DNA of 64,000 bases. It comes from Flavihumibacter fluvii. GTDB lineage: Bacteria; Bacteroidota; Bacteroidia; Chitinophagales; Chitinophagaceae. The stretch's first letter is position 1. The number at the start of each line of letters is the position of its first letter. The position numbers and the translations under genes were made by a program. Location of the stretch: contig NZ_CP092333.1 in assembly GCF_018595675.2 (NCBI RefSeq), positions 3,930,001-3,994,000 of the forward strand, read 5' to 3'. This document shows, one piece after another, positions 1 through 64,000 of the stretch. The notes under the pieces were generated by a model, which ran no database searches, had not been told where the DNA came from, and saw nothing but the letters and a program-made list of their open reading frames with translations.

Positions 1-2306
1 TCCAGGGTGATGGCAGGTGATTGTTTTTCTTTCAGGCCTTTGCTGCTGCTGGTGATGAACCAGACCAGCGGCAACACGCCACCGATGGTAAATATAGAAC
101 CGCCAATTATCCGCAACCAGGTGAGGGTCTGGAAGGCGTTGCTTTCAATGAAGCGATGGCTGCGTGCAAACCAAAGTCCCTGTTCCGTTACAGTTTTGAA
201 TTGCCAGATACCGGCCGGGAACAAGTCGAGCATTACCATCAGCAGTAAACCGGTATTGATGGACCAGAAAGATATCTTTATGAGGCGTGGTTTCCACCAT
301 TCGGCTTTAAACAATAACTGGCAGCAGAATAATATTGCCGCAAGTGCCAGGTTGCCGTAAACGCCCATCAGGGCAGCGTGTCCATGATTGACCGTAAGGT
401 AGGTGCCGTGCTCATAATAATTGGCGATAGGCAGGTTGATAATAAAGCCCAATACCCCGGCACCAAAAAAGTTCCAGAAATTTACAGCCACGAGGAACAG
501 GAATACTTCAGAAAATCCAAAACGTTTGCTTTGGTCTCCGTTTACCCGGTTATTATTTTCCAGCAACTTTGGCAGCTTACTGAATCGCCAGGCTTCAAGG
601 GTGAGCAATACTAATGGAATCACTTGTAAGGTAGAGAATACAGACCCAAGGGCCATGGTGCCTACCGGTTTTGCATTCCAGTAAAAATTATGAGAGATGC
701 CCAGCAAACCGGAACCTAAAAACAGCAGGGTGGCCAAATAGATTACGCGTGTTGCGGCCTGCCTGCTTACCAGGCCCATGACCACCATAAAATACCCGAT
801 CAACACGGTGGTGAACACTTCGAAAAATGCTTCAGCCCACATGTGTACGACCATCCAGCGCCAGAAATCTGCAATAACGAAATTGGTTTTAGGTGTTGCA
901 ATAAATCCAGAGATCAAAAGAAGAATAATGCTGACGGTTGTATATACCAACCAATTGGGTAAGGCCCAGGGTTGTTTTAGTTTCATAACCGGCTTAATTC
1001 CACGGTAGATGGTAATGGCCCAAAGAATAAAAACAACACCCAGGAGGACCTGCCATATTTTTCCAATTTCAACATATTCCCAGCCCTGGTGCCCCAGCCA
1101 ATACCAGTTATTACCAAGCAGTCCCTTGGGTCCCAGCAGCATACCACCGAATGAGCCTGCTACCATTAGAATTGTTAGCCAGAAAATTGTATTGATGAGT
1201 GTAACCTGTTTCCTGGATTGCCCAGGGGAAACCAGCGACATCATAAAGAAGGAAGCGCCGATCCAGCAAGCCGAGATCCATAAAATAGATAATTGAACAT
1301 GCCAGCTACGGGTAACTGTAATGGGAAGCGCTTCGGAAATATTCAAGCCAAAGAAGTTCACAAATCCCACAAAATCATGAACGGTCATGATGCCTGCCAG
1401 TACCTGGATACCAAAAAGCAGGATGGCCACATAAAAGTATTTATAAGTGGATTTTTGCACCGCATCGGGTTGGAATTTCAGGATCTCCCCGCGGGTCATA
1501 AAAGGCTGGGCATGGTGTGTATAGGCATCATCATCGAGCTTTTCCAGTTTCCCATGGTAATACAGCACAATTCCCAAACCAAGGATCAACCCGAGTGCGC
1601 CAATAATGCTCCACAGGATGATGGCTGAACTGGGTGTATTACCTGCTTCCGGGTCAAAAGGCCAATTGTGGGTGTAGCTGTATTTTTCTCCCGGCCTGTC
1701 AACACCACAGACCCAGGCCCCCCAGAAAAAGAAAGCCGTAAGCGACCTTAATTCCCCGGCGTCTGTTATATAACCAGCTGGTTTGAAGGCCCCGGGAGCA
1801 CGCTGATTGGTGAATTTATCCTGGTAATATTTGACCAGTTCAATGGCTGCGTATGCCTGGGCTTCTGTAAGTATTACCTGGTTCTCTTTTTCAGTGTAGC
1901 TGTTGTTTTTAATTTCCACTTTCACTTTTTCCGCTACCCCTTTCTCAAGTAGATCGGCATTTTCAACTGCCTTGAGGTTCGCCCGGTAATAATCATTCAT
2001 GTATACTGCCAAATAATGCAATGCTTCAGCAGTATAGTCGGGCCCACGGTTCGCCCCATCACCAAACATACTCCCATATTCCATCAGGCCATATTTCTGA
2101 AATACAGCCTGCCCGTCCAGCACATCTTCACTGGAGAATATCGTTTTGTTACCAGTAGATACATAGTTGGGGATAGGTGGCGCTTCTGTATAAGTGTGCA
2201 CACCGATCATGGTCACGCCCGCAATGCTGATGATAAAAATGACCAGCAAGGGCAGCCACCAGTTTTTCGGATTCAAGAGGTAAGTTATTGTAGTATTCTT
2301 TCCCAT
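1..2306 (-). CDS. norZ: Quinol-dependent nitric oxide reductase (qNOR), C-terminus cut by window edge
   Basis: An open frame runs from an ATG at 2304-2306 to the window edge without a stop (768 codons), so nearly the whole ~760-790 aa protein is present. The N-terminus has one membrane helix and a long periplasmic domain with the qNOR-type segment FFFWGAWVCGVDRPGEKYSY. The NorB-like core follows, with WHVQLSILWI near 1290-1310, HMWAEAFFEVFTT near 830-850 and NHGHAALMGVYGN near 350-390, which are heme and FeB histidine regions. No separate NorC-type CXXCH is seen. The family reduces 2 NO to N2O with electrons from quinol in the inner membrane. No other denitrification gene is visible, so the role is probably NO detoxification. 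It diverges from an Rrf2 regulator. The function is secure; the quinol type is inferred from the fused N-terminus. Confidence 0.93.
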   Translation of the reverse strand, partial: MGKNTTITYLLNPKNWWLPLLVIFIISIAGVTMIGVHTYTEAPPIPNYVSTGNKTIFSSEDVLDGQAVFQKYGLMEYGSMFGDGANRGPDYTAEALHYLAVYMNDYYRANLKAVENADLLEKGVAEKVKVEIKNNSYTEKENQVILTEAQAYAAIELVKYYQDKFTNQRAPGAFKPAGYITDAGELRSLTAFFFWGAWVCGVDRPGEKYSYTHNWPFDPEAGNTPSSAIILWSIIGALGLILGLGIVLYYHGKLEKLDDDAYTHHAQPFMTRGEILKFQPDAVQKSTYKYFYVAILLFGIQVLAGIMTVHDFVGFVNFFGLNISEALPITVTRSWHVQLSILWISACWIGASFFMMSLVSPGQSRKQVTLINTIFWLTILMVAGSFGGMLLGPKGLLGNNWYWLGHQGWEYVEIGKIWQVLLGVVFILWAITIYRGIKPVMKLKQPWALPNWLVYTTVSIILLLISGFIATPKTNFVIADFWRWMVVHMWAEAFFEVFTTVLIGYFMVVMGLVSRQAATRVIYLATLLFLGSGLLGISHNFYWNAKPVGTMALGSVFSTLQVIPLVLLTLEAWRFSKLPKLLENNNRVNGDQSKRFGFSEVFLFLVAVNFWNFFGAGVLGFIINLPIANYYEHGTYLTVNHGHAALMGVYGNLALAAILFCCQLLFKAEWWKPRLIKISFWSINTGLLLMVMLDLFPAGIWQFKTVTEQGLWFARSHRFIESNAFQTLTWLRIIGGSIFTIGGVLPLVWFITSSSKGLKEKQSPAITL

Positions 2307-2323
2307 ACTGCAGAATTTGCTGG

Positions 2324-2362
2324 CAAAAATAATAATTAAGGATAAAAGTGTCCTTAATTATT
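2324..2362 (-). promoter_or_regulatory. norZ promoter with 12-bp perfect inverted repeat (candidate Rrf2 operator)
   Basis: AATAATTAAGGA (2331-2342) and TCCTTAATTATT (2351-2362) are perfect inverted arms with an 8-bp spacer. They lie between the divergent norZ and Rrf2 genes. On the minus strand the repeat abuts TATTTTTG (2324-2331), an exact match to the Bacteroidota -7 consensus TAnnTTTG, so a bound protein would cover the -33 region of norZ. That the neighbouring Rrf2 protein binds here is inferred. Confidence 0.7.
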
Positions 2363-2421
2363 TTGACTGTAGCTTTGGCGGCCATCTTTGATTATTGTAC
2401 TTTCCCCATAAATACCGTTTC

Positions 2422-2865
2422 ATGTTTTCTAAAGCCACAGAATATGCACTCAGGGCGACCATCTATATCGCGCAAAAGGGTACGGAGGAAAACAAGATCG
2501 GGATCGACGAGATTTCTACTGCCATTGATTCACCGCAATCGTATACCGCTAAGATTTTACAGTCGCTCAGGAAGAATAAAAAAGTCATCCGGTCAGTTAG
2601 TGGGCCCAATGGTGGATTTTATATGACCGAACAGGCAAAGAAGCAGTCGGTTAGGGTCGTTCTTGAGGCAATGGGAGAAGATGATGTGCTTGAAAAATGT
2701 GTATTGGGACTGGCGAAGTGTTCTGCTTCCAAACCCTGCCCCATGCATTCAAAATACAAGGTGATCAAAGAGCAATTGATCGAACTGTTTGAAACCAAAA
2801 CTATCCAACAACTTGCGGATGATATTAAAAACGGCGAAGGGTTTATCAATAACAGGAGTAAGTAA
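2422..2865 (+). CDS. Rrf2-family regulator, probable Fe-S and NO sensor (NsrR-like)
   Basis: 147 aa from the ATG at 2422, where the typical Rrf2 N-terminus MFSKATEYALRA begins. An in-frame ATG at 2395 would add nine atypical residues. Residues 1-75 form the winged-helix DNA-binding domain, with the wing motif GPNGGFYM. Cys93, Cys100 and Cys106 (C-X6-C-X5-C) match the position of the cluster-binding cysteines of IscR/NsrR proteins. NsrR-type repressors lose DNA binding when NO attacks their [Fe-S] cluster. The divergent NO reductase makes NO sensing the best guess. Other Rrf2 roles, such as Fe-S homeostasis or redox sensing, remain possible. No isc genes are nearby. Confidence 0.88.
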   Translation: MFSKATEYALRATIYIAQKGTEENKIGIDEISTAIDSPQSYTAKILQSLRKNKKVIRSVSGPNGGFYMTEQAKKQSVRVVLEAMGEDDVLEKCVLGLAKCSASKPCPMHSKYKVIKEQLIELFETKTIQQLADDIKNGEGFINNRSK

Positions 2866-2940
2866 TCTATTTAAAAAACACAAGTCGCATTACTTTAGAA
2901 GTCGCTGAATTTTTTGTTTTTGTCGCATTTTTAAATAGAT
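2865..2940. repeat. 13-bp inverted repeat enclosing three GTCGC direct repeats
   Basis: ATCTATTTAAAAA (2865-2877) is repeated in inverse as TTTTTAAATAGAT (2928-2940), a perfect 13-bp match with a 50-nt interior. Inside or overlapping the right arm are three copies of GTCGC starting at 2884, 2901 and 2922. It fills the gap between the Rrf2 stop codon and the next gene. It could be a terminator for the Rrf2 transcript or an operator for the sugar dehydrogenase operon. There is no G/C-rich stem followed by a T tract, so a classical terminator is unlikely. Confidence 0.55.
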
Positions 2941-2982
2941 GCAGGGGTTCAACTATACATTCACTGTATAATTTCCATCAAT

Positions 2983-5838
2983 ATGCTAAACGACTGCTTA
3001 CAGAAAAATAAACTGATCTGCCGGTTTGGTCTCCTGGCCCTTTTTTCGGCAATTCTTTTGGCCAGCTCTTGCAAGCCAAAACCAGCCGCACAGGAGCCAA
3101 CGGCTTCAGACACCGGTAAGCCCGACCCCAACCGCTTTACGCCGGTTGTCTTAACTCCCGACGATGCCCTGGATGAACCAATGACATTTGAAGTACTGAA
3201 AAGCGGGAAGGTCTATATCTCCGAACGGAAAGGCGGGCTCAAACTATTTGACCCACTCACTAAAACCGTCACGGATGCGGGTTCCATAGCGGTTAACACC
3301 AAATACACCAGCAAAGACGGCCGTGTAACGGAAGCGGAAGAGGGCTTTAACGGGTTCACCGTTGACCCGAAATTTGAAGAGAACCATTGGGTGTATCTGT
3401 ATTATGCACACCCTACAGAACCCAAATTTGTTTTGGGACGCTGGGTTATTCAGAATGATAAATTGCTTCAGGGCTCTGAAAAAGTGATGCTCGAAATTCC
3501 TACCCAGCGTGAGACCTGCTGCCATACTGGCGGGGGGATGACCTGGGATAACAGTGGCAACCTGTACCTCACCGTGGGTAACAATACCGGGAATGTGGCG
3601 GATAAATCCCAGACCGATGAACGGCCCGATCGCACCAGTTGGGACGACCAGCGGGGTTCATCCAATACCAATGACCTGCGTGGCAAAATCTTACGTATCC
3701 ATCCGGAAGCCGATGGCTCTTATAGCATCCCTGCAGGCAATCTTTTTCCTAAAGGCACGGACAAAACCAGGCCTGAAATTTATGTCATGGGCGACCGTAA
3801 TCCATGGCGTCCTTCCATAGATAGCAAGACCGGCTTTTTGTATTGGGGTGAAGTGGGTCCCGATGCCAATGATGATAGTCCAACAACACTGGCCGGTATG
3901 GATGAACTGAACCAGGCCCGCGGCCCGGGCTATTTTGGCTGGCCTTATTTTATCGGGGAAAACCGCGCCTACCCATTTTATGATTATACAAAAGAAACGG
4001 TGCACCCTGGAAAGGACCCCCAAAAGCCGATCAACACCTCTGTCAACAATACTGGTTTAACCGAATTGCCCCCGGCCCAACCTGCCTTCATATCCTATCC
4101 ATACCGGAGTTCGGAGAAATTTCCGCTGGTGGGTTCTGGCGGCCGATGTGCCGTAGGCGGACCTATCTACCACCAGGCTGATTTCAAGGAAGCCAAGCGC
4201 CCCTTCCCGGCCTATTACGAAGGCAAATGGATCGCAGCTGACCTTACCCGAGGCTGGATCATGGCCATCTCCATGAATGAAAAAGGCGACTACCAGTCCA
4301 TGGAACAATTCCTGCCATCCTACCAGCCTATTGAGCCGATCGATATCAAGTTCGGTCCGAGTGGTGACTTATATGTGCTTGAATATGGCAGCAACTGGTT
4401 CCGTAAAAGCAGTAATGCCAAACTGGTGCGGATCGAATATAATGCAGGCAACCGGACGCCTTTAATAAAGGCTACAGCAAGTGCGGGTGGTGGATCAGTC
4501 CCATTATCGATCAGCCTGTCCGCTGCCGGTACAAAAGATGCTGATGGCGACTCCTTAAATTATGAATGGACCATCAACGGTCCGGCTGGCACCGCACCCA
4601 TGGTCTTTAAAGAGCCTGATCCAAAAGTGGAATTTACACAACCAGGCGAATACAGGGCAGTATTGACCGTTACTGATCCGGCGGGCGCAAAGAACAGCAA
4701 ATCCATCATGATCGTGGCCGGTAATGAGCCACCTGTTATTGACCTTACTGTAGCGGGTAATAAGACGTTCTTCTTTCCCGGTCAGCCGATCAAATATACC
4801 ATCAAGGCCAGCGATAAGGAAGATGGCCAGATCGATGCAAAGCAAGTGGCGGTAAGTATCGACTACACTTCTGAAGGATTTGATTATGCCGAATTGATAC
4901 AAGGCCAGCGGAGCGTGGATGCATCCACCAGGTTTGCGGTTGCCCAGGCTTTCATCAGTAAAAGTGATTGTAACAGTTGCCACCAGTTGAGTGCCAAATC
5001 GATCGGACCCATGTTTATCGAGATCGCAGACCGCTACAAGGGTAAGTCATGGGCCCCTGATTCATTGGCGAAAAAAATCAGGTCCGGCGGATCCGGGGTC
5101 TGGGGTGAAGTGAATATGCCAGCGCATCCTTCCATTACCGCTAATGATGCAAAGACTATTGTGAATTATATCCTTAACATCCAGGACAAGAATATCAGCA
5201 CCCTTCCGCTGCAAGGCCAGTACACGGCTAAAGTCCCGGAAGGCGATAATGGCAAAGGCAGCATCGTGGTTCGTGCAGCATACACCGATAAAGGCGCAAC
5301 AGCTTCTTCCCCGCTCACTGCGGAAAAGCAACTGGTGCTGAGAAGTCCGAATTTAAGTCCGGGTAATGCCGATATTGTTGAAAAAGCCACGCCTAAACTA
5401 CAAACCATGTTTGCGGTTTCCATGATCGTCATACCTAATCCGAATGGATTTATCGGCTTCAGGCAAATTGACCTTACCGGTATTAAACAAATGGAACTGG
5501 GTGCGATGGCCATGCCGAGGATGGGTTATGTGGGTGGCACTATAGAAGTAAGGCTGGATGGACCAACGGGCGAATTACTGGGACAAACAGAAATTGTTTC
5601 AGTAGACCCTGTCTTTCCTGCGCCTACAGCGAATTCCGTACAAAATGCCGGCGGGGTAAAAGCAAAGCCGGCACCGCAGAAAAAGGCCCAGACATTCAAT
5701 CCGTTCGCAAGGCCGGGAATCAAGCTGCAAGTGAAACCGACAAGTGGTGTTCATGACCTGTATTTTGTTTTCAAAAATGATAAAGCGAAGTCCAATGACC
5801 AGTTGATGTCATTTTCTAACATTAGTTTATCCAATTAA
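2983..5838 (+). CDS. Secreted lipoprotein: sugar dehydrogenase (GSDH)-PKD-cytochrome c fusion
   Basis: 951 aa. Residues 1-30 form a lipoprotein signal ending in LLASSC, with Cys30 as the lipidation site. Residues ~50-490 form a glucose/sorbosone dehydrogenase beta-propeller of the PQQ-dependent type. Residues ~500-590 resemble a PKD domain (SLNYEWTINGP, GEYRAVLTVTDPAG). A class I cytochrome c follows, with heme motif CNSCH at 663-667. The C-terminal ~200 residues look like a carbohydrate-binding beta-sandwich. The likely role is oxidation of a sugar or glycoside outside the inner membrane, with electrons passed to the fused heme. The cofactor and substrate are not shown by the sequence. A Tat-exported sugar isomerase starts 11 bp downstream, probably in the same operon. 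Confidence 0.9.
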   Translation: MLNDCLQKNKLICRFGLLALFSAILLASSCKPKPAAQEPTASDTGKPDPNRFTPVVLTPDDALDEPMTFEVLKSGKVYISERKGGLKLFDPLTKTVTDAGSIAVNTKYTSKDGRVTEAEEGFNGFTVDPKFEENHWVYLYYAHPTEPKFVLGRWVIQNDKLLQGSEKVMLEIPTQRETCCHTGGGMTWDNSGNLYLTVGNNTGNVADKSQTDERPDRTSWDDQRGSSNTNDLRGKILRIHPEADGSYSIPAGNLFPKGTDKTRPEIYVMGDRNPWRPSIDSKTGFLYWGEVGPDANDDSPTTLAGMDELNQARGPGYFGWPYFIGENRAYPFYDYTKETVHPGKDPQKPINTSVNNTGLTELPPAQPAFISYPYRSSEKFPLVGSGGRCAVGGPIYHQADFKEAKRPFPAYYEGKWIAADLTRGWIMAISMNEKGDYQSMEQFLPSYQPIEPIDIKFGPSGDLYVLEYGSNWFRKSSNAKLVRIEYNAGNRTPLIKATASAGGGSVPLSISLSAAGTKDADGDSLNYEWTINGPAGTAPMVFKEPDPKVEFTQPGEYRAVLTVTDPAGAKNSKSIMIVAGNEPPVIDLTVAGNKTFFFPGQPIKYTIKASDKEDGQIDAKQVAVSIDYTSEGFDYAELIQGQRSVDASTRFAVAQAFISKSDCNSCHQLSAKSIGPMFIEIADRYKGKSWAPDSLAKKIRSGGSGVWGEVNMPAHPSITANDAKTIVNYILNIQDKNISTLPLQGQYTAKVPEGDNGKGSIVVRAAYTDKGATASSPLTAEKQLVLRSPNLSPGNADIVEKATPKLQTMFAVSMIVIPNPNGFIGFRQIDLTGIKQMELGAMAMPRMGYVGGTIEVRLDGPTGELLGQTEIVSVDPVFPAPTANSVQNAGGVKAKPAPQKKAQTFNPFARPGIKLQVKPTSGVHDLYFVFKNDKAKSNDQLMSFSNISLSN

Positions 5839-5849
5839 AACCAACCAAC

Positions 5850-6794
5850 ATGTATAGCAGGAGAAATTTTATCAGGAATTCCAGTGTATTAGCGCTGGGT
5901 GGAATGGCCTTATCCGGCAAAGGATTCGCAGCCATGTTAGCGGACAAGAAAATGCATCCGGCCGGATTGCAATTGTTTACCTTATTCAATACGATCGATA
6001 AGGATGTAAAAGGCGCTCTCCAAAAAGTTGCCGCTATTGGTTACAAAGAACTGGAATCTGCATTCAGCATGCTGGGTGGATTTTATGGCATGACGCCCAA
6101 AGATTTTAAAGCGCTTACAAAAGACCTTGGACTTGCCTGGGTTTCCCACCATACCATGGGTGCGCCTTTCAAAATGCCCCCAGGTGGCTTCAAGCCCCCG
6201 GCCGGTTCTGACACGACAAAAAAAGCGCCCCCGATGAAGATCCCGCCGATGAAGAATCTTAAAGAAAATCACCAGCAGATTGTTGATGAAGCTGCAGAAG
6301 GCGGGGTGAAATACCTGGTCTGTGCTTCCATTCCGTTGGATACTGCCGATGAGATCAACCAGGCCGTTGAGATCCTGGGCAAATCCGGAGAAGCTGCAAA
6401 GAAAGCCGGTCTCATCCTATGTTATCATAACCACACCCACGAATTTGAAAACGTGGAAGGCCGGGTACCTTATGATGTGTTATTGTCGCAGCTCAGCAGC
6501 GACATTTTGAAAATGGAACTGGATCTTGGCTGGGCTACCAAAATTGGCGCAGATCCTGTTGAGCTGTTCAAAAAGCACCCGGGTCGTTATCCGTTGTGGC
6601 ATGTGAAAGATATCAGTCCTGAAAAGCAAACGCCTACTGAAATCGGAAATGGCACTGTCGATTTTAAAAGGATTTTTGACAATGCGAAGTTGGCCGGCAT
6701 GCAACACTTTTTTGTTGAACAGGATATGGCAGCCAGTCCATTTGAAAGTATCACTACAAGTTTCAAAAACCTGAGTGAAAAAATATTGAAATAA
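5850..6794 (+). CDS. Tat-exported sugar phosphate isomerase/epimerase-like TIM barrel
   Basis: 314 aa. The N-terminus has the twin-arginine signal SRRNFIRNSS followed by a hydrophobic stretch and a GFA cleavage region, so the protein is probably exported folded. The rest is a xylose-isomerase-like TIM barrel with the metal-site pattern CYHNHTHEF, then MELDLGW, LWHVKD and FVEQD. A Pro/Met/Lys-rich insert at about residues 108-132 is unusual. Exported members are usually not phosphate-dependent. Some act on 3-keto sugars, which would fit the oxidase encoded just upstream, but that is inference. Its stop codon lies 2 bp from the stop of the convergent Fic gene. Confidence 0.85.
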   Translation: MYSRRNFIRNSSVLALGGMALSGKGFAAMLADKKMHPAGLQLFTLFNTIDKDVKGALQKVAAIGYKELESAFSMLGGFYGMTPKDFKALTKDLGLAWVSHHTMGAPFKMPPGGFKPPAGSDTTKKAPPMKIPPMKNLKENHQQIVDEAAEGGVKYLVCASIPLDTADEINQAVEILGKSGEAAKKAGLILCYHNHTHEFENVEGRVPYDVLLSQLSSDILKMELDLGWATKIGADPVELFKKHPGRYPLWHVKDISPEKQTPTEIGNGTVDFKRIFDNAKLAGMQHFFVEQDMAASPFESITTSFKNLSEKILK

Positions 6795-6796
6795 TA

Positions 6797-7690
6797 TCAG
6801 CCCTTTGAAGTGGCCTTCTTGATGATATTGGCAATGGTCTTGTCGGAGGAATAAAAAGCCCAGCCCAGGCATTCCAGGAACCATTGCAGCCAGTTGGTAA
6901 TATCCAGCTGGCTTTTTTGTGTGGCAGCCAGGATATTGTAATATCCTTTCCTCGAATTCTTGATCTGGTCGCTCATACTGTAAAAGCGTTGCGATGTTTC
7001 ATCAGCACGCGATAATTGCATATCGGTTATGGCCCTAGCGATACGGCCATTACCATCATCAAAGGGATGGATGGTTACAAACCATAAATGGGCTATTGCT
7101 GCTTTTAAGAGTGGATCGAGTGTTGAGGGCGTATTAAACCAATACAGGAATTTTTCCATTTCATCAGTTAACCGGTCAGATGCCGGTGCTTCAAAATAAA
7201 CAACCTCTTTTCCTGCCGGACCGGCAAATACCTTCATGGGGAATTCATCGGGATTTATTCGCCAGGCACCGATCAGGATATGGTGCTCCTGGTCATTTTC
7301 TGCATGGAATAGCGCTTCATGCCAGTAAAACAACCTGGCTGTTGTAAGTGGCAGCATATAGCCCTGCGTTGCATCGAGCATCATATCTACCACACCCTCC
7401 ACTTTCTGGTCGGCTGGTGCCAGTCCACCCAAATCGATGCCTAAGCGCCTGGCGATCGCTGACCTGACCTGTTTTGCATCCAATTGTTCCCCTTCAATTT
7501 CATGGGTTTTAACTACTTCAAGCGTGAGGGCGTGTAAGGTGGCTTCTGATTTTAAACCAAAACCCAGGGCTTCCATTCTTTGCAGCAGGCTTTTTTGCCG
7601 GTATCGGGTATCCGCAAGTAATGCAGCGAGTTTGTCGGCATTCCAAAAAAAATTGGGCCAGTCCGGATGTTGGTGGATGTATTGATTCAT
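6797..7690 (-). CDS. Fic-family protein (DUF4172-Fic), probable AMP transferase with built-in inhibitor
   Basis: 297 aa. The N-terminal ~90 residues resemble DUF4172. The Fic core carries the full catalytic motif HPFDDGNGR at 208-216, with His208 as catalytic base. A candidate inhibitory motif [S/T]xxxE[G/N] is present before the core as THEIEG (Thr62 to Gly67), the arrangement of class II Fic proteins, whose Glu blocks productive ATP binding. The family transfers AMP, or other phosphate-containing groups, to protein hydroxyls. No separate antitoxin gene is adjacent. Target and physiological role are unknown. Confidence 0.9.
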   Translation of the reverse strand: MNQYIHQHPDWPNFFWNADKLAALLADTRYRQKSLLQRMEALGFGLKSEATLHALTLEVVKTHEIEGEQLDAKQVRSAIARRLGIDLGGLAPADQKVEGVVDMMLDATQGYMLPLTTARLFYWHEALFHAENDQEHHILIGAWRINPDEFPMKVFAGPAGKEVVYFEAPASDRLTDEMEKFLYWFNTPSTLDPLLKAAIAHLWFVTIHPFDDGNGRIARAITDMQLSRADETSQRFYSMSDQIKNSRKGYYNILAATQKSQLDITNWLQWFLECLGWAFYSSDKTIANIIKKATSKG

Positions 7691-7725
7691 GAACCGCAGT
7701 GAAAGCGGCGAAGCTAGGCTTTAAT

Positions 7726-8109
7726 CTACTTCACCCAGTAATCCACTACGAAAACCTTGTCCATATGCGGTTTCAATACCTTCTGGAATTCCAGGTGAGC
7801 AGGGTGCAACTGGTAGTCCGCCAGGTCTTTTTCTGAAGAAAAACTCAACACAAAACAATGGGTAAAACCCTGGTTCAGTTTCTCCGGACTGTTATTGATT
7901 CCCCACTCAAACGCCTTTACCTGCGGCACTTTTCCATATAAACCGGCAAAGGTCATTGCGACCTGTTGCACTTCTTCAGGGGTTGACGCCGCTTTAAAAC
8001 TGAACAGGACCACATGCCGTAAAACAGCCGGAGCCGGGGTTGGCTGGGCAAAAGAGGAAAGGCTTACCATTGCAGCCATCACGAGAAGCAGTAACTTTTT
8101 CATGTTCAT
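7726..8109 (-). CDS. Exported Dabb (stress-responsive alpha/beta-barrel) protein
   Basis: 127 aa from the ATG at 8109; the next ATG at 8103 begins MKKLLLLVMA and is equally good. The frame is open upstream to 8181, but that part overlaps the neighbouring gene and lacks a signal. A signal peptide ending SSFAQ is followed by a small ferredoxin-like Dabb domain (LRHVVLFSFK, FTHCFVLSFSSEKDLADY). Dabb proteins form dimeric barrels; few have known functions. The gene follows the aldo/keto reductase by 4 bp on the same strand, so it is probably the last gene of a PhyH-AKR-Dabb operon. Confidence 0.83.
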   Translation of the reverse strand: MNMKKLLLLVMAAMVSLSSFAQPTPAPAVLRHVVLFSFKAASTPEEVQQVAMTFAGLYGKVPQVKAFEWGINNSPEKLNQGFTHCFVLSFSSEKDLADYQLHPAHLEFQKVLKPHMDKVFVVDYWVK

Positions 8110-8113
8110 ATTT

Positions 8114-8938
8114 TTATAGCATGTCCATTGGGTTATCACAAATCCGGAACCCTTCATTGAATCCATCCATGAAGCGTACATCTTCCGGAGATAAGCTGAA
8201 ACTGATTACATCAAAATTTTCCTGCAACCTGGTCTTACTGGATGATTTTGGAATTGTTGAAACACCATGTTCAATATTCCAACGAAGGATGACCTGCGCA
8301 GGTGATTGGCCATATTTTTCGCAAAGCTGCAGCAACCTGGGATCATCAAACTTTTTGCCGCGGGTGATGGGTGAATAGGATTGTAACTGTATGTTCCGTT
8401 GTTTGCAGTATTGTAAAAGGGCTTTATCAAATAGCCACGGTGTAAACTCAACCTGGTCTAGTGCGGGTGGGACAGTAGCATATCCTTCCAGTTCATCAAG
8501 GAATGGAATCAAATAATTTGCAACACCAATTGCCCGGACCCGTTTATCTGCATATAATTTTTCCAGGGCCAGCCAGGTATCTTTTCTTAACCCCTTTATG
8601 GGCCAATGCACCAGGTAGAGGTCAACATAGTCCATCTTCAGTTTGTCAAGGCTAACATCAAATGCTTTTAAAGTGGCATCAAAGCCATGGTCGGTATTGC
8701 CAACCTTGGTGGTGATGAATATATCCTGGCGTTTTATTCCACTTTGCCTGACAGCATTGCCGATTTCTGCTTCATTATTATAGAGGGCCGCAGTGTCGAT
8801 CAGGCGGTACCCGATCTCCAGGGCATTATGAACAGCCTGTTCTGCTTCGGCGTTATACATATCATATACGCCCAGGCCCAGCAAGGGCATCTCAATGCCA
8901 TTGTTGAGCCGGGCATAGGGTTGTGATGTCTTTACCAT
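8114..8938 (-). CDS. Aldo/keto reductase
   Basis: 274 aa, close to the usual ~275 aa of compact bacterial AKRs (2,5-diketo-gluconate reductase type). The catalytic tetrad is visible as Asp48 and Tyr53 (DTAALY), Lys78 (TTKVGN) and His111 (LYLVHWP). The C-terminal NADPH-binding motif appears as IPKSSSKTRLQEN. Members reduce aldehydes or ketones with NADPH in the cytoplasm. The start overlaps the end of the PhyH gene by 7 bp, which indicates translational coupling. The substrate cannot be deduced. Confidence 0.92.
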   Translation of the reverse strand: MVKTSQPYARLNNGIEMPLLGLGVYDMYNAEAEQAVHNALEIGYRLIDTAALYNNEAEIGNAVRQSGIKRQDIFITTKVGNTDHGFDATLKAFDVSLDKLKMDYVDLYLVHWPIKGLRKDTWLALEKLYADKRVRAIGVANYLIPFLDELEGYATVPPALDQVEFTPWLFDKALLQYCKQRNIQLQSYSPITRGKKFDDPRLLQLCEKYGQSPAQVILRWNIEHGVSTIPKSSSKTRLQENFDVISFSLSPEDVRFMDGFNEGFRICDNPMDML

Positions 8939-9924
8939 TTTTCCAGTCCTAATAATTTTTTACCAAGTTCGCTGAGCACAGCGGTTTCATATTTTGTTTT
9001 TTCCCAGTTGCGCGGATCTCCGGGGAAGGCATATCCTTCCGGTGCCACACGGTCTTTCCAGGACGTGATGCGCCACTGCCGAAGTGCTTCATTATCTTCC
9101 TCTGCCGGCATCATCGAAATGTATTGGGCAATACGCACTTTATTGCCGCTATTGTTTGGCCTGATACCATGTGGCTGCAGGCTGTTGAAGATGAGCAGGT
9201 CGCCCGCTTCCATTTTAACCTTCTCCATCTGGAAACCGGTAGTATCGGGCTTGAAATGATCACGGTCCTCGGGCTGTGTCAGCTTCCAGGTATCATAAGT
9301 GCGGAACAATTCCGGGATGCACTGGAATCCCCCCATATTTTCATCGTCCTGGTCGGCCAGTGCCAGTACGCCCTGCACATTAACCGGTTTTGTTTCGGGG
9401 TCATAATCCCAATGGATGAAGCCCTTGTATTCAAAACCCGGACGAATGGGGAAGTTCAGGTTGGCGCGGTCAATGGTCACCCATAGTTTTTCGGTGCCCC
9501 AGATATCGGCAAAAGCATCGTAGACCCTTTGCATCTGGCGATTATTCCAAAGGTGTTGATTATTGTATACCTCTACCATACCGGTATTGGTCAGCTCCTT
9601 CATTTTCATTTCTGCCCTTGCCGGCGCATACCAGGTCTCGGGATCATTGGGGTCCTTTTCTTCAAACTCCCACAGGAATTTTGCTGTTGCCAACGCCTGC
9701 TCGCGCGGCACTGCATTTTTGATCACGATGTATCCGTTGGTGATCCAGAAATTCCAGTCCGCCTCGCTCAACACCCGCAATGGCTTTCCATTGCTGCGGT
9801 CGTTCAGTTTGGTCGCACTGCTTTTTGCAGTGGACGGATTTCCGGGAATGTCTTTATGGGCGTTTGGCGCCATAGTGGGCTGCATCGTAGGCTGCATAGT
9901 GGGAGCCATTGTTTTTTGTTCCAT
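8932..9924 (-). CDS. Phytanoyl-CoA dioxygenase (PhyH) family Fe(II)/2-oxoglutarate oxygenase
   Basis: 330 aa. The Fe(II) triad reads His171-x-Asp173 (FIHWDYD) and His252 (QPHGIRP), with Arg255 placed to bind 2-oxoglutarate. Residues 6-21 are tandem Met-x-Pro-Thr units, so the first ~45 residues are probably disordered; translation might instead begin at a later Met among them. The aldo/keto reductase overlaps its 3' end. The gene is divergent from an AraC-family regulator 330 bp away, which may control it. Substrates in this family range from lipids to small metabolites and cannot be read from the sequence. Confidence 0.88.
   Translation of the reverse strand: MEQKTMAPTMQPTMQPTMAPNAHKDIPGNPSTAKSSATKLNDRSNGKPLRVLSEADWNFWITNGYIVIKNAVPREQALATAKFLWEFEEKDPNDPETWYAPARAEMKMKELTNTGMVEVYNNQHLWNNRQMQRVYDAFADIWGTEKLWVTIDRANLNFPIRPGFEYKGFIHWDYDPETKPVNVQGVLALADQDDENMGGFQCIPELFRTYDTWKLTQPEDRDHFKPDTTGFQMEKVKMEAGDLLIFNSLQPHGIRPNNSGNKVRIAQYISMMPAEEDNEALRQWRITSWKDRVAPEGYAFPGDPRNWEKTKYETAVLSELGKKLLGLEKW
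9865..9909 (-). repeat. 12-bp tandem repeat encoding Met-x-Pro-Thr units
   Basis: Nearly four consecutive 12-bp units encode MAPT, MQPT, MQPT and MAPN at the start of the PhyH protein. Each unit starts with ATG, so several in-frame start codons are possible. In-frame gain or loss of units would change only the length of the leader. Confidence 0.75.
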
Positions 9925-10254
9925 AAAATGGTATTTAGTTGGTGGTGGTAATTGTCAATAAAGTAGCCGGGCACTGCCTTTGGCTTTTGACACAGAATCC
10001 GGTAAGGTCCCTGTGCTTACAAGGCTTAGTGGCGGTTTTCCAATCCGGCTGTTTAACCGGGGGGCGGGTGGCAAGCCCGGGAGTGTAATTAATTCTGGTG
10101 ATCATGGTGCAATCGTTTTGCTTGAATGATATACCAAAAATACGTCCAGCAACAGGCGGTTTCCTACCCCTGTAATCGCCAGTTTTTGTGCTGTATTGAC
10201 ATTTTTCGTAAATTATTAGTAGAAAAAGCACAATCCAGGACAAAATCTACCAAA
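9925..10254. other. Divergent intergenic region between phyH and araC-type genes
   Basis: 330 bp without a convincing gene. It must contain the promoters for both divergent genes. The region at 10180-10225 is AT-rich and includes TTTTTG followed about 20 bp later by TAAATTATTAG, a loose match to the Bacteroidota promoter facing the regulator. No strong inverted repeat was found. Confidence 0.4.
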
Positions 10255-11103
10255 TTGAAAGTAAAACTAGAAGCCATACAACCCGATGCGGACAGCTCTT
10301 TCAAGATACTACTAACCCCGAACTTAAATGAACTGTTTTACTGGCATTTCCACCCCGAATATGAAATTGTCTATGTAGAAGCTGACCATGGTATCCGGCA
10401 TATCGGCGACCATATTTCCAAATATGCAGGAAGCGACCTGGCCCTGATCGGCCCAAATATTCCCCACCTGAATTTTGATTATGGCGTGAAGACCATTGCT
10501 GAAACAGTGGTGGTGCAGATGAAAGAGCATTTTTTGGGCGCATCATTTTTTGGCCTGCCTGAAATTGCAGCGATCAATGATTTGTTTGAACGGGCAAAAA
10601 GCGGATTGGCTTTTTATGGTGATACAAAAAGACAGGCAGGTGAAAAATTAAAAACACTTACATCGCTGAACCATTTTGACCAATTGATTACTTTATTGCA
10701 GGTGTTTCAGCTATTGGCATCCAGTAAGGAGAATATCCCATTGAATACCCGGCCCATCGCCAGGGCGTCTGTTTTAAAAGAGCAACAACGCCTCCATAAG
10801 ATCTACCATTATATTGAATCCCATTATACAGAATCTATCGATGTGCATGAAGTGGCTGCGCTGGCCAATTTATCTGCAGCGGCCTTCTGCCGATATTTCA
10901 AGAAATCAACCCACCTGACCTTTACCGACTTCTTAAACCAGTACCGGATCAACCAATCGAAAAAATTATTGATGCAGGACATGTCGGTCACAGATGCCTG
11001 TTATGAGAGCGGTTTTGAAAACCTGTCCCATTTCAATAAGACGTTTAAAAAATTTGCGGGCGAGAATCCTACAGCGTTTAAGAAAAAACAGGTGGTCTTT
11101 TAG
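10255..11103 (+). CDS. AraC-family transcriptional regulator with N-terminal cupin
   Basis: About 282 aa from the TTG at 10255, where conserved-looking sequence starts (LKVKLEAIQPD). An in-frame ATG at 10126 would add 43 residues of poor, Cys- and Gln-rich sequence, so the later start is preferred. The N-terminal cupin part contains FYWHFHPEYEIVYV and DLALIGPNIPH. The C-terminal ~100 residues hold the two helix-turn-helix motifs, ending LSHFNKTFKKFAGENPTAFKK. Such regulators often sense sugars or small metabolites. It is divergent from the PhyH-AKR-Dabb operon, which it may control. The stop overlaps that of the convergent acyltransferase. Confidence 0.88.
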   Translation: MKVKLEAIQPDADSSFKILLTPNLNELFYWHFHPEYEIVYVEADHGIRHIGDHISKYAGSDLALIGPNIPHLNFDYGVKTIAETVVVQMKEHFLGASFFGLPEIAAINDLFERAKSGLAFYGDTKRQAGEKLKTLTSLNHFDQLITLLQVFQLLASSKENIPLNTRPIARASVLKEQQRLHKIYHYIESHYTESIDVHEVAALANLSAAAFCRYFKKSTHLTFTDFLNQYRINQSKKLLMQDMSVTDACYESGFENLSHFNKTFKKFAGENPTAFKKKQVVF

Positions 11104-12242
11104 GAAGTGACTCCCTTCACACCAAATAAATATTTAGTGAGCCTTGTTCGTTTTATAATGAAATGATACGTTGAAAATATGGCTGCTGCACTTAATACTG
11201 TCAGGAGGATCCATTTTGGAAAAATGGGGAGATCTAATTTTACTATCCAGTATCCAATAACTACGATGAGGGTTTGGTGGATAATATAAAACGGGTACAC
11301 CGCTTTATTGAGATAGGTTAAGGCTGGCGAAGAAAAATTCAGGAACTTTTTGGCGTAACCGCAAATGCTGAGTATGACCATCCAGATCTCCAGGCAATTC
11401 AATACCATGTAGGCTGAAAATGGCTGTCCCGCTTGTTTTGGGATTTGGATAGGCCACCAGAAAAAGGTGTATAAAAGAACCACAGCAAGGACAGCTGCTG
11501 CCAGGAAGGACCTCCGGTATTTTTCACAGTTGTCCCAAAAATCCGCAGCGCCCCCTAAAAAATAGCCATACAATAATAAAGTAATTGAAAAGATGAATAC
11601 AAACCAGTCATCCAGTAAGCTACCCTGCTCCGGCCATGCCAGGAATAATGCATTATATATCATCACCAGGGGAATAACCAGCAGGACCAAACCAACTGGA
11701 TGCGAGAGAAGGGTTGCTAATTTTTCTTTTACTGTAGCGAGGTATTTTATTTTAAAGAGGGCAAACAACGGACTTAGCAGGAGGATAAATACAAACAGGT
11801 AAACCACAAACCACATATGGCTCCAGGTCAGTGTGCCATCAGGATAAGGCACCAGCTTCCAGACGGTGGGGTAGAAATCAGGGTAGCTTTCATGGATCCG
11901 CCCTTTTTGGGTGTATTCCACCCACACCTGAGCCGGGATAATGAAAAACATTGCAAACAATAAAGGAATCAGGAGCCTGTTCACCCTTTCCCAAAGGAAT
12001 CGCCAGATCGACCTGCGTTGCAGGGAAAAATAAATGCCCACCCCGGAAATAAAAAAAAGCAAAGGCAGCCGCCATTGGTGGAACCACCAGATCACATTCA
12101 GTAAAGCCTGGGATGTATCCCCATTTTTAACTTCCCAACCATAAGGAACAAATGGCATGGAAGAGTGAAAAATGATCAGCAGCATAAATGCAAGTACCCT
12201 GATCCAATCGATATAATGCCGGCGATTCGCTGAATCATGCAT
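11100..12242 (-). CDS. Acyltransferase family 3 integral membrane protein
   Basis: 380 aa with about ten membrane helices. The N-terminal motif RRHYIDWIRVLAFMLLIIFHS carries the conserved Arg/Asp and His of acyltransferase-3 (OafA/MdoC-like) proteins, followed by RLPLLFFISGVGIYFSL. These enzymes move acyl groups, often acetyl or succinyl, onto periplasmic or surface glycans or lipids. The acceptor is unknown here. Its stop overlaps the stop of the convergent AraC-type gene, so the two transcripts must overlap or end inside coding sequence. Confidence 0.87.
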   Translation of the reverse strand: MHDSANRRHYIDWIRVLAFMLLIIFHSSMPFVPYGWEVKNGDTSQALLNVIWWFHQWRLPLLFFISGVGIYFSLQRRSIWRFLWERVNRLLIPLLFAMFFIIPAQVWVEYTQKGRIHESYPDFYPTVWKLVPYPDGTLTWSHMWFVVYLFVFILLLSPLFALFKIKYLATVKEKLATLLSHPVGLVLLVIPLVMIYNALFLAWPEQGSLLDDWFVFIFSITLLLYGYFLGGAADFWDNCEKYRRSFLAAAVLAVVLLYTFFWWPIQIPKQAGQPFSAYMVLNCLEIWMVILSICGYAKKFLNFSSPALTYLNKAVYPFYIIHQTLIVVIGYWIVKLDLPIFPKWILLTVLSAAAIFSTYHFIIKRTRLTKYLFGVKGVTS

Positions 12243-12333
12243 AAGCCAGATGGTTTCTACTTATACGGATAAATGAATAATTTGTTACAGCTAAAGGCCT
12301 GCTGATTTAAAACCGGACGAAGAACGTATCAAA

Positions 12334-12348
12334 AGCGGACAGTCCGCT
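12334..12348. promoter_or_regulatory. 15-bp palindrome upstream of the FtsX-type permease
   Basis: AGCGGAC-A-GTCCGCT is a perfect palindrome with 7-bp arms, 90 bp before the permease start. It precedes a very AT-rich stretch at 12355-12395 that probably holds the promoter. The G/C-rich arms in an AT-rich spacer suggest a protein-binding site. No T tract follows, so it is not a terminator. Confidence 0.5.
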
Positions 12349-12437
12349 GCCGTCATTTTATTATAAAATATTGATTTTTATATATTTATGAAAGTGGCAT
12401 TGCATTAGTAGCAACAGGACAGGGAAAAATTATTGTT

Positions 12438-14861
12438 ATGCTGACCAACTATTTCAAAATTGCCTGGAGAAACCTTTTCCGGAATAAACTCCATACTTCG
12501 ATCAATATCGGTGGACTGATCATTGGCTTTACCATCGGCATCGTCATCCTGATGGTTGTGTACAGCCAGTTGCGGTTTGATAACTTTCATAAAAACGGCA
12601 ACCGCATTTACCAGGCATATAATGTCTTCAATAAAAAGACCGGGGAAGATGTTGGCAATTCATTTGGGTACCCGGCAGCCCCAACCTTCAAATCAGAAGT
12701 CCCGGCCATAGAGAAAGCAACCCGTTTCCTGAACGGCGGCAAAAAATTAATGTACAACAACAAAGAGCTTTCCGTTTCAAATATGATGGTGGATGAAGAC
12801 TTTTTATCCATCTTCAGTTTTCCAGTGGTGAAGGGCACGAGTGGTAATCCACTTGCCCGCTTAACAGATATTGCCATTACCGAGTATGCAGCAAAGAAGA
12901 TCTTTGGAAATGAAGACCCGATCGGTAAAACGGTCAATGTTTCAACGGGTGAAACCATGCAGGCGCTGACCGTTGCTGCCGTATTAAAGGATTTCCCCGA
13001 AAATTCAAGCATACGATTTGATATACTGACCCGTATTGAGAACCGATCGGATTATGCCAACAATAAAAATCGTTGGGACAACCAGCACCATCCGGTGTAT
13101 GTTCAGTTGAAAGAGGGTGCCACGCAGGCCCAGGCTGAAGCACAATTAAAACAGGTTAACCAAAAGTACCTGCCCGAATGGTATACAGAGATGAAAAAAA
13201 ATGGTGGCATTCCCGATCAGCAGGGTGACCTGTGGGCAACAAGATTATTGCCCTTAAATAAAATACATTTTACCCCACGTGTGAACGGGCGCTCTACAAC
13301 CAGCTATGCACAAATTGCAGCTATACTGGTTGTAGGTTTACTGATCATACTCATCGCCAGCTTCAATTTTATCAATATCAACCTGGCAAATGCATTTACC
13401 CGGAGCAAGGAAATCGGCGTGCGGAAATGCCTGGGTGCAGCTAAGGGCAGGTTATTCGGACAATTATGGAGTGAAAGTTTCCTGGTCTGTTTCATTGCAT
13501 TCCTGGTTTCATTGCTACTGATAAAATTAGGCAGCCATTATTTTACCAGTCTGCAGGAAATGAATATTAATATCAACGAAATCCTGCTCCAGCCTGTGTT
13601 TATAGCCCTCTCCCTTGGGCTCCTCTTGTTTGTTTCCCTGATTGCCGGTGGCTATCCATCCTGGCTGATGGCAAAATTTAAGGTGGTGGAAACACTCAAG
13701 GGAAAGGTGAGCCTCCAAAGGAAAAGTATTTTAAGGAATGGGCTGATCGTTGCACAATTCTCTGTTGCCTGTATCATGATCACCTGTACTGTGGTGATAT
13801 ACCGGCAATTCCAGTACCTGCAAAGCGCTGACCTGGGGATCAACAAAGACTATATGGTCAGTATCCCATTATACAATGCGGAAACAGGTAAGGAAACGAT
13901 CAATAAACTAAGGAACAGGTTAGTGAATAATCCACAGATTCTGTCCATCACCGGTAGCAATATTAATATCGGCCAGGGACTGGACAGAAGTACCAGCAGG
14001 TCGCGGATCGGGTTCGATTACAAAGAAAAATCCATTACAACCAATATGGCGGCAGTGGATTATGACTACCTGAAAACCATGGGCGTGAAAACGATTGATG
14101 GCCGTGATTTTGACAGGGCATACGGGGGCGATTCACTATATAATGTGCTGGTCTCTGAGAGTGTGGCGAAGCAGTTTAATGAAAAGAACCTCGTAGGTAT
14201 GGACCTGCTGATAGACAGCACTGGACCCCGCTGGCATGTTGTAGGTATTTTCCCCGATTTCCATTTGTATTCATTGCATGAAGCGATAGCACCCCTCACA
14301 TTAACCATGTATAAAGAGGACCGGTTATCCTATTGTTTTGTAAAACTGTCTTCCCGGAACCTGATCTCAGCCATGGAGACGCTGAAAAATGAAATGGCCA
14401 TTCTGGAGCCCGGACATGAATTCATGGGCAGTTTTGTTGAAGAAAATATCAATAACTGGTACAGGCAGGAAAAAATGATGTCCATCATGTTCAGTATCGC
14501 CGCTATTGTTTCCATTGCACTCTCCTGTATGGGACTCCTGGCCATGGTATTATTGATCATCCAGCATCGTGTAAAGGAAATAGGTGTGAGAAAAGTATTG
14601 GGCGCCAGTGTGCAAAATATTTCATTGCTGATCTCAAAAGAGTTCCTTCTGCTGGTAGTGATCGCGGTATTGATTGCAACTCCCATCGCCTGGATGCTCA
14701 TGTACAAATGGCTGCAGGATTTTCCTTACCGTATTGATGCACCATGGTGGATCTTTGCCGGCGTAGCATTGCTGGCCATCATCATTGCGCTGCTGACCAT
14801 TAGCGTGAATACGGTGCGGGCTGCGATGCAAAATCCGGTGAAAAGCCTGAGGACGGAGTAA
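12438..14861 (+). CDS. ABC transporter permease, MacB/FtsX family (two-FtsX-domain type)
   Basis: 807 aa. One N-terminal membrane helix (residues ~20-45) is followed by a periplasmic MacB-PCD domain. A first FtsX domain (~285-430) contains SKEIGVRKCLGA. A second periplasmic domain follows, and a C-terminal FtsX domain (~685-800) contains VKEIGVRKVLGASVQNI. No ATPase domain or neighbouring ATPase gene is present, so the partner must be encoded elsewhere. In Bacteroidota such large permeases occur in many paralogues and are thought to move peptides, lipoproteins or drugs by mechanotransmission. It appears monocistronic, with a palindrome upstream. Confidence 0.92.
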   Translation: MLTNYFKIAWRNLFRNKLHTSINIGGLIIGFTIGIVILMVVYSQLRFDNFHKNGNRIYQAYNVFNKKTGEDVGNSFGYPAAPTFKSEVPAIEKATRFLNGGKKLMYNNKELSVSNMMVDEDFLSIFSFPVVKGTSGNPLARLTDIAITEYAAKKIFGNEDPIGKTVNVSTGETMQALTVAAVLKDFPENSSIRFDILTRIENRSDYANNKNRWDNQHHPVYVQLKEGATQAQAEAQLKQVNQKYLPEWYTEMKKNGGIPDQQGDLWATRLLPLNKIHFTPRVNGRSTTSYAQIAAILVVGLLIILIASFNFININLANAFTRSKEIGVRKCLGAAKGRLFGQLWSESFLVCFIAFLVSLLLIKLGSHYFTSLQEMNININEILLQPVFIALSLGLLLFVSLIAGGYPSWLMAKFKVVETLKGKVSLQRKSILRNGLIVAQFSVACIMITCTVVIYRQFQYLQSADLGINKDYMVSIPLYNAETGKETINKLRNRLVNNPQILSITGSNINIGQGLDRSTSRSRIGFDYKEKSITTNMAAVDYDYLKTMGVKTIDGRDFDRAYGGDSLYNVLVSESVAKQFNEKNLVGMDLLIDSTGPRWHVVGIFPDFHLYSLHEAIAPLTLTMYKEDRLSYCFVKLSSRNLISAMETLKNEMAILEPGHEFMGSFVEENINNWYRQEKMMSIMFSIAAIVSIALSCMGLLAMVLLIIQHRVKEIGVRKVLGASVQNISLLISKEFLLLVVIAVLIATPIAWMLMYKWLQDFPYRIDAPWWIFAGVALLAIIIALLTISVNTVRAAMQNPVKSLRTE

Positions 14862-14907
14862 GGGCGAATCGGAATTAATAGCTTTCTTTGTTTTATTAAT
14901 TCCTGGA

Positions 14908-16341
14908 ATGAAAAAATACCTGCTTTCTTATTCGACTGTTTTTGTTGTATTCCTTGGATTGATGTGGTGGATCCTTTCGAAAGGTGAAAAACTGCAGCCT
15001 CATTACCCAGGAGTTGCACCCAAAGAATTGTCGCATCCCCAGGCCGCACCAGGTTCAGCCAGGATAACTGAAACGGCGCTCGAAGTATTTTACCAGAATT
15101 TACAGCAACCGCTCAGCCGGTTATTATTACAGGTCATCGTTATTTTATTTGTAGCCAGGATATTTGGTGCGATTGCAAGGAAACTGCATTTCCAGTCGGT
15201 AGTGGGTGAAATGATTGCCGGTATCGTCCTGGGGCCCTCCCTGCTGGGCTGGCTTTTCCCCCAGTTTTCTGAATTTTTGTTTCCTCCCGACTCCCTTAAA
15301 AATCTTCAGTTCCTCAGCCAGATCGGATTGATCCTGTTCATGTTTGTCATTGGTATGGATCTCGATATCCATGAAGTGCGCCATAAGGCGAAAGAAGCAG
15401 TAGTGATCAGCCATGCCAGTATTTTATTTCCCTATTTCCTGGGGATATTGCTGGCCTATTTTTTATTTGAACGCTTTGCTTATGCGGGTACCAGTTTCCT
15501 GTCTTTTGCCTTATTTATGGGCATCGCCATGAGCATAACGGCCTTTCCTGTTTTGGCCAGGATATTACAGGAGAGAAAACTGACGCAATCGCCATTAGGT
15601 ATCCTCGCCATCACCTGTGCAGCAACAGATGATGTAACGGCCTGGTGCATTCTTGCAGTTGTAATAGCAATTGTAAAAGCAGGCAGTTTAGTTAGTGCGG
15701 TAATTGCTATTGGCCTCGCGATCCTGTTCGTATTATTTATGTTGTACCCGGTTAAAAGGTGGTGGCACAGGACCTCGGTTTTCCTGCAACAGCGGAAAAA
15801 GGCATCGAAGACACTGATTGCGGGGTCTTTTTTTGTATTACTGCTTAGCGCCCTGATGGCGGAAGTCATTGGCATTCATGCCTTGTTTGGGGCGTTCCTC
15901 GCGGGTGTGATCATGCCCCATGAAGGCCGTCACAAAGAATTACTGACAGATAAAGTGGAAGATGTAAGCGTTTTATTATTCCTGCCTATATTCTTTGCGT
16001 TTACCGGGTTGAGGACACATATCGGCCTATTAACCGAGGGGAATTATTGGTGGATATGCGGCCTGATCATTTTGGTGGCCGTTGCGGGAAAGTTTGGCGG
16101 CAGCATGGTTGCAGCGCGGGTGGTTGGACAATCCTGGAAGGATGCTTTGTCCATTGGCGCATTGATGAATACGCGCGGATTGATGGAACTGGTCGTGTTG
16201 AACATTGGCTTTGACCTGGGTATTCTCTCACCTGAGATATTTGCCATGATGGTCCTGATGGCTTTGTCAACTACCTTGATGACCGGTCCCGCGCTGGATA
16301 TTATCAATGCGTATTTCCCGCGGCAGGCTGAAACTGGTTAA
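14908..16341 (+). CDS. Cation:proton antiporter, CPA2 (Kef/NapA-like) family
   Basis: 477 aa. An N-terminal helix and a ~40-residue extracytoplasmic segment precede a 12-13 helix Na+/H+ exchanger domain. Motifs include VVGEMIAGIVLGPSLLG, ITAFPVLARIL and CAATDDVTAWCIL, the last being the conserved acidic pair of CPA2 exchangers. No C-terminal TrkA-N or USP domain is present. The role is probably Na+ or K+ exchange for protons at the inner membrane. It follows the permease by 46 bp, perhaps by readthrough. The stop codon overlaps that of the convergent downstream gene. Confidence 0.92.
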   Translation: MKKYLLSYSTVFVVFLGLMWWILSKGEKLQPHYPGVAPKELSHPQAAPGSARITETALEVFYQNLQQPLSRLLLQVIVILFVARIFGAIARKLHFQSVVGEMIAGIVLGPSLLGWLFPQFSEFLFPPDSLKNLQFLSQIGLILFMFVIGMDLDIHEVRHKAKEAVVISHASILFPYFLGILLAYFLFERFAYAGTSFLSFALFMGIAMSITAFPVLARILQERKLTQSPLGILAITCAATDDVTAWCILAVVIAIVKAGSLVSAVIAIGLAILFVLFMLYPVKRWWHRTSVFLQQRKKASKTLIAGSFFVLLLSALMAEVIGIHALFGAFLAGVIMPHEGRHKELLTDKVEDVSVLLFLPIFFAFTGLRTHIGLLTEGNYWWICGLIILVAVAGKFGGSMVAARVVGQSWKDALSIGALMNTRGLMELVVLNIGFDLGILSPEIFAMMVLMALSTTLMTGPALDIINAYFPRQAETG

Positions 16342-17387
16342 TATTTTTCAGTACCGGGTACTTCCATCACAAGGCCGGAACCATAACAGCCTGCCGGGGT
16401 CTGGTAGCCTGTCTTAAAGTTTCCATCAAGGACTTTTTTTGCAATAATGAGGCTGCTGTGAGCGGTTAACGTATACCCATCTGGTCCACGTAACCTGCCG
16501 CTTATTTTTTTACCGGCTGCGTTCCTCACTTCACCCCATACCAGGCTTTTTGCGATTTTGCGCGCTTCGGGAGACGGACCAGCGGGTTTTCTATTGATAT
16601 ATTCCTGTGCTTTTTTCCTGATCCAATTGGTGCGCAGCGCCCAGTTGAACATCCATTGCAATTTCATCACCCTGTAAATAGACCAGGTGATACCGGTATA
16701 GGTGGTAATGTTGGGAATGCCTGTGGTAGTATAGGCGGTGGAGACATCACCCCAGGGGATACTCATGACCATCCATGGTCCCTTACCAAAATCTATGAGG
16801 CGGTATTTTGCGCCGAGCGGACTTGGAATGATTTTTCCATTTTCCCGGACGGCGCCATTTTCACCAAGAGATCTTACCATCGTGGTGGCGGTTCCATGTG
16901 AAAGTCCCCCGCCTAAGTTGGTAAAGGCCAGTTCCAGGGAGGTGGCATCGGGTAATTGTTCTTTCAGCCAAAGGGCCATGCAGTCAGTGGGTACCACATC
17001 AAACCCTGTTCCGGGCATGATCATGATACCGGCTTCCTGCGCGGCGGTATCGTAGGTTTTAGCCTTTTCGAAAACGGGTATTTCACCGGTGATATCCAGG
17101 TAATGAACTTTGTTCCTGATGCAGCCCCTGATCATAGGTTCTGAAGTAATGGCAAATGGTCCGGCTGCATGGATCACCACATCGATATCCTTCAGTAATT
17201 CGTCGATGGAAGCCTCACTATCCAGGTCGGCGATACGGTATGGCAATTGGAATTGGTGGGATAATTCCTGGATAGCAGCTGCATTCCTGCCACCAAGGAT
17301 CGGTTGTAATCCATAAGTTTCGGAAGCCTCGGTAATGATTTTTCCGGTATAGCCATTAGCTCCATATAATAGCAGGTTATTTGTCAT
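16338..17387 (-). CDS. Saccharopine dehydrogenase-like NAD(P)-binding oxidoreductase
   Basis: 349 aa from the ATG at 17387, which gives MTNNLLLYGANGYTGKI with the Rossmann motif GANGYTG right at the N-terminus. Five extra residues would be added from 17402. The domain matches saccharopine dehydrogenase NADP-binding proteins of the trans-acting enoyl reductase type (DVVIHAAGPFAITSEPM, HYLDITGE). The substrate is unknown; lysine metabolism is not implied. The 3' end overlaps the convergent antiporter by 4 bp. Confidence 0.86.
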   Translation of the reverse strand: MTNNLLLYGANGYTGKIITEASETYGLQPILGGRNAAAIQELSHQFQLPYRIADLDSEASIDELLKDIDVVIHAAGPFAITSEPMIRGCIRNKVHYLDITGEIPVFEKAKTYDTAAQEAGIMIMPGTGFDVVPTDCMALWLKEQLPDATSLELAFTNLGGGLSHGTATTMVRSLGENGAVRENGKIIPSPLGAKYRLIDFGKGPWMVMSIPWGDVSTAYTTTGIPNITTYTGITWSIYRVMKLQWMFNWALRTNWIRKKAQEYINRKPAGPSPEARKIAKSLVWGEVRNAAGKKISGRLRGPDGYTLTAHSSLIIAKKVLDGNFKTGYQTPAGCYGSGLVMEVPGTEKY

Positions 17388-17418
17388 AGTTGAAAGGTAC
17401 AACGGTGATTTTTCCCGG

Positions 17419-17796
17419 CTATGAATTGTTTGTTTGCCGGATTACCAGGTACATTTCATGCGGGAGCGGATGGTACCCGTATTCATAGCAAAAATAATAC
17501 GGTTCTCCATTTTGGTTGCGCAGGATATGGGTGCAATATTTAAACTGGAAGCCATGCTGCAACAATTTTTCGCGGCTGATGCGGTGGACGGCTTCCTTAT
17601 CGGCCAACAGGCGGCAAAGGATCCGGCGGTTACGTACGAGGGCATGGTTAATATTCCGGACCAGGTTGTATTCGCCTACCGTGCGGTGATTATTAAATGC
17701 ATTGCGGCAGGTGTCGTCGCAGAATTTTTTATCTGATCGGCCACGGATGGGCTTTTCACACCATTGGCAATTGCGGGTGATTGCTGCGTTGTTCAT
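17419..17796 (-). CDS. Small zinc-ribbon protein, conserved hypothetical
   Basis: 125 aa. The N-terminus has a four-cysteine zinc-ribbon pattern, CQWC at 10-13 and CDDTC at 26-30, close to the DUF2116-type ribbon (CEKPIRGRSDKKFCDDTC). The rest is basic with no recognised domain and has Cys/Tyr-rich end segments. No signal or membrane segment is seen, so it is probably cytoplasmic and may bind nucleic acid. It lies 32 bp upstream of the oxidoreductase start and may share its transcript. Confidence 0.7.
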   Translation of the reverse strand: MNNAAITRNCQWCEKPIRGRSDKKFCDDTCRNAFNNHRTVGEYNLVRNINHALVRNRRILCRLLADKEAVHRISREKLLQHGFQFKYCTHILRNQNGEPYYFCYEYGYHPLPHEMYLVIRQTNNS

Positions 17797-17966
17797 TTTT
17801 TAGTTAAAAATAGCCTCTGGCAACTCCCCTTACAACCGTTTTTGAACGGTTATTTCAGGGTAAAATCACTTACCATCCGGTTTCTGGTTCTAAGCCATTG
17901 CATTTTTGCATAGTTCCCCCAGGCGCCGGGGTGAACAACAAATTATTCACAGAAAAAAATACGACA

Positions 17967-18317
17967 ATGAGTGAGAACAAGAACAGGGTGATACTGGTCG
18001 GAAACCTGGGTGCGGACCCTGAAATCAAAATCACCCCAACGGGCCGGAAAATGGCAAAATTTAATGTGGCTACCAATGAAACCTTCCAGAACAGCCAGGG
18101 TGAAAAAGTAACCGAAACGCAATGGCACCATCTTGTCGCCTGGGGAAAGCAGGCCGATAAAGCGGAGCAGGAATTGCAAAAGGGTACTGAGGTCTCCCTG
18201 GAGGGGAAAATCATTTACCGGCAATATGTTGATAAGGACGGTGCCAAAAAAACAGTAACCGAGATCACGGTTTTGGAACTTTCCTGCGTGGCCCAGCGAA
18301 GTAAGTCGGATGCCTGA
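17967..18317 (+). CDS. ssb: Single-stranded DNA-binding protein, short form
   Basis: 116 aa from the ATG at 17967. A single OB fold is clear (RVILVGNLGADPEIK, MAKFNVATNE, TQWHHLVAWGKQADKAEQEL, VSLEGKI). Ordinary bacterial SSB continues into a flexible tail ending in an acidic tip that recruits repair proteins. This protein stops right after the OB fold, at RSKSDA, and has no acidic tip. It is probably a paralogue of the main housekeeping SSB. A helicase gene follows directly (in-frame start at 18310 or 18394), so the pair may work together. Confidence 0.92.
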   Translation: MSENKNRVILVGNLGADPEIKITPTGRKMAKFNVATNETFQNSQGEKVTETQWHHLVAWGKQADKAEQELQKGTEVSLEGKIIYRQYVDKDGAKKTVTEITVLELSCVAQRSKSDA

Positions 18318-18393
18318 AAAACCGAAATGGTATGCCGGCAATTCCCTGAATTTGCGGGCATACCTTTCAATATCCCTAGCTTTACAGCAATTT

Positions 18394-20649
18394 ATGCAAC
18401 CCGATTCAACGAATACCTATTTTGAGCTGGCCACGCGTTTTGTGCAACATACCGGAAGGAATATTTTCCTTACGGGAAAAGCGGGTACCGGTAAGACCAC
18501 CTTTTTGAAACACATCAGGTCAACCTGTACAAAAAAGACTGCAGTGGTTGCGCCAACCGGTGTTGCCGCTATCAATGCGGGCGGTGTTACGCTACATACT
18601 TTTTTCCAGTTGCCATTAGGGGCTTTTATGCCAGGTGGCATTATTCCTGACAGTGGCGACCAGTTATTCAATAATCGCCAGACCTTGTTAAGGAACCTGC
18701 GGTTATCGCATCCCAAGCGCGAACTAATGCGCGAGCTGGAGTTGCTGATCATTGATGAAGTAAGTATGTTAAGGGCAGATCTATTGGATGCCATTGATGT
18801 GATCCTGCGGCATGTGAGAAGAAAACCATCGCAGGCTTTCGGTGGCGTGCAGGTCTTGTTCATCGGTGACCTGTTTCAATTGCCCCCTGTGATTGGTGAA
18901 AGGGAATGGGTACATTTAAAGGAACAATATGAAAGCCCGTTTTTTTTTGATGCCCAGGTGCTTAAATCGGACCAACCGGTATTGCTGGAACTAAAAAAGA
19001 TCTACCGCCAGAGTGAGCAGTCTTTTATTGACCTGCTGAATAAAGTCCGGAATAACCAGTTGGTAGCTGATGACTTCCAATGGCTGAACAGCAGGTACCG
19101 CTTTGGGTTCCAGCCCGCACAGGAAGAACAGTTTATTACACTTACCACACATAATTCCAGGGCCGACCAAATTAACCAGCAGGCTTTGTCACTGCTGGAT
19201 GAAAAGTCCTGGCATTTCAGGGCAGAGATAGTAGGGGATTTTTCAGAGAAAGCTTTTCCGGCTGATGAAGAACTGGTCCTGAAAAAAGGGGCGCAGATCA
19301 TGTTTGTCAAAAATGACAAAGGTGAGGAGCGTCGCTTTTTCAATGGGCGCCTGGGAATTGTACAGGAAATTACTGAAGAGCATATTCTGATCAGGTTTGC
19401 TGAAGAAGAACAATTGCTGGAGCTCGAAAGGGAAACCTGGCGGAATATCAGGCACCAGTACAACAAGGCAAAAGACAGTATCGAAGAGGAAGAGCTGGGA
19501 ACTTTTTCACAATATCCTATCCGGCTGGCCTGGGCTATCACCATTCACAAGAGCCAGGGCTTAACTTTTGATAAAGCGATTATTGATGCCGGATCAGCTT
19601 TTGCACCCGGACAAGTTTATGTTGCCTTAAGCAGGCTGACCAATATTGAAGGATTGGTACTACGGTCCAGGATAAACAATGGAGCCATACAGACCGATCC
19701 AAGGGTATTGAACTTTACAGCACTTGAAAAAGGCATAGACAGCCTGGAACAGGAATTGCTGGAGGGCGAGCAGGTTTTTATCAGGGAATCTTTATTAAAT
19801 GCCTTCCAGGTTGAAGGGCTGCGGGAGCTGGCAGAATTGTGGATCATGGAGGCCGAGAAGAAAAGCAATGCCGGGAAAATCCAGATAAGGGAATGGGCCC
19901 TTCGATTCCGGGACCAGGTTGCACAATTAACCCCGTTGGCAAAAAAAACCATGGATCATCTTGATGCACATTTTCGGTTAGGTGACAGCGTTGGATTTGC
20001 CCAGTTGGTCGAAAGAACCACCGCTGCGGCAAAATATTTTTCCGCAGAACTGATGAAGGTCAGGGAAGGTTTACAGGAGCATGCCGGGGAGATGAAGAAA
20101 GAAGCCCGCATGGGAAAATACCTGCGCGAACTTGGCGCAATTGAAGCAGCCGTGCTGATTCGGATTGAACATATCCGGAAATCGGAACAGTTATCACAGG
20201 CCATCCTATCCGGTGCCAGTGCCGGCAGCCTCTTACAATTGATTTCAGCAAAACCCGTTGTTGAAAATGCTGCATCCCCGGCTTCCGCTAATAAAATCCC
20301 CGGACAGAAAGTGGCTGCCAAAAAACAACCCGTCAAAAAAGGAGAAAGCCAACGTGCCAGTTTTGAATTATACCAGGCTGGAAAATCTATCCCGGAGATC
20401 GCCACGGAAAGGGCTCTTGCGGTATCTACAGTGACCAACCACCTGGTGGGGTTTGTGGCATCGGGGGAACTGGATATTGAACAATTGGTAACGAAAGAGA
20501 AACTCAGCAAAATTGTGGAAACTATCGCGGGATTGAATGCGGTTCAATCGGGCCCGGTGAAAGAGGTATTGGGCGATGGCTTTAGTTATCCGGAAATAAA
20601 AGCGGCTTTTGCTCACCTTGAGTATACCCGAAAAACAGCCGTTAATTAA
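18394..20649 (+). CDS. Pif1/RecD-like superfamily 1 helicase with C-terminal helix-turn-helix
   Basis: 751 aa from the ATG at 18394, which starts the usual family N-terminus (MQPDSTNTYFELATRFV). An in-frame ATG at 18310 overlaps ssb by 8 bp. Walker A is FLTGKAGTGKTTF near residues 23-35, Walker B IIDEVSM, and a RecD/Pif1-type C-terminal motif is TIHKSQGLTFDKAIID. After ~residue 450 come helical regions and a C-terminal helicase-HTH unit (SIPEIATERALAVSTVTNHL). Pif1/RecD2-type enzymes unwind 5'-3' and resolve stalled forks, G-quadruplexes or R-loops. Position behind ssb suggests joint action on ssDNA. Confidence 0.88.
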   Translation: MQPDSTNTYFELATRFVQHTGRNIFLTGKAGTGKTTFLKHIRSTCTKKTAVVAPTGVAAINAGGVTLHTFFQLPLGAFMPGGIIPDSGDQLFNNRQTLLRNLRLSHPKRELMRELELLIIDEVSMLRADLLDAIDVILRHVRRKPSQAFGGVQVLFIGDLFQLPPVIGEREWVHLKEQYESPFFFDAQVLKSDQPVLLELKKIYRQSEQSFIDLLNKVRNNQLVADDFQWLNSRYRFGFQPAQEEQFITLTTHNSRADQINQQALSLLDEKSWHFRAEIVGDFSEKAFPADEELVLKKGAQIMFVKNDKGEERRFFNGRLGIVQEITEEHILIRFAEEEQLLELERETWRNIRHQYNKAKDSIEEEELGTFSQYPIRLAWAITIHKSQGLTFDKAIIDAGSAFAPGQVYVALSRLTNIEGLVLRSRINNGAIQTDPRVLNFTALEKGIDSLEQELLEGEQVFIRESLLNAFQVEGLRELAELWIMEAEKKSNAGKIQIREWALRFRDQVAQLTPLAKKTMDHLDAHFRLGDSVGFAQLVERTTAAAKYFSAELMKVREGLQEHAGEMKKEARMGKYLRELGAIEAAVLIRIEHIRKSEQLSQAILSGASAGSLLQLISAKPVVENAASPASANKIPGQKVAAKKQPVKKGESQRASFELYQAGKSIPEIATERALAVSTVTNHLVGFVASGELDIEQLVTKEKLSKIVETIAGLNAVQSGPVKEVLGDGFSYPEIKAAFAHLEYTRKTAVN

Positions 20650-21548
20650 TGGCGGCCAGGCCATCATACCAGGGGATCCTGTTTATGCTTTTGGCAGCAT
20701 TGGGGTTTTCGCTGATGGGCGCAGCTGCAAAAATGGTCAAGGACCATTTTAATGCCGGACAGCTGGTCTTCTGGCGGAATATGATTGGCGCCATCGTATT
20801 GGTCCCCTCTTTAATTTGGAAACCACCCGTAAGAAAAACCGGTGGGAAAACGGGTTGGCTCATATTCAGGGGTTTTATGGGGACAATGGCTTTATATGCA
20901 CTGCTGTATTGTGTGATCTACATGCCCCTGGGAACTGCGATGACCTATAACCTCACCTCAACAATCTGGATCGCCTTATTCTCGTTTTTTGTCTTTAAGG
21001 AGTATGCCGGCGGCCAGGTGATACTGGCCATCTTAATTGGATTTGCGGGTATGCTTCTGGTATACCAACCGAGTATGCACCTGCCCTGGTATTACCATTT
21101 TGCCGGTTTTATTTCAGGGATCAGCTCTGCCATTGCCTACATTACGGTAGGCCGTTTGAATACCTACTATGATCCAAGACTGATCGTTTTGGCATTTATT
21201 GTTGGCGGTACAATAACACCGCTCATCTCGATGCTCCTTCATTATTTTTCCGGATTGCCCGAAGATGGTATCTGGTTGGTAAGCTGGCAGTGGCCTGCGG
21301 GCATTCAGTGGATCTGGATCATCGGCATGGGCATTACTGCCTTATTCGGGCAGTATTTTGTAACAAGGGCGTATGGCGCGGATAAGGCCAGCGTTGTTTC
21401 TGCCATCAGTTACGCCAATATTGTATTCAGCGTTTTCCTGGGTGTATTATTGGGCGACCAGTTTCCGGACTTCACCACTGCGACGGGAATTATTTGTATC
21501 ATCCTGAGCGGCATTATTATTTCCATGTACAAGCACAAAACATCCTGA
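20649..21548 (+). CDS. EamA-family (DMT) transporter
   Basis: 299 aa with ten predicted membrane helices in two EamA repeats (GILFMLLAALGFSLMGAAAKM; PWYYHFAGFISGISSAIAYI). The ATG overlaps the last base of the helicase stop (TAATG), so translation is coupled to the helicase. DMT exporters move amino acids, purines or other metabolites; nothing here identifies the substrate. It lies upstream of the arsenic operon on the same strand, but a promoter and operator separate them, so a link to arsenic is not supported. Confidence 0.9.
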   Translation: MAARPSYQGILFMLLAALGFSLMGAAAKMVKDHFNAGQLVFWRNMIGAIVLVPSLIWKPPVRKTGGKTGWLIFRGFMGTMALYALLYCVIYMPLGTAMTYNLTSTIWIALFSFFVFKEYAGGQVILAILIGFAGMLLVYQPSMHLPWYYHFAGFISGISSAIAYITVGRLNTYYDPRLIVLAFIVGGTITPLISMLLHYFSGLPEDGIWLVSWQWPAGIQWIWIIGMGITALFGQYFVTRAYGADKASVVSAISYANIVFSVFLGVLLGDQFPDFTTATGIICIILSGIIISMYKHKTS

Positions 21549-21602
21549 ACAGTCCGACCTGTTTATAGTTATTCCGGCTGCTTTCCGGCGGCAATAAAAA
21601 TA

Positions 21603-21699
21603 TTTGGTAGTACCATTTCCTTTATCGTATATTTGCGATATAAGATTATTGAGGCGGGAACGCCTTTTCTTTTGACCTCATTAATCGTATAAAAACGAT
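21603..21699 (+). promoter_or_regulatory. ars operon promoter with two ArsR-type operators
   Basis: A full Bacteroidota promoter is present: TTTG at 21603-21606, a 21-bp spacer and TATATTTG at 21628-21635. Two inverted repeats with the same design, ATCG-N8-CGAT, lie at 21624-21639 and 21684-21699, their centres 60 bp apart. The first is extended to TATCG-N8-CGATA (21623-21640) and contains the whole -7 box. The second ends 4 bp before the arsR start codon. Bound ArsR would block promoter recognition and perhaps loop or roadblock. Confidence 0.82.
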
Positions 21700-21703
21700 A
21701 AGT

Positions 21704-22039
21704 ATGGCGATTCACAAAAAGGAAATTTTTTCCCGGAAAGAGCAGGACCTGGCTGCATTTGCCAAAGCACTGGCCCATCCTGCACGTATTGCCATTTTGA
21801 AAGTACTGGCGGCTAAAAACGAATGTATCTGCGGCGAGATCGTTGAGATTTTACCGTTGGCACAAAGTACCGTATCACAGCACCTGAAAGAACTTAAAGA
21901 TGCCGGCCTGATCAACGGATCAATTGATGGTCCGCGCAGCTGTTATTGTATTAACTGGAAGGCATTTGAATTATTCAATAAAGAATTCAGTGGCTTGTTT
22001 GCCTCTTTACAGGTTAAACAAGCCAAATCCTGTTGTTAA
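21704..22039 (+). CDS. arsR: ArsR-family arsenic-responsive repressor
   Basis: 111 aa. Winged helix with recognition helix [18 protein letters not shown]. Cys41 and Cys43 (ECICGE) lie before the DNA-binding helices, as in ArsR proteins that bind As(III). Further cysteines are Cys80 and Cys82 (SCYC) and a terminal Cys110-Cys111, which may add to metalloid binding. Trivalent arsenic is expected to release the repressor from the two operators just upstream. It is the first gene of arsR-arsM-arsN2-arsC. Confidence 0.93.
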
Positions 22040-22058
22040 CCATAAAAAAAATATAATC

Positions 22059-22916
22059 ATGCAAAATGACCAGGCCTTAAAGCAGGCCGTAAAAGAAAAA
22101 TACGGTGAGATTGCTGAACAGTCATCCACCCAGAATGCGGCATCCTGTTGTGGCGCTACCAGCTGCTGCGGCGGTGACGAAGTGTATAACATTATGGCTG
22201 ATGATTATTCCCAGCTCGAAGGTTACCATGAAAATGCTGACCTGGGATTGGGTTGTGGCATGCCCACTGCATTTGCCCGGATAAAAGAAGGCGATACCGT
22301 GATCGATCTTGGCAGCGGCGCTGGTAATGATTGTTTTGTTGCCCGCGCAGCAGTAGGCGAAAAAGGCAAAGTGATCGGAATTGATTTTACCGAAAAAATG
22401 ATCAGCAAAGCCCGGGATAATGCAGAACAACTTGGTTTTAATAATGTGGAATTCAGGTTGGGCGATATCGAACAGATACCGGTCACTGCTAATAAAGCAG
22501 ATGTTATTGTCAGCAATTGTGTACTTAACCTGGTGCCGAATAAAACAGCGGTTTTCAAGGAAATATTCAGGGTGTTAAAACCCGGCGGGCATTTTTCCAT
22601 TTCCGACATCGTGTTGGAAGGTGAGCTGCCTGAAAAATGGAAAGCAGTGGCCGAGCTCTATTCTGGTTGCGTGTCAGGTGCCGTCCAGGAAAAAGATTAC
22701 CTGGCGATTATTGACCAGGCTGGATTCACCAATCGCATTATCCAAAAAGAAAAAGAGATCATCATACCAGAAGATATCCTATTGCAATACCTGGATGCGG
22801 CAGAAATCGCGACCTATAAATCCGGACGCATAAAAATTAAAAGCATCACCGTTTTTGCACAAAAGCCTGCAGAAGTTAAAGCTGCCTGTTGTGAACCCGG
22901 AAGCGGATGTTGCTAA
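22059..22916 (+). CDS. arsM: Arsenite S-adenosylmethionine methyltransferase
   Basis: 285 aa from the ATG at 22059. The SAM motif is DLGSGAGND (83-91). Cys66, Cys154 and Cys204 sit at the spacing of the arsenite-binding cysteines of known ArsM proteins (50 residues between the last two). Extra CC pairs occur at 30-31 and 36-37 and a Cys-rich tail (AACCEPGSGCC) ends the protein. ArsM methylates As(III) to mono-, di- and trimethyl forms, the last being volatile. In this operon no efflux pump is present, so methylation may be the main exit route. Confidence 0.95.
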   Translation: MQNDQALKQAVKEKYGEIAEQSSTQNAASCCGATSCCGGDEVYNIMADDYSQLEGYHENADLGLGCGMPTAFARIKEGDTVIDLGSGAGNDCFVARAAVGEKGKVIGIDFTEKMISKARDNAEQLGFNNVEFRLGDIEQIPVTANKADVIVSNCVLNLVPNKTAVFKEIFRVLKPGGHFSISDIVLEGELPEKWKAVAELYSGCVSGAVQEKDYLAIIDQAGFTNRIIQKEKEIIIPEDILLQYLDAAEIATYKSGRIKIKSITVFAQKPAEVKAACCEPGSGCC

Positions 22917-22932
22917 TCCCAAATTGTATTGT

Positions 22933-23373
22933 ATGGACGAAGAACTTTTTATAGAGCCGGCAGCAGCGGAAGATTTTTCTTCCGTTTGCGCTTTGCTGGA
23001 ATCGGAGCAACTGCCCATATCAGACCTTAGAAAGGATATGAAGCATTTTTTCCTGGCCATAATTGGTGAAACTACTGTTGGTGCCATCGGATTGGATCCT
23101 TATGGTTCAGCTGGATTATTGCGCTCAATGATCGTGCTGCCAGGATATAGACATATGGGTATTGCCGCATACCTTGTTGAAACACTTGAAACACATGCGA
23201 AACAACAGGCCATCAAAGAACTTTTTCTCATCACCAATACTGCTGAAGGATTTTTTACCAAAATGGGATTTAATAAAATCAGCAAGGACCAGCTACCCGT
23301 TACAGTAGCCAGCTCGGCTGAATTCAATGGACTATGCCCGGCTTCTTCAAGTATCATGAAAAAAGCAATGTAG
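22933..23373 (+). CDS. arsN2: GNAT acetyltransferase linked to arsenic resistance (ArsN2-type)
   Basis: 146 aa from the ATG at 22933, 16 bp after arsM. GNAT fold with the acetyl-CoA loop VLPGYRHMGIAAYLVETL. The C-terminal FNGLCPASSSIMKK resembles the arsenic-operon N-acetyltransferase family ArsN2. The related ArsN1 acetylates organoarsenicals such as arsinothricin; the substrate of ArsN2 is not firmly established. Its position between arsM and arsC supports a role in arsenical handling. A frame extension to 22855 overlaps arsM and is not needed. Confidence 0.88.
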   Translation: MDEELFIEPAAAEDFSSVCALLESEQLPISDLRKDMKHFFLAIIGETTVGAIGLDPYGSAGLLRSMIVLPGYRHMGIAAYLVETLETHAKQQAIKELFLITNTAEGFFTKMGFNKISKDQLPVTVASSAEFNGLCPASSSIMKKAM

Positions 23374-23386
23374 AAATAGGTTGAAA

Positions 23387-23785
23387 ATGGACAAGAAAAA
23401 ACTCTTATTTGTTTGCGTTGAAAATGCCAACCGCAGCCAGATGAGCCAGGCATTTGCCAAAATATTAGGTGGTGATCAGGTTGAGGCGTATAGTGCGGGC
23501 AGCAGGCCCAGCGGTGTTGTAAATCCCAAAGCCATCGCAGCTATGAAAGAATTGGGCTATGACCTCAGCACCCATGATTCCAAATCCCTCGACGAAGTGA
23601 AAGCCTTCGCGCCCTTTGACGCCGTGGTTACCATGGGTTGCGGGGATGCCTGCCCCTGGATGCCTGCCAAACAATTTATCGACTGGCAAATTCCCGATCC
23701 CAAACATATGGAACCCGCTGAGTTTAACCAGGTGCGGGATTTTATCAGGGGGAAAGTGAAATCGTTGCTCGACGCTTTGCAATAA
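23387..23785 (+). CDS. arsC: Arsenate reductase, low-molecular-weight phosphatase type
   Basis: 132 aa from the ATG at 23387. The phosphatase loop CX5R is Cys10-VENAN-Arg16. Cys85 and Cys89 (MGCGDACPWMPAK) are the likely resolving cysteines, and DWQIPDP supplies the general-acid Asp. The MGCG-ACP pattern resembles the thioredoxin or mycoredoxin-linked ArsC class rather than the glutaredoxin class. It reduces arsenate to arsenite, the substrate of ArsM and the signal for ArsR. Last gene of the operon; its stop is 6 bp from the convergent feoB stop. Confidence 0.93.
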   Translation: MDKKKLLFVCVENANRSQMSQAFAKILGGDQVEAYSAGSRPSGVVNPKAIAAMKELGYDLSTHDSKSLDEVKAFAPFDAVVTMGCGDACPWMPAKQFIDWQIPDPKHMEPAEFNQVRDFIRGKVKSLLDALQ

Positions 23786-23791
23786 GCAATA

Positions 23792-25915
23792 CTACACGAA
23801 GATTTTATAGACCAGCAGGCTCATCAGGTAAGCCAGGGCAGTCATGTAAACCAATTGGATCACCGGCCATTTCCAGCTGCGGGTTTCCCGTTTTACAACA
23901 GCCAGGGTGCTCATGCACTGCATGGCCAGCACATAAAAGACCATCAGGGATAATCCGGTTGCCAGGGTATAAACCGGCGTGCCATCCCGCTTTCTCGCCA
24001 GTTGCATTTTTTCACGCAGGAGCAAGCCACTGTCATCATCACTATCACCCACACTATATAAGGTAGCCATGGTACCCACAAAAACTTCCCGGGCGGCAAA
24101 AGAGGTGATCAGCGCAATACCAATTTTCCAGTCATAGCCCAGTGGTTCGATTACCGGCTCCAGCGATTTTCCCAAGATGCCCGCATATGAATTAGCCAGT
24201 TTTGCTGCACTTTCTTCACGGTCTAATTCCTGGACCCTGTCGGGCTGGTTTTTTTTCAGCACCGCATATTCGGTTTCAACTTTTTCCATCCGGTCGCCGG
24301 GTCCATAACTGCTCAATGCCCAAAGCAGCAGGCTGATGACCATGATCACTTTTCCCGCATCGGTCACAAAAATCCTGGCTTTCTGCACCATGGTGGTGAA
24401 AATATTCTTCCAGCGCGGCGCCCGGTACATAGGCAGTTCAAGGATAAAAAAACTTTTCTCTTTATTATGAATGAACCATTTGGCCACCCAGGCCACCAGC
24501 ATTGCCATTACTATGCCCAGCAGGTATAACCCCATCATCACCAGGCCCTGTAAACTGACCAGTCCCCAAACCTTTTCCTGGGGTATTACCAGGGCGATCA
24601 ATATGGTAAATACAGGCAGCCGTGCACTGCAGCTCATCAGGGGCGTAACCAATATGGTCAGGAGCCGTTCTTTTTTATTTTCGATATTCCTCGCACTCAT
24701 GATGGCGGGCACCGCACAGGCAAAGGCACTGATCATGGGCATCACACTTTTCCCATTCAACCCCACTTTTCGCATGAGTTTATCTGTCAGGAAGCTGATC
24801 CTTGCCATATAGCCGGTGTCTTCCAGGATGGTGATCAACCCAAAAAGGATCATGATCTGCGGTACAAAGACCAGGATACCACTGAGCCCGGCGATCAATC
24901 CGTTCACCAGCAAGTCACTCCACCAACTATTCGGGAGGATGCCTGAAACCCATGAGCCAAAACTGCCAAAACTCCACTCAATGGCATCCATCGGATATTG
25001 TGCGATCAGGAATACACTTTGGAAGAGCAGGAAAAGTACTGCCAATAAGATGAGGTAGCCCCAAACGCGGTGAATAAGGAGGTTATCGAGTTTTTCCGTC
25101 AGCAGGCTTTTATGCAGGGGGTCTGGTTCTGAAATCGTTTGCTGCATGATGCCTTTTATGCGCACATAACGCTGCATAATTTCTTCAGCCTGTGTTTTCG
25201 TTGGATTGAACTGGGTATTTTTTTCTGTTGCTTCGATCGATGCCTGCAACTTGTCGGTGAGCGAAAAATTTTCGTGGTTGATCAGGTAGTGGATGGCTTT
25301 ATAGTCACTTAATCCGCTAACCAGTTCCTTAACCTGGTCAACTGCTTCGGGCGACAGTTCGCGGTTGCCTATAAAATCGCGTAATGGCGCTTTATACTGC
25401 TGCTTCGCCATAGCTTCCATTACTTTTTTCAGTGCCGGGATGCCTTTATTCTTTCTTGGATTCACAGCAACCACAGGCACACCCAGTTCACGTTCCAGTC
25501 CTTCGATGTCTATTTCAATGCCCTTGCTGCGGGCCAGGTCCATCATGGTCAATGCAACCACCACCGGTATCTTGAGGTCGATGATCTGGGAAACAAATAA
25601 GAGGTTCCGTTTCAGGTTGCTGGCATCGGCCAGCAGGATGAGCATATCCAGTTGCACGTCAGGATCCTGGCCCATCAGCACCTTGTAGGTTACCCATTCG
25701 TCGCCACGCCGCGGATACAGGCTATAGGTTCCGGGAAGGTCAATAATAGAAGCAGCTAAGCCCTCGGACAAGAAACTTTGCCCGGTTTTTTTATCCACCG
25801 TTACACCCGGGAAATTGCCAACCTTCTGGTTTAATCCTGTCAGGGCATTAAAAAGGGAACTCTTTCCGCTGTTGGGGTTACCGACTAATCCTATTTGAAA
25901 CATTCCTTTGGCCAT
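23792..25915 (-). CDS. feoB: Ferrous iron transporter FeoB
   Basis: 707 aa. The N-terminal GTPase domain has G1 GNPNSGKS (12-19), G2 around VTVDKKTG and G3 DLPG (59-62). The G4 position, normally NxxD, reads Thr123-Met-Met-Asp126, so the guanine-contacting Asn is replaced by Thr. The membrane part has two gate domains with conserved cysteines (SCSARLPVF). It imports Fe2+ across the inner membrane. No feoA or feoC is next to it. It has its own -7 box (25927-25934) and ends against arsC. Confidence 0.95.
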   Translation of the reverse strand: MAKGMFQIGLVGNPNSGKSSLFNALTGLNQKVGNFPGVTVDKKTGQSFLSEGLAASIIDLPGTYSLYPRRGDEWVTYKVLMGQDPDVQLDMLILLADASNLKRNLLFVSQIIDLKIPVVVALTMMDLARSKGIEIDIEGLERELGVPVVAVNPRKNKGIPALKKVMEAMAKQQYKAPLRDFIGNRELSPEAVDQVKELVSGLSDYKAIHYLINHENFSLTDKLQASIEATEKNTQFNPTKTQAEEIMQRYVRIKGIMQQTISEPDPLHKSLLTEKLDNLLIHRVWGYLILLAVLFLLFQSVFLIAQYPMDAIEWSFGSFGSWVSGILPNSWWSDLLVNGLIAGLSGILVFVPQIMILFGLITILEDTGYMARISFLTDKLMRKVGLNGKSVMPMISAFACAVPAIMSARNIENKKERLLTILVTPLMSCSARLPVFTILIALVIPQEKVWGLVSLQGLVMMGLYLLGIVMAMLVAWVAKWFIHNKEKSFFILELPMYRAPRWKNIFTTMVQKARIFVTDAGKVIMVISLLLWALSSYGPGDRMEKVETEYAVLKKNQPDRVQELDREESAAKLANSYAGILGKSLEPVIEPLGYDWKIGIALITSFAAREVFVGTMATLYSVGDSDDDSGLLLREKMQLARKRDGTPVYTLATGLSLMVFYVLAMQCMSTLAVVKRETRSWKWPVIQLVYMTALAYLMSLLVYKIFV

Positions 25916-25926
25916 CTTAGTAGGCG

Positions 25927-25934
25927 CAAAAATA
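25927..25934 (-). promoter_or_regulatory. feoB -7 promoter element
   Basis: On the minus strand the sequence is TATTTTTG, an exact TAnnTTTG match. It ends 11 bp before the feoB start codon, so the leader would be very short. No clear -33 TTTG is seen. Confidence 0.5.
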
Positions 25935-25997
25935 CCAAGGATAAAACGATAAGGGTTACGAAATCGGGAACACTACTGGCTGGATGGGGAGTCAGGG

Positions 25998-26345
25998 TTA
26001 TTTACTGTCATCTTCCATATGCAGGCTGTGCAGGATACGGTGGATCACAGGTGCCAGTAAAACGCCGATATTGGTGATGAAGACAACCCCGCAGAACAAG
26101 GCATACCCCGATGAAAAGAGTTTTGCCCCGGAACTGGTCATTTCCACCACAGGTCCCATACCGCCCAGTAACATACAGGCATTATGGATCGAGTCGATCC
26201 AATCGCTATGGTTGATATAATGAAAACCCAGGATGCCGATAGCAATGGAGATGGCCAGGATCGATATACTCACCAGCAGGTTATACCACAACCTGAACAA
26301 AAATTGTTTCGGGGTAAGCAGTGGTTGCTTTTTATGCTCGTACAT
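25998..26345 (-). CDS. Small membrane protein of unknown function
   Basis: 115 aa with two or three membrane helices (NLLVSISILAISIAIGILGFHYI; LFSSGYALFCGVVFITNIGVLLAPVI). A short segment between them contains HNACMLLGGMGPVVEM. I do not recognise a characterised family; similar short proteins are annotated as hypothetical or two-TM channel-like, but no TVGYG-like filter is present. It lies 82 bp upstream of feoB on the same strand, separated by the feoB -7 box. Confidence 0.65.
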   Translation of the reverse strand: MYEHKKQPLLTPKQFLFRLWYNLLVSISILAISIAIGILGFHYINHSDWIDSIHNACMLLGGMGPVVEMTSSGAKLFSSGYALFCGVVFITNIGVLLAPVIHRILHSLHMEDDSK

Positions 26346-26375
26346 GGAACTGTATTTTAGGGCGTTCGTTTTAAC

Positions 26376-27107
26376 CTATTCCTGCACGATAAGGCGGCCG
26401 TTTTTGTATACCGGTAAAACATTGGCACTATCTGCAGTCAGGCAATAGCTGATATCTTTTTCCAGGCCATACCCACTCAGCCGCAGGTAATGTGATGCAT
26501 TTTTTTCCTTCATGAAGTTAAACAGGTCGGGCTTTGCTTCCAGGTAAAGGCTTTCTGCCATTTGGGATGAATCACAATTGATGTGGAAATGTGATTTGAT
26601 GCGGGAGATCACGGCACCTGCAAAAAGGGTGTCTTCGAGGTTAAACCGGTCTTTCCAGGCAGCACAACCCAAAACCACATTTCTTTTCTGGGCGACCACG
26701 AAATCGGCCACTGCGGTTAAATTGGGGAAAGACCCGGTAATAATGGCCGGCGCCCCATTGTTCAGGGCCATATGCAGCAATTTTGTGCCATTGGTGGTAG
26801 TGAGCACCAGGGTTTTGTTGGCGATGAAATTGCGGGGATACTCAAATGGCGAATTGCCATAAGTAAGTCCTTCAGCCACCTTCCCATCGCGTTCGCCGGC
26901 AGTAATGGCACCCAGCTGGTTGCCCAGTGCGATACACTCGGCCACTGAATCAACCGGAATAACTGAACTGGCGCCGTTATATAAGGCGGTGGCAATGGTG
27001 GATGTTGCCCGCAACACATCGATAATAACTACAATACTATCGCTCAGGTCATACAAATGCAATAATGCGGGCGATAAAGAAGTATGTAAACTGGGTTGGG
27101 TAGTCAT
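26376..27107 (-). CDS. comB: 2-phosphosulfolactate phosphatase-like (ComB family)
   Basis: 243 aa from the ATG at 27107. Family signatures are visible: VVIIDVLRATSTIATAL, AGERDG, GNSPFEY, TTTNGT and LGCAAWKDRFNLEDTLFAGA. ComB removes phosphate from 2-phosphosulfolactate in coenzyme M synthesis in methanogens. In bacteria without that pathway it may act in sulfolactate formation or on another phosphoester. No other sulfolactate gene is in the window, so the physiological substrate is open. Confidence 0.88.
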   Translation of the reverse strand: MTTQPSLHTSLSPALLHLYDLSDSIVVIIDVLRATSTIATALYNGASSVIPVDSVAECIALGNQLGAITAGERDGKVAEGLTYGNSPFEYPRNFIANKTLVLTTTNGTKLLHMALNNGAPAIITGSFPNLTAVADFVVAQKRNVVLGCAAWKDRFNLEDTLFAGAVISRIKSHFHINCDSSQMAESLYLEAKPDLFNFMKEKNASHYLRLSGYGLEKDISYCLTADSANVLPVYKNGRLIVQE

Positions 27108-27118
27108 GGGGTGTAAAA

Positions 27119-27592
27119 CTACCCGATAAACTGTTTCCACTGGTCTGTTTCAGCGCATTTTTTTATGACGCTGTTCCTGGTTTCCAACAAACTGGTCAGG
27201 TAATTTTTAAGGTAAAACCGGTCTACCAACCGGCCAATAATACCGTATGGCATTTCATAATGCATATAATCTATCATCAAGGTGCCATTTTCAATGGGCT
27301 TGAAATGATGCTCATGTTTCAGGCTGCGGAAATCACCTTCCACCATCTCATCGGTAAAATGGTCTGGACTTTTCATTGCCGAGATCTTTGATTTCAGCAG
27401 CCTGGTCTTTCCCAGGTGTTTAGCCTTCCAGGTAACGAATTCCTGCAGGCTGATCAAACCCATCCTGGTTCCGCCAACGGCTTCTTCTCCGGTGTGGGCC
27501 ATAGATTTTTTATGAAGATCAATGCTCCTGGACAGGTCGAAGACCCTTACCGGGGGCGCCTGGATAAAGGTGGTTAGATGAATCGTTGGCAT
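27119..27592 (-). CDS. SRPBCC (START-like) family protein
   Basis: 157 aa from the ATG at 27592, where the domain begins (MPTIHLTTFIQAPPVRVFDLSRSIDLH). The pattern SPDHFTDEMVEGDFRSLKHEHHF and the C-terminal helix match polyketide-cyclase/COQ10-like ligand-binding proteins, often annotated as cell division inhibitor-like without proof. It has no signal peptide. It lies 11 bp upstream of comB on the same strand and is probably cotranscribed. Ligand unknown. Confidence 0.8.
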   Translation of the reverse strand: MPTIHLTTFIQAPPVRVFDLSRSIDLHKKSMAHTGEEAVGGTRMGLISLQEFVTWKAKHLGKTRLLKSKISAMKSPDHFTDEMVEGDFRSLKHEHHFKPIENGTLMIDYMHYEMPYGIIGRLVDRFYLKNYLTSLLETRNSVIKKCAETDQWKQFIG

Positions 27593-27660
27593 TGGTTTAG
27601 GCAGTTCAATAGCATGGCTTAATGGTGATCGGGAAAAATGAAAGCTAAAATTGTTCCAAA

Positions 27661-28668
27661 TTATTTTTTTACCAGCAACTGCTGCCGTCTTTGCATCACT
27701 TCCCGCCACGTGGTGATGATGATTCCCTTTTCCTTAATGTATTTACGAACAGCAGGATCCGAAATACCCAGCATATCGGCTTTGCGGGTTGGTCCGCTCG
27801 TGCTGATCTGGGCGAAAACCTCTGTGGGTTGCGTGCAATGCATGATCATCATCGTGAGGCCGGGATGGCATTGGTCCAGGGCTTTGATATAGCGCTGGCC
27901 GGCGTATTTCTGCAAGGCTGCATCAGATTTTTTGGCTTCTTCCGGTATTACCCAGTCATAGCTGTTGTTATGCAGGTCATCCAGTACCGGCAGTCCGGCA
28001 TTCCAAAGCATTTTCCCGATCATCTGGATCTGCGGCAACATGCCCGCCCGGGAAGGGTCATCGGCTAATAATACTTTATCATGCCCGCCCGGCATCATTA
28101 CAGGGATCTGCAGGGTGATGCCTGCCTGGACGTACTGCATTAAAAACCCGGGGTCCGCAAATAATGTCCCCATATGGCTGTCGAGATGCGTTGGAATGAA
28201 TCCCATCTGGCGCGCCCTGAGTACCTGTGCCATAATCTCCTTGCGGACTTCGTCTGCCGAAGCATGTTTTACCACCTGTTCTACAGATGCATACATCGCT
28301 CCGGTAGTTGTATCAACCAGTCCGGGTACCGTTGGTGCGCCACTCAGTGGTCCCCATTTGTAATTGGTCCATTCGGAAGTAAGGGTAAGGTGTAAGCCGG
28401 CGTCTATAGTTGGGTGTTGTTTCAGCCAGGCCACAAAATGGGGCACCCATGGACAAGGCATCATCACGCTTACAGAGGAGGCAACGCCTTCTGTCAATGC
28501 CTTGATGGCCCCCTGGTCTGAGTCATAACTCATACCCGCGTCGTCAACATGCAGGATAATGACCTTTGCGCCTTTAGGATATCCAAGCCGTTCAGCATAG
28601 GTGCTGTCTGTTTGTGCAGCAAGAAATGAACTAATAGCGCAGGTTAAGGAGAGTAATAAGACTTTCAT
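27661..28668 (-). CDS. Secreted ChbG/HpnK-type carbohydrate deacetylase
   Basis: 335 aa with a signal peptide ending SSFLAAQ. The YdjC/ChbG fold is supported by VIILHVDDAGMSYDSDQG, with the metal-binding Asp pair, then DAGLHLTLTSEW and PTHLDSHMGTLF, which give the His ligands. ChbG deacetylates chitooligosaccharides in E. coli and HpnK acts on hopanoids. The exported location suggests a polysaccharide or oligosaccharide substrate. It lies 68 bp upstream of the SRPBCC gene on the same strand. Confidence 0.87.
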   Translation of the reverse strand: MKVLLLSLTCAISSFLAAQTDSTYAERLGYPKGAKVIILHVDDAGMSYDSDQGAIKALTEGVASSVSVMMPCPWVPHFVAWLKQHPTIDAGLHLTLTSEWTNYKWGPLSGAPTVPGLVDTTTGAMYASVEQVVKHASADEVRKEIMAQVLRARQMGFIPTHLDSHMGTLFADPGFLMQYVQAGITLQIPVMMPGGHDKVLLADDPSRAGMLPQIQMIGKMLWNAGLPVLDDLHNNSYDWVIPEEAKKSDAALQKYAGQRYIKALDQCHPGLTMMIMHCTQPTEVFAQISTSGPTRKADMLGISDPAVRKYIKEKGIIITTWREVMQRRQQLLVKK

Positions 28669-28717
28669 GGCTAAACAATAGTTTGCTTAAATGTAAGAAA
28701 GATGCTGTTGCTAAATC

Positions 28718-29290
28718 TTATGTGATGTCTATATCGTATTGGTCCAATAGTCCGGCAATCCCGCCTGCCGAGAACCTGGCTTTTTTAATACGATTGACAG
28801 CCGGATTGATGGAATAGTGAATGGCCATCCGGAAATCTGCTTTTTCCAGGGTACTGTTCTCGAATTTTGCCCCCGCCAGGTCCGTGTTACGCAAGTCTGC
28901 GCTGCTAAGGTCTGCTTCAGAAAAATCCACTTCATGCAAGGTGCATCCCCTGAAGGGTGTCTTTTGCAGCGTGCGTTTATAAAAGGAAGAAAAGTTCAGA
29001 ATACAGGTATCGAAGGCCACCGTAAATAAGAACGCACTGCAGTTTTCAAAATTAATACCCAACATTTTACAGTTGGAAAAGGTAACATCACTAAAGGATG
29101 TTTTGGTCAATTTAACCAGGGAGAGGTTGCAGTGATCAAAGACGCATGCAGTAAATTCAAATAAAGAAAGATCGGCTTTTGAAAATTCGCATTGTACAAA
29201 ACGGCAATTCTCGTACTCCCCCTTTGGCAGGGGAGTTACCGAAAAGTCTTTAGATTCAAAAACCTGGTCTTTGAAATAGGTGTCGTCCAT
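28718..29290 (-). CDS. Pentapeptide-repeat protein
   Basis: 190 aa built mostly of A(D/N)LXX-type pentapeptides, for example CEFSKADLSLFEF and VDFSEADLSSADLRNTDLAGAKF. They would form a right-handed quadrilateral beta-helix. The end is a short non-repeat segment. No signal peptide or membrane segment is present. The length is like that of Qnr/MfpA-type proteins that mimic DNA and bind gyrase, but the family is diverse and this is not evidence of drug resistance. It follows gcvT by 14 bp on the same strand. Confidence 0.85.
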   Translation of the reverse strand: MDDTYFKDQVFESKDFSVTPLPKGEYENCRFVQCEFSKADLSLFEFTACVFDHCNLSLVKLTKTSFSDVTFSNCKMLGINFENCSAFLFTVAFDTCILNFSSFYKRTLQKTPFRGCTLHEVDFSEADLSSADLRNTDLAGAKFENSTLEKADFRMAIHYSINPAVNRIKKARFSAGGIAGLLDQYDIDIT

Positions 29291-29304
29291 AACCTGATGC
29301 TGGT

Positions 29305-30390
29305 TTATTGGAAAGGAAGCTTCACCACTTTCGCTTTCAGCTTTTTATCACGCACTGCAATAAATATCTCGCTGTCAATGTCTGCATGCTCGATGGTTAC
29401 ATAACCCAGCCCGATCGCTTTCTGCAGGGAAGGGGCCTGTGTTCCGCTGGTTACTTTTCCGATCAGGTTCCCTTCCGCATCGGTAATGGCGTAATCGTGG
29501 CGGGGGATGCCTTTATCGATCATTTCAAATCCAATCAGTTTTCGTGAAATGCCGGTGGCTTTTTCCGCTTCAATAATTGGCCTGGCGATAAAGTCTTTCG
29601 TGAATTTGGTGATCCAGCCCAATCCGGCTTCAAGCGGTGAGGTGGTATCATCTATATCATTACCATACAGGCAATAGCCCATTTCAAGGCGCAGGGTATC
29701 GCGGGCGCCAAGGCCTATCGGTTTAATCCCGGATGCTTTCCCGGCTTCAAAAATGGCGTCCCAGATTTTATCGGCTGCGCCATGACTATCCTCAAAATAG
29801 ATTTCAACACCGCCGGCACCTGTATACCCGGTAGCGCTGACCAGGACATTGTCCACACCCGCAAATTTTCCTTTGGTGAAGGTGTAGTATTTAAGGTTGA
29901 GGATATCCATTTCCGTAAGGGGCTGCAATATTTTAGTGGCATTTGGACCCTGGATAGCCAGCAGGCAGGTTTTGTCAGAAATATTATGCAGTTCAACATG
30001 ATGGCTATTGTGCTGGTTAACCCAGTTCCAGTCCTTATCAATATTGCCGGCATTTACGACCAGCATATAAACCTGGTTGGGTTCGATGCAATAGACGAGC
30101 AGGTCATCAATGATACCCCCCTGTTCATTGGTGAAGGCACTGTATTGTGCTTTACCTGCCACCAGTTTGGACGCATCGTTGGTTGTGATGCGTTGGATCA
30201 GGTCCAGCGCATGTTCACCTTTCAGGATGAACTCGCCCATGTGGCTAACATCAAAAACGCCACAATTGGTCCGAACGGCGGCATGTTCATCATTAATGCC
30301 TGAATAGGAAATGGGCATATTGTATCCTGCGAAAGGAGCCATTTTGGCGCCCAGGCTGATGTGCTTTTCGAAAAAGGGGGTATTCTTCAT
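29305..30390 (-). CDS. gcvT: Glycine cleavage system T protein (aminomethyltransferase)
   Basis: 361 aa from the ATG at 30390 ([29 protein letters not shown]). An in-frame extension to 30501 runs into the neighbouring gene and is not homologous. Family motifs include [11 protein letters not shown], folate-site [26 protein letters not shown] and [15 protein letters not shown] with the catalytic Asp. It transfers the methylene group of glycine to tetrahydrofolate. gcvH and gcvP are not in the window. A TACTTTTG element lies 22 bp upstream. Confidence 0.96.
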
Positions 30391-30411
30391 ATCATGCAAT
30401 TGTTTCGGCGG

Positions 30412-30419
30412 CAAAAGTA
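30412..30419 (-). promoter_or_regulatory. gcvT -7 promoter element
   Basis: The minus strand reads TACTTTTG, an exact TAnnTTTG match, in the 49-bp gap between the response regulator and gcvT. It suggests that gcvT is transcribed from its own promoter. No -33 TTTG was found at the right distance. Confidence 0.5.
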
Positions 30420-30439
30420 GCGGAAAGAGCGGGATAAAT

Positions 30440-31108
30440 TCATACCCTGACGATGCCGTTTTTAATAGCATAGAGTACAAGGCCAACCCGGTTAGCCACA
30501 TTTAGTTTGGTAAAGAGTGCATCGCGGTGACTGTCAACTGCCCTGGGGCCGATGCCCATTTCCCGGGCAATTTCGCGGTAAGTAAGTTCTGCACAGGAAA
30601 GGCGAAGAAAATGCAGCTCTTTCTCGGAAAGCCCGGGGGACACCAGCGGTTGCACCGGGTTGTTTTCGGGGCTGTCGTTGCTGGCAATATATCCAGCCCT
30701 GCCAGATAGCGCTTCATTTATGCAAAAGCCAAGGTCACGAATTTCTGTAAGGGCTTTCCTGAATTGCGCAGGATGGCTGTCTTTGACCAGGAAACCCCTG
30801 GCGCCGAGGTTCAGCATCCGGATGATCGCCAGGTCATTGTCGAGCATACTTAAAACGAGGACCCTGGTATCGGGTAAGTTTTTCCTGATCCAGGCAGCTG
30901 TTTCATACCCATTCATCACCGGCATGTTGATATCGAGCAAAACAATATCGGGGTTGGGATGGGTCTCCAGCTGGTCAATAAAATCCCGGCCATTGCCGGC
31001 TTCGAAGATCACCTCAAATCCTTCAAATGTGTTGACCAGGTTGGCAAGCCCCTTTCTCAGGAGGGTATGGTCATCAACCATGGCTATTTTAAGTAGGGTT
31101 GTTTGCAT
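30440..31108 (-). CDS. NarL/FixJ-type response regulator, orphan
   Basis: 222 aa from the ATG at 31108. The receiver domain has MVDDH, phosphorylation Asp in VLLDINMP and the Lys of FLVKDS. The C-terminal LuxR-type helix-turn-helix reads [37 protein letters not shown]. No histidine kinase gene is adjacent, so its partner is elsewhere. Transcription from upstream is blocked by a strong terminator at 31132-31158, but that terminator lies in its own upstream region, so the promoter must be within about 25 bp of the start or read through. Confidence 0.92.
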
Positions 31109-31131
31109 ATCCGGCAAGACTGCAAATTCGT

Positions 31132-31158
31132 AAAAAATCCCCAGGCAAAAGCCCGGGG
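31132..31158 (-). terminator. Rho-independent terminator of the padR-pspC operon
   Basis: On the minus strand CCCCGGGC, loop TTTT and GCCTGGGG form an 8-bp stem (one G-T pair), followed by ATTTTTTA. It lies 63 bp after the PspC stop codon. Confidence 0.88.
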
Positions 31159-31220
31159 ATGTTCCAACTTCAACCCCGCCTTCCTTCCCGAAGGAGGCGG
31201 CGGCAGGGCAGGTATAAAGG

Positions 31221-33488
31221 TTATTGTAATACTGAACTCAGGATCATTAATGGGGAAGCTTCTGCTTCATTGAATTTGCGGATCTTACCCATCACAGATG
31301 CGTCATTCTGGTCGTTTTCCTCCTCCGCTTCATTTGAGTTGGAGATGGAGGTTTTAGACTTGATGATAATGGTATCTGATTTACTTTTTTTCTCTGGTCC
31401 CTTGTATTCGTATTCACTGTCCTTGTCTTTCAGTTCACCTTCACCTTCGATGATCACTCCTTTATCGTCGATCTTGAATTTGAATTTTCCTTCTTTAAGT
31501 TCTTTCTCCGAAATGGCGCCGGATCTTTGCAGCCCTTCACGGGTCATCACGTATTCGACGTTACTGTCCCAGGAATAAGAATCGTCCCAGTTATTGTCCC
31601 AGCTCACATTGAATCCGCGCCTGCGGTTGGCGTTGATATTAAACCATTCGTAGTCATCCAGGCTCCTGTCTAGTTCGATCTTTTTACCCACCGGCACTTC
31701 AATCACCACCAGTACCTGCTGGTTACGGAATTTGTCGTTGCGGGTGATAGCGAAACCTTTCTGCAATTCCAGTACACTATCTTTCTGAACGATCGGGAAC
31801 CGGATATTTTCGGCCAGTACTTTTGCGGTAGCATTTGTATTGCTGCGGCTGAAGCGCATGGTATACACATGGAAGGCGGTGTCTTTACTTTTCACCACAT
31901 TCACCCTCACGGTTTTGAGCATCAGGCTATCATGGCTGATACCATAGAAAGGAGCATCGTCGTCAAAGTCGATTCCGAAGAAATCTTCATCAGCATAATA
32001 GTGAACGTTGCTGCCAACAGATTCAACGAAGAGTTTGTTGTTGGAAGGCTGAACCATGGCAACCTGGGTTTCTACGCCAGCCCTGTTCTTAAAGTTGCGG
32101 GCGAATAAGCCGGCAAGGAATATGAAGCTGAACAGGCCGATGATCCAGAGTCCGCCAAAGATGTAGCCGAGGTAGTTGTTATTACTTCTTACACCCATGA
32201 TGCGGCGGATCAGCCAGGTGATCAATGCTATGGAAGGAACGCCGAGGAAAAGGATAAGGCTGGACCAGGCCAGGGTATTTTGCCAGAACCCTTCCAGGAA
32301 AAAATCTTTCACGGGAAATACAGCCATACCACCGAAGAGTATACCCATCAGTACACCGAAGAAAGCGAGTGCAATGATTGCAGCGATAAATAAGAAGAAG
32401 GCTTTGAACAGGATCCCGATCACATGGCCTAATCCACTGCCGGCCCTTCTTGCCACGGGGGCTGCTTCGGATGCAAAACTGCGGGCACGCTCACCTGCTT
32501 CTGCAGTGAAACCACGGCTTCTGTTACTGAATTGTTGGGCAGTTTCCTTTACTTCAGCGCCCCAGTTTTGTGCCTTGCTCTTAAAATTTTCGAGATCCCC
32601 TTTAACGGTATCACGGATGGAATTGAGGTCAATCTTCTCGCCTTTCATTTCGAGTTTCTCAGCAGCTGTTGCGGCAAAAGGAACTGCGATCCAAAGGACC
32701 AGGTAAACGATGGAGAGGGTTGATCCGAGTCCGCCGGAGATAAACCGGGGTCCGAAACTATAGTCCCAATCCCAGAAGAAAGCGTTGAAGCTACCGCCCA
32801 CGATGCCTAAGATCAGGGGCAGGGCGAAGATCAACCGGGGGATCCAGGTCTGGATATCGAAGTAAGCGGCCAGGCCGCCACAAACACCGGCGATCACTTT
32901 ATCATCCGGGTTCCGGTATAGCCGTTTGGTAATATTAGAACTAAGCGACTGGGAGGGAACGATAATCCATAACAGGATATAGATCCAGAACAATGGAGCT
33001 ATAAGCAGCACGAAGATCACCCGCATGATCACGGGGTCGATACCGAGGTAGTTCGCCAGTCCGCTACATACACCGCCGATGATCTTATCATCCGCGTTAC
33101 GGCTGAATTTACCCCTGCCGAAAGTCCCGGCTGAACGGGTATAAGCTGATTGGTCAGCCTGGGAAAAAGTAGATTCTTTTTGAGCGCTGCTACCGGTTGT
33201 TGCACCACCATTGATATCGGCATCTGCTGCTTCGAAATCTTCCGGGCGGCCCATATTGGCGATGATGCTGTTAACATCGTCGTCGGTGATACAGATCGCG
33301 CCTTTTTTCAGGCGGTCGGAGAATAGTTCGGCAATACGCCCTTCGATATCATTAATGATTTCATCGCGCCCCTCTTCGTTCGAGAAGTATCGGCGCAGGC
33401 TCTCGGTATATTGCTTCAGCAGGTCAAAAGCGGTCTCCTCGATGGGGATCACCCTGCCCTGGAAGTTTATATTGATGACCTTTTTCAT
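31221..33488 (-). CDS. Two-PspC-domain membrane protein, envelope-stress type
   Basis: 755 aa. Residues 1-90 form a cytoplasmic helical domain. Two PspC domains follow at about 126-180 (KIIGGVCSGLANYLGIDP) and 188-275 (KVIAGVCGGLAAYFDIQ). Then come a helical amphipathic stretch, about four membrane helices (~360-480) and a large C-terminal beta-rich domain like the DUF4097/LiaF group, ending in a charged tail (KDKDSEYEYKGPEKKSKSD). PspC proteins sense or buffer membrane stress. The long architecture is common in Bacteroidota, where its mechanism is not worked out. It is downstream of a PadR gene in one operon. Confidence 0.88.
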   Translation of the reverse strand: MKKVININFQGRVIPIEETAFDLLKQYTESLRRYFSNEEGRDEIINDIEGRIAELFSDRLKKGAICITDDDVNSIIANMGRPEDFEAADADINGGATTGSSAQKESTFSQADQSAYTRSAGTFGRGKFSRNADDKIIGGVCSGLANYLGIDPVIMRVIFVLLIAPLFWIYILLWIIVPSQSLSSNITKRLYRNPDDKVIAGVCGGLAAYFDIQTWIPRLIFALPLILGIVGGSFNAFFWDWDYSFGPRFISGGLGSTLSIVYLVLWIAVPFAATAAEKLEMKGEKIDLNSIRDTVKGDLENFKSKAQNWGAEVKETAQQFSNRSRGFTAEAGERARSFASEAAPVARRAGSGLGHVIGILFKAFFLFIAAIIALAFFGVLMGILFGGMAVFPVKDFFLEGFWQNTLAWSSLILFLGVPSIALITWLIRRIMGVRSNNNYLGYIFGGLWIIGLFSFIFLAGLFARNFKNRAGVETQVAMVQPSNNKLFVESVGSNVHYYADEDFFGIDFDDDAPFYGISHDSLMLKTVRVNVVKSKDTAFHVYTMRFSRSNTNATAKVLAENIRFPIVQKDSVLELQKGFAITRNDKFRNQQVLVVIEVPVGKKIELDRSLDDYEWFNINANRRRGFNVSWDNNWDDSYSWDSNVEYVMTREGLQRSGAISEKELKEGKFKFKIDDKGVIIEGEGELKDKDSEYEYKGPEKKSKSDTIIIKSKTSISNSNEAEEENDQNDASVMGKIRKFNEAEASPLMILSSVLQ

Positions 33489-33516
33489 AATTGATAGGTA
33501 TTAGCTGGTTGAAGTA

Positions 33517-33885
33517 TTAGTTGGTAGTTGGGTTTTCGGGGATAGTTGGCAATAACTCTGACTTGCTGGTTAGGGCTTTTACCCCGTTGGCCAATTCCTT
33601 CCAGGTGGATTCCAGCTCCTGGTAAAATGCGTTTCCCTTTTCTGTCAGGGAAAAGTATTTACGGGGTGGGCCGGAATTGCTTTCAACCCAGCGATAGGTG
33701 AGCATGTCTGCGTTTTTCAGTCGGGTGAGCAGGGGGTAAAGGGTACCCTCCAGGATCTGCAGGTTGGCCGCCCTCATTTCGTCCACGATATCACTCGGAT
33801 AGGCTTCGCCGCGGCGGATCACCGATAGGATACAGAATTCCAGTATCCCCTTCCGCATCTGGCTTTGTGTGTTTTCTATATTCAT
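33517..33885 (-). CDS. PadR-family transcriptional regulator
   Basis: 122 aa. The winged-helix N-terminus reads MRKGILEFCILSVIRRGEAYPSDIVDEM, followed by the wing LEGTLYPLLTRLKNADMLTYRW and PPRKYFSLTEKG. The C-terminal dimerisation helix is short, as in subfamily-2 PadR proteins. PadR proteins are repressors, often autoregulated. Here it is cotranscribed with the PspC protein 28 bp downstream, so it probably regulates the envelope-stress operon. An unusual structured leader of ~130 nt precedes it. Confidence 0.92.
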   Translation of the reverse strand: MNIENTQSQMRKGILEFCILSVIRRGEAYPSDIVDEMRAANLQILEGTLYPLLTRLKNADMLTYRWVESNSGPPRKYFSLTEKGNAFYQELESTWKELANGVKALTSKSELLPTIPENPTTN

Positions 33886-33901
33886 GGCGCTTTTGTTTTT
33901 T

Positions 33902-34000
33902 AGGCTGGTGGCGGTTCAGCGGGGGTGGATAAGGTTTAATGCGATAAGGTTTAATTCAGATAAGGTTTTTTCCTCCGTTTCGCTGCTTCGCCACCAGCCT
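33902..34000 (-). ncRNA. Structured 5' leader of padR-pspC, candidate cis-regulatory RNA
   Basis: On the minus strand AGGCTGGTGGCG (34000-33989) pairs perfectly with CGCCACCAGCCT (33913-33902). A symmetric 3-by-3 internal loop follows and then a second helix, CAGCG (33985-33981) with CGCTG (33921-33917). The 59-nt apical region contains AAACCTTATC three times (spaced 15-16 nt). The stem ends 16 nt before the padR start codon. A consensus promoter just upstream would put the structure in the mRNA leader. The function is unknown, and a DNA-level role cannot be excluded. Confidence 0.55.
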
Positions 34001-34020
34001 GTATAATTCCTTTGACGATA

Positions 34021-34052
34021 CAAACATAAACAAAGTTTCAGTACTATGCAAA
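34021..34052 (-). promoter_or_regulatory. padR-pspC promoter
   Basis: Minus strand: TTTG (34052-34049), a 20-bp spacer and TATGTTTG (34028-34021). Both elements match the Bacteroidota consensus TTTG-N19-21-TAnnTTTG exactly. Transcription would start near 34014, giving a leader of about 130 nt. Confidence 0.8.
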
Positions 34053-34372
34053 CTAAAGTACCTAAGTTAGGAAGGTAATTTTCATTGAAAGATAATGGGT
34101 GATGGGTGAAATGCACGTTGGAACTGGATTTTAGCTAATATCAAAGGGAAAATTGATTTTTCCTGAATTGGATGAACGGCGGGATTTAGAGATGATTGGT
34201 CTGCCTGGTTACTACAATCCATGTATAAGTATGGCCTTTTCTCCAGCTAATACTTCGTTATACATTCGTCTTTCGTTCGTTATTCGTACGTCTTTCGTTC
34301 GTCTTTCTGATAGAATTGATAGTCGTATGCCAGTTTTAATAGTGTGCTGGTTCTTAAAGGGAACAATAAAAA
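34053..34372. other. Non-coding stretch with short direct repeats
   Basis: No convincing gene. CGTCTTTCGTTCGT occurs twice, at 34267-34280 and 34289-34302 (22-bp period), inside a run of CGT/TTCG units. The remainder is AT-rich without a recognisable motif. It separates the padR promoter from the terminator of the downstream minus-strand gene. Confidence 0.5.
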
Positions 34373-34420
34373 AGAACCGCCCACTTAACAAAAGGATCCT
34401 TTTGTTAAGTGGGCGGTTCT
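34373..34420 (-). terminator. 48-bp perfect palindrome acting as terminator
   Basis: Two 24-bp arms are perfectly complementary around a central GGATCC. On the minus strand the second arm runs directly into TTTTTT. It lies 21 bp after the stop of the amidohydrolase gene. The stem is much longer than a usual intrinsic terminator. Confidence 0.85.
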
Positions 34421-34441
34421 GTCTGTGGGCTACCGTGTATT

Positions 34442-37400
34442 CTATTCCTTCACCCCGGTATTGCTCTCAGGTTTCATATTCACCCATTCACTGCGGTCAA
34501 GCTTGCGCTGCACCGGATAAATCTCGTCTGCAGTATTGCCATCGTATAACCGGCCGTTTTTCATTACATATTGTATGGAATTCGTGTTCCGGATATTTTC
34601 AAGCGGGTTCTTTTCCATGATGACCAGGTCGGCCAGTTTGCCAACTTCCAGGCTTCCGAGGTCATTTTCAAGGCCCAGCGCTTTTGCGCCCAGTATAGTT
34701 GCTGTTTGAAGGGCGTTAAACGTACTCATGCCGCCACTTTGCATGGCCCAAAGTTCCCAATGGTAACCCAGTCCCTGGAATTCACCGTGACTACCAATAC
34801 CTGCAATTCCCCCATTTTCAACCAGCGCCTTCATGTTTTTGGCATGCTTGGGGAATACATGCTCTTCTTTCATAAACCAGCCCTGTACCCGACGTGTTTT
34901 TCCGGCCAGTTCTTCGTAAGGCATGAAATATTGCATTTTTTTGTCATCATAAGGGTTCTCGGTTTCCCAGAAATAGTTCTCGGCAAAGGGGCCACCATAA
35001 GATACCAGTAAGGTTGGGGTTACGGACATTTTTGCGCTGGCAATGGTTTTGATCACATCACTGTACAGCGGGTAAATGGGAATAGCATGTTCATGGCCGG
35101 GGTAACCATCCAATAGATTGGTCATGTTCAGCTTGAAATTCAAACCGCCTTCAGTGGTCGGATGCAGTCCCTGGTTTTTCGCAGCCATAATGATCCATTG
35201 CCTTTGCTGGCGGTTACCGGTCAGGTACATTTTGATATACCTGGTATGGTAGTATTTACTGTACTGCTGCAGGATATTATCTGCCTGTGCAGAATCCTTC
35301 ACATTGTAGGACCAGAATCCGACACCCGGACCAGTGGAATAAATCCTTGGCCCGATCATACCACCAGATTCAACCATATCGCCATAGGTCAGCACATCCG
35401 TTGTGCCGGTCTGCGGATCCATGGTGGTGGTTACGCCGTAGGCCAGGTTGGCGGCATAGATCCAGATCTGGTTTTTGTGCAGGCCCCAGTTAGGCCACAT
35501 ATGGGAATGTGTATCGACAAATCCGGGCGTGATCGTTTTACCACTGCAGTCAATTTCCTTTGTTCCCGCTGGTAACTGCAGGCTGCCGGTTTTCCCAATG
35601 GCTTTTATCCGGTTATTGACCACCAGGATATCACCGCCTTCTAATATTTCATCGCCCTTCATCGTGATGATGCGGGCATTTTTCAACAGTATGCTCGCTT
35701 TTGGCAGGTCACGCCCGAAGTATACTTTAATGATCTGTTCAGCAGGCTTATATTTAGCTTCTTCTTTCTTTTTTTGTGTGATGCTGTCTGTTTTTGCCTT
35801 CAGAGAATCAGCTGTCTTTTTTGCCAGGCTGTCGGGTTTCACTTTTACTGTATCGAGCTTAGCTTTTGCCAGGGAGTCGGCTAATTTCTTATCTTCTATT
35901 TTTTTTGCAGCTTTCAGGCTGTCCTCCAGGAATTTTGCCCGCTTCAGGTCATACACGAAGTGTGCATTCCCAAGGCTGAAATGCACTTTATTGCCATCGG
36001 CTTCCCAGGCCGGGAATTCACCGCCTAGGGTGGTCAGCTTCCTGGCTGGGAATTGGGCATTTGCAGCATCTGCCAGGTTGATATTCACCATTTTGCCGGT
36101 TTGCGGAATAGTGGCTACATAAATTTCATTGTTGATTTGTGCAAATGCCTGGTTACCGGTGGGTGAAATATTGATCAGCGCAGCATTGGAAGGCAGGTTC
36201 ATTTCCATGGCTTCGGCAGAGGCTTCTGTCATGATACAATGGTCCATCACCGGCCGGCCATTTTTAAAATTGCTCATACCATAGGTGGTGATGCCCGATA
36301 TTTTGGCATGTACTTTCTGGTCGCTGCCATCCCATTGAATAGAAAGAAGTTGCCCGTTCTGGTTGAGGTAAATGCGGTTCTGGCCTTTTACAAAATGGGG
36401 GTTATAGCGGCCCATGGCCTTATCGATTACGGTGATCTCCCCTCCTGTTGCAGGGATCCAGCAAATTTCTTCCTCAGCATCATTATACCCCGGTGATATA
36501 GATTGTTTATATACTTCGGTCTGGGTACGCTGGAAAACGATGCGATCGCCCGCAGGGGTAAAAGTTGAAAACTGGTACATACCCGGTGACCTGGTGAGTT
36601 GTTGTGCAGGTGTTTTTCCAGAAAGGCTAATTTTGTACAGGTGCCCGCCGGTGCCTGTCCAGCTGCTGAATACAAGGCTGTTTCCGTCGGGAGCCCAGGC
36701 CGGGAAAGCTTCTGTAAAATTATTGTTGGTCAGTCTTTTCGGTTGCCCGTTCGGATAGTCCATCACATACAACCGGTTCAGCGCAGTAAAGGCCAGTTTT
36801 TTTCCATCCGGGGAAGGAACGGCATCCCTGACCTGGGTGGTGAGGGCATGTGAACTGTCAGAAACCGGGTAATGGAAATCCAGCTGTGCGCCTAATTCAA
36901 GCTCGGTTTCAACAGAAAAGGGAATTTCAGAAATGGCGCTGCCGTCGATCGGAACCCGCTTGATTTTTCCACCAAAGGAAACGATCAGGGCTTTACTGTC
37001 TGGCGTAAAATCCATTCCGGGTAATACACCCATGGTGGCAATGGATTCCTGGTCGTCGCGCTGCACGGGGAAGGCCAGCCATTTTTCATCGCCATTCTGC
37101 AGGTTCTTAAGGACTAAGCCTGTTTTGTCTTCATACCTGCTGCCATATACCATCCATTTACCATCTTTTGACAAGACGGGTGTGAAAGCGGAACCATACC
37201 TTGAAGTTATGGTTGTAAACTTGGCATTCTGGCGGTCATACATGCCGACCTGGTATTGGGGTAATGAGGCATTGTAGTTCCAGGGGCCGAAGCGGCTGGA
37301 GTAATAAATATACCGGCCATCGGCACTGACTGCCGGGTCGATGGTTTTCAGGGCGGGCGGTGCATCGATCAGTTGCACACCGGCTCCGCCATCCTTGTGT

Positions 37401-37951
37401 ACCATAAACAACTGCATGTTCATCCGACCTTTGGCGTATACAACATATTCCCCGTCTGGCGTCCAGTCTGCATTGGTGATATTGACAGAAGGATCATTAG
37501 TAAGTTGTACGGTATCTTCTTTTTCTGTATCAATATACCATAGGTTTTCACTACCGCCACGATCAGAGGTGAAAAGGATTCTTTTGCCATCCGGACTATA
37601 CCTAGGATGGGTATCAAATGCAAAGCCCGTCGTGATGGCTTTTGCTTTGCCGCCGGTAGCGGGTATGCTGTACAGGTCGCCCATCAGGTCGAAGATGATG
37701 GTTTTGCCATCCGGACTCATATCCACTGAGGTCCAGCTGCCTTCATTCGTATTAATTTTAATCTTCCGGCTGGCCTTTAGTGGCAGCCCTTTGAAGGAAA
37801 CGAATTTTGTGGTGTCTTTTTTTGTAGTGTCTGCTGTTATGTGCGGTGGCCAGTTTAGGGGGGAACTGATGGCTTGTGCAGGCATAAAAGCGTCCAGGAG
37901 CAATCCGCCCAAAAATAGGCAAACTGCTGCCGATGCTGTTCGGGAATACAT
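34442..37951 (-). CDS. Secreted Tricorn/TolB-propeller plus amidohydrolase protein
   Basis: 1169 aa with an N-terminal signal peptide. Residues ~60-650 contain repeated PD40/TolB propeller blades (FSPDGKRILFTSDRGG, WTPDGEYVVYA, PSPDGKKLAFTALN). Residues ~675-740 are a low-complexity linker rich in Lys, Asp, Ser and Ala (DSLAKAK-type repeats). Residues ~755-1150 form a metal-dependent amidohydrolase with VDTHSHMWP, LTGNRQQR, TTEGGLNF and GIGSHGEFQG. The pairing suggests a peptide- or cyclic-amide-degrading enzyme in the periplasm. The substrate is unknown. It ends in a very long palindromic terminator. Confidence 0.9.
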   Translation of the reverse strand: MYSRTASAAVCLFLGGLLLDAFMPAQAISSPLNWPPHITADTTKKDTTKFVSFKGLPLKASRKIKINTNEGSWTSVDMSPDGKTIIFDLMGDLYSIPATGGKAKAITTGFAFDTHPRYSPDGKRILFTSDRGGSENLWYIDTEKEDTVQLTNDPSVNITNADWTPDGEYVVYAKGRMNMQLFMVHKDGGAGVQLIDAPPALKTIDPAVSADGRYIYYSSRFGPWNYNASLPQYQVGMYDRQNAKFTTITSRYGSAFTPVLSKDGKWMVYGSRYEDKTGLVLKNLQNGDEKWLAFPVQRDDQESIATMGVLPGMDFTPDSKALIVSFGGKIKRVPIDGSAISEIPFSVETELELGAQLDFHYPVSDSSHALTTQVRDAVPSPDGKKLAFTALNRLYVMDYPNGQPKRLTNNNFTEAFPAWAPDGNSLVFSSWTGTGGHLYKISLSGKTPAQQLTRSPGMYQFSTFTPAGDRIVFQRTQTEVYKQSISPGYNDAEEEICWIPATGGEITVIDKAMGRYNPHFVKGQNRIYLNQNGQLLSIQWDGSDQKVHAKISGITTYGMSNFKNGRPVMDHCIMTEASAEAMEMNLPSNAALINISPTGNQAFAQINNEIYVATIPQTGKMVNINLADAANAQFPARKLTTLGGEFPAWEADGNKVHFSLGNAHFVYDLKRAKFLEDSLKAAKKIEDKKLADSLAKAKLDTVKVKPDSLAKKTADSLKAKTDSITQKKKEEAKYKPAEQIIKVYFGRDLPKASILLKNARIITMKGDEILEGGDILVVNNRIKAIGKTGSLQLPAGTKEIDCSGKTITPGFVDTHSHMWPNWGLHKNQIWIYAANLAYGVTTTMDPQTGTTDVLTYGDMVESGGMIGPRIYSTGPGVGFWSYNVKDSAQADNILQQYSKYYHTRYIKMYLTGNRQQRQWIIMAAKNQGLHPTTEGGLNFKLNMTNLLDGYPGHEHAIPIYPLYSDVIKTIASAKMSVTPTLLVSYGGPFAENYFWETENPYDDKKMQYFMPYEELAGKTRRVQGWFMKEEHVFPKHAKNMKALVENGGIAGIGSHGEFQGLGYHWELWAMQSGGMSTFNALQTATILGAKALGLENDLGSLEVGKLADLVIMEKNPLENIRNTNSIQYVMKNGRLYDGNTADEIYPVQRKLDRSEWVNMKPESNTGVKE

Positions 37952-38046
37952 ATGTGTGGTAGGTTTGAATGAAAAATTAAGCAGGATTTACGAGGCAAAA
38001 AAGCCACTCGTCAAAATTCCGTGTTTACACCTGTAAAGAAAGGCCA

Positions 38047-38991
38047 TTATTTTTTGAGCCCGATCTCCCGTAACCTTTCATCCAGGTACTCGCCGGCGGT
38101 AGCATCGGGGAAAGCTTTTGGGTGTGAAGCGTCGATGCAGCCTTCAAGGCAGGCCAGGCTCATCTGGCTTTTGGGGTGCAGGAAAAATGGTATGGAATAA
38201 CGGCTGGTATGCCAGGATGCCCGCGGTGGATTTACCACGCGATGGGTTGTTGAACGCAGGCGGTTATTGGTTAAGCGCTGCAACATATCGCCCACATTCA
38301 CCACAATTTGTTCCGGCAGGGAGGTTACCGGGACCCACTCCTGTTGCCTGGACAATATCTGCAGGCCATCGGCACTGGCGCCAACCAATAAGGTGATGAG
38401 GTTAATGTCTTCATGTTGTTCAGCCCTGATGGCAGATTCCGGTTCCTTTGTTATAGGGGGATAATGGATAGCGCGAAGGATGGAGTTTCCGGCATGGATA
38501 TGGTCGTCGAAAAACTGTTCATCGAGGTCAAGGTAGATGGCAATTGCCTGCAGCAGGGCTTTCCCGGATTTTTCAAAGGCCCGGTAGGCGGAATTATAGG
38601 TTTCAAAGAAACCGGCCACTTCATCGATCCGGACATTTGGTGGGTATTCGGATGGATCTGCACCCGGTTCTTCAATAGTCTGCCCGTGTTGGTAGAATTC
38701 CTTCAGGTCGGGTGCATCGCTACCTTTTGCATGTTCCTTCCCGAAAGAAGTATAGCCACGCTGGCCTGCCAATGCCGGGATTTCATATAATTTTTTCCTG
38801 GCAGCAGGCAGTGAAAAAAACTGCTGCGCTTTAACATACATGTCCGCGATGAGTAGTTCTGGGATACCATGATTTTTCACCGCAACAAAACCAACCTCTT
38901 CAAAAGCCCTGCCCAAATTTTGAACAAACTGATCTTTTAATTCGGGGTCACCACTTAAAAAATCAGCGAGATTTACAACAGGGATGGACAT
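38047..38991 (-). CDS. Isopenicillin-N-synthase-like Fe(II)/2-oxoglutarate oxygenase
   Basis: 314 aa. The N-terminal DIOX_N part (PVVNLADFLSGD, GFVAVKNHGIP) is followed by the oxygenase core with iron ligands in EQHEDINLITLL (His, Asp) and TTHRVVNP (His), and the 2-oxoglutarate contact RYSIPFF. The overall length and order match the family. It hydroxylates or oxidises a small molecule; no biosynthetic cluster surrounds it, so an antibiotic role is not supported. It is divergent from the DUF3089 lipoprotein gene across 23 bp. Confidence 0.9.
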   Translation of the reverse strand: MSIPVVNLADFLSGDPELKDQFVQNLGRAFEEVGFVAVKNHGIPELLIADMYVKAQQFFSLPAARKKLYEIPALAGQRGYTSFGKEHAKGSDAPDLKEFYQHGQTIEEPGADPSEYPPNVRIDEVAGFFETYNSAYRAFEKSGKALLQAIAIYLDLDEQFFDDHIHAGNSILRAIHYPPITKEPESAIRAEQHEDINLITLLVGASADGLQILSRQQEWVPVTSLPEQIVVNVGDMLQRLTNNRLRSTTHRVVNPPRASWHTSRYSIPFFLHPKSQMSLACLEGCIDASHPKAFPDATAGEYLDERLREIGLKK

Positions 38992-39014
38992 TTGCAGTCG
39001 TTTTATGGTAATAA

Positions 39015-40064
39015 ATGTGCGTAAATTGTGGCGTGAAAATAATCAAATCCTATAAGACAACTGGTATCCTGTTCATCGCAATGGGCCTGCTTTTATCCTG
39101 TTCCACAAAATTCGCAGCAACGCCCGAACGTATGCATGTTTCATCCGCACCAGATTATTCCTCACTGGAACTTTGGGCAGCACATCCCCTGAAAAAAGAC
39201 CCTTCCGATAGTGTTCCTGAACCTCTGCAAAAAACATTTGAAAAGGACAGTTCGGTTGATGTATTCTTCATCCATCCCACCAGTTTTACCGGAAATGAAC
39301 TGGTACAGTGGAATGCCGATTTAACGGATAGCGAACTCAACAAAAAAACGGACCGGTCCAGTATCCTCTACCAGGCTTCCGCCTTTAACCACTATAATGT
39401 ATATGCGCCAAGGTATCGCCAGGCCCATCTTCAAAATTATTATACCACAGATACGGCCATGGCCAAAAAGGCTTTTGACCTTGCTTATGAAGATGTTAAG
39501 TCTGCCTTCGAATATTACCTGCAACATGACAACGGGGGGAAACCCATCATAATTGCTTCGCATAGCCAGGGTACCACCCATGCCAAACGACTGCTCAGGG
39601 ATTTTTTTGAAGGCAAGGCCTTACAGCAAAAACTTGTAGCTGCCTATATCATTGGCATGGCTGTTGAGCCGGATTATTTTACGGCATTACAGCCCTGCAG
39701 GGATTCTTTGCAGACAGGTTGCTTTGTTACCTGGCGGACTTTCAGGAGGGGGTTTGAGCCTGATTACCAGCCATCCTCCAGGCAATCCGTAGTAGTAAAC
39801 CCGCTCACCTGGAAAACAGATACCGGTTATGCACCGGTCAGCCTGCATAAAGGTGCTGTTCTGACCAGGTTTAACAGGATTGAACCACTAGTGGACGATG
39901 CACAGGTGTACAAAGACCTTTTATGGATCAGCAGGCCAAAATTTCCCCACAGCAAATTGTACAAGGCCAGGAATTACCATGTGGGCGATATCAATTTGTT
40001 TTACCTGAATGTGCGCGAAAACCTGGACCAAAGAGTAGCACAGTTTAAGGTATTACATCCCTGA
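39015..40064 (+). CDS. DUF3089 alpha/beta-hydrolase-like lipoprotein
   Basis: 349 aa from the ATG at 39015; a GTG at 39033 (VKIIKSYKTTG) would give a cleaner signal peptide and may be the true start. The lipobox is GLLLSC. The core has VDVFFIHPTSF and the nucleophile-elbow sequence IIASHSQGT, an alpha/beta-hydrolase GxSxG variant, plus GAVLTRFN. DUF3089 proteins are predicted esterases or lipases of unknown substrate. The stop is 9 bp from the convergent exbD stop. Confidence 0.85.
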   Translation: MCVNCGVKIIKSYKTTGILFIAMGLLLSCSTKFAATPERMHVSSAPDYSSLELWAAHPLKKDPSDSVPEPLQKTFEKDSSVDVFFIHPTSFTGNELVQWNADLTDSELNKKTDRSSILYQASAFNHYNVYAPRYRQAHLQNYYTTDTAMAKKAFDLAYEDVKSAFEYYLQHDNGGKPIIIASHSQGTTHAKRLLRDFFEGKALQQKLVAAYIIGMAVEPDYFTALQPCRDSLQTGCFVTWRTFRRGFEPDYQPSSRQSVVVNPLTWKTDTGYAPVSLHKGAVLTRFNRIEPLVDDAQVYKDLLWISRPKFPHSKLYKARNYHVGDINLFYLNVRENLDQRVAQFKVLHP

Positions 40065-40073
40065 GCAGCAGTA

Positions 40074-40583
40074 TCATTGTCCTGAAAATTTTATGGCGTT
40101 GTTTAATCCGGTAATTGCTTCCTCATTATCAGTGATACAGTATTTATGGATATCATTGATCAGCATTTCATCGACCAGGTCTACCAGGTTCTTGTAAGAA
40201 CTTGATTTGTCCGGGTAGATGATAATGGTCATGTCTTTATCCTTGCCCAAATTTCGCAAGTCCTGTTTCTTTTTTCGAAGCAATTCACCCACACCACCGC
40301 TCAAAGAAAAGCCCGTGACGCCATACTGTTTGGTGGTAAGAGCTTCTTCCAGGCTGCCATGGAAATAGCTGACCACATTATTAGCTGTGGGCACCAGGGT
40401 TAATGTCGTGCTTTCCCCTGCAAGGACCGGGGGGCCGTCTGCCGGCAGGAAAAATTTCAACACGCGTTGCTCCTGCATGGTTGTGCTGATAATGAAAAAA
40501 GTAATGAGCAGGAACCCAAGGTCTACCATGGGAGTAAGGTCAACCCTGGGGGATGATTTTTTTGAAGTAATGATTTCGGCCAT
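40074..40583 (-). CDS. exbD: ExbD/TolR-family biopolymer transport protein
   Basis: 169 aa from the ATG at 40583 (MAEIITSKKSSPRVDLTPMVDLGFLLITFF). One N-terminal membrane helix carries the conserved proton-path Asp in PMVDLGF, followed by a periplasmic ExbD domain. ExbD works with ExbB and TonB to energise outer-membrane receptors. No exbB or tonB lies beside it, so it is a stand-alone copy. Its stop is close to that of the convergent DUF3089 gene. Confidence 0.9.
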   Translation of the reverse strand: MAEIITSKKSSPRVDLTPMVDLGFLLITFFIISTTMQEQRVLKFFLPADGPPVLAGESTTLTLVPTANNVVSYFHGSLEEALTTKQYGVTGFSLSGGVGELLRKKKQDLRNLGKDKDMTIIIYPDKSSSYKNLVDLVDEMLINDIHKYCITDNEEAITGLNNAIKFSGQ

Positions 40584-41039
40584 ACTGGGTGGGTTTCCAG
40601 TAAGATGACCAGGCGCTGCAATTCCATAATTAAAGTATAGTTCCAACCGCCGCCGCCATGCCCGTATGCTGCCGGGCTGCAGTTAAACATCATCGCTATT
40701 TAGTTTAGTATAAGTATCCAATATGTAGGTATGACATGATCGGTTTGGCATTATTTACGCCACCCTTAAATTATCAAACAATGAAATTTGAAAACCCGGA
40801 TTGCTTTAACCATGCATTGCGATACTTTTGAAATGCAGACAGGCACTGGTTATCAAACAATATTGTGTATATGTTTAAGGAAACCACGGCGGCCAGCAAT
40901 AGTTTTATTCCCTCATGTGTTTAGAAATAATAAACATATATTAGTACCACTAAACAACTGGTAGTGTTAGTATTTGTAAACATAACAGGTGGTTTTTTAC
41001 CTGCATTTCTGTATTCCTTACTTAAATGATAAAATATGA
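40584..41039. promoter_or_regulatory. Long regulatory spacer upstream of the PbfA gene
   Basis: 456 bp without a gene, between the divergent exbD and the PbfA-type gene. It contains ACAATATTGT (40857-40866, perfect palindrome), repeated CAxATATTA-like AT motifs near 40930, CACTA/TAGTG inverted arms near 40950-40968, and a short hairpin CAGGT-N8-ACCTG (40986-41003) 36 bp before the start codon. The ATATTGT core also occurs in the promoter of the XRE-cupin regulator at 46064-46077. No exact TAnnTTTG box was found. Confidence 0.45.
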
Positions 41040-42413
41040 ATGCATATGAAAAAAGAAATTAACAGTCATTTGCGGACAGAAGGCGATATCAATTTTTCTG
41101 ATGCAAGAAAGAATTGGGCGGAACGAAATAATGATCCGGCAACAACAGCTATGCTGGCAGCTGATTCAAAATATTTCCTGCATCAGTCATTGTCAACACC
41201 GTGTCTTGATGTATTGAAAAGCTGCGACGGCATTTATATTACCAACCTGCAGGGTAAATCATATATCGATTTTCATGGTAATAATGTCCATCACCTGGGA
41301 TACCGTAATAAGTATATCCTGGATCGTGTAAAGGCCCAGATGGATGAACTTCCTTTTTCACCAAGGCGGTTTACCAATCCGGTTGCCGTTGAACTGGCGG
41401 AGCGGCTCGTTTCATTAACCAATGGTGTGCTTTCACGGGTGTTGTTTGCGCCTGGTGGTACCTCTGCAATAGGAATCGCCCTCAAGCTTGCACGGGTAGT
41501 AACCGGAAAATATAAGACAATCTCTATGTGGGATGCATTTCACGGGGCTTCCATGGATAGCATCACCGTTGGCGGTGAATATATGTTCCAGAAAGATATT
41601 GGTCCGCTTATCCCCGGAAATATCCATGTGCCACCGCCCGACAATTACAGGGGCATGTGGTCAAAGCCGGAGAGCGAAGACGGCGACATAGCCTATGCCG
41701 ATTACATAGAATACGTGATTGAGAAGGAAGGTGATATCGGGGCCGTTGTTGCAGAAACGATCCGCAGCACGGATGTGAAGGTTCCTTCAAGAGCTTACTG
41801 GAAAAGGGTTCGGGAAATATGTGACAAGCATGGTGTGCTGCTGATCCTGGATGAGATACCCATTTGCCTTGGACGCACAGGCGCTGTTTTTACCTACCAG
41901 CAATACGGCATTGAACCGGATATACTGGTGATCGGAAAGGGCCTTGGTGCCGGTGTTGTTCCGATGGCTGCCATGTTATGCCGCGAAGAATATAATGTAG
42001 CCGGCCATATATCTCTTGGCCACTACACACATGAAAAAAGTCCGCTGGGTGCTGCAGCCGCGCTGGCTGCCCTTGACTATATGGAAGAGTTCAGGGTATT
42101 GGACCATGTACAAAAGATGGAAGCGTATATGTGTGAGCGTTTGCAAAAAATGTATAACCAGTATAGCATTATTGGCCAGGTGAGAGGAATGGGGATGTTA
42201 TGGGGTGTTGAACTGGTTAAGGATCGTACTACTAAAGAAAAGGACACCGCTACTGCAGAGAAGGTCATGTACCGCTGCATGGAAAGCGGGTTAAGTTACA
42301 AGGTGTCGGCAGGGAATGTATTATCCTTATATCCCCCACTTATTACAGAACAGCATCAACTCGCTAAGGCAATGGATATCATTGAAGAGGCCATCAGGTA
42401 CGTCACTAAATAA
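41040..42413 (+). CDS. pbfA: PLP enzyme, probable (R)-1-hydroxy-2-aminoethylphosphonate ammonia-lyase
   Basis: 457 aa from ATG 41040 (or 455 from ATG 41046). It is a class III aminotransferase fold, with the PLP lysine in DILVIGKGLGAG near residue 300 and SMWDAFHGAS. The stretches FLHQSLSTPCLDVLKS, DFHGNNVHHLGYRN and FAPGGTSAIGIALKLARV resemble PbfA, which releases ammonia from the hydroxylated phosphonate to give phosphonoacetaldehyde. PhnW, PhnX and PhnY are not in the window. It is the first gene of a cluster with a phosphodiesterase and a DUF5690 transporter. A transaminase role is the main alternative. Confidence 0.8.
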   Translation: MHMKKEINSHLRTEGDINFSDARKNWAERNNDPATTAMLAADSKYFLHQSLSTPCLDVLKSCDGIYITNLQGKSYIDFHGNNVHHLGYRNKYILDRVKAQMDELPFSPRRFTNPVAVELAERLVSLTNGVLSRVLFAPGGTSAIGIALKLARVVTGKYKTISMWDAFHGASMDSITVGGEYMFQKDIGPLIPGNIHVPPPDNYRGMWSKPESEDGDIAYADYIEYVIEKEGDIGAVVAETIRSTDVKVPSRAYWKRVREICDKHGVLLILDEIPICLGRTGAVFTYQQYGIEPDILVIGKGLGAGVVPMAAMLCREEYNVAGHISLGHYTHEKSPLGAAAALAALDYMEEFRVLDHVQKMEAYMCERLQKMYNQYSIIGQVRGMGMLWGVELVKDRTTKEKDTATAEKVMYRCMESGLSYKVSAGNVLSLYPPLITEQHQLAKAMDIIEEAIRYVTK

Positions 42414-42431
42414 CATCAGAAACGCCAGTGT

Positions 42432-44132
42432 ATGCCTAATTATATTTCAATTCATAAGAAAGATTTTCAATTACTGATTGCAGGCGTCTTGCTGTCAATT
42501 GCCATGGTCTGCGGATGCAGAATGGATTCAAAAAACAGTTATCCGCCAGGGATAGAACATGTGATTGTAATAGGCGTGGATGGTATGAGTCCGGATGGAA
42601 TCCGGAAGGCCGGCGTTCCGGTAATGAAAAGAATGATTGAAGGCGGAGCGGTAAAATGGAATGTCCGGACAGCCTTGCCTTCCAGCAGCAGTACAAACTG
42701 GGCATCCATGATTATGGGTGCAGGACCTGAGCAACATGGGATTTTAAGTAATGAGTGGGAAAAAGATAATGCCTCTCTCCCACCTGTCGTCAGGGGGGAG
42801 GAAGGCATTTTCCCCACAATATTTTCCATCGTTCGCCAGAACCGGCCTGATGCGGAAATCGGGGCAGTGTACAATTGGGGTGACTTTGGCCGCCTGTTTG
42901 AAAAGAAAGCGGTGAATTACGACCGTACGTTTTCCACGGAAGATTCGACGACTACAGATTTCATTCATTACATCAATGAAAAAAAGCCTGTATTTGCCTT
43001 CCTGCACCTGGATCATGTTGATCATGCCGGTCACCATGACGGACATGGCACACCAGCTTACCTGGCATCAATTTCAAAAGCCGATTCATTAATTGGTAAA
43101 GTATTGGATGGTATAAAGGCGGCTGGCATAGAGGACAATACATTAGTGATTATTACAGCGGATCATGGTGGCAAGGGCTATGGGCATGGCGGGGCAACGA
43201 TTGAGGAAGCGGAAATTGCCATGGTTCTTTATGGAAAAGGGATTAAAAAAGGGTATGAAATACCAGAAGAAGTATATACGTATGACCTGGCTGCAACTAT
43301 CGCGTTCGCACTGCATATGGAATCTCCATATGCGTGGATAGGCAGACCTGTGAAAAGTGCATTTGAAGGATTTGCAGTGCCTTCAAATTTGTGGAAGGGC
43401 AAAAGGCTCTTAGCTTCCCCCATAATATTTCCCGCCCCGAATTTATACCAGCAGGCAGGCGGATTATTTATTGATACACCTGCAACAGTCAAGATACAAG
43501 TGATGGACAAGGAATCTATCATTCGTTATACCATAAACGGGACTGAGCCTGATTCATTATCAATGGAATACAAAGCCCCTTTTACGCTGGATGCCACTGC
43601 TGTAGTAAAAGCCAGGGCTTACGACAAGGCGGGCAATGAAAGTCCGGCCAGCACAGCATATTTCCGGATTTTGAAATCAGGCGGTGGAAACGGGCTACAG
43701 GCATCGATTTATGAAGGTGACGGGTGGAAAAAATTGCCGGTTTTTGACAATTTGAAGCCATTGGACAAGTGGGTAAGCCATGAATTTACCATCGACCAGG
43801 AAAAGGTTAAGTCGTTGGTCAGGAATGCTGATGCCAATTTCGGATTGGTCTTCTCCGGGTACCTTGAAATTGACCAGCCCGGCAAGTATACGTTTTATCT
43901 TCAGTCTGATGATGGAAGTAATCTGTATATTGACAATAAGGAAGTCGTCAATAATGATGGCAGCCATGGTGTTATAGAAGCCGGCGGTGCAGTGCAACTT
44001 GAAAAAGGGAAACATGCCATCAGGGTGGAATATTTTAATGGCTTTGGCGGATTCTGGCTGGATGCATTTTACCAGGGGCCGGAATTATCCCGGCAAATAA
44101 TTCCTGTAAACAAACTATTCTTACAAAATTGA
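42432..44132 (+). CDS. Lipoprotein alkaline-phosphatase-superfamily phosphodiesterase with PA14 domain
   Basis: 566 aa. The N-terminal helix ends VCGC, a lipobox-like site (Cys29). Residues ~35-320 are a nucleotide pyrophosphatase/phosphonoacetate-hydrolase-type core, with metal Asp in GVDGMS, the candidate nucleophile region SSTNWASMIMG, DHVDHAGHHDGH and ADHGG. Residues ~345-415 resemble the chitobiase C-terminal Ig-like domain (YTINGTEPDSLS). Residues ~430-560 form a PA14 carbohydrate-binding domain (YTFYLQSDDGSNLYIDN). It probably cleaves phosphoesters or phosphonates of extracellular glycans or lipids. It starts 18 bp after pbfA and overlaps the next gene. Confidence 0.86.
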   Translation: MPNYISIHKKDFQLLIAGVLLSIAMVCGCRMDSKNSYPPGIEHVIVIGVDGMSPDGIRKAGVPVMKRMIEGGAVKWNVRTALPSSSSTNWASMIMGAGPEQHGILSNEWEKDNASLPPVVRGEEGIFPTIFSIVRQNRPDAEIGAVYNWGDFGRLFEKKAVNYDRTFSTEDSTTTDFIHYINEKKPVFAFLHLDHVDHAGHHDGHGTPAYLASISKADSLIGKVLDGIKAAGIEDNTLVIITADHGGKGYGHGGATIEEAEIAMVLYGKGIKKGYEIPEEVYTYDLAATIAFALHMESPYAWIGRPVKSAFEGFAVPSNLWKGKRLLASPIIFPAPNLYQQAGGLFIDTPATVKIQVMDKESIIRYTINGTEPDSLSMEYKAPFTLDATAVVKARAYDKAGNESPASTAYFRILKSGGGNGLQASIYEGDGWKKLPVFDNLKPLDKWVSHEFTIDQEKVKSLVRNADANFGLVFSGYLEIDQPGKYTFYLQSDDGSNLYIDNKEVVNNDGSHGVIEAGGAVQLEKGKHAIRVEYFNGFGGFWLDAFYQGPELSRQIIPVNKLFLQN

Positions 44133-45406
44133 AAACAGTAACACAGTTATTACAGCGGTCAAAGTTTGCATTTATCAGCTGGTCTGTAATTGCAGCTTTC
44201 GGTACCTATTTCTGTATGTATGCATTTCGTAAACCTTTTACAGCGGGCACTTACAGCGGGTATAGCCTTTGGGGCATAGAATATAAAAGTATCCTGATCA
44301 TTGCCCAGGTATTCGGGTATATGTTGTCGAAGTTCATTGGCATTAAAGTAATTTCGGAGCTTAAACCAGCCAGGCGAAAGTTATTAATAATAGGGCTGAT
44401 TGTTTTTTCAGAGATCGCATTGTTATTATTCGGGCTGACAGACCCATCCTACAATTATATTTTCCTGTTTATGAATGGCCTGCCCCTAGGGATGGTTTGG
44501 GGCGTAGTGTTCAGTTACCTTGAAGGAAGGCGTTTCACTGAAATGCTGGCGATGGGCCTCAGCATCAGCCTTATAGTTTCCTCCGGTATTTTGAAGACGG
44601 TTTATTTTGTGGTGCATGGCTGGTTTGGATTTATTTCTGAATTCTGGATGCCAGCTGTAATTGGATTGCTCTTTCTTCCGTTATTTCTATTTTTTGTGTG
44701 GATGTTATCCGCCATTCCGGCGCCGGATGAAAAAGATATTTTATTAAGGGCGGAGCGAACGCCAATGACCAATGAGGATAAGCGGGCAGTCCTCCGGAAA
44801 TTTGGCCCCGGCATTTTATGCTTTGTGATCATCTATGTAATGCTGGCGTGCATGCGCGATTTCCGGGATAATTTTTCCGTAGAGATCTGGAATGAAATAG
44901 GGGCGGTGTTTGATAAAACCGTTTTTTCCCGGACTGAACTGGTCACGGGCCTTGTCGTGTTAGTGGCAGTTGGTTGTTTATCCCTGATCAAGACCAATTT
45001 GCGTGGATTTATGGGTGTACAACTGCTTATTGCCGTGGGGGTAATTTTAGCAGCAGCCAGCACCTTTCTTTTCCAGCAGCACCTTATATCGCCATTTTGG
45101 TGGATGCAACTGATTGGGGTGGGACTCTTCCTGGCTTATATCCCTATGCAGATAGCCTTATTCGAACGGATGATCGCTTTATTCAGGATCAGGGCCAACG
45201 CCGGGTTTTTCGTTTACCTCTGCGATTCCATCGGGTATTTGGGCAGTGTATTTTTATTGCTGTACAAAGAGTTTTTTATGAAAGACCTTAGCTGGGCGAA
45301 GGTCCTCATGAAATTCAGCTATTTACTTACGGGAGTTTGCCTGCTGTTTTTATTACTTGCCATAATTTTCTTCGGCCGTAAATCAATCAAGGAACATCGA
45401 ATATAG
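44129..45406 (+). CDS. DUF5690 multi-span membrane protein, putative transporter
   Basis: 425 aa from the TTG at 44129, which overlaps the upstream stop as TTGA, a sign of coupled translation. About twelve membrane helices form an MFS-like fold (WSVIAAFGTYFCMYAFRKPFTAG; LAYIPMQIALFERMIALFRI). DUF5690 has no proven substrate. Its MFS-like shape and the tight operon with the lipoprotein phosphodiesterase and PbfA suggest uptake of a released phosphonate or phosphoester. That is inference from context. Confidence 0.82.
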   Translation: MKTVTQLLQRSKFAFISWSVIAAFGTYFCMYAFRKPFTAGTYSGYSLWGIEYKSILIIAQVFGYMLSKFIGIKVISELKPARRKLLIIGLIVFSEIALLLFGLTDPSYNYIFLFMNGLPLGMVWGVVFSYLEGRRFTEMLAMGLSISLIVSSGILKTVYFVVHGWFGFISEFWMPAVIGLLFLPLFLFFVWMLSAIPAPDEKDILLRAERTPMTNEDKRAVLRKFGPGILCFVIIYVMLACMRDFRDNFSVEIWNEIGAVFDKTVFSRTELVTGLVVLVAVGCLSLIKTNLRGFMGVQLLIAVGVILAAASTFLFQQHLISPFWWMQLIGVGLFLAYIPMQIALFERMIALFRIRANAGFFVYLCDSIGYLGSVFLLLYKEFFMKDLSWAKVLMKFSYLLTGVCLLFLLLAIIFFGRKSIKEHRI

Positions 45407-45438
45407 TGGCCATTGAATCAAGGTGACCATTGGCTGCT

Positions 45439-46026
45439 TCAGGCGTTTTCGGGGAGAAAGAAATACACCACCAGCATAGTTGCATCAACACCACCTATGT
45501 TGGATAATTTGTGTGGCATACGGCTATCAAAAAACAGTGACTCACCTTCCTGGAAAATATATTTCTGGTCTTCTATTTCGTATTCCAATTTTCCTTTGAT
45601 CATATAATTATACTCAAAGGATTCTGTTTTTACATTCCGGGTACGCCGTGCTCCGTTTTTTAACTCGAGCAATACAAAATCTACCAGCCTTCCGTGAATG
45701 GTACGCGTGAACATGCGGCGGTATAAAAACCCTTTGGCATATTCTTTCTCAAAAGGTTTGTATTCTTTAGGTTTTTTAAATTCTATCCGGTTTGCTGCTT
45801 TTTTCCTTGAACTCATGTCCTTGAAAAAATCCGTAAGGTCCAGGTTCAACGCATCGATGATCTTCATTAATACAGGCAGTGAAGGAATAGTACGGTTGTT
45901 TTCAATCTGGGAGATCAATCCCTTGCTGACCTGGGCTTTGTTGGCCAGGTCCTGGATGGTTATATTTTTTTCCTTACGGACGTCTTTGATCTTGTTACTG
46001 ATCTGGATCAATATTTCATCCTGCAT
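45439..46026 (-). CDS. XRE-family regulator with C-terminal cupin
   Basis: 195 aa. The helix-turn-helix at residues ~8-62 reads DLANKAQVSKGLISQIENNRTIPSLP. The C-terminal cupin (ESFEYNYMIKGKLEYEIEDQKYIFQEGESLFFDSRMPHKL) would bind a small ligand. Such PuuR-like regulators often control nearby catabolic genes. It is convergent with the PbfA-phosphodiesterase-DUF5690 operon, 32 bp from its end, and is the best candidate for its regulator. Confidence 0.9.
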   Translation of the reverse strand: MQDEILIQISNKIKDVRKEKNITIQDLANKAQVSKGLISQIENNRTIPSLPVLMKIIDALNLDLTDFFKDMSSRKKAANRIEFKKPKEYKPFEKEYAKGFLYRRMFTRTIHGRLVDFVLLELKNGARRTRNVKTESFEYNYMIKGKLEYEIEDQKYIFQEGESLFFDSRMPHKLSNIGGVDATMLVVYFFLPENA

Positions 46027-46063
46027 AATGAAAATGTTAACGGGAAAGTATTAATGGCTATAA

Positions 46064-46086
46064 TATATTGTAATATACGTTATAAC
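46064..46086. promoter_or_regulatory. Palindromes in the promoter of the XRE-cupin gene
   Basis: TATATT-GT-AATATA (46064-46077) and GTTATAAC (46079-46086) are perfect palindromes 38-60 bp upstream of the regulator start. They may be an autoregulatory operator. The ATATTGT core also occurs at 40859-40866 upstream of pbfA. Confidence 0.5.
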
Positions 46087-46132
46087 TACTTTCGCGGCAC
46101 ACCAGTATCAAATTTGAAGCAGGGTCCGGTCA

Positions 46133-47575
46133 TTAAAATTCAGCGCTTTTTGGTGTTCTCGGAAATGCGATCACGTCCCGGATATTAGTCATACCAGTAA
46201 CAAACAGGACCATACGCTCGAAACCAAGTCCGAATCCGGCATGCGGAACGGTTCCAAAACGCCGGGTATCCAAATACCACCAGAGGTCCTCGGCCGGAAT
46301 ATGCATTTCTTTCATGCGGCTTTCGAGTTTTTCGAGGCGTTCTTCACGTTGAGAACCGCCGACGATTTCCCCGATACCCGGGGCAAGGATATCCATGGCC
46401 GCCACAGTTTTACCATCATCATTCTGGCGCATATAAAATGACTTGATGTCTTTAGGGTAATTGGTTACGATCACTGGTTTTTTAAAATGCTTTTCTACCA
46501 GGTAGCGCTCGTGTTCACTTTGCATATCAACACCCCATTTCACGTCGTACTGGAATTTCTTTTTCTTGTAAGCCGGCGATTGCAGCAAAATATCAATCGC
46601 ATCAGTATAGGTAATCCTTTCAAAATTATTGTTCAATACGAACTCCAGCTTTTCAATCAATCCCATTTCGCTGCGCTTGTCTGCGGGCAGGCTTTTTTCT
46701 TCTTCGGCAAGGCGGCTGGCCAGGAATTCAAGGTCTTCGCGATTATTATCCATCGCAAAGCGGATGATATATTTTATGAATTCCTCTGCAAGGTTCATGT
46801 TGTCTTCGAGGTCGTAAAATGCCATTTCCGGTTCAATCATCCAGAACTCGGCAAGGTGGCGGGTGGTGTTGGAATTTTCTGCGCGGAAGGTGGGGCCGAA
46901 AGTATAAATATCACCAAATGCAGTGGCGCCCAATTCACCTTCCAGTTGACCACTTACGGTGAGGTTGGTGCTTCTTCCAAAAAAGTCTTCCTTAAAATTA
47001 ATACTGCCATTTTCTTCACGGGGCGGATGATCAAAAGGAAGCGTGGTTACCCGGAACATTTCACCAGCGCCTTCAGCATCACTTGCCGTGATGATAGGAG
47101 TATGCAGGTAGAGAAAACCTTTTTCATGGAAGAATTTATGGATAGCAAAGGCGATGGAATGGCGTACCCGAAATACTGATCCGAAAGTATTGGTGCGAAA
47201 ACGCAGGTGGGCTTTTTCGCGCAGGAATTCAAGGCTGTGTTTTTTAGGTTGCAGCGGGTATTTTTCAGCATCACTATCACCCAGGAGCTCTACCTGTGCG
47301 GCTTTTATTTCCAGCTTCTGGCCTTTACCCTGTGAAGGGATTACTGTTCCGGTAACTTTCAGGGAAGCACTGGTTGTAATTCGTTTCAGGAATTCATCAT
47401 CATATTGTCCCAGGGTCACAACGACCTGGAGGTTAGTATTGGTAGAGCCATCATTTAAGGCGATAAACTGGTTGTTTCGGAAGGTGCGTACCCATCCCAT
47501 TACGGTGACCTCCTGCTGTGCAGGTTCCCAGGTCAGCAATTCTTTAATTTTTACGCGCTTATTGAACATAGCCAT
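46133..47575 (-). CDS. asnS: Asparaginyl-tRNA synthetase
   Basis: 480 aa. OB-fold anticodon-binding N-terminus ([22 protein letters not shown]) and class II catalytic core with motif 2 [21 protein letters not shown] and motif 3 [11 protein letters not shown]. The length fits bacterial AsnRS. The ATG at 47575 and another at 47569 are both possible starts. It has its own TATCTTTG -7 box 14 bp upstream. It charges tRNA-Asn directly. Confidence 0.97.
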
Positions 47576-47588
47576 TATTTAAGGAGGG

Positions 47589-47596
47589 CAAAGATA
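47589..47596 (-). promoter_or_regulatory. asnS -7 promoter element
   Basis: The minus strand reads TATCTTTG, an exact TAnnTTTG match. It ends 13 bp before the start codon, so the leader would be very short. Confidence 0.55.
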
Positions 47597-47649
47597 AGCC
47601 GATTCGGTGTTTTGGCGGGATGATGCGCATATTTTCCGTAAATCTGCAT

Positions 47650-48636
47650 ATGAAAATCGCCTTTTTTTCGACGCAGTCTTATGACCGGCAATTCTTTGAC
47701 CGCTTCAACCGCGAACAGGATATTGTGTATTTTGAAGCGCCTTTGAATCCCCAAACCGCCCCCTTAGCCGCGGGATGCACAGGTATTTGTGCATTTGTAA
47801 ATGACCAATTGAATCGCGAGGTATTAAACATATTGCAAAAGCTGGGGGTTAAACTGGTTGCACTCAGGGCTGCAGGATACAATAATGTTGACCTCAACGC
47901 TGCGGCAGAACTGGGTTTTACAGTGGTTCGCGTACCGGCTTATTCACCTTATGCCGTTGCCGAGCATGCTGTCGCCCTTATATTATCACTGAACCGAAAA
48001 ATCCATAAAGCCTACAACCGGATCAGGGAAGGAAACTTTTCACTGGACCGCCTGGTCGGTTTTGACCTGCATGGCAAAACGGTAGGCATCGTAGGAACAG
48101 GTAAGATCGGTGCCGTTTTCGCCGGTATTATGAAAGGATTCGGCTGCAGGGTGCTGGCTTTTGACCTGGTAGCCAACCGCGATGTGGAAGCATTGGGCGT
48201 TGAATATGTACCATTGTCAGACCTTTTGGAGGAGGCTGATATTGTGTCCCTGCATTGTCCCCTGAATGCACAAACCCGGCACCTCATCAATGAACACACA
48301 TTAGGTATGATGAAGCCTGGCAGCATGCTGATCAATACCAGCAGGGGCGGATTGGTAGATACCCCGGCAGTGATTGAGGCCCTGAAAAGCGGGCGGCTGG
48401 GCTACCTTGGTATTGATGTATATGAACAGGAAGAAAACCTGTTTTTCTATGACCGCAGCGAAGAACTGATTGCAGATGACCAGATTTTGCGGCTGATCAG
48501 TTTCCCTAATGTACTGATCACGTCACACCAGGGGTTCTTTACAGAGGAGGCATTGACAGGGATTGTGGAAACAACGCTTGAGAATATTGCCGCATATGAA
48601 GGTGGCCGGCCCCTGAAGAATATTGTAATCGCCTGA
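47650..48636 (+). CDS. D-2-hydroxyacid dehydrogenase (D-lactate dehydrogenase-like)
   Basis: 328 aa from the ATG at 47650 (MKIAFFSTQSYD). Catalytic residues are supported by LRAAGYNNVD (Arg region), NAD loop VGIVGTGKIGAVF, NTSRGGLVD (Arg), YEQEENLFF (Glu) and ITSHQGFFT (His). The YEQEENLFFYDRS stretch is typical of fermentative D-lactate dehydrogenases. It interconverts pyruvate and D-lactate with NADH. Ten upstream residues from 47620 are not homologous. Confidence 0.93.
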   Translation: MKIAFFSTQSYDRQFFDRFNREQDIVYFEAPLNPQTAPLAAGCTGICAFVNDQLNREVLNILQKLGVKLVALRAAGYNNVDLNAAAELGFTVVRVPAYSPYAVAEHAVALILSLNRKIHKAYNRIREGNFSLDRLVGFDLHGKTVGIVGTGKIGAVFAGIMKGFGCRVLAFDLVANRDVEALGVEYVPLSDLLEEADIVSLHCPLNAQTRHLINEHTLGMMKPGSMLINTSRGGLVDTPAVIEALKSGRLGYLGIDVYEQEENLFFYDRSEELIADDQILRLISFPNVLITSHQGFFTEEALTGIVETTLENIAAYEGGRPLKNIVIA

Positions 48637-48827
48637 AAATTCGAAATTCAGCCATTATTATTTTTGGATATGGGCATTTTAGCCTAAAATTGCATTTGGA
48701 ACCAAGCTGATCAGTTCTCTTACAGCTCACCAACTCATCACTTGACGTCCACCCAACCGATCATTCAATTCTATTTTTTTCAAGAAGTAAGGCTGATTGA
48801 AATCTCACAAAACGCACAAGTCTTAGT

Positions 48828-50534
48828 ATGTATGACATTTTGCAACTGAACGACATGCTCGTTCCTGAGTTGCTCGATATTGCGGAGCAACTAAAAATCC
48901 CCAATGCAAAAAAACTTGACAAGCAGGAAATGATCTATAAGATCCTTGACCGGCAAGCTGTTATTGCCAGTGAAGGGAAAGGTTCAGATTCCAGTGACAA
49001 ATCCAAGCGCAAACGCATTGTAAAAGCCACCACCGGCAACAGTACTGAAGAAGCACTGGTTGAAAGTGATGAGGAAAAGCCCCGCAAGCCAGAGCCCCGC
49101 AAGCCATTGCCGAAGAAAGAGGAACCTGTTCGTGCACCTGAACCCGTTCGCGCAGCAGCTCCGGTAGCCCCTAAAGAGGAAAAAATGCCTCCAAAACGGG
49201 GACGCAAAAAAGCCGAAGACGGCACTCCGGAGCCAGAAGTTCAAGCACCGGCCAGTGTTGAACCGAAGGATACCAACAATACGGTAACTGTAGCGGCTGA
49301 ACCGGTAGTAAAGGCCAATGAAAACACGGGCTCAACAGTTACGCCTCCGGTGGAGCAGGCCCCGCGCCAGCAATACCAGCAGCAACCGCGCAGCAGCCGT
49401 GATTTTTTCAATATTGAATTTGATGGTGTCATACCCGCTGAAGGCGTATTGGAAATGATGCCTGATGGCTATGGATTTTTGCGGAGCAGCGATTACAACT
49501 ATTTGTCTTCCCCTGATGATATCTATGTATCACCATCACAAATAAAACTATTCGGCCTCAAAACCGGAGATACTGTGAATGGATCTGTACGTCCGCCAAA
49601 AGAAGGTGAAAAATATTTTGCCCTCCTTAAAGTGGAATATATCAATGGCAGGACGCCGGAGGAAGTGCGTGACAGGGTTCCTTTCGAGTACCTGACACCG
49701 TTATTCCCTTTTGAAAAACTGAACCTGTTCGGAGAGCCAAATGGGTATAGTACCCGCATGATCGACCTGTTCACACCGATAGGTAAAGGGCAGCGTGGAT
49801 TGATTGTGGCCCAGCCGAAAACCGGTAAAACGGTCCTGCTGAAAGAGATTGCCAACGCGATTTCTGCCAATCACCCCGATTGTTACCTGATGGTGGTACT
49901 GATTGATGAGCGTCCTGAAGAGGTGACCGATATGGAGCGCAGTGTAAAAGCAGAGGTAATTGCATCCACCTTTGATGAACCGGCAGAAAAACACGTGAAA
50001 GTGTCTACGATCGCTTTATCAAAAGCCAAGCGGCTGGTGGAATGTGGCCATGATGTGATCATCCTGCTGGATTCGATCACCAGGCTGGCACGTGCACACA
50101 ATACCGTTGCGCCTTCATCAGGCAAGGTATTGAGTGGTGGTGTTGAGGCAAATGCCATGCAAAAGCCCAAGCAATTCTTTGGTGCGGCCCGTAAAATTGA
50201 AAATGGCGGATCATTAACCATCCTTGCAACCGCGCTGATTGATACCGGTTCCAAAATGGACGAAGTGATTTTTGAAGAATTCAAGGGTACTGGTAATATG
50301 GAATTGCAGCTGGATCGCCGCCTGGCGAACCGGCGTATTTATCCTGCCATCGACCTTGTAGCCTCTTCAACCCGTCGCGACGACCTGCTGCTGGACAGGG
50401 AAGTGCTGCAAAGGATGAACCTGCTTCGTTTGTACCTCAATGATATGAATACAGAAGAAGCTATGTCTGAATTGTTGAAACGCATGCGCGGCACAAAAAG
50501 CAATGAAGAATTCCTGGCCAGTATGAACGGATAA
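48828..50534 (+). CDS. rho: Transcription termination factor Rho with long insertion
   Basis: 568 aa, longer than the ~420 aa E. coli protein. Residues 1-45 form the Rho-N helical domain. A disordered Lys/Pro/Glu/Ala/Gln-rich insert spans about 45-185 ([26 protein letters not shown]). The RNA-binding OB fold follows ([24 protein letters not shown]), then the ATPase with Walker [12 protein letters not shown] near residue 325, [13 protein letters not shown] and the Q/R loops. Bacteroidota Rho commonly carries such insertions, which can promote phase separation. It ends with a strong intrinsic terminator. Confidence 0.97.
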
Positions 50535-50558
50535 TATCCAATGGCCATAAAAATATAG

Positions 50559-50583
50559 CCGGCTCCGTGGAGCCGGTTTTTTT
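50559..50583 (+). terminator. Intrinsic terminator after rho
   Basis: CCGGCTCC, loop GT, GGAGCCGG and TTTTTTT form a perfect 8-bp stem followed by seven T. It sits 25 bp after the rho stop codon and 20 bp before the mnmH start. Confidence 0.93.
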
Positions 50584-50602
50584 AATTTACAGATCAAATG
50601 AG

Positions 50603-51682
50603 GTGGCAGTAAAACAGGTTGATATATCACGTTTTCTCTCTTTAAGTGCAGGACACCCGGTGCTTGATGTAAGGAGCCCGGCAGAGTTTAAGCATGCCCA
50701 TATTCCCGGGGCCTATTCATTACCGTTATTCACCGATGCTGAAAGGAAGGTGGTGGGTACAACCTATAAGCAGGAAAGCCGCGAAAAGGCCATCAAGTCC
50801 GGACTGGATTATTTTGGCCCGAAAATGCGTGGGATGGTAGAAGAAGTGGAACAGTTGTTGGGTTCCCTAAAAAAAGCGTCACCAGATGCCCCAAACATCG
50901 TACTGGTACATTGCTGGCGCGGGGGTATGCGAAGTGCGGGTGTGGCCTGGTTGCTGGATTTGTATGGTTTTACGGTGTATACCCTGGTGGGCGGTTATAA
51001 GGCATTCAGGAAATTTGCCATCAGCCAGTTTGAAGTGCCGTATACTTTAAAAGTGGTCGGCGGGTATACCGGTAGCGGCAAAACGGCAATCCTGAATAAG
51101 CTTTCGCGTTTGGGCAAGACTGTTATAGACCTGGAAATGCTGGCCAACCACAAAGGCTCGGCTTTTGGACACCTGGGCCTGCCTGACCAGCCTTCACAGG
51201 AAATGTTCGAGAACAAACTGGCCATGGCCTTGTTTCAACTTAGCAGTAATAATGATGCCACCGCAGCGGAAGAAAAACCAATCTGGCTGGAAGATGAAAG
51301 CATGCGGATCGGCACGGTCATGATCCCCAATGCATTTTACCGGCAAATGCGGCAGTCACCCTGTTATTTCCTGGATATTCCCTTTGGAGAAAGGCTGCAA
51401 TACATTGTAAAGGATTATGGAAAGGCAGACCGTGACAAACTCATTAATGCTATTTTAAGGATACAGAAAAGACTGGGCGGACTGGAAACCAAAACGGCCA
51501 TTAACTGCATAATAGAAAAAGATATAGCGGGTGCATTTGCCATCCTCCTGAAATACTATGATAAATGGTACCTGAAAGGGCTGCATAGCCGTGAACCTGG
51601 CGGGCCGCCTGTTGTTACCATACCATCCGTGGCAGTGGACGATGGATTAAATGCCAGCTTATTATTAAATCAATTGACGTAA
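50603..51682 (+). CDS. mnmH: tRNA 2-selenouridine synthase
   Basis: 359 aa from the GTG at 50603, the first plausible start after the rho terminator; the nearby ATG at 50599 is in another frame. The rhodanese domain carries the catalytic Cys in VHCWRGGMRS, and the C-terminal P-loop is GGYTGSGKTAIL. MnmH uses selenophosphate to convert the 2-thiouridine at the wobble base of certain tRNAs to 2-selenouridine. selD starts 9 bp downstream, so the pair forms a selenium module. Confidence 0.95.
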   Translation: MAVKQVDISRFLSLSAGHPVLDVRSPAEFKHAHIPGAYSLPLFTDAERKVVGTTYKQESREKAIKSGLDYFGPKMRGMVEEVEQLLGSLKKASPDAPNIVLVHCWRGGMRSAGVAWLLDLYGFTVYTLVGGYKAFRKFAISQFEVPYTLKVVGGYTGSGKTAILNKLSRLGKTVIDLEMLANHKGSAFGHLGLPDQPSQEMFENKLAMALFQLSSNNDATAAEEKPIWLEDESMRIGTVMIPNAFYRQMRQSPCYFLDIPFGERLQYIVKDYGKADRDKLINAILRIQKRLGGLETKTAINCIIEKDIAGAFAILLKYYDKWYLKGLHSREPGGPPVVTIPSVAVDDGLNASLLLNQLT

Positions 51683-51691
51683 AAAGACAAG

Positions 51692-52744
51692 ATGGAAACC
51701 AATTACGCCCTAACACAATTTTCCCATGGTGCCGGTTGCGGTTGTAAAATATCACCGCAGGTACTTGATGAAATATTACATACTGATATACCAGCCCCAG
51801 CAGCTAAAAACCTGCTGGTAGGTAACCATTCGAAAGATGACGCTGCCGCTTACGACCTGGGAGATGGCACGGCCCTGATTTCAACTACCGATTTTTTTAT
51901 GCCGATCGTGGATGATGCCTATGATTTCGGCAGGATCGCTTCAGCCAATGCGATCAGCGATGTGTATGCGATGGGCGGAAAGCCGCTGATGGCTATTGCC
52001 ATCCTGGGCTGGCCTGTTGAGAAACTGCCGGCATCCGTAGCCAAAAGGGTCCTGGAAGGCGCCCGGGCGACCTGTGCAGCAGCTGGAATTCCATTGGCAG
52101 GCGGACATAGTATTGATTCACCGGAACCTATTTTTGGGCTAGCCGTAAATGGACTGGTTGCCATCAAGAATTTAAAGCAGAACAATACAGCCAGGGCGGG
52201 TGATTTGTTACTGATGACAAAATCACTGGGTACGGGGGTGTTGTCGACTGCGCAAAAAAGAAAAGCACTTGCCCCTGAATATTATGCCCCTTTTTTAGAA
52301 CAACTCATCCGGCTCAACAATGCTGGCGCAGCCCTGGGTGAATTAGAGGGGGTGCATGCGATGACAGACATTACCGGATTTGGATTACTGGGACACATGA
52401 TCGAAATGGCTGGTGGAAGCGGATTAAGTGCCCGGGTGGATTTTGGCGAATTGCCAATATTAGCCGGGGTTAAAGAAGGCATCGCAAATAAAATGGTACC
52501 TGGCGGAACAACCCGGAACTGGAAAAGCTACGGTGAGAAAGTGTCCTTTGCGAAAAATATCCCCGAAGCGGATGCGATCAGCCTGCTGGCAGATCCCCAG
52601 ACCAATGGTGGCCTGCTGATTGCCGTTGAACCGGGTTCCCTGATCCAGGTCCAGCAACTAATGATCAGTTTCGGCCTGCAAAATTATATCACACCTGTTG
52701 GTGTGCTGGAGCAGGCCAAAGAACATACGATTTACATCCAGTGA
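51692..52744 (+). CDS. selD: Selenide, water dikinase (selenophosphate synthetase)
   Basis: 350 aa. The N-terminal Gly-rich motif SHGAGCGCK contains Cys16, Cys18 and Lys19, matching Cys17/Lys20 of E. coli SelD; the active residue is Cys rather than selenocysteine. STTDFF and AGGHSIDSPEP are ATP and metal-binding segments. It makes selenophosphate from selenide and ATP. It follows mnmH by 9 bp. The stop codon is directly adjacent to that of the convergent pterin dehydratase gene. Confidence 0.96.
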   Translation: METNYALTQFSHGAGCGCKISPQVLDEILHTDIPAPAAKNLLVGNHSKDDAAAYDLGDGTALISTTDFFMPIVDDAYDFGRIASANAISDVYAMGGKPLMAIAILGWPVEKLPASVAKRVLEGARATCAAAGIPLAGGHSIDSPEPIFGLAVNGLVAIKNLKQNNTARAGDLLLMTKSLGTGVLSTAQKRKALAPEYYAPFLEQLIRLNNAGAALGELEGVHAMTDITGFGLLGHMIEMAGGSGLSARVDFGELPILAGVKEGIANKMVPGGTTRNWKSYGEKVSFAKNIPEADAISLLADPQTNGGLLIAVEPGSLIQVQQLMISFGLQNYITPVGVLEQAKEHTIYIQ

Positions 52745-52981
52745 TCAATGCCCCAGGAGTTTATCGATTTTTCCGGATAGCCTGAGGTCTTTATCCGTAA
52801 CGACATTTCCGGCATCGTGGGTGTTCAGCCATATCTCAACTGTATTATAGACATTGGTCCATTTTGGATGATGGTCCATTTTTTCAGCCGCCAAGGCTAC
52901 CCGGGTCATAAAGGCAAAAGCTTCTGAAAAGTCATTGAACTGAAATTTCCTGTATAGTGCGTTGTTATTTTCCTGCCACAT
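52745..52981 (-). CDS. phhB: 4a-hydroxytetrahydrobiopterin dehydratase
   Basis: 78 aa, a typical size for PCD/DCoH proteins. The active-site pattern reads [27 protein letters not shown], with the conserved His-His and Asp region. It regenerates pterin cofactor for aromatic amino-acid hydroxylases. No hydroxylase gene is in the window. It is convergent with selD with no bases between the two stops. Confidence 0.93.
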
Positions 52982-53018
52982 AACCTTTTTTTATCCAACA
53001 AAGGTATGCGCAGCATGT

Positions 53019-53660
53019 TCAATAAGGAGAAGTAATAAAGCGGGCATGCTTTCCAAATCCTTTGAATTCAATTTTAGTAAGGGGGGTGAATCCGATCTTT
53101 TCCTGTGATTTCCGTGCAGCACGGTTTTCCTTCATTATTATGGTCGTTGCATAATGGCGGCCCATTTTACTAATCAAGTGCATCAGGAAGCTGCCCATAT
53201 ACCCATGAAACCCTTGTCCGCGATAGTCGGGGTGACAATAGCCATCTGCCAGGTATCCTTCATCAGGACCCACTTCCAGGGTACTTTTTTCAGCCATATG
53301 TTCGGGCAATTCTACCTCCTTTAAGGAAAGCCAGAAATAATACACCAGGTGCTGCTCCTTAAAAATGCCGTAAGCAAGGTAATTCCCGCTGTCCAGGCGT
53401 CGCTTGTATAAATCAATTTTCGCGGGTTCAAATTCAATGATGGCCGATTGGATAAAATCCTTCAATTCCAGTTGCCTGTTGGTAAATCCGGGGGGTAGTT
53501 GCCTTAAAGGGGGAGGTCCATTGCGCAGGTCTGTTTGGTAGAGAATATATTCGTCGTGGAAATAACCCGGTTTTTGCAGCGTTTTTTTAACAAGTATACG
53601 CATCAGGTTAGTGAAACCATACTGTTTTATCCTGAAGTTGAACTTGCTTAAAATAGACAT
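53019..53660 (-). CDS. GNAT-family N-acetyltransferase
   Basis: 213 aa. The acetyl-CoA loop is seen in CHPDYRGQGFHGYMGSFLMHL, with ENRAARKSQEKIGF near the end. The N-terminal ~70 residues are basic and unlike standard GNAT sequence (RILVKKTLQKPGYF). No substrate can be assigned. It starts 1 bp before the stop of the IPExxxVDY gene, so the two are probably cotranscribed. Confidence 0.82.
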   Translation of the reverse strand: MSILSKFNFRIKQYGFTNLMRILVKKTLQKPGYFHDEYILYQTDLRNGPPPLRQLPPGFTNRQLELKDFIQSAIIEFEPAKIDLYKRRLDSGNYLAYGIFKEQHLVYYFWLSLKEVELPEHMAEKSTLEVGPDEGYLADGYCHPDYRGQGFHGYMGSFLMHLISKMGRHYATTIIMKENRAARKSQEKIGFTPLTKIEFKGFGKHARFITSPY

Positions 53661-53661
53661 A

Positions 53662-54096
53662 TCAAAAAATGAGGTGCTCCTTATTTTTTATTTTTTCGTT
53701 GGTGAGCTCCAGGACCAGCTGCACACCATTAATGATTTTGATGGACTGAATAATTTCTTCGATAAGGCTTCCGTCAAGGTTATCGCCTTTGATCAGCCAT
53801 AGAAAATCGAGGTGCCTGAATTCTGGCAGCAGGTATTCGCCATCATGCTGGTTCTTGTAAAGATAATGCGCCCTGAACTGATTGGGTTCTGAATATTCGT
53901 AGATAGGAAAATAATAATTCCGGTTTTTTTTGTTCATCTGTATCTCGATATCATTATTGATACGGAACCGGAAGCGCAGGCGCTGGTTCAGTTGCCAGCA
54001 AAACTGGTAGTCTTTGATAGGCGCTACAATGCCCAGCAGGTGTGCATCTTCAAAAAATTCTTCGGCCATCTCCGCCACATCGAGTTTCAGTTTCAT
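53662..54096 (-). CDS. IPExxxVDY family protein
   Basis: 144 aa. The sequence (FFEDAHLLGIVAPIKDYQFCWQLNQRL, NNDIEIQMNKKNR, YFPIYEY, NQHDGEYLLPEFRHLDFLWLIKGD, ending IKNKEHLIF) fits the IPExxxVDY family restricted to Bacteroidota. The function is unknown; it has no signal peptide or membrane helix. It lies between the GNAT gene and an M28 peptidase gene. Confidence 0.83.
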   Translation of the reverse strand: MKLKLDVAEMAEEFFEDAHLLGIVAPIKDYQFCWQLNQRLRFRFRINNDIEIQMNKKNRNYYFPIYEYSEPNQFRAHYLYKNQHDGEYLLPEFRHLDFLWLIKGDNLDGSLIEEIIQSIKIINGVQLVLELTNEKIKNKEHLIF

Positions 54097-54115
54097 ACAA
54101 GAGATTAGGTGCCCA

Positions 54116-55756
54116 TCAGAATTGAATGTCTGCGCTTAATTCGGCTTCCGCCCTTTTAAATCTGACAGTTGTTTTATCGCCTTTTTTAAATTTACCAAGG
54201 GCCTGCATGTATTGTTCAACAGAGCCTGTGCGGAAGTCACCCAACTGAACAATGACATCACCGGCCTGTATGCCGGCCTTTTTTGCAGGTCTTCCGTCAC
54301 TAACTCCATCTACCCGAACGCCGTTGCCACTGAAGCTATAGTCAGGCATAATACCCATGGAAACGGAAAAGCGGGTGGATGTTCCGGTTTGTTGTTCCCG
54401 GGTTTTGGTGAAGACCAGTTTGTTGTCTGCAGGTGTCTTTTTGATGACGTCATACACCAGTTGAACGATACGGTACTCTCCTTCATAGTTAATGCGGCTC
54501 GCATCATCACTGGGTTTATGGTAATCGGTGTGCAGGCCGGTAAAAAAGAAAAGTACCGGAATATCCTTCCTGTAAAAAGAGGAATGGTCACTGGGACCAG
54601 TGCCGCTGCTATCAAATTTGAACTTGATATAACGATTATCAGCAAGTGCGGAGAAAGTGGAATTCCAGGTAGGGGAAGTGCCATAGCCGCCGATGGTCAT
54701 GGTATGGCTGCTGTCGTTCAGGCGACCTACCATATCCATATTGATCATGTAACTCACCGATGAAAGTGGCAGGGGCGGGTTTTCTGTAAAATACTTGGAA
54801 CCGAATAGTCCCAGCTCTTCTGCGGAAAAGGCGATAAAGAGATAGTTGGCCTTTTTGGCTTTATCTTTTTTGATCAAACGGGCCAATTCAATGAGGGCTG
54901 CAGTGCCGCTGGCATTATCATCTGCTCCGTTATGAATCAGTTTTTCACCAGTACGTAACATGGAATTACCATCTTCACCATAGCCCAGGTGATCGAAGTG
55001 GGCACCCACTAGGATCGTGTAGGCAGCCCCGTTATTTATATACCCGATTACATTAGTACCGCTGCGTTGTTTCTCAGTAAAACCCGCTTTGGCTTTGATT
55101 TCTATGGCTTCGGTTTCATCGCTGAGGTATTTTTTTGACTCTATGGAATCCAGGAAGAAAACCGGGATAGGGAGCTGGTCACCCCTTTGTTTTGGATTAT
55201 ACCGCTGGTCCGGATCATTGAAAAGGATCAGTGCGGTGGCACCTTTTGCTGCGGCGGACTTGATTTTTTCCTGGATATTATTTTCGGCGTCGAAATGCGG
55301 GTTTCCCTGGTTGGCTTCTTTTTCGGCGGCAAGGTCAATGAACCAGGGTACGCCGGCTTCTTTAAGGGCTATTGAAGGCATGGCCTCCACAATCTTTTCG
55401 GGGGATAATGTATAGGGAAAAAAATGCTCCCTTGAAATTTCATTACCATTAATGAACAGGTAACTGTTTTGGTGGTAATCTTTTCCTTCGAAAATGGGGA
55501 ATGCCTGGAACCAGCCATTATTATCCCCTTTTGGCTCCAGTCCAATTGTTTCAAACTGTTTGCTGATATAGGTCCTTGCAAGTGATTCGCCGTTGCTGCC
55601 AGCCCGGCGGCCTTCCAGTTTATCATCAGCCAGGTAACCAATATGCGCCTGCAGCTGGCTGATTACCAGTTTATCGGCTTTTTTCAATTTTTGTGCCTGG
55701 GCGGAAAGCGAACTTAATATGGTCAGGCCCATTACGATACGCGGGAAGAGATTCAT
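54116..55756 (-). CDS. Secreted M28 aminopeptidase with PA insert and PDZ domain
   Basis: 546 aa from the ATG at 55756, which starts a signal peptide (MNLFPRIVMGLTILSSLSAQAQ); a 41-residue upstream extension is not signal-like. A PA-type insert lies near ~130-230 (ATALILFNDPDQRYN). The M28 metal site includes GAHFDHLGYG, HNGADDNASGTAAL, FSAEELGLFGS and SDHSSFYRKDIPVLFF. The C-terminal ~90 residues are a PDZ domain (GVRVDGVSDGRPAKKAGIQAGDVIVQLGD). It releases N-terminal amino acids from peptides outside the inner membrane. Confidence 0.93.
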   Translation of the reverse strand: MNLFPRIVMGLTILSSLSAQAQKLKKADKLVISQLQAHIGYLADDKLEGRRAGSNGESLARTYISKQFETIGLEPKGDNNGWFQAFPIFEGKDYHQNSYLFINGNEISREHFFPYTLSPEKIVEAMPSIALKEAGVPWFIDLAAEKEANQGNPHFDAENNIQEKIKSAAAKGATALILFNDPDQRYNPKQRGDQLPIPVFFLDSIESKKYLSDETEAIEIKAKAGFTEKQRSGTNVIGYINNGAAYTILVGAHFDHLGYGEDGNSMLRTGEKLIHNGADDNASGTAALIELARLIKKDKAKKANYLFIAFSAEELGLFGSKYFTENPPLPLSSVSYMINMDMVGRLNDSSHTMTIGGYGTSPTWNSTFSALADNRYIKFKFDSSGTGPSDHSSFYRKDIPVLFFFTGLHTDYHKPSDDASRINYEGEYRIVQLVYDVIKKTPADNKLVFTKTREQQTGTSTRFSVSMGIMPDYSFSGNGVRVDGVSDGRPAKKAGIQAGDVIVQLGDFRTGSVEQYMQALGKFKKGDKTTVRFKRAEAELSADIQF

Positions 55757-55852
55757 AGCGACAATAGCTTTAGGGACAAAGGTATTATTGCAAACGCGAA
55801 TACCGTGCCGTAAAAAAGAAGAAATAATATGGTTATCTGCTACTCTTTCCGT

Positions 55853-55860
55853 TACTTTTG
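55853..55860 (+). promoter_or_regulatory. -7 promoter element of the SNF2 helicase gene
   Basis: TACTTTTG is an exact TAnnTTTG match, 46 bp before the start codon at 55907. A -33 TTTG is not clear. Confidence 0.45.
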
Positions 55861-55906
55861 CAGATTGTCCTGCCCGCAACGCAGGGATGTAAAAACTGAA
55901 TACTGA

Positions 55907-58900
55907 ATGGCATTACCGCACCTTATCAAATATGTGTATACCAATGGGACCGATGAAGTGATCAGGAGAGGCAAAAAAATTCATGCCATTGGTTATGTTG
56001 AGTTGGTGGAATATGATGAACTATTGGGTTCCGTTACTTTCAGGGTAAAGGATGATAGTTATGCAACTTATTATAAGGTCTATATCCAGAAGTTTTCTGA
56101 CGCCAAGGCTTTATCTGTTCGTTGCAGCTGCCCCTATAACTTAGGTGATATCTGCCGCCATGAAGCGGCCGCACTGATCCAGTTGCAGGAACTGCTTGAT
56201 AAAAATTTACTACAGGCGGAGGAAGTGGAGTATGACCAGCGCCACACGGTGGTTAAAATGAAGACCATCGATCTCAAAACCATCAAGTTATTAAGCGGGC
56301 CGGATACATTTTCTGAAGCCGAGGTATATTTAAGAACGGGCAAGGCAAATATTGAATCTGCGGCAGATGAGGTGGTAAAAGCCAGCCTGGAACTTAATGG
56401 AAAACAGTATAGGGTCGTATTGCGGAAAAACGAAGAGCGTAATTTTGATACCAGTTGTGAATATGAAGACACCAAACACCCGCTTTGCCTTCCCAAGGTG
56501 ATTGTATTCCTACAATTATTGAATGCCTATGGTCCCAATTATTTTGACTCCATCAGGAACTGGGATAAGGAAAAGAACAAATTACTCGAAGCTTATGGCT
56601 ATAGTTTAAATGATGACCTGAAAGGGAAGTTTGAATTTGCGTATAAAGAAGGCAAGCCATTTTTACGGGTTTTGGATCTTTCCATAAAGCGAATTAATCC
56701 AATGCAGGCAACGCGCTCAAGGCCTGTGGAACTTGTGGTGGCATTAGAGGAACAGGAGCCGGATGGAACAGATAAGGAACCAGGAGCGGCGCAGCGCGTA
56801 GGCATCGTTGTTAACCTGCAGCATAAAACCTATCCGGGATTTCAGTTTGAGGCCATCCAGGGGGAGACAGAGGAACAGCAGCAGCAGTTTTTAGGGAAAG
56901 TGGAGAAGATCGACCTGTCCAAGTATGTGAATGCTGAAGCATACCCGGAATCAGACCGGAACCTGATACCGGCATTGAGACGCATGCAGGAAGGGGAACT
57001 CACCAAATACCTCAACCGCAACTCCCCGTTCAGTGGCATCTGGGAAAATATTATTCACCATGAAAGCGAGGAACTACCGGCAGAGACAAAGCACCTGGTG
57101 GTAGAATACATGCAACCCAAGTTGCGAAAACTGATGAATGAAGTGGCCGATAGCCCTTTTGTATATGTATTGCCTGCAGGAAAGATATTTAAGACTGAAA
57201 ACCTGCATCCGATCGGCATTGTAACGGAAGCACTGGTACCTTATTTCAAAGTGCAGCAAAAGCAGAAGCAGTATGAAATCAGTTGCTGGGTTAAAATCAA
57301 CGGCGCTGAATTAAAAATTACAGACAACCAACTGAACAGCAACCTGCTGTTTTTTTATAACGATAATTTATACGGATTCAGGAATGAGGAGGATGTGAAC
57401 CGGCTGGAGACTTTCATGCCGAAAGGGGTCATTATGATTTCCAAATCCACCTGGCCCATGCAGTTGCGGCAGCTGGTATTACCGCTGGCCAAACATTACC
57501 ATGTTGAATTTGAACCTGCATTAATTTCTTCCTATAAAGACGGCGAACCCGAACGCCGGCTGATGTTGCAGGAGAAGGGGGAATACCTCGTGTTCCAGCC
57601 AATTTTTTCCTATAAAGGTTTTGAAACGAAGCCAGGTGATAAGGATGAGATCATTGTTCCCGATGGCGATAAAGTAATGATCGTACATCGAAACAAAGAG
57701 GTGGAACAACAATTTTTGCAGAAGCTTGAAGCCCTGCATTCCAATTTCATCAGGCCGGAAGGATCACAGAACCTGGTATTGAAAGGAGTTGATGTGCTTC
57801 GGAATAACTGGTTCTTCCTGTTTGTGGATGCGATGAACGATTTGAAGATCCCGGTGTATGGATTTGAGGCGCTGAAAAATTTCAGGTTCAATACAGCAAA
57901 GCCACAGACCCGCATCCAGATCAGCAGCAATACAGATTGGTTCGATGCTAAGGTTGATATTATTTTTGGCGACCAGAAAGTAACGGTAGCTGAAGTAAAA
58001 AGGGCGCTTGCGAATAAGCAGCAGTTTGTGCAGCTTGATGATGGCACTTTGGGGATTTTACCGGAAGAGTGGATCAAGAAATATTCCCTGCTCTTCAGGA
58101 TCGGGGAAGGAAAGGCGCAGAACCTGCGGTTGTCGAAATACCACATGAGTGTGATCGATGAATTGTATAACGAACGGAATGAAGAGGAATTATTTGTACA
58201 ACTCGAAGAAAAGTATGACCGGTTAAGGGGATTTAAAAGTATCAGGGAAGTTGAACCCCCGAAACATTTGCAGCCGATTTTACGACCTTACCAGTCATTT
58301 GGGTTCCAGTGGCTCAATTACCTCAGTGAAGTGAATTGGGGCGGAATACTTGCAGATGATATGGGTTTGGGTAAGACCGTCCAGGCATTGAGTTTCCTGC
58401 AACATTACAAGGATTCCCATGAGAAACTGACGGCATTGGTGGTTTGTCCCACTACCCTGATGTTCAACTGGGAAAATGAGATCCGTAAGTTTACGCCCGA
58501 CCTTACCTACCATATACACCATGGCGGCGAACGTACCCGTAATAAAGCCATGCTCGACAATAAGAATGTGATCATCACCACCTATGGCACATTGCGAAGT
58601 GATATCAAGATGCTGGTGGATGTCAATTTTGACTATGTAGTGCTGGATGAATCGCAGGCTATCAAGAACCCGGCCAGCAAAGTGACCAAAGCAGCATCAT
58701 TGCTGAAGGCGAAACACCGGTTATGCATGAGTGGTACCCCTTTGCAGAATAATACATTTGATATTTATGCGCAGATGAATTTCCTGAATCCCGGTATGCT
58801 GGGTAGTATGGAATTCTTCCGCCAGGAGTTTGCGATTCCCATAGATAAATTCGGGGAGCAGGAAAGAAAGGACCACCTGCGGAAAATTTTGTTTCCATTT

Positions 58901-59668
58901 ATCCTGAGGCGAACGAAGGAACAGGTGGCCAAAGACCTTCCGGAAAAAACTGAAACTATCCTGTGGTGTGAAATGGAAGACGAGCAGCGTAAGATATATG
59001 ATGCCTACCGCAATGATTTCCGCGATAAGATCCTGGGCACTATTGAATCGCAGGGGGTTCAGAAATCACAGTTGACCATCCTGCAGGGCCTGATGAAGCT
59101 CCGCCAGATCTGTGACTCCCCGGCTATTTTAAATGAGCAGGACAAATTTGAAAACCATTCCATAAAGCTGGAAGAACTGGGCCGGGAGATCACAGAAAAT
59201 ATCAGCAACCATAAAGCGCTGGTATTCTCCCAGTTCCTGGGCATGCTTGCGCTGATCAGGCAAAAACTAAAGGAGCTGGATGTGGATTATGAATATTTTG
59301 ATGGCAGTACCAGTGCGATTGACCGGGAAAAGGCTATCCAGCGTTTTCAAAAGGATGAAAACTGCCGCGTATTCCTGATTTCGCTAAAAGCGGGTGGGGT
59401 CGGCCTGAACTTAACTGCGGCCGACTACGTATATATTGTCGATCCGTGGTGGAACCCGGCAGTGGAACAACAGGCGATTGACCGGACCCACCGGATTGGC
59501 CAGACAAAGAATATTTTTGCTTACCGGATGATCTGTAAAGACACCATTGAGGATAAGATCCTGCAGTTGCAGGACCGGAAGCGGGTTTTGGCCCGTGACT
59601 TGATTGCCGATGATGAAGGATTTGTGAAGAACCTGACCAGGGAAGATGTTGAATACCTGTTTAGTTAA
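55907..59668 (+). CDS. SWI2/SNF2 helicase with SWIM zinc finger
   Basis: 1253 aa. A SWIM zinc finger is at 73-85 (Cys73-x-Cys75, Cys83-x-His85). A long central region without a recognised fold follows. The ATPase starts near residue 785, with Walker A DDMGLGKTVQAL (~816-827), a DExx box DESQ (~914), SGTPLQNN, and C-terminal motifs FDGSTSAIDREKAIQRF, SLKAGGVGLNLTAADYV and QAIDRTHRIGQ. The family remodels protein-DNA complexes, including RNA polymerase in the RapA case. It appears monocistronic. Confidence 0.93.
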   Translation: MALPHLIKYVYTNGTDEVIRRGKKIHAIGYVELVEYDELLGSVTFRVKDDSYATYYKVYIQKFSDAKALSVRCSCPYNLGDICRHEAAALIQLQELLDKNLLQAEEVEYDQRHTVVKMKTIDLKTIKLLSGPDTFSEAEVYLRTGKANIESAADEVVKASLELNGKQYRVVLRKNEERNFDTSCEYEDTKHPLCLPKVIVFLQLLNAYGPNYFDSIRNWDKEKNKLLEAYGYSLNDDLKGKFEFAYKEGKPFLRVLDLSIKRINPMQATRSRPVELVVALEEQEPDGTDKEPGAAQRVGIVVNLQHKTYPGFQFEAIQGETEEQQQQFLGKVEKIDLSKYVNAEAYPESDRNLIPALRRMQEGELTKYLNRNSPFSGIWENIIHHESEELPAETKHLVVEYMQPKLRKLMNEVADSPFVYVLPAGKIFKTENLHPIGIVTEALVPYFKVQQKQKQYEISCWVKINGAELKITDNQLNSNLLFFYNDNLYGFRNEEDVNRLETFMPKGVIMISKSTWPMQLRQLVLPLAKHYHVEFEPALISSYKDGEPERRLMLQEKGEYLVFQPIFSYKGFETKPGDKDEIIVPDGDKVMIVHRNKEVEQQFLQKLEALHSNFIRPEGSQNLVLKGVDVLRNNWFFLFVDAMNDLKIPVYGFEALKNFRFNTAKPQTRIQISSNTDWFDAKVDIIFGDQKVTVAEVKRALANKQQFVQLDDGTLGILPEEWIKKYSLLFRIGEGKAQNLRLSKYHMSVIDELYNERNEEELFVQLEEKYDRLRGFKSIREVEPPKHLQPILRPYQSFGFQWLNYLSEVNWGGILADDMGLGKTVQALSFLQHYKDSHEKLTALVVCPTTLMFNWENEIRKFTPDLTYHIHHGGERTRNKAMLDNKNVIITTYGTLRSDIKMLVDVNFDYVVLDESQAIKNPASKVTKAASLLKAKHRLCMSGTPLQNNTFDIYAQMNFLNPGMLGSMEFFRQEFAIPIDKFGEQERKDHLRKILFPFILRRTKEQVAKDLPEKTETILWCEMEDEQRKIYDAYRNDFRDKILGTIESQGVQKSQLTILQGLMKLRQICDSPAILNEQDKFENHSIKLEELGREITENISNHKALVFSQFLGMLALIRQKLKELDVDYEYFDGSTSAIDREKAIQRFQKDENCRVFLISLKAGGVGLNLTAADYVYIVDPWWNPAVEQQAIDRTHRIGQTKNIFAYRMICKDTIEDKILQLQDRKRVLARDLIADDEGFVKNLTREDVEYLFS

Positions 59669-59679
59669 CGACTGGTTAA

Positions 59680-59703
59680 AAAAATGCCCCACCGGGGTGG
59701 GGC
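59680..59703 (-). terminator. Intrinsic terminator on the minus strand
   Basis: GCCCCACC-GG-GGTGGGGC (59686-59703) is a perfect 8-bp stem. On the minus strand it is followed by ATTTTTTT; on the plus strand it is preceded by the A tract and followed by no T run. So it terminates minus-strand transcription coming from 59754-59927, not mainly the SNF2 gene. Confidence 0.8.
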
Positions 59704-59753
59704 CAGCACATACGAAAGTGGTTTCAGAGGTAAGTGCTAGATATATGGTTGGG

Positions 59754-59927
59754 TTAGTAACGACGTGATTTCCGGGCGTATAATGGCCGGTGTTCAATGG
59801 GCGATTCACCACTGAGCATCACAGACCATACGTATTTGAAAAATCGCGAAAGATCTAATCCGGAACGGTAATTATCCTGATTAATCTTAATAGCATGTGT
59901 ATTATAATACATGTCATTTTTTTTCAT
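59754..59927 (-). CDS. 57-codon small protein of unknown function
   Basis: A short frame from ATG 59927 to TAA 59754, starting MKKNDMYYNTHAIKINQDNY and ending HRPLYARKSRRY. It is basic, soluble and has an aromatic-rich middle (RFFKYVWSVML). The minus-strand terminator 51 bp after its stop suggests that this strand is transcribed as its own unit. It sits alone in a 384-bp gap between the SNF2 and tatC genes. I do not recognise the family. It may be a true small protein or a remnant. Confidence 0.55.
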   Translation of the reverse strand: MKKNDMYYNTHAIKINQDNYRSGLDLSRFFKYVWSVMLSGESPIEHRPLYARKSRRY

Positions 59928-60028
59928 CGCGGTCTGATTTGAGGGTGATTATTCCATCGAAAACGAAGTTATAGCGTATTTATTGTATAGAAGTACAGGT
60001 CAGGGGCGGCCGCAACCCCTTGAATCCT

Positions 60029-60036
60029 TAATTTTG
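60029..60036 (+). promoter_or_regulatory. tatC -7 promoter element
   Basis: TAATTTTG is an exact TAnnTTTG match, ending 16 bp before the tatC start codon. Confidence 0.5.
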
Positions 60037-60052
60037 CGAGCTTTCAATTATT

Positions 60053-60907
60053 ATGGCAAAAAGTTTATTTAACAGGAATTCCGCTTCAGGTGCAGAAATG
60101 TCTTTTATTGACCATCTTGAAGCCCTGCGCTGGCATATTTTCAGGTCATTACTGGCAGTGTTAATCGGTGCGGTAGTGGTATTTGTGTATATGGATTTTT
60201 TCTTTGGCACAATTGTGATGGGGCCGGCAAACCGGACCTTTATCACTTACAGGGTGCTTTGCGGGGCGAGCCACCGGTTGGGTTTGGGTGATGCGCTTTG
60301 CCTTTCTGATATCAACCTGAAGCTGATCAGTACCGAAATGAGCAGCCAGTTCATGATGAGTTTTACCATCGCATTTGTAGGCGGGTTTATTATCGCCTTT
60401 CCATTTGTATTCTGGGAGTTCTGGAAATTTGTTAAACCAGCCCTTACAGACAAAGAACTGGGCAAGACCAGGGGAGTCATTTTCTGGGTTTCCATGCTTT
60501 TTTTCAGCGGAGTTAGTTTCGGGTATTTCCTGATAGCCCCATATACAGTGAACTTCTTTGCTGCTTATACCTTAAGCCCGCTCATCCAGAATACTTTTAC
60601 GGTAAGTGATTATATTGATAACATTGTATCCCTGGTTTTGGGAACGGGGATTGTATTCCAGCTTCCGCTTGTGGTGTTTTTCCTGGCAAAAGTGGGCATA
60701 TTATCGGCCAGTTTTTTACGGAAGTACAGGAAATTTGCCGTGGTGATCATATTGGTTTTAGCGGCTGTAATCACCCCTCCTGATATTGTGAGCCAATTGA
60801 TCGTAACCGTTCCGCTTTGGCTCTTGTATGAGATCAGTATCAGCATTGCGGCCAGGGTGAATAAGGAAGACGGAAACGACAACCTTTCCAGCGAAGAATG
60901 GAGTTAA
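60053..60907 (+). CDS. tatC: Sec-independent protein translocase subunit TatC
   Basis: 284 aa with six membrane helices. The N-terminal MSFIDHLEALRWHIFRS and the loop FWEFWKFVKPALTDKE are the twin-arginine recognition parts of TatC. An insert in the first periplasmic loop (RTFITYRVLCGASHRLGLGDALCL) is longer than in E. coli, as often in Bacteroidota. It exports folded proteins with RR signals, such as the isomerase at 5850-6794. tatA is not in the window. rpiB follows after 21 bp. Confidence 0.96.
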   Translation: MAKSLFNRNSASGAEMSFIDHLEALRWHIFRSLLAVLIGAVVVFVYMDFFFGTIVMGPANRTFITYRVLCGASHRLGLGDALCLSDINLKLISTEMSSQFMMSFTIAFVGGFIIAFPFVFWEFWKFVKPALTDKELGKTRGVIFWVSMLFFSGVSFGYFLIAPYTVNFFAAYTLSPLIQNTFTVSDYIDNIVSLVLGTGIVFQLPLVVFFLAKVGILSASFLRKYRKFAVVIILVLAAVITPPDIVSQLIVTVPLWLLYEISISIAARVNKEDGNDNLSSEEWS

Positions 60908-60928
60908 GGCTATTTAAACAAAAATACT

Positions 60929-61381
60929 ATGTCTGATTTTTCCAAACAGTTGCCGGTCGCAATTGGTTGCGACCATGCAGGATATACCTACAAGGATGCC
61001 ATAAAAGCACATTTGGAGGCCCTTGGGTGGCAGGTTAAGGACTTCGGCACCCATGGTCCTGATTCTGTAGATTACCCCGATTTTGCCCATCCAACTGCAG
61101 CCAGTGTAGAAAGCGGCGAATCTGCTTTCGGGGTCCTGATCTGTGGAAGCGCCAATGGGGTTGCGATCACGGCCAACAAACACGAAGGAATTCGCGCGGG
61201 TTTATGCTGGCACAATGATGTGGCCAAACTGGTCCGTCAGCATAATAATGCAAATATGATCTGCCTTCCGGCCCGTTTCCTTAGCAGTGAAGAAGCCTTA
61301 CAGTTAGTGGAAACCTTTATCAATACTGAGTTTGAAGGCGGCCGCCATGCCACCCGGGTGAACAAAATAACCTGTTCGTAA
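60929..61381 (+). CDS. rpiB: Ribose-5-phosphate isomerase B
   Basis: 150 aa. GCDHAGYTYKDAIKAHL, DYPDFAHPTAASVESGES, LICGSANGVAITANKHEGIRAGLCW and HNNANMICLPARFL match the LacAB/RpiB family. The catalytic Cys lies in LICGSANG. It interconverts ribose-5-phosphate and ribulose-5-phosphate in the pentose phosphate pathway. It lies between tatC and an M28 peptidase, all on one strand and closely spaced. Confidence 0.95.
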   Translation: MSDFSKQLPVAIGCDHAGYTYKDAIKAHLEALGWQVKDFGTHGPDSVDYPDFAHPTAASVESGESAFGVLICGSANGVAITANKHEGIRAGLCWHNDVAKLVRQHNNANMICLPARFLSSEEALQLVETFINTEFEGGRHATRVNKITCS

Positions 61382-61401
61382 ACATTCATTATAATAATTA
61401 C

Positions 61402-62934
61402 ATGAGAAAACTATGTCTACTGCTGGGTCTTTTCCCGGCCACTTTGGGGATTGCCCAAAAGAAAACGAGCCCGACAAAGATCGCGGCCACCATTACAGAA
61501 ACCGATCTGCGCACGCATCTCTACATAGTTGCCGGCGCCGATATGGAAGGCCGTGAAACTGCCTCAGAAGGCCAGCGCAAGGCTGCGGCATATATTGAGA
61601 ACCACTTTAAAAGCCTTGGATTACTTCCCGGTAATAAAGCCAGCTACCAGATGAGTTTCCCGGTTTTTCGCGATTCCCTGGTTGACAGCAAGCTTATAGT
61701 TAACGACAAAGCCTTCTCCCTGAACAAGGATTACCAGCCGATTTTGCAATTGTCCCGCTCAGGAAGCCAGTATTTTTCTGAAATCGTACTGGTGGGCCAT
61801 GGCATTGTGGATTCAGCGTTTGACGATTATGCCAATATTGATGTAGCCGGTAAAGCTGTTCTCATTTTAGATGGTGCTCCAGCAAATTATACCACCAACC
61901 AAAAAGGCTGGCGGGCGCCAAATACCTTTTATGGAAAATACCAGAACGCCATGAAAAAGGGTGCAGCCGCTATCCTGATGGTTGGTACAGGATATCCGAA
62001 AAAGGAATTAGCGCCACTGGGAAATATGTATACTGATCTGTACACACCAAAGGTGGGGGCAAATTTGTATACCATTTCCCCTGATGTTGCGGCAGGAATT
62101 GTTGGGGCAGACTGGCCCGCCTTATTGCAGTCTTCCAAAACCGGCAGGGTTGCGGCTAAAATCGTTCCGACTGAACTGGCGCTTGAATTGAATAAGACTG
62201 TACTTAAACTGCAAAGCAGTAATGTATTGGGTTATATAGAAGGGACCGATAAAAAAGATGAATGGCTGATCATTACCGCGCACTACGACCACCTGGGTAA
62301 AAAAGGCGATGTCATTTACTACGGTGCAGATGACGACGGATCAGGCACGGTGAGCGTTTTGGAAATTGCTGAAGCTTTCGCCAAGGCAAAGGCAGCAGGA
62401 ATGGGACCGCGCAGGAATATCCTGTTCATGACCGTAAGTGGGGAAGAAAAGGGTTTATGGGGTTCAAAATATTATTCAGATCACCCAACCATCCCTATTG
62501 AGAAAGCCACTGCCGACCTGAATATTGATATGATTGGCCGTGTGGATACAGAACGCAAGTCTGCCGATACCCTGAACTATGTGTATGTGGTGGGTGATGA
62601 TAAACTGAGCACCGACCTGAAACCCATCAGCGAAACGGTGAATAAGAAATACATGAAAATGAACCTGGATTATAAGTTTAATGATCCGAATGACCCTCAA
62701 CAGATTTATTTCAGGAGCGACCATTATAATTTCGCTGCCAAGGGTGTGCCGGTTATCTTCTATTATGATGGAATGTTGCTGGCAGATTACCACCAGCCAA
62801 CTGATACCCCGGAAAAGATCAATTATACCTTGTTGAAAAGAAGGGCCCAGCTGGTATTTTACACAGCCTGGGAAATGGCAAACCGGAATGACCAGATCAA
62901 AAGGGACCTGGCCATACCTACGATGACCCGGTAA
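61402..62934 (+). CDS. Secreted M28 aminopeptidase
   Basis: 510 aa with a signal peptide (LLLGLFPATLGIAQ). Metal-site motifs are ITAHYDHLGKKGD, YYGADDDGSGTVSVLEIAEAF, VSGEEKGLWGSKYYSDHP, NIDMIGRVD and SDHYNFAAKGVPVIFYYDG. Unlike the paralogue at 54116-55756 it has no PDZ domain. It begins 20 bp after rpiB. It probably degrades peptides in the periplasm. Confidence 0.93.
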   Translation: MRKLCLLLGLFPATLGIAQKKTSPTKIAATITETDLRTHLYIVAGADMEGRETASEGQRKAAAYIENHFKSLGLLPGNKASYQMSFPVFRDSLVDSKLIVNDKAFSLNKDYQPILQLSRSGSQYFSEIVLVGHGIVDSAFDDYANIDVAGKAVLILDGAPANYTTNQKGWRAPNTFYGKYQNAMKKGAAAILMVGTGYPKKELAPLGNMYTDLYTPKVGANLYTISPDVAAGIVGADWPALLQSSKTGRVAAKIVPTELALELNKTVLKLQSSNVLGYIEGTDKKDEWLIITAHYDHLGKKGDVIYYGADDDGSGTVSVLEIAEAFAKAKAAGMGPRRNILFMTVSGEEKGLWGSKYYSDHPTIPIEKATADLNIDMIGRVDTERKSADTLNYVYVVGDDKLSTDLKPISETVNKKYMKMNLDYKFNDPNDPQQIYFRSDHYNFAAKGVPVIFYYDGMLLADYHQPTDTPEKINYTLLKRRAQLVFYTAWEMANRNDQIKRDLAIPTMTR

Positions 62935-62941
62935 TTTTTTT

Positions 62942-63008
62942 TGGGGTGGATTAAACCTTGTTTCCAGCTATCGGTCTATGATAGTATAAAACGAATTATT
63001 CCACCCCA
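62942..63008. repeat. 9-bp inverted repeat upstream of the Arg/Asp/Glu repeat gene
   Basis: TGGGGTGGA (62942-62950) and TCCACCCCA (63000-63008) are perfect inverted arms with a 49-nt interior. They lie between the peptidase stop and the repeat-protein start (63021). A T tract precedes rather than follows the left arm. The role may be termination or leader structure. Confidence 0.45.
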
Positions 63009-63020
63009 GAAAATTAAACC

Positions 63021-63329
63021 ATGAACACAACAAACCTCCTTAAGAAAATTGGCTTTATTACTCTTACCGCTGCCAGCCTGTGCCTGACCTCTGAAACATT
63101 TGCCCAGCATGGCCGGCATGACCGCAGGGAAAACGTGCGCGACCGCCGGGAAGACGTGCTTGACCGTAAAGAAGATAAGCGCGACCGGCGCGAAGACCGC
63201 CGTGACGCTCAATTTAATGGCGGCAGGCGCGACAAGCGCGAAGATGTTCGTGACCGCCGCGAAGATGTACGCGATCATCGGGAAGACAAACGCGACCTTA
63301 AGGAAGATCGCCGCGACAGAAGGCATTAA
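63021..63329 (+). CDS. Exported Arg/Asp/Glu-rich repeat protein
   Basis: 102 aa. A signal peptide (residues ~1-28, LTAASLCLTSETFAQ) is followed by about ten copies of a seven-residue charged unit, as in RDRREDV and RDKREDV. The pattern of alternating basic and acidic residues suggests a single alpha-helix or charge-zipper. Similar small exported proteins exist in Bacteroidota without known function. The repeats give misleading open frames on both strands. A cloverleaf-like repeat follows it. Confidence 0.8.
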   Translation: MNTTNLLKKIGFITLTAASLCLTSETFAQHGRHDRRENVRDRREDVLDRKEDKRDRREDRRDAQFNGGRRDKREDVRDRREDVRDHREDKRDLKEDRRDRRH

Positions 63330-63356
63330 TTGTTTTTGATCCGTACCCTGGAGAAA

Positions 63357-63442
63357 GTGAACGGTGAACAGAAAACGGTGAACGGGGCATTTTAGCCCGC
63401 TTCCCGTTTACTGTTCACCGTTTCTCATATACCGTTCACCGT
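63357..63442. repeat. Clustered inverted repeats between convergent genes
   Basis: ACGGTGAAC occurs at 63361-63369 and 63375-63383; its complement GTTCACCGT occurs at 63413-63421 and 63434-63442. Near the centre, GGGGC-N6-GCCC can pair. Several alternative hairpins are possible. The element lies between the stop codons of two convergent genes and touches the stop of the deoxyhypusine-synthase-like gene. It looks like a REP-type element or a bidirectional terminator. Confidence 0.65.
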
Positions 63443-64000
63443 TTACCACCCCAATATATAAGCGAAGATCAGGGGCGCAACGATCGTCGCATCACTTTCA
63501 ACAATGAATTTAGGGGTATCTATACTTAATTTACCCCAGGTGATTTTTTCATTTGGCACAGCGCCACTATAAGATCCGAAAGAGGTTGTGCTATCACTGA
63601 TCTGGCAGAAATAACCCCAGAAAGGAACATCATGCCATTCCAGGTCCTGGTACATCATTGGCACTACACAAATGGGAAAATCACCAGCGATGCCACCACC
63701 AATCTGGAAAAATCCTACTCCTTTACCCCCGCTGTTCTGCCGGTACCATTCGGCCAGCCAAACCATGTATTCGATACCGTTTTTAACAGTACTTGCTTTC
63801 AGTTCATTTTTGATGACATAACTGGCGAAAATATTACCGGTTGTACTGTCTTCCCAGCCCGGAACTACAATGGGGATATTTTTTTTCGCAGCAGCCACGA
63901 TCCAACTATCTTTTGGATCGATCTCATAGTATTGTTCAAGGTCGCCGCTCAATACCACTTTATATAAAAACTCATGCGGGAAATACCGTTCGCCCTTCGC
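63443..64000 (-). CDS. Deoxyhypusine synthase-like protein, N-terminus beyond window
   Basis: 186 codons to the window edge. The frame is open through 64000 (AKGERYFPHEFLYK precedes a GTG at 63958), so the start is outside. The family pattern is clear: DPKDSWIVAAAKKNIPIVVPGWEDSTTGN, GVGFFQIGGGIAGDFPICVVP and GAVPNEKITWGKL with the candidate active-site Lys. Bacteria lack eIF5A, so the bacterial members act instead in polyamine chemistry, for example homospermidine-type reactions. The actual substrate is unknown. Confidence 0.88.
   Translation of the reverse strand, partial: AKGERYFPHEFLYKVVLSGDLEQYYEIDPKDSWIVAAAKKNIPIVVPGWEDSTTGNIFASYVIKNELKASTVKNGIEYMVWLAEWYRQNSGGKGVGFFQIGGGIAGDFPICVVPMMYQDLEWHDVPFWGYFCQISDSTTSFGSYSGAVPNEKITWGKLSIDTPKFIVESDATIVAPLIFAYILGW

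Follow-up and report, generated by a model that had tools for sequence, protein, structure and literature searches.

The operon described here is probably accessory to a regulon for phosphonate scavenging, which would free, import and degrade an aminophosphonate. In the best reading, it is a satellite that would liberate (R)-hydroxy-aminoethylphosphonate (HAEP), take it up and supply phosphonoacetaldehyde to PhnY-PhnA. It lies in a 64,000-nucleotide stretch of Flavihumibacter fluvii (assembly GCF_018595675.2, contig NZ_CP092333.1, positions 3,930,001 to 3,994,000, forward strand), hereafter the window, with the following features:

40919-40935, no strand assigned: 17-bp palindrome GTTTA-N7-TAAAC, candidate operator, exact match
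41040-42413, plus strand: pbfA, 457 aa; NF049939, 728.9 bits
42432-44132, plus strand: phosphodiesterase with CHB_HEX_C and PA14 domains, 566 aa; Pfam
44129-45406, plus strand: DUF5690 membrane protein, 425 aa, TTG start; PF18943, 521.3 bits
45439-46026, minus strand: XRE-cupin regulator gene, 195 aa; HTH_3 and Cupin_2

The open reading frame coordinates confirm the tight packing of the three genes, with 18 bp between pbfA and the phosphodiesterase gene, a 4-bp overlap (TTGA) between the latter and the DUF5690 gene, and 32 bp from there to the convergent XRE-cupin gene.

A preliminary description of this DNA suspected the 41040 product to be a PbfA-like ammonia-lyase, and both score and trees agree with that assignment. 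Its 728.9 bits against the NF049939 equivalog model compare with a cut-off of 525, and pbfA is the sole gene of its genome above that cut-off, the next class III gene reaching 264. When placed phylogenetically, the protein fell in the PbfA clade, which was split from other class III transaminases with 100/100 support (33 PbfA rows, 17 others); together, the NF049939 score and the trees rule out an ordinary class III transaminase. Judged by its sequence, the protein is a true PbfA, with a GKG motif at residues 299-301 whose K300 is presumably the PLP lysine. In the cytoplasm it would convert (R)-HAEP to phosphonoacetaldehyde with loss of ammonia, as expected from orthology to the characterised enzyme.

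The preliminary description also held that PhnW, PhnX, PhnY and PhnA were missing here, and saw in the genes a possible module apart from PhnW, PhnY and PhnA. The first statement stands for the gene neighbourhood but not genome-wide, since the whole-genome search for a phosphonate route found phnA, phnY and phnW about 215 kb away, at 4.191-4.195 Mb (PhnW 476.9, PhnA 497 and PhnY 664.3 bits, each above its curated cut-off). This region comprises an XRE-cupin paralogue, phnA, phnY, phnW, SusCD and a PhnZ-like HD oxygenase, and the paralogue, at the head of the phnA-phnY-phnW island, is 57.4% identical to the window regulator. The separate-module reading is unsupported because phnA-phnY-phnW comes with a paralogous regulator and with the same palindrome upstream, and the island rules out a stand-alone module lacking an outlet for phosphonoacetaldehyde. 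PhnY and PhnA, as identified by score, would convert phosphonoacetaldehyde to acetate and phosphate, and PhnW, identified in the same way, would channel AEP into that route. A C-P lyase route was rejected, as the search of the genome for PhnJ gave no match and the E. coli control was detected.

The region about 215 kb away also has a second DUF5690 gene, which adjoins an amine-oxidase gene; its locus encodes a FAD enzyme of TIGR03364 (387.1 bits against a cut-off of 285.1). The HAD protein beside this second DUF5690 reaches 151.8 bits against TIGR03351 (cut-off 218.9) and carries isoleucine at the position of the phosphonatase cap lysine, a residue that the other 57 aligned sequences, among them Vibrio PhnX, all retain. 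This cap-domain lysine is presumably the Schiff-base residue of PhnX, and the HAD protein was rejected as the organism's own phosphonoacetaldehyde hydrolase because it lacks it.

The palindrome ends 104 bp upstream of the pbfA start codon, and is the sole exact match in the window; the 5.0 Mb contain 7 exact sites in all, this one included. It also precedes phnA of the island and pbfA of Flavihumibacter profundi, and was absent upstream of the second DUF5690 operon. Across Bacteroidota, the palindrome is enriched before phosphonate genes: with a spacer of 7 and at most one mismatch, it occurred in 48 of the 209 regions upstream of core genes and in 24 of 452 others, and in a second sample in 11 of 51 and 9 of 204, intergenic regions between divergent genes being counted in both groups and the Fisher tests being uncorrected for relatedness. 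The non-core regions exceeded shuffles too (24 against 10.8). A sigma-70 scan, with 17 found against a shuffle mean of 13.2, was not clearly higher and was left unused. We infer that the XRE-cupin protein binds the 17-bp palindrome, and the paralogues beside the two operons probably control both through this common element.

The second gene encodes, as far as domains and fold can tell, an NPP-type phosphodiesterase of the alkaline phosphatase superfamily. Pfam detects Phosphodiest (PF01663, 106.6 bits), CHB_HEX_C_1, Fn3_assoc and PA14, and the AlphaFold model (pLDDT 88.5) matches ENPP1/3, ENPP6 and Xac NPP. The nucleophile and bimetal ligands of the superfamily are present in an alignment of 29 sequences, in which D50, N89, D197, H201, D244, H245 and H252 are invariant and S86 is present in at least 90%; we presume the roles of these residues from motif position and family knowledge, and H252 would stand in for the distal NPP histidine. 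The protein is probably exported or lipid-anchored; its lipobox is weak by eye, an acidic export signal is absent after it, and the lipid-anchor cysteine is missing from several orthologues. Outside the inner membrane, the enzyme would cut phosphonate esters, such as the aminophosphonate head groups of glycans or lipids, and release HAEP or AEP. It is also found in loci without pbfA, and a catalytic-domain-only form occurs away from DUF5690; therefore the enzyme is not specific to HAEP, and a phosphodiesterase dedicated to this compound is ruled out.

The role of importer that the preliminary description gave to DUF5690 is supported by homology to organophosph(on)ate carriers, in profile as well as in fold. 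The AlphaFold model (pLDDT 90.4) has SLC37A4/G6PT as its best PDB match, and hhalign aligned DUF5690 with a six-sequence GlpT/UhpT/UhpC (OPA) profile over 376 columns (Prob 93.6, E 2.1e-7), whereas control profiles (sugar-porter, MHS and a six-row non-OPA MFS set) remained below Prob 1; comparisons with single OPA sequences or with three OPA rows gave matches that were weak or lacked significance (Prob 0.8 for a three-row alignment), and the PDB profile search gave E 0.24. In the profile alignment, R34 and R243, invariant in 42 DUF5690 sequences, correspond to R45 and R269 of GlpT, positions invariant in the six OPA rows. We take these two to be the phosphate-binding arginines of GlpT. By these comparisons, DUF5690 is distantly related to GlpT, UhpT and G6PT, which are organophosphate:phosphate antiporters, and is probably an inner-membrane aminophosphonate carrier. 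It would bring the freed aminophosphonate across this membrane and, like its OPA relatives, probably exchange it for phosphate. An NCBIfam scan of the protein gave no match, and a full-text search of the available library for DUF5690 found no paper.

A phosphonate role for the trio is also supported by the neighbourhoods of DUF5690 and PbfA loci. In a close set made of the best 80 of at least 569 DUF5690 loci, in which near relatives weigh heavily because of this selection, 75 loci had one or more genes of phosphonate catabolism within 10 kb (72 when FAD and PhnY were excluded). Within this set of the best 80, such genes mostly adjoin DUF5690, making up a share of 0-0.03 of the genes more than five places off, and they often consist of phnA-phnY or of a FAD oxidase with a PhnX-like gene; XRE-cupin homologues occur at 39 of the 80. 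The same best 80 include 22 pbfA-holding loci, 13 of them from Dyadobacter, and all 22 have both the phosphodiesterase and a candidate phosphonoacetaldehyde-consuming enzyme, defined as a PhnX-like protein in the locus or genome or a PhnA above cut-off in the genome; the Dyadobacter PhnX-like matches, at 200-218 bits, lie slightly below the TIGR03351 cut-off of 218.9. Core genes at the loci of the close, class and phylum samples were labelled by BLAST, part of the references and matches being checked with HMMs, and truncated or shadowed genes may carry wrong labels because open reading frames were called with a simple script.

A broader class sample took 40 of 44 DUF5690 places, the others being two from the present genome and two fragments of genome G426. 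Phosphonate genes were found at 27 of these 40 loci, 25 by BLAST and two with PhnZ-like HD oxygenases; six of the 25 depend on a PhnX-like gene alone, with TIGR03351 scores of 156-235 bits, one of them above the 218.9 cut-off. At five of the 40 (L163, L164, L181, L190 and L191) there is only a weaker phosphodiesterase-like gene (23-33% identity). Because the remaining 13 loci are without a phosphonate gene, seven of them pairing DUF5690 with a PHP-domain gene, the family may also carry other organophosphates. Taken further, DUF5690 could be a general organophosphate:phosphate antiporter in an operon that scavenges ordinary phosphodiesters, such as nucleotides and glycerophosphodiesters, with pbfA as a hitchhiker detoxifying stray HAEP. 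We consider this unlikely: the phosphodiesterase fold is nearest to nucleotide and choline phosphodiesterases, the PHP-domain pairs fit such a carrier, and imported HAEP inhibits E. coli growth according to the available text of PMC8154272, where its breakdown is described as possibly advantageous, but the phosphonate-catabolic genes at 75 of the 80 close loci and the phosphonate-linked TIGR03364 oxidase adjoining the organism's own second DUF5690 argue against it.

It is also quite improbable that the 41040 product has shifted to a different amino substrate, as a group with serine at R242 may have, and that the three genes serve to process some other phosphorus-containing amine. In the phylum sample, five of the 15 further PbfA loci are without phosphonate neighbours yet above the NCBIfam cut-off, and an Ensifer homologue lies away from phosphonate genes in its annotated stretch. 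There are, however, 27 columns whose residue is constant across 30 PbfA rows but rare across 17 class III rows of other kinds; the window protein retains every one of them, while the L050/L054 group differs at several, including R242. Moreover, the window protein is 55.7% identical to a PbfA encoded in a Vibrio phnW-pbfA-phnX cluster, which is not the V. splendidus sequence, and the two share a 22-row clade (100/99).

With varying orders and partners, the three genes occur together again in Chitinophaga, Dyadobacter, Arenibacter and Flavobacterium; they are also grouped at three phylum-sample loci (L046, L057 and L058). The preliminary description had allowed for a rarely conserved trio in a genome devoid of phosphonate genes; the trio proved conserved, and the genome has such genes. 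A chance grouping of aminotransferase, phosphatase and transporter kept only in close relatives deserves next to no credence, for although the order pbfA-phosphodiesterase-DUF5690 without a further phosphonate gene inside 10 kb was seen only in the window and in F. profundi among the loci seen, this recurrence speaks against it and the grouping exceeds chance because every pbfA-holding locus of the best 80 of at least 569 also has the phosphodiesterase. Among 247 sampled genomes, 19 of the 22 with the phosphodiesterase (E up to 1e-40), in 7 of 8 genera, hold DUF5690, the two genes being on separate contigs or widely spaced in all but the present genome, which rules out that DUF5690 always adjoins the phosphodiesterase.

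The available text of Zangelmi et al. 2021 (PMC8154272) describes PbfA in phnWX and phnWAY clusters, and the lyase family is common to both systems; as in the alphaproteobacterial phnWAY-pbfA clusters of that text, phosphonoacetaldehyde here most likely proceeds to PhnY-PhnA. Unlike in those clusters, pbfA here stands in an operon apart from phnW, phnY and phnA, and the phosphodiesterase and DUF5690 replace the AEP ABC transporters. The pbfA-phnY-phnA combination is stated to be confined to Proteobacteria in the available part of PMC12366243; we found the three genes in one cluster in Chitinophaga silvisoli (L096) and at the phylum-sample loci L047, L052 and L053. The GlpT-like 2-aminoethylphosphonate permease AepP (PMC8316502) is, like DUF5690, an OPA-type MFS carrier beside AEP catabolic genes, but DUF5690 is a Pfam family of its own, linked to GlpT by profile and fold, AepP being compared by its description. 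PbfD1 is placed in TIGR03364 in the available text of PMC10590968, on the FAD oxidoreductases PbfC and PbfD, and the second DUF5690 locus has a FAD enzyme of the same family; in contrast to the systems in that text, the HAD next to it has no phosphonatase cap lysine. The PusCD phosphate-utilisation systems of Flavobacterium are of six types in the available text of PMC8115612, where PbfA, DUF5690 and the XRE-cupin protein are unnamed.

HAEP was first isolated from an amoebal polysaccharide. More tentatively, and with slightly less than even confidence, we propose that Bacteroidota have phosphonate loci that correspond to polysaccharide utilisation loci, in which SusCD and the NPP-type phosphodiesterase would release HAEP or AEP from phosphonolipids or from phosphonoglycans such as that amoebal material, DUF5690, forming a new branch among the phosphate antiporters, would import them, and the XRE-cupin protein with GTTTA-N7-TAAAC would induce the scattered operons. 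DUF5690, a Pfam family of unknown function, thereby gains a testable role. Bacteroidota probably degrade polymer- or lipid-bound aminophosphonates via a regulon that has a carrier and an operator of its own, and these findings hint at a source and at consumers of (R)-HAEP in the environment, a compound of poorly known natural abundance.

The preliminary description had four genes in the window, the first three separated by 18 bp and then a 4-bp overlap, and ORF calls confirmed both places and spacings. Searches assigned the following families.

41040-42413, +, PbfA
42432-44132, +, phosphodiesterase with CHB_HEX_C, Fn3-associated and PA14 domains
44129-45406, +, DUF5690 protein
45439-46026, -, XRE-cupin protein

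The first three genes are a real, conserved phosphonate module, and the phosphonate theme proposed for them was borne out. On the PbfA equivalog model, where 525 bits is the cut-off, the window PbfA reaches 728.9 bits; the runner-up among the class III genes in the genome has 264 bits. In each of two trees, a fully supported split sets PbfA apart from the remaining class III rows. The window protein keeps 27 of 27 PbfA-specific columns; a column was counted as specific when all of 30 PbfA rows share its residue and few of 17 other class III sequences do. It shares 55.7% identity with the PbfA of a Vibrio parahaemolyticus plasmid, which comes from a phnW-pbfA-phnX cluster, and the second tree places both in one 22-row clade (100/99). 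The characterised V. splendidus enzyme is described in PMC8154272 as converting (R)-hydroxy-aminoethylphosphonate (HAEP) to phosphonoacetaldehyde and ammonia.

PbfA exceeds the cut-off in 15 of 395 phylum-sample genomes, ours included. The other 14 genomes hold 15 PbfA loci, ten of which adjoin the phosphodiesterase or DUF5690, most of them together with phnW, phnA, phnY or a PhnX-like gene; the remaining five (L048, L049, L050, L051 and L054) have none of these as neighbours. One cluster, L047, reads phnW-phosphodiesterase-pbfA-phnA-phnY-FAD, and its phosphodiesterase (L047:6781-9291) has two PF01663 catalytic stretches followed by CHB_HEX and PA14. The proteins at L050:9266-10624 and L054:9336-10694 form a PbfA side branch that is over the NCBIfam cut-off, with serine at R242 and no phosphonate neighbours, which could mean that the equivalog cut-off is set too low.

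DUF5690 lies among phosphonate genes well beyond this genome. In named genomes, the 80 top-scoring DUF5690 loci (of at least 569) include 75 with at least one core gene no more than 10 kb away (phnA, phnY, phnW, PhnX-like, pbfA or FAD oxidase), or 72 when FAD and PhnY are left out, and the signal is strongest at the adjoining genes. Of the five loci lacking a core gene, L074, L094, L114 and L131 each lie on a short contig or where a contig ends, and L119 does not. The closest relative in this set is Flavihumibacter profundi, at 89% over DUF5690. pbfA occurs in 22 of the 80 loci, all 22 with the phosphodiesterase, and complete one-locus versions are found in Dyadobacter (XRE-PhnX-like-FAD-phosphodiesterase-pbfA-DUF5690) and Flavobacterium (SusC-SusD-phosphodiesterase-pbfA-AP2-DUF5690-FAD-PhnX-like-XRE). 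With a PhnX-like gene in the locus itself in nine of these genomes and, in the 13 searched whole, a PhnX-like protein of at least 200 bits in six (two of them above 218.9, the cut-off) and PhnA over cut-off in seven, all 22 encode a candidate phosphonoacetaldehyde-consuming enzyme.

In a sample of 247 genomes from the class, 37 carry DUF5690, 22 have a phosphodiesterase homologue at E up to 1e-40, and 19 have both, a co-occurrence with Fisher p of 1.8e-15 by genome and 8.4e-6 by genus, kinship being ignored. BLAST thresholds gave phosphonate genes at 25 of the 40 DUF5690 places fetched (of 44), six of them by a PhnX-like gene alone (TIGR03351 matches, 156-235 bits each). At two further places, L194 and L195, DUF5690 adjoins Phn-HD oxygenases (207 and 204 bits), and L194 also has a phosphonate-associated alcohol dehydrogenase match (297 bits, cut-off 328). 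At seven places DUF5690 stands beside a PHP-domain gene (L165, L166 and L168-L171, all of one genus, and L177), HisJ-family by scan in L165 and L177 and labelled by the look of the sequence in L166, L168 and L171 and by genus in L169 and L170; this pairing suggests a branch carrying another organophosphate. Six places have neither a phosphonate nor a PHP-domain gene (L160, L178, L183, L185, L186, L196), L186 being a 3.5-kb contig and L183 beginning at a contig end; in L196, a FAD oxidoreductase of no assigned family adjoins DUF5690. The family extends beyond Bacteroidota: the control genome of Caulobacter vibrioides has a match over the cut-off.

The phosphodiesterase model (pLDDT 88.5) matches ENPP1/3, ENPP6 and Xac NPP, and the metal ligands and Ser/Thr nucleophile position are conserved across 29 aligned sequences, six of which are missing the PA14 and CHB_HEX parts. 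According to PMC8154272, the soil amoeba Acanthamoeba has HAEP in a polysaccharide and Bdellovibrio stolpii has it in a lipid; HAEP-bearing polymers are plausible substrates.

The classical route had been thought absent, a claim contradicted by PhnW (476.9 bits), PhnA (497 bits) and PhnY (664.3 bits, cut-off 635.65) at 4.191-4.195 Mb of the same genome, in which the window operon lies at 3.971 Mb. This island reads XRE-cupin paralogue, phnA, phnY, phnW, susC, susD, two PF04185 phosphoesterases, a TonB receptor (matches to haem receptors below cut-off) and a Phn-HD oxygenase, followed on the opposite strand by a PhnX-like HAD, a TIGR03364 FAD oxidase and a second DUF5690. PhnJ was not found in the genome.

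L044:1373-6522, two large adjacent PF04185 phosphoesterases with beta-propeller domains, after SusD
L044:8548-9141 (genome 4207547-4208140), +, Phn-HD (PhnZ-like) oxygenase, 210 bits, cut-off 214.6
L044:9147-9848 (genome 4208146-4208847), -, PhnX-like HAD, in an operon with the FAD oxidase and DUF5690

Since PhnZ uses (R)-HAEP, the Phn-HD oxygenase could compete with PbfA for it. The PhnX-like HAD has isoleucine at the phosphonatase cap-lysine position, which is lysine in the 57 relatives aligned with it (58 in all), Vibrio PhnX included, and its DMIGT corresponds to DMAGT, or to a close variant of that, in the relatives shown. Because of these two features, PhnY-PhnA is the likelier phosphonoacetaldehyde exit.

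The palindrome GTTTA-N7-TAAAC precedes pbfA in the window and in F. profundi and phnA of the island, and is absent before the second DUF5690 operon.

40919-40935, candidate operator before window pbfA
40939-40955, degenerate second palindrome with two mismatches, offset from the first by 20 bp

By count from the site list, the 5.0-Mb genome has seven exact sites; a wider degenerate pattern is hardly enriched (46 vs 40 for the control). With up to one mismatch, the palindrome precedes core genes in 48 of 209 regions (30 shuffles, mean 8.4, largest 16) and other genes in 24 of 452 (shuffle mean 10.8), and spacers other than 7 give 3-14 of the 209. A second sample gave 11/51 core vs 9/204 other regions (other spacers 0-3/51), with several sites paired 20 bp apart. 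The 20-bp pairing of the window recurs in L163, ahead of both SusC and DUF5690, and in L164, ahead of SusC. We infer that the XRE-cupin proteins bind this palindrome.

A full-text literature search found no paper using the term DUF5690, and the available text of PMC12366243, PMC10590968 and PMC8316502 mentions neither DUF5690 nor the trio. By title or abstract start, the module is described in none of the matches listed for DUF5690 or PbfA, for SusC/TonB with phosphonate, or for phosphonolipid/phosphonoglycan with phosphodiesterase.

The best structural match of the DUF5690 model (pLDDT 90.4) is human G6PT (SLC37A4), with GlpT (1pw4) at rank 32. A 42-sequence profile against PDB sequences listed SLC37A4 alone, at a non-significant E of 0.24. 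Aligned by hhalign with six sequences of the organophosphate:phosphate antiporter (OPA) family, DUF5690 gave Prob 93.6 and E 2.1e-7 over 376 columns, with its invariant R34 and R243 falling on GlpT R45 and R269. Smaller OPA sets gave less (Prob 39-72, depending on the mode, for the set of E. coli GlpT, UhpT and UhpC; 17 or below for single sequences), and the control sugar porters and MHS carriers stayed below Prob 1. What is new here is this family assignment for DUF5690, and a carrier role would have precedent in AepP, because AepP is described in PMC8316502 as a GlpT-like aminoethylphosphonate permease.
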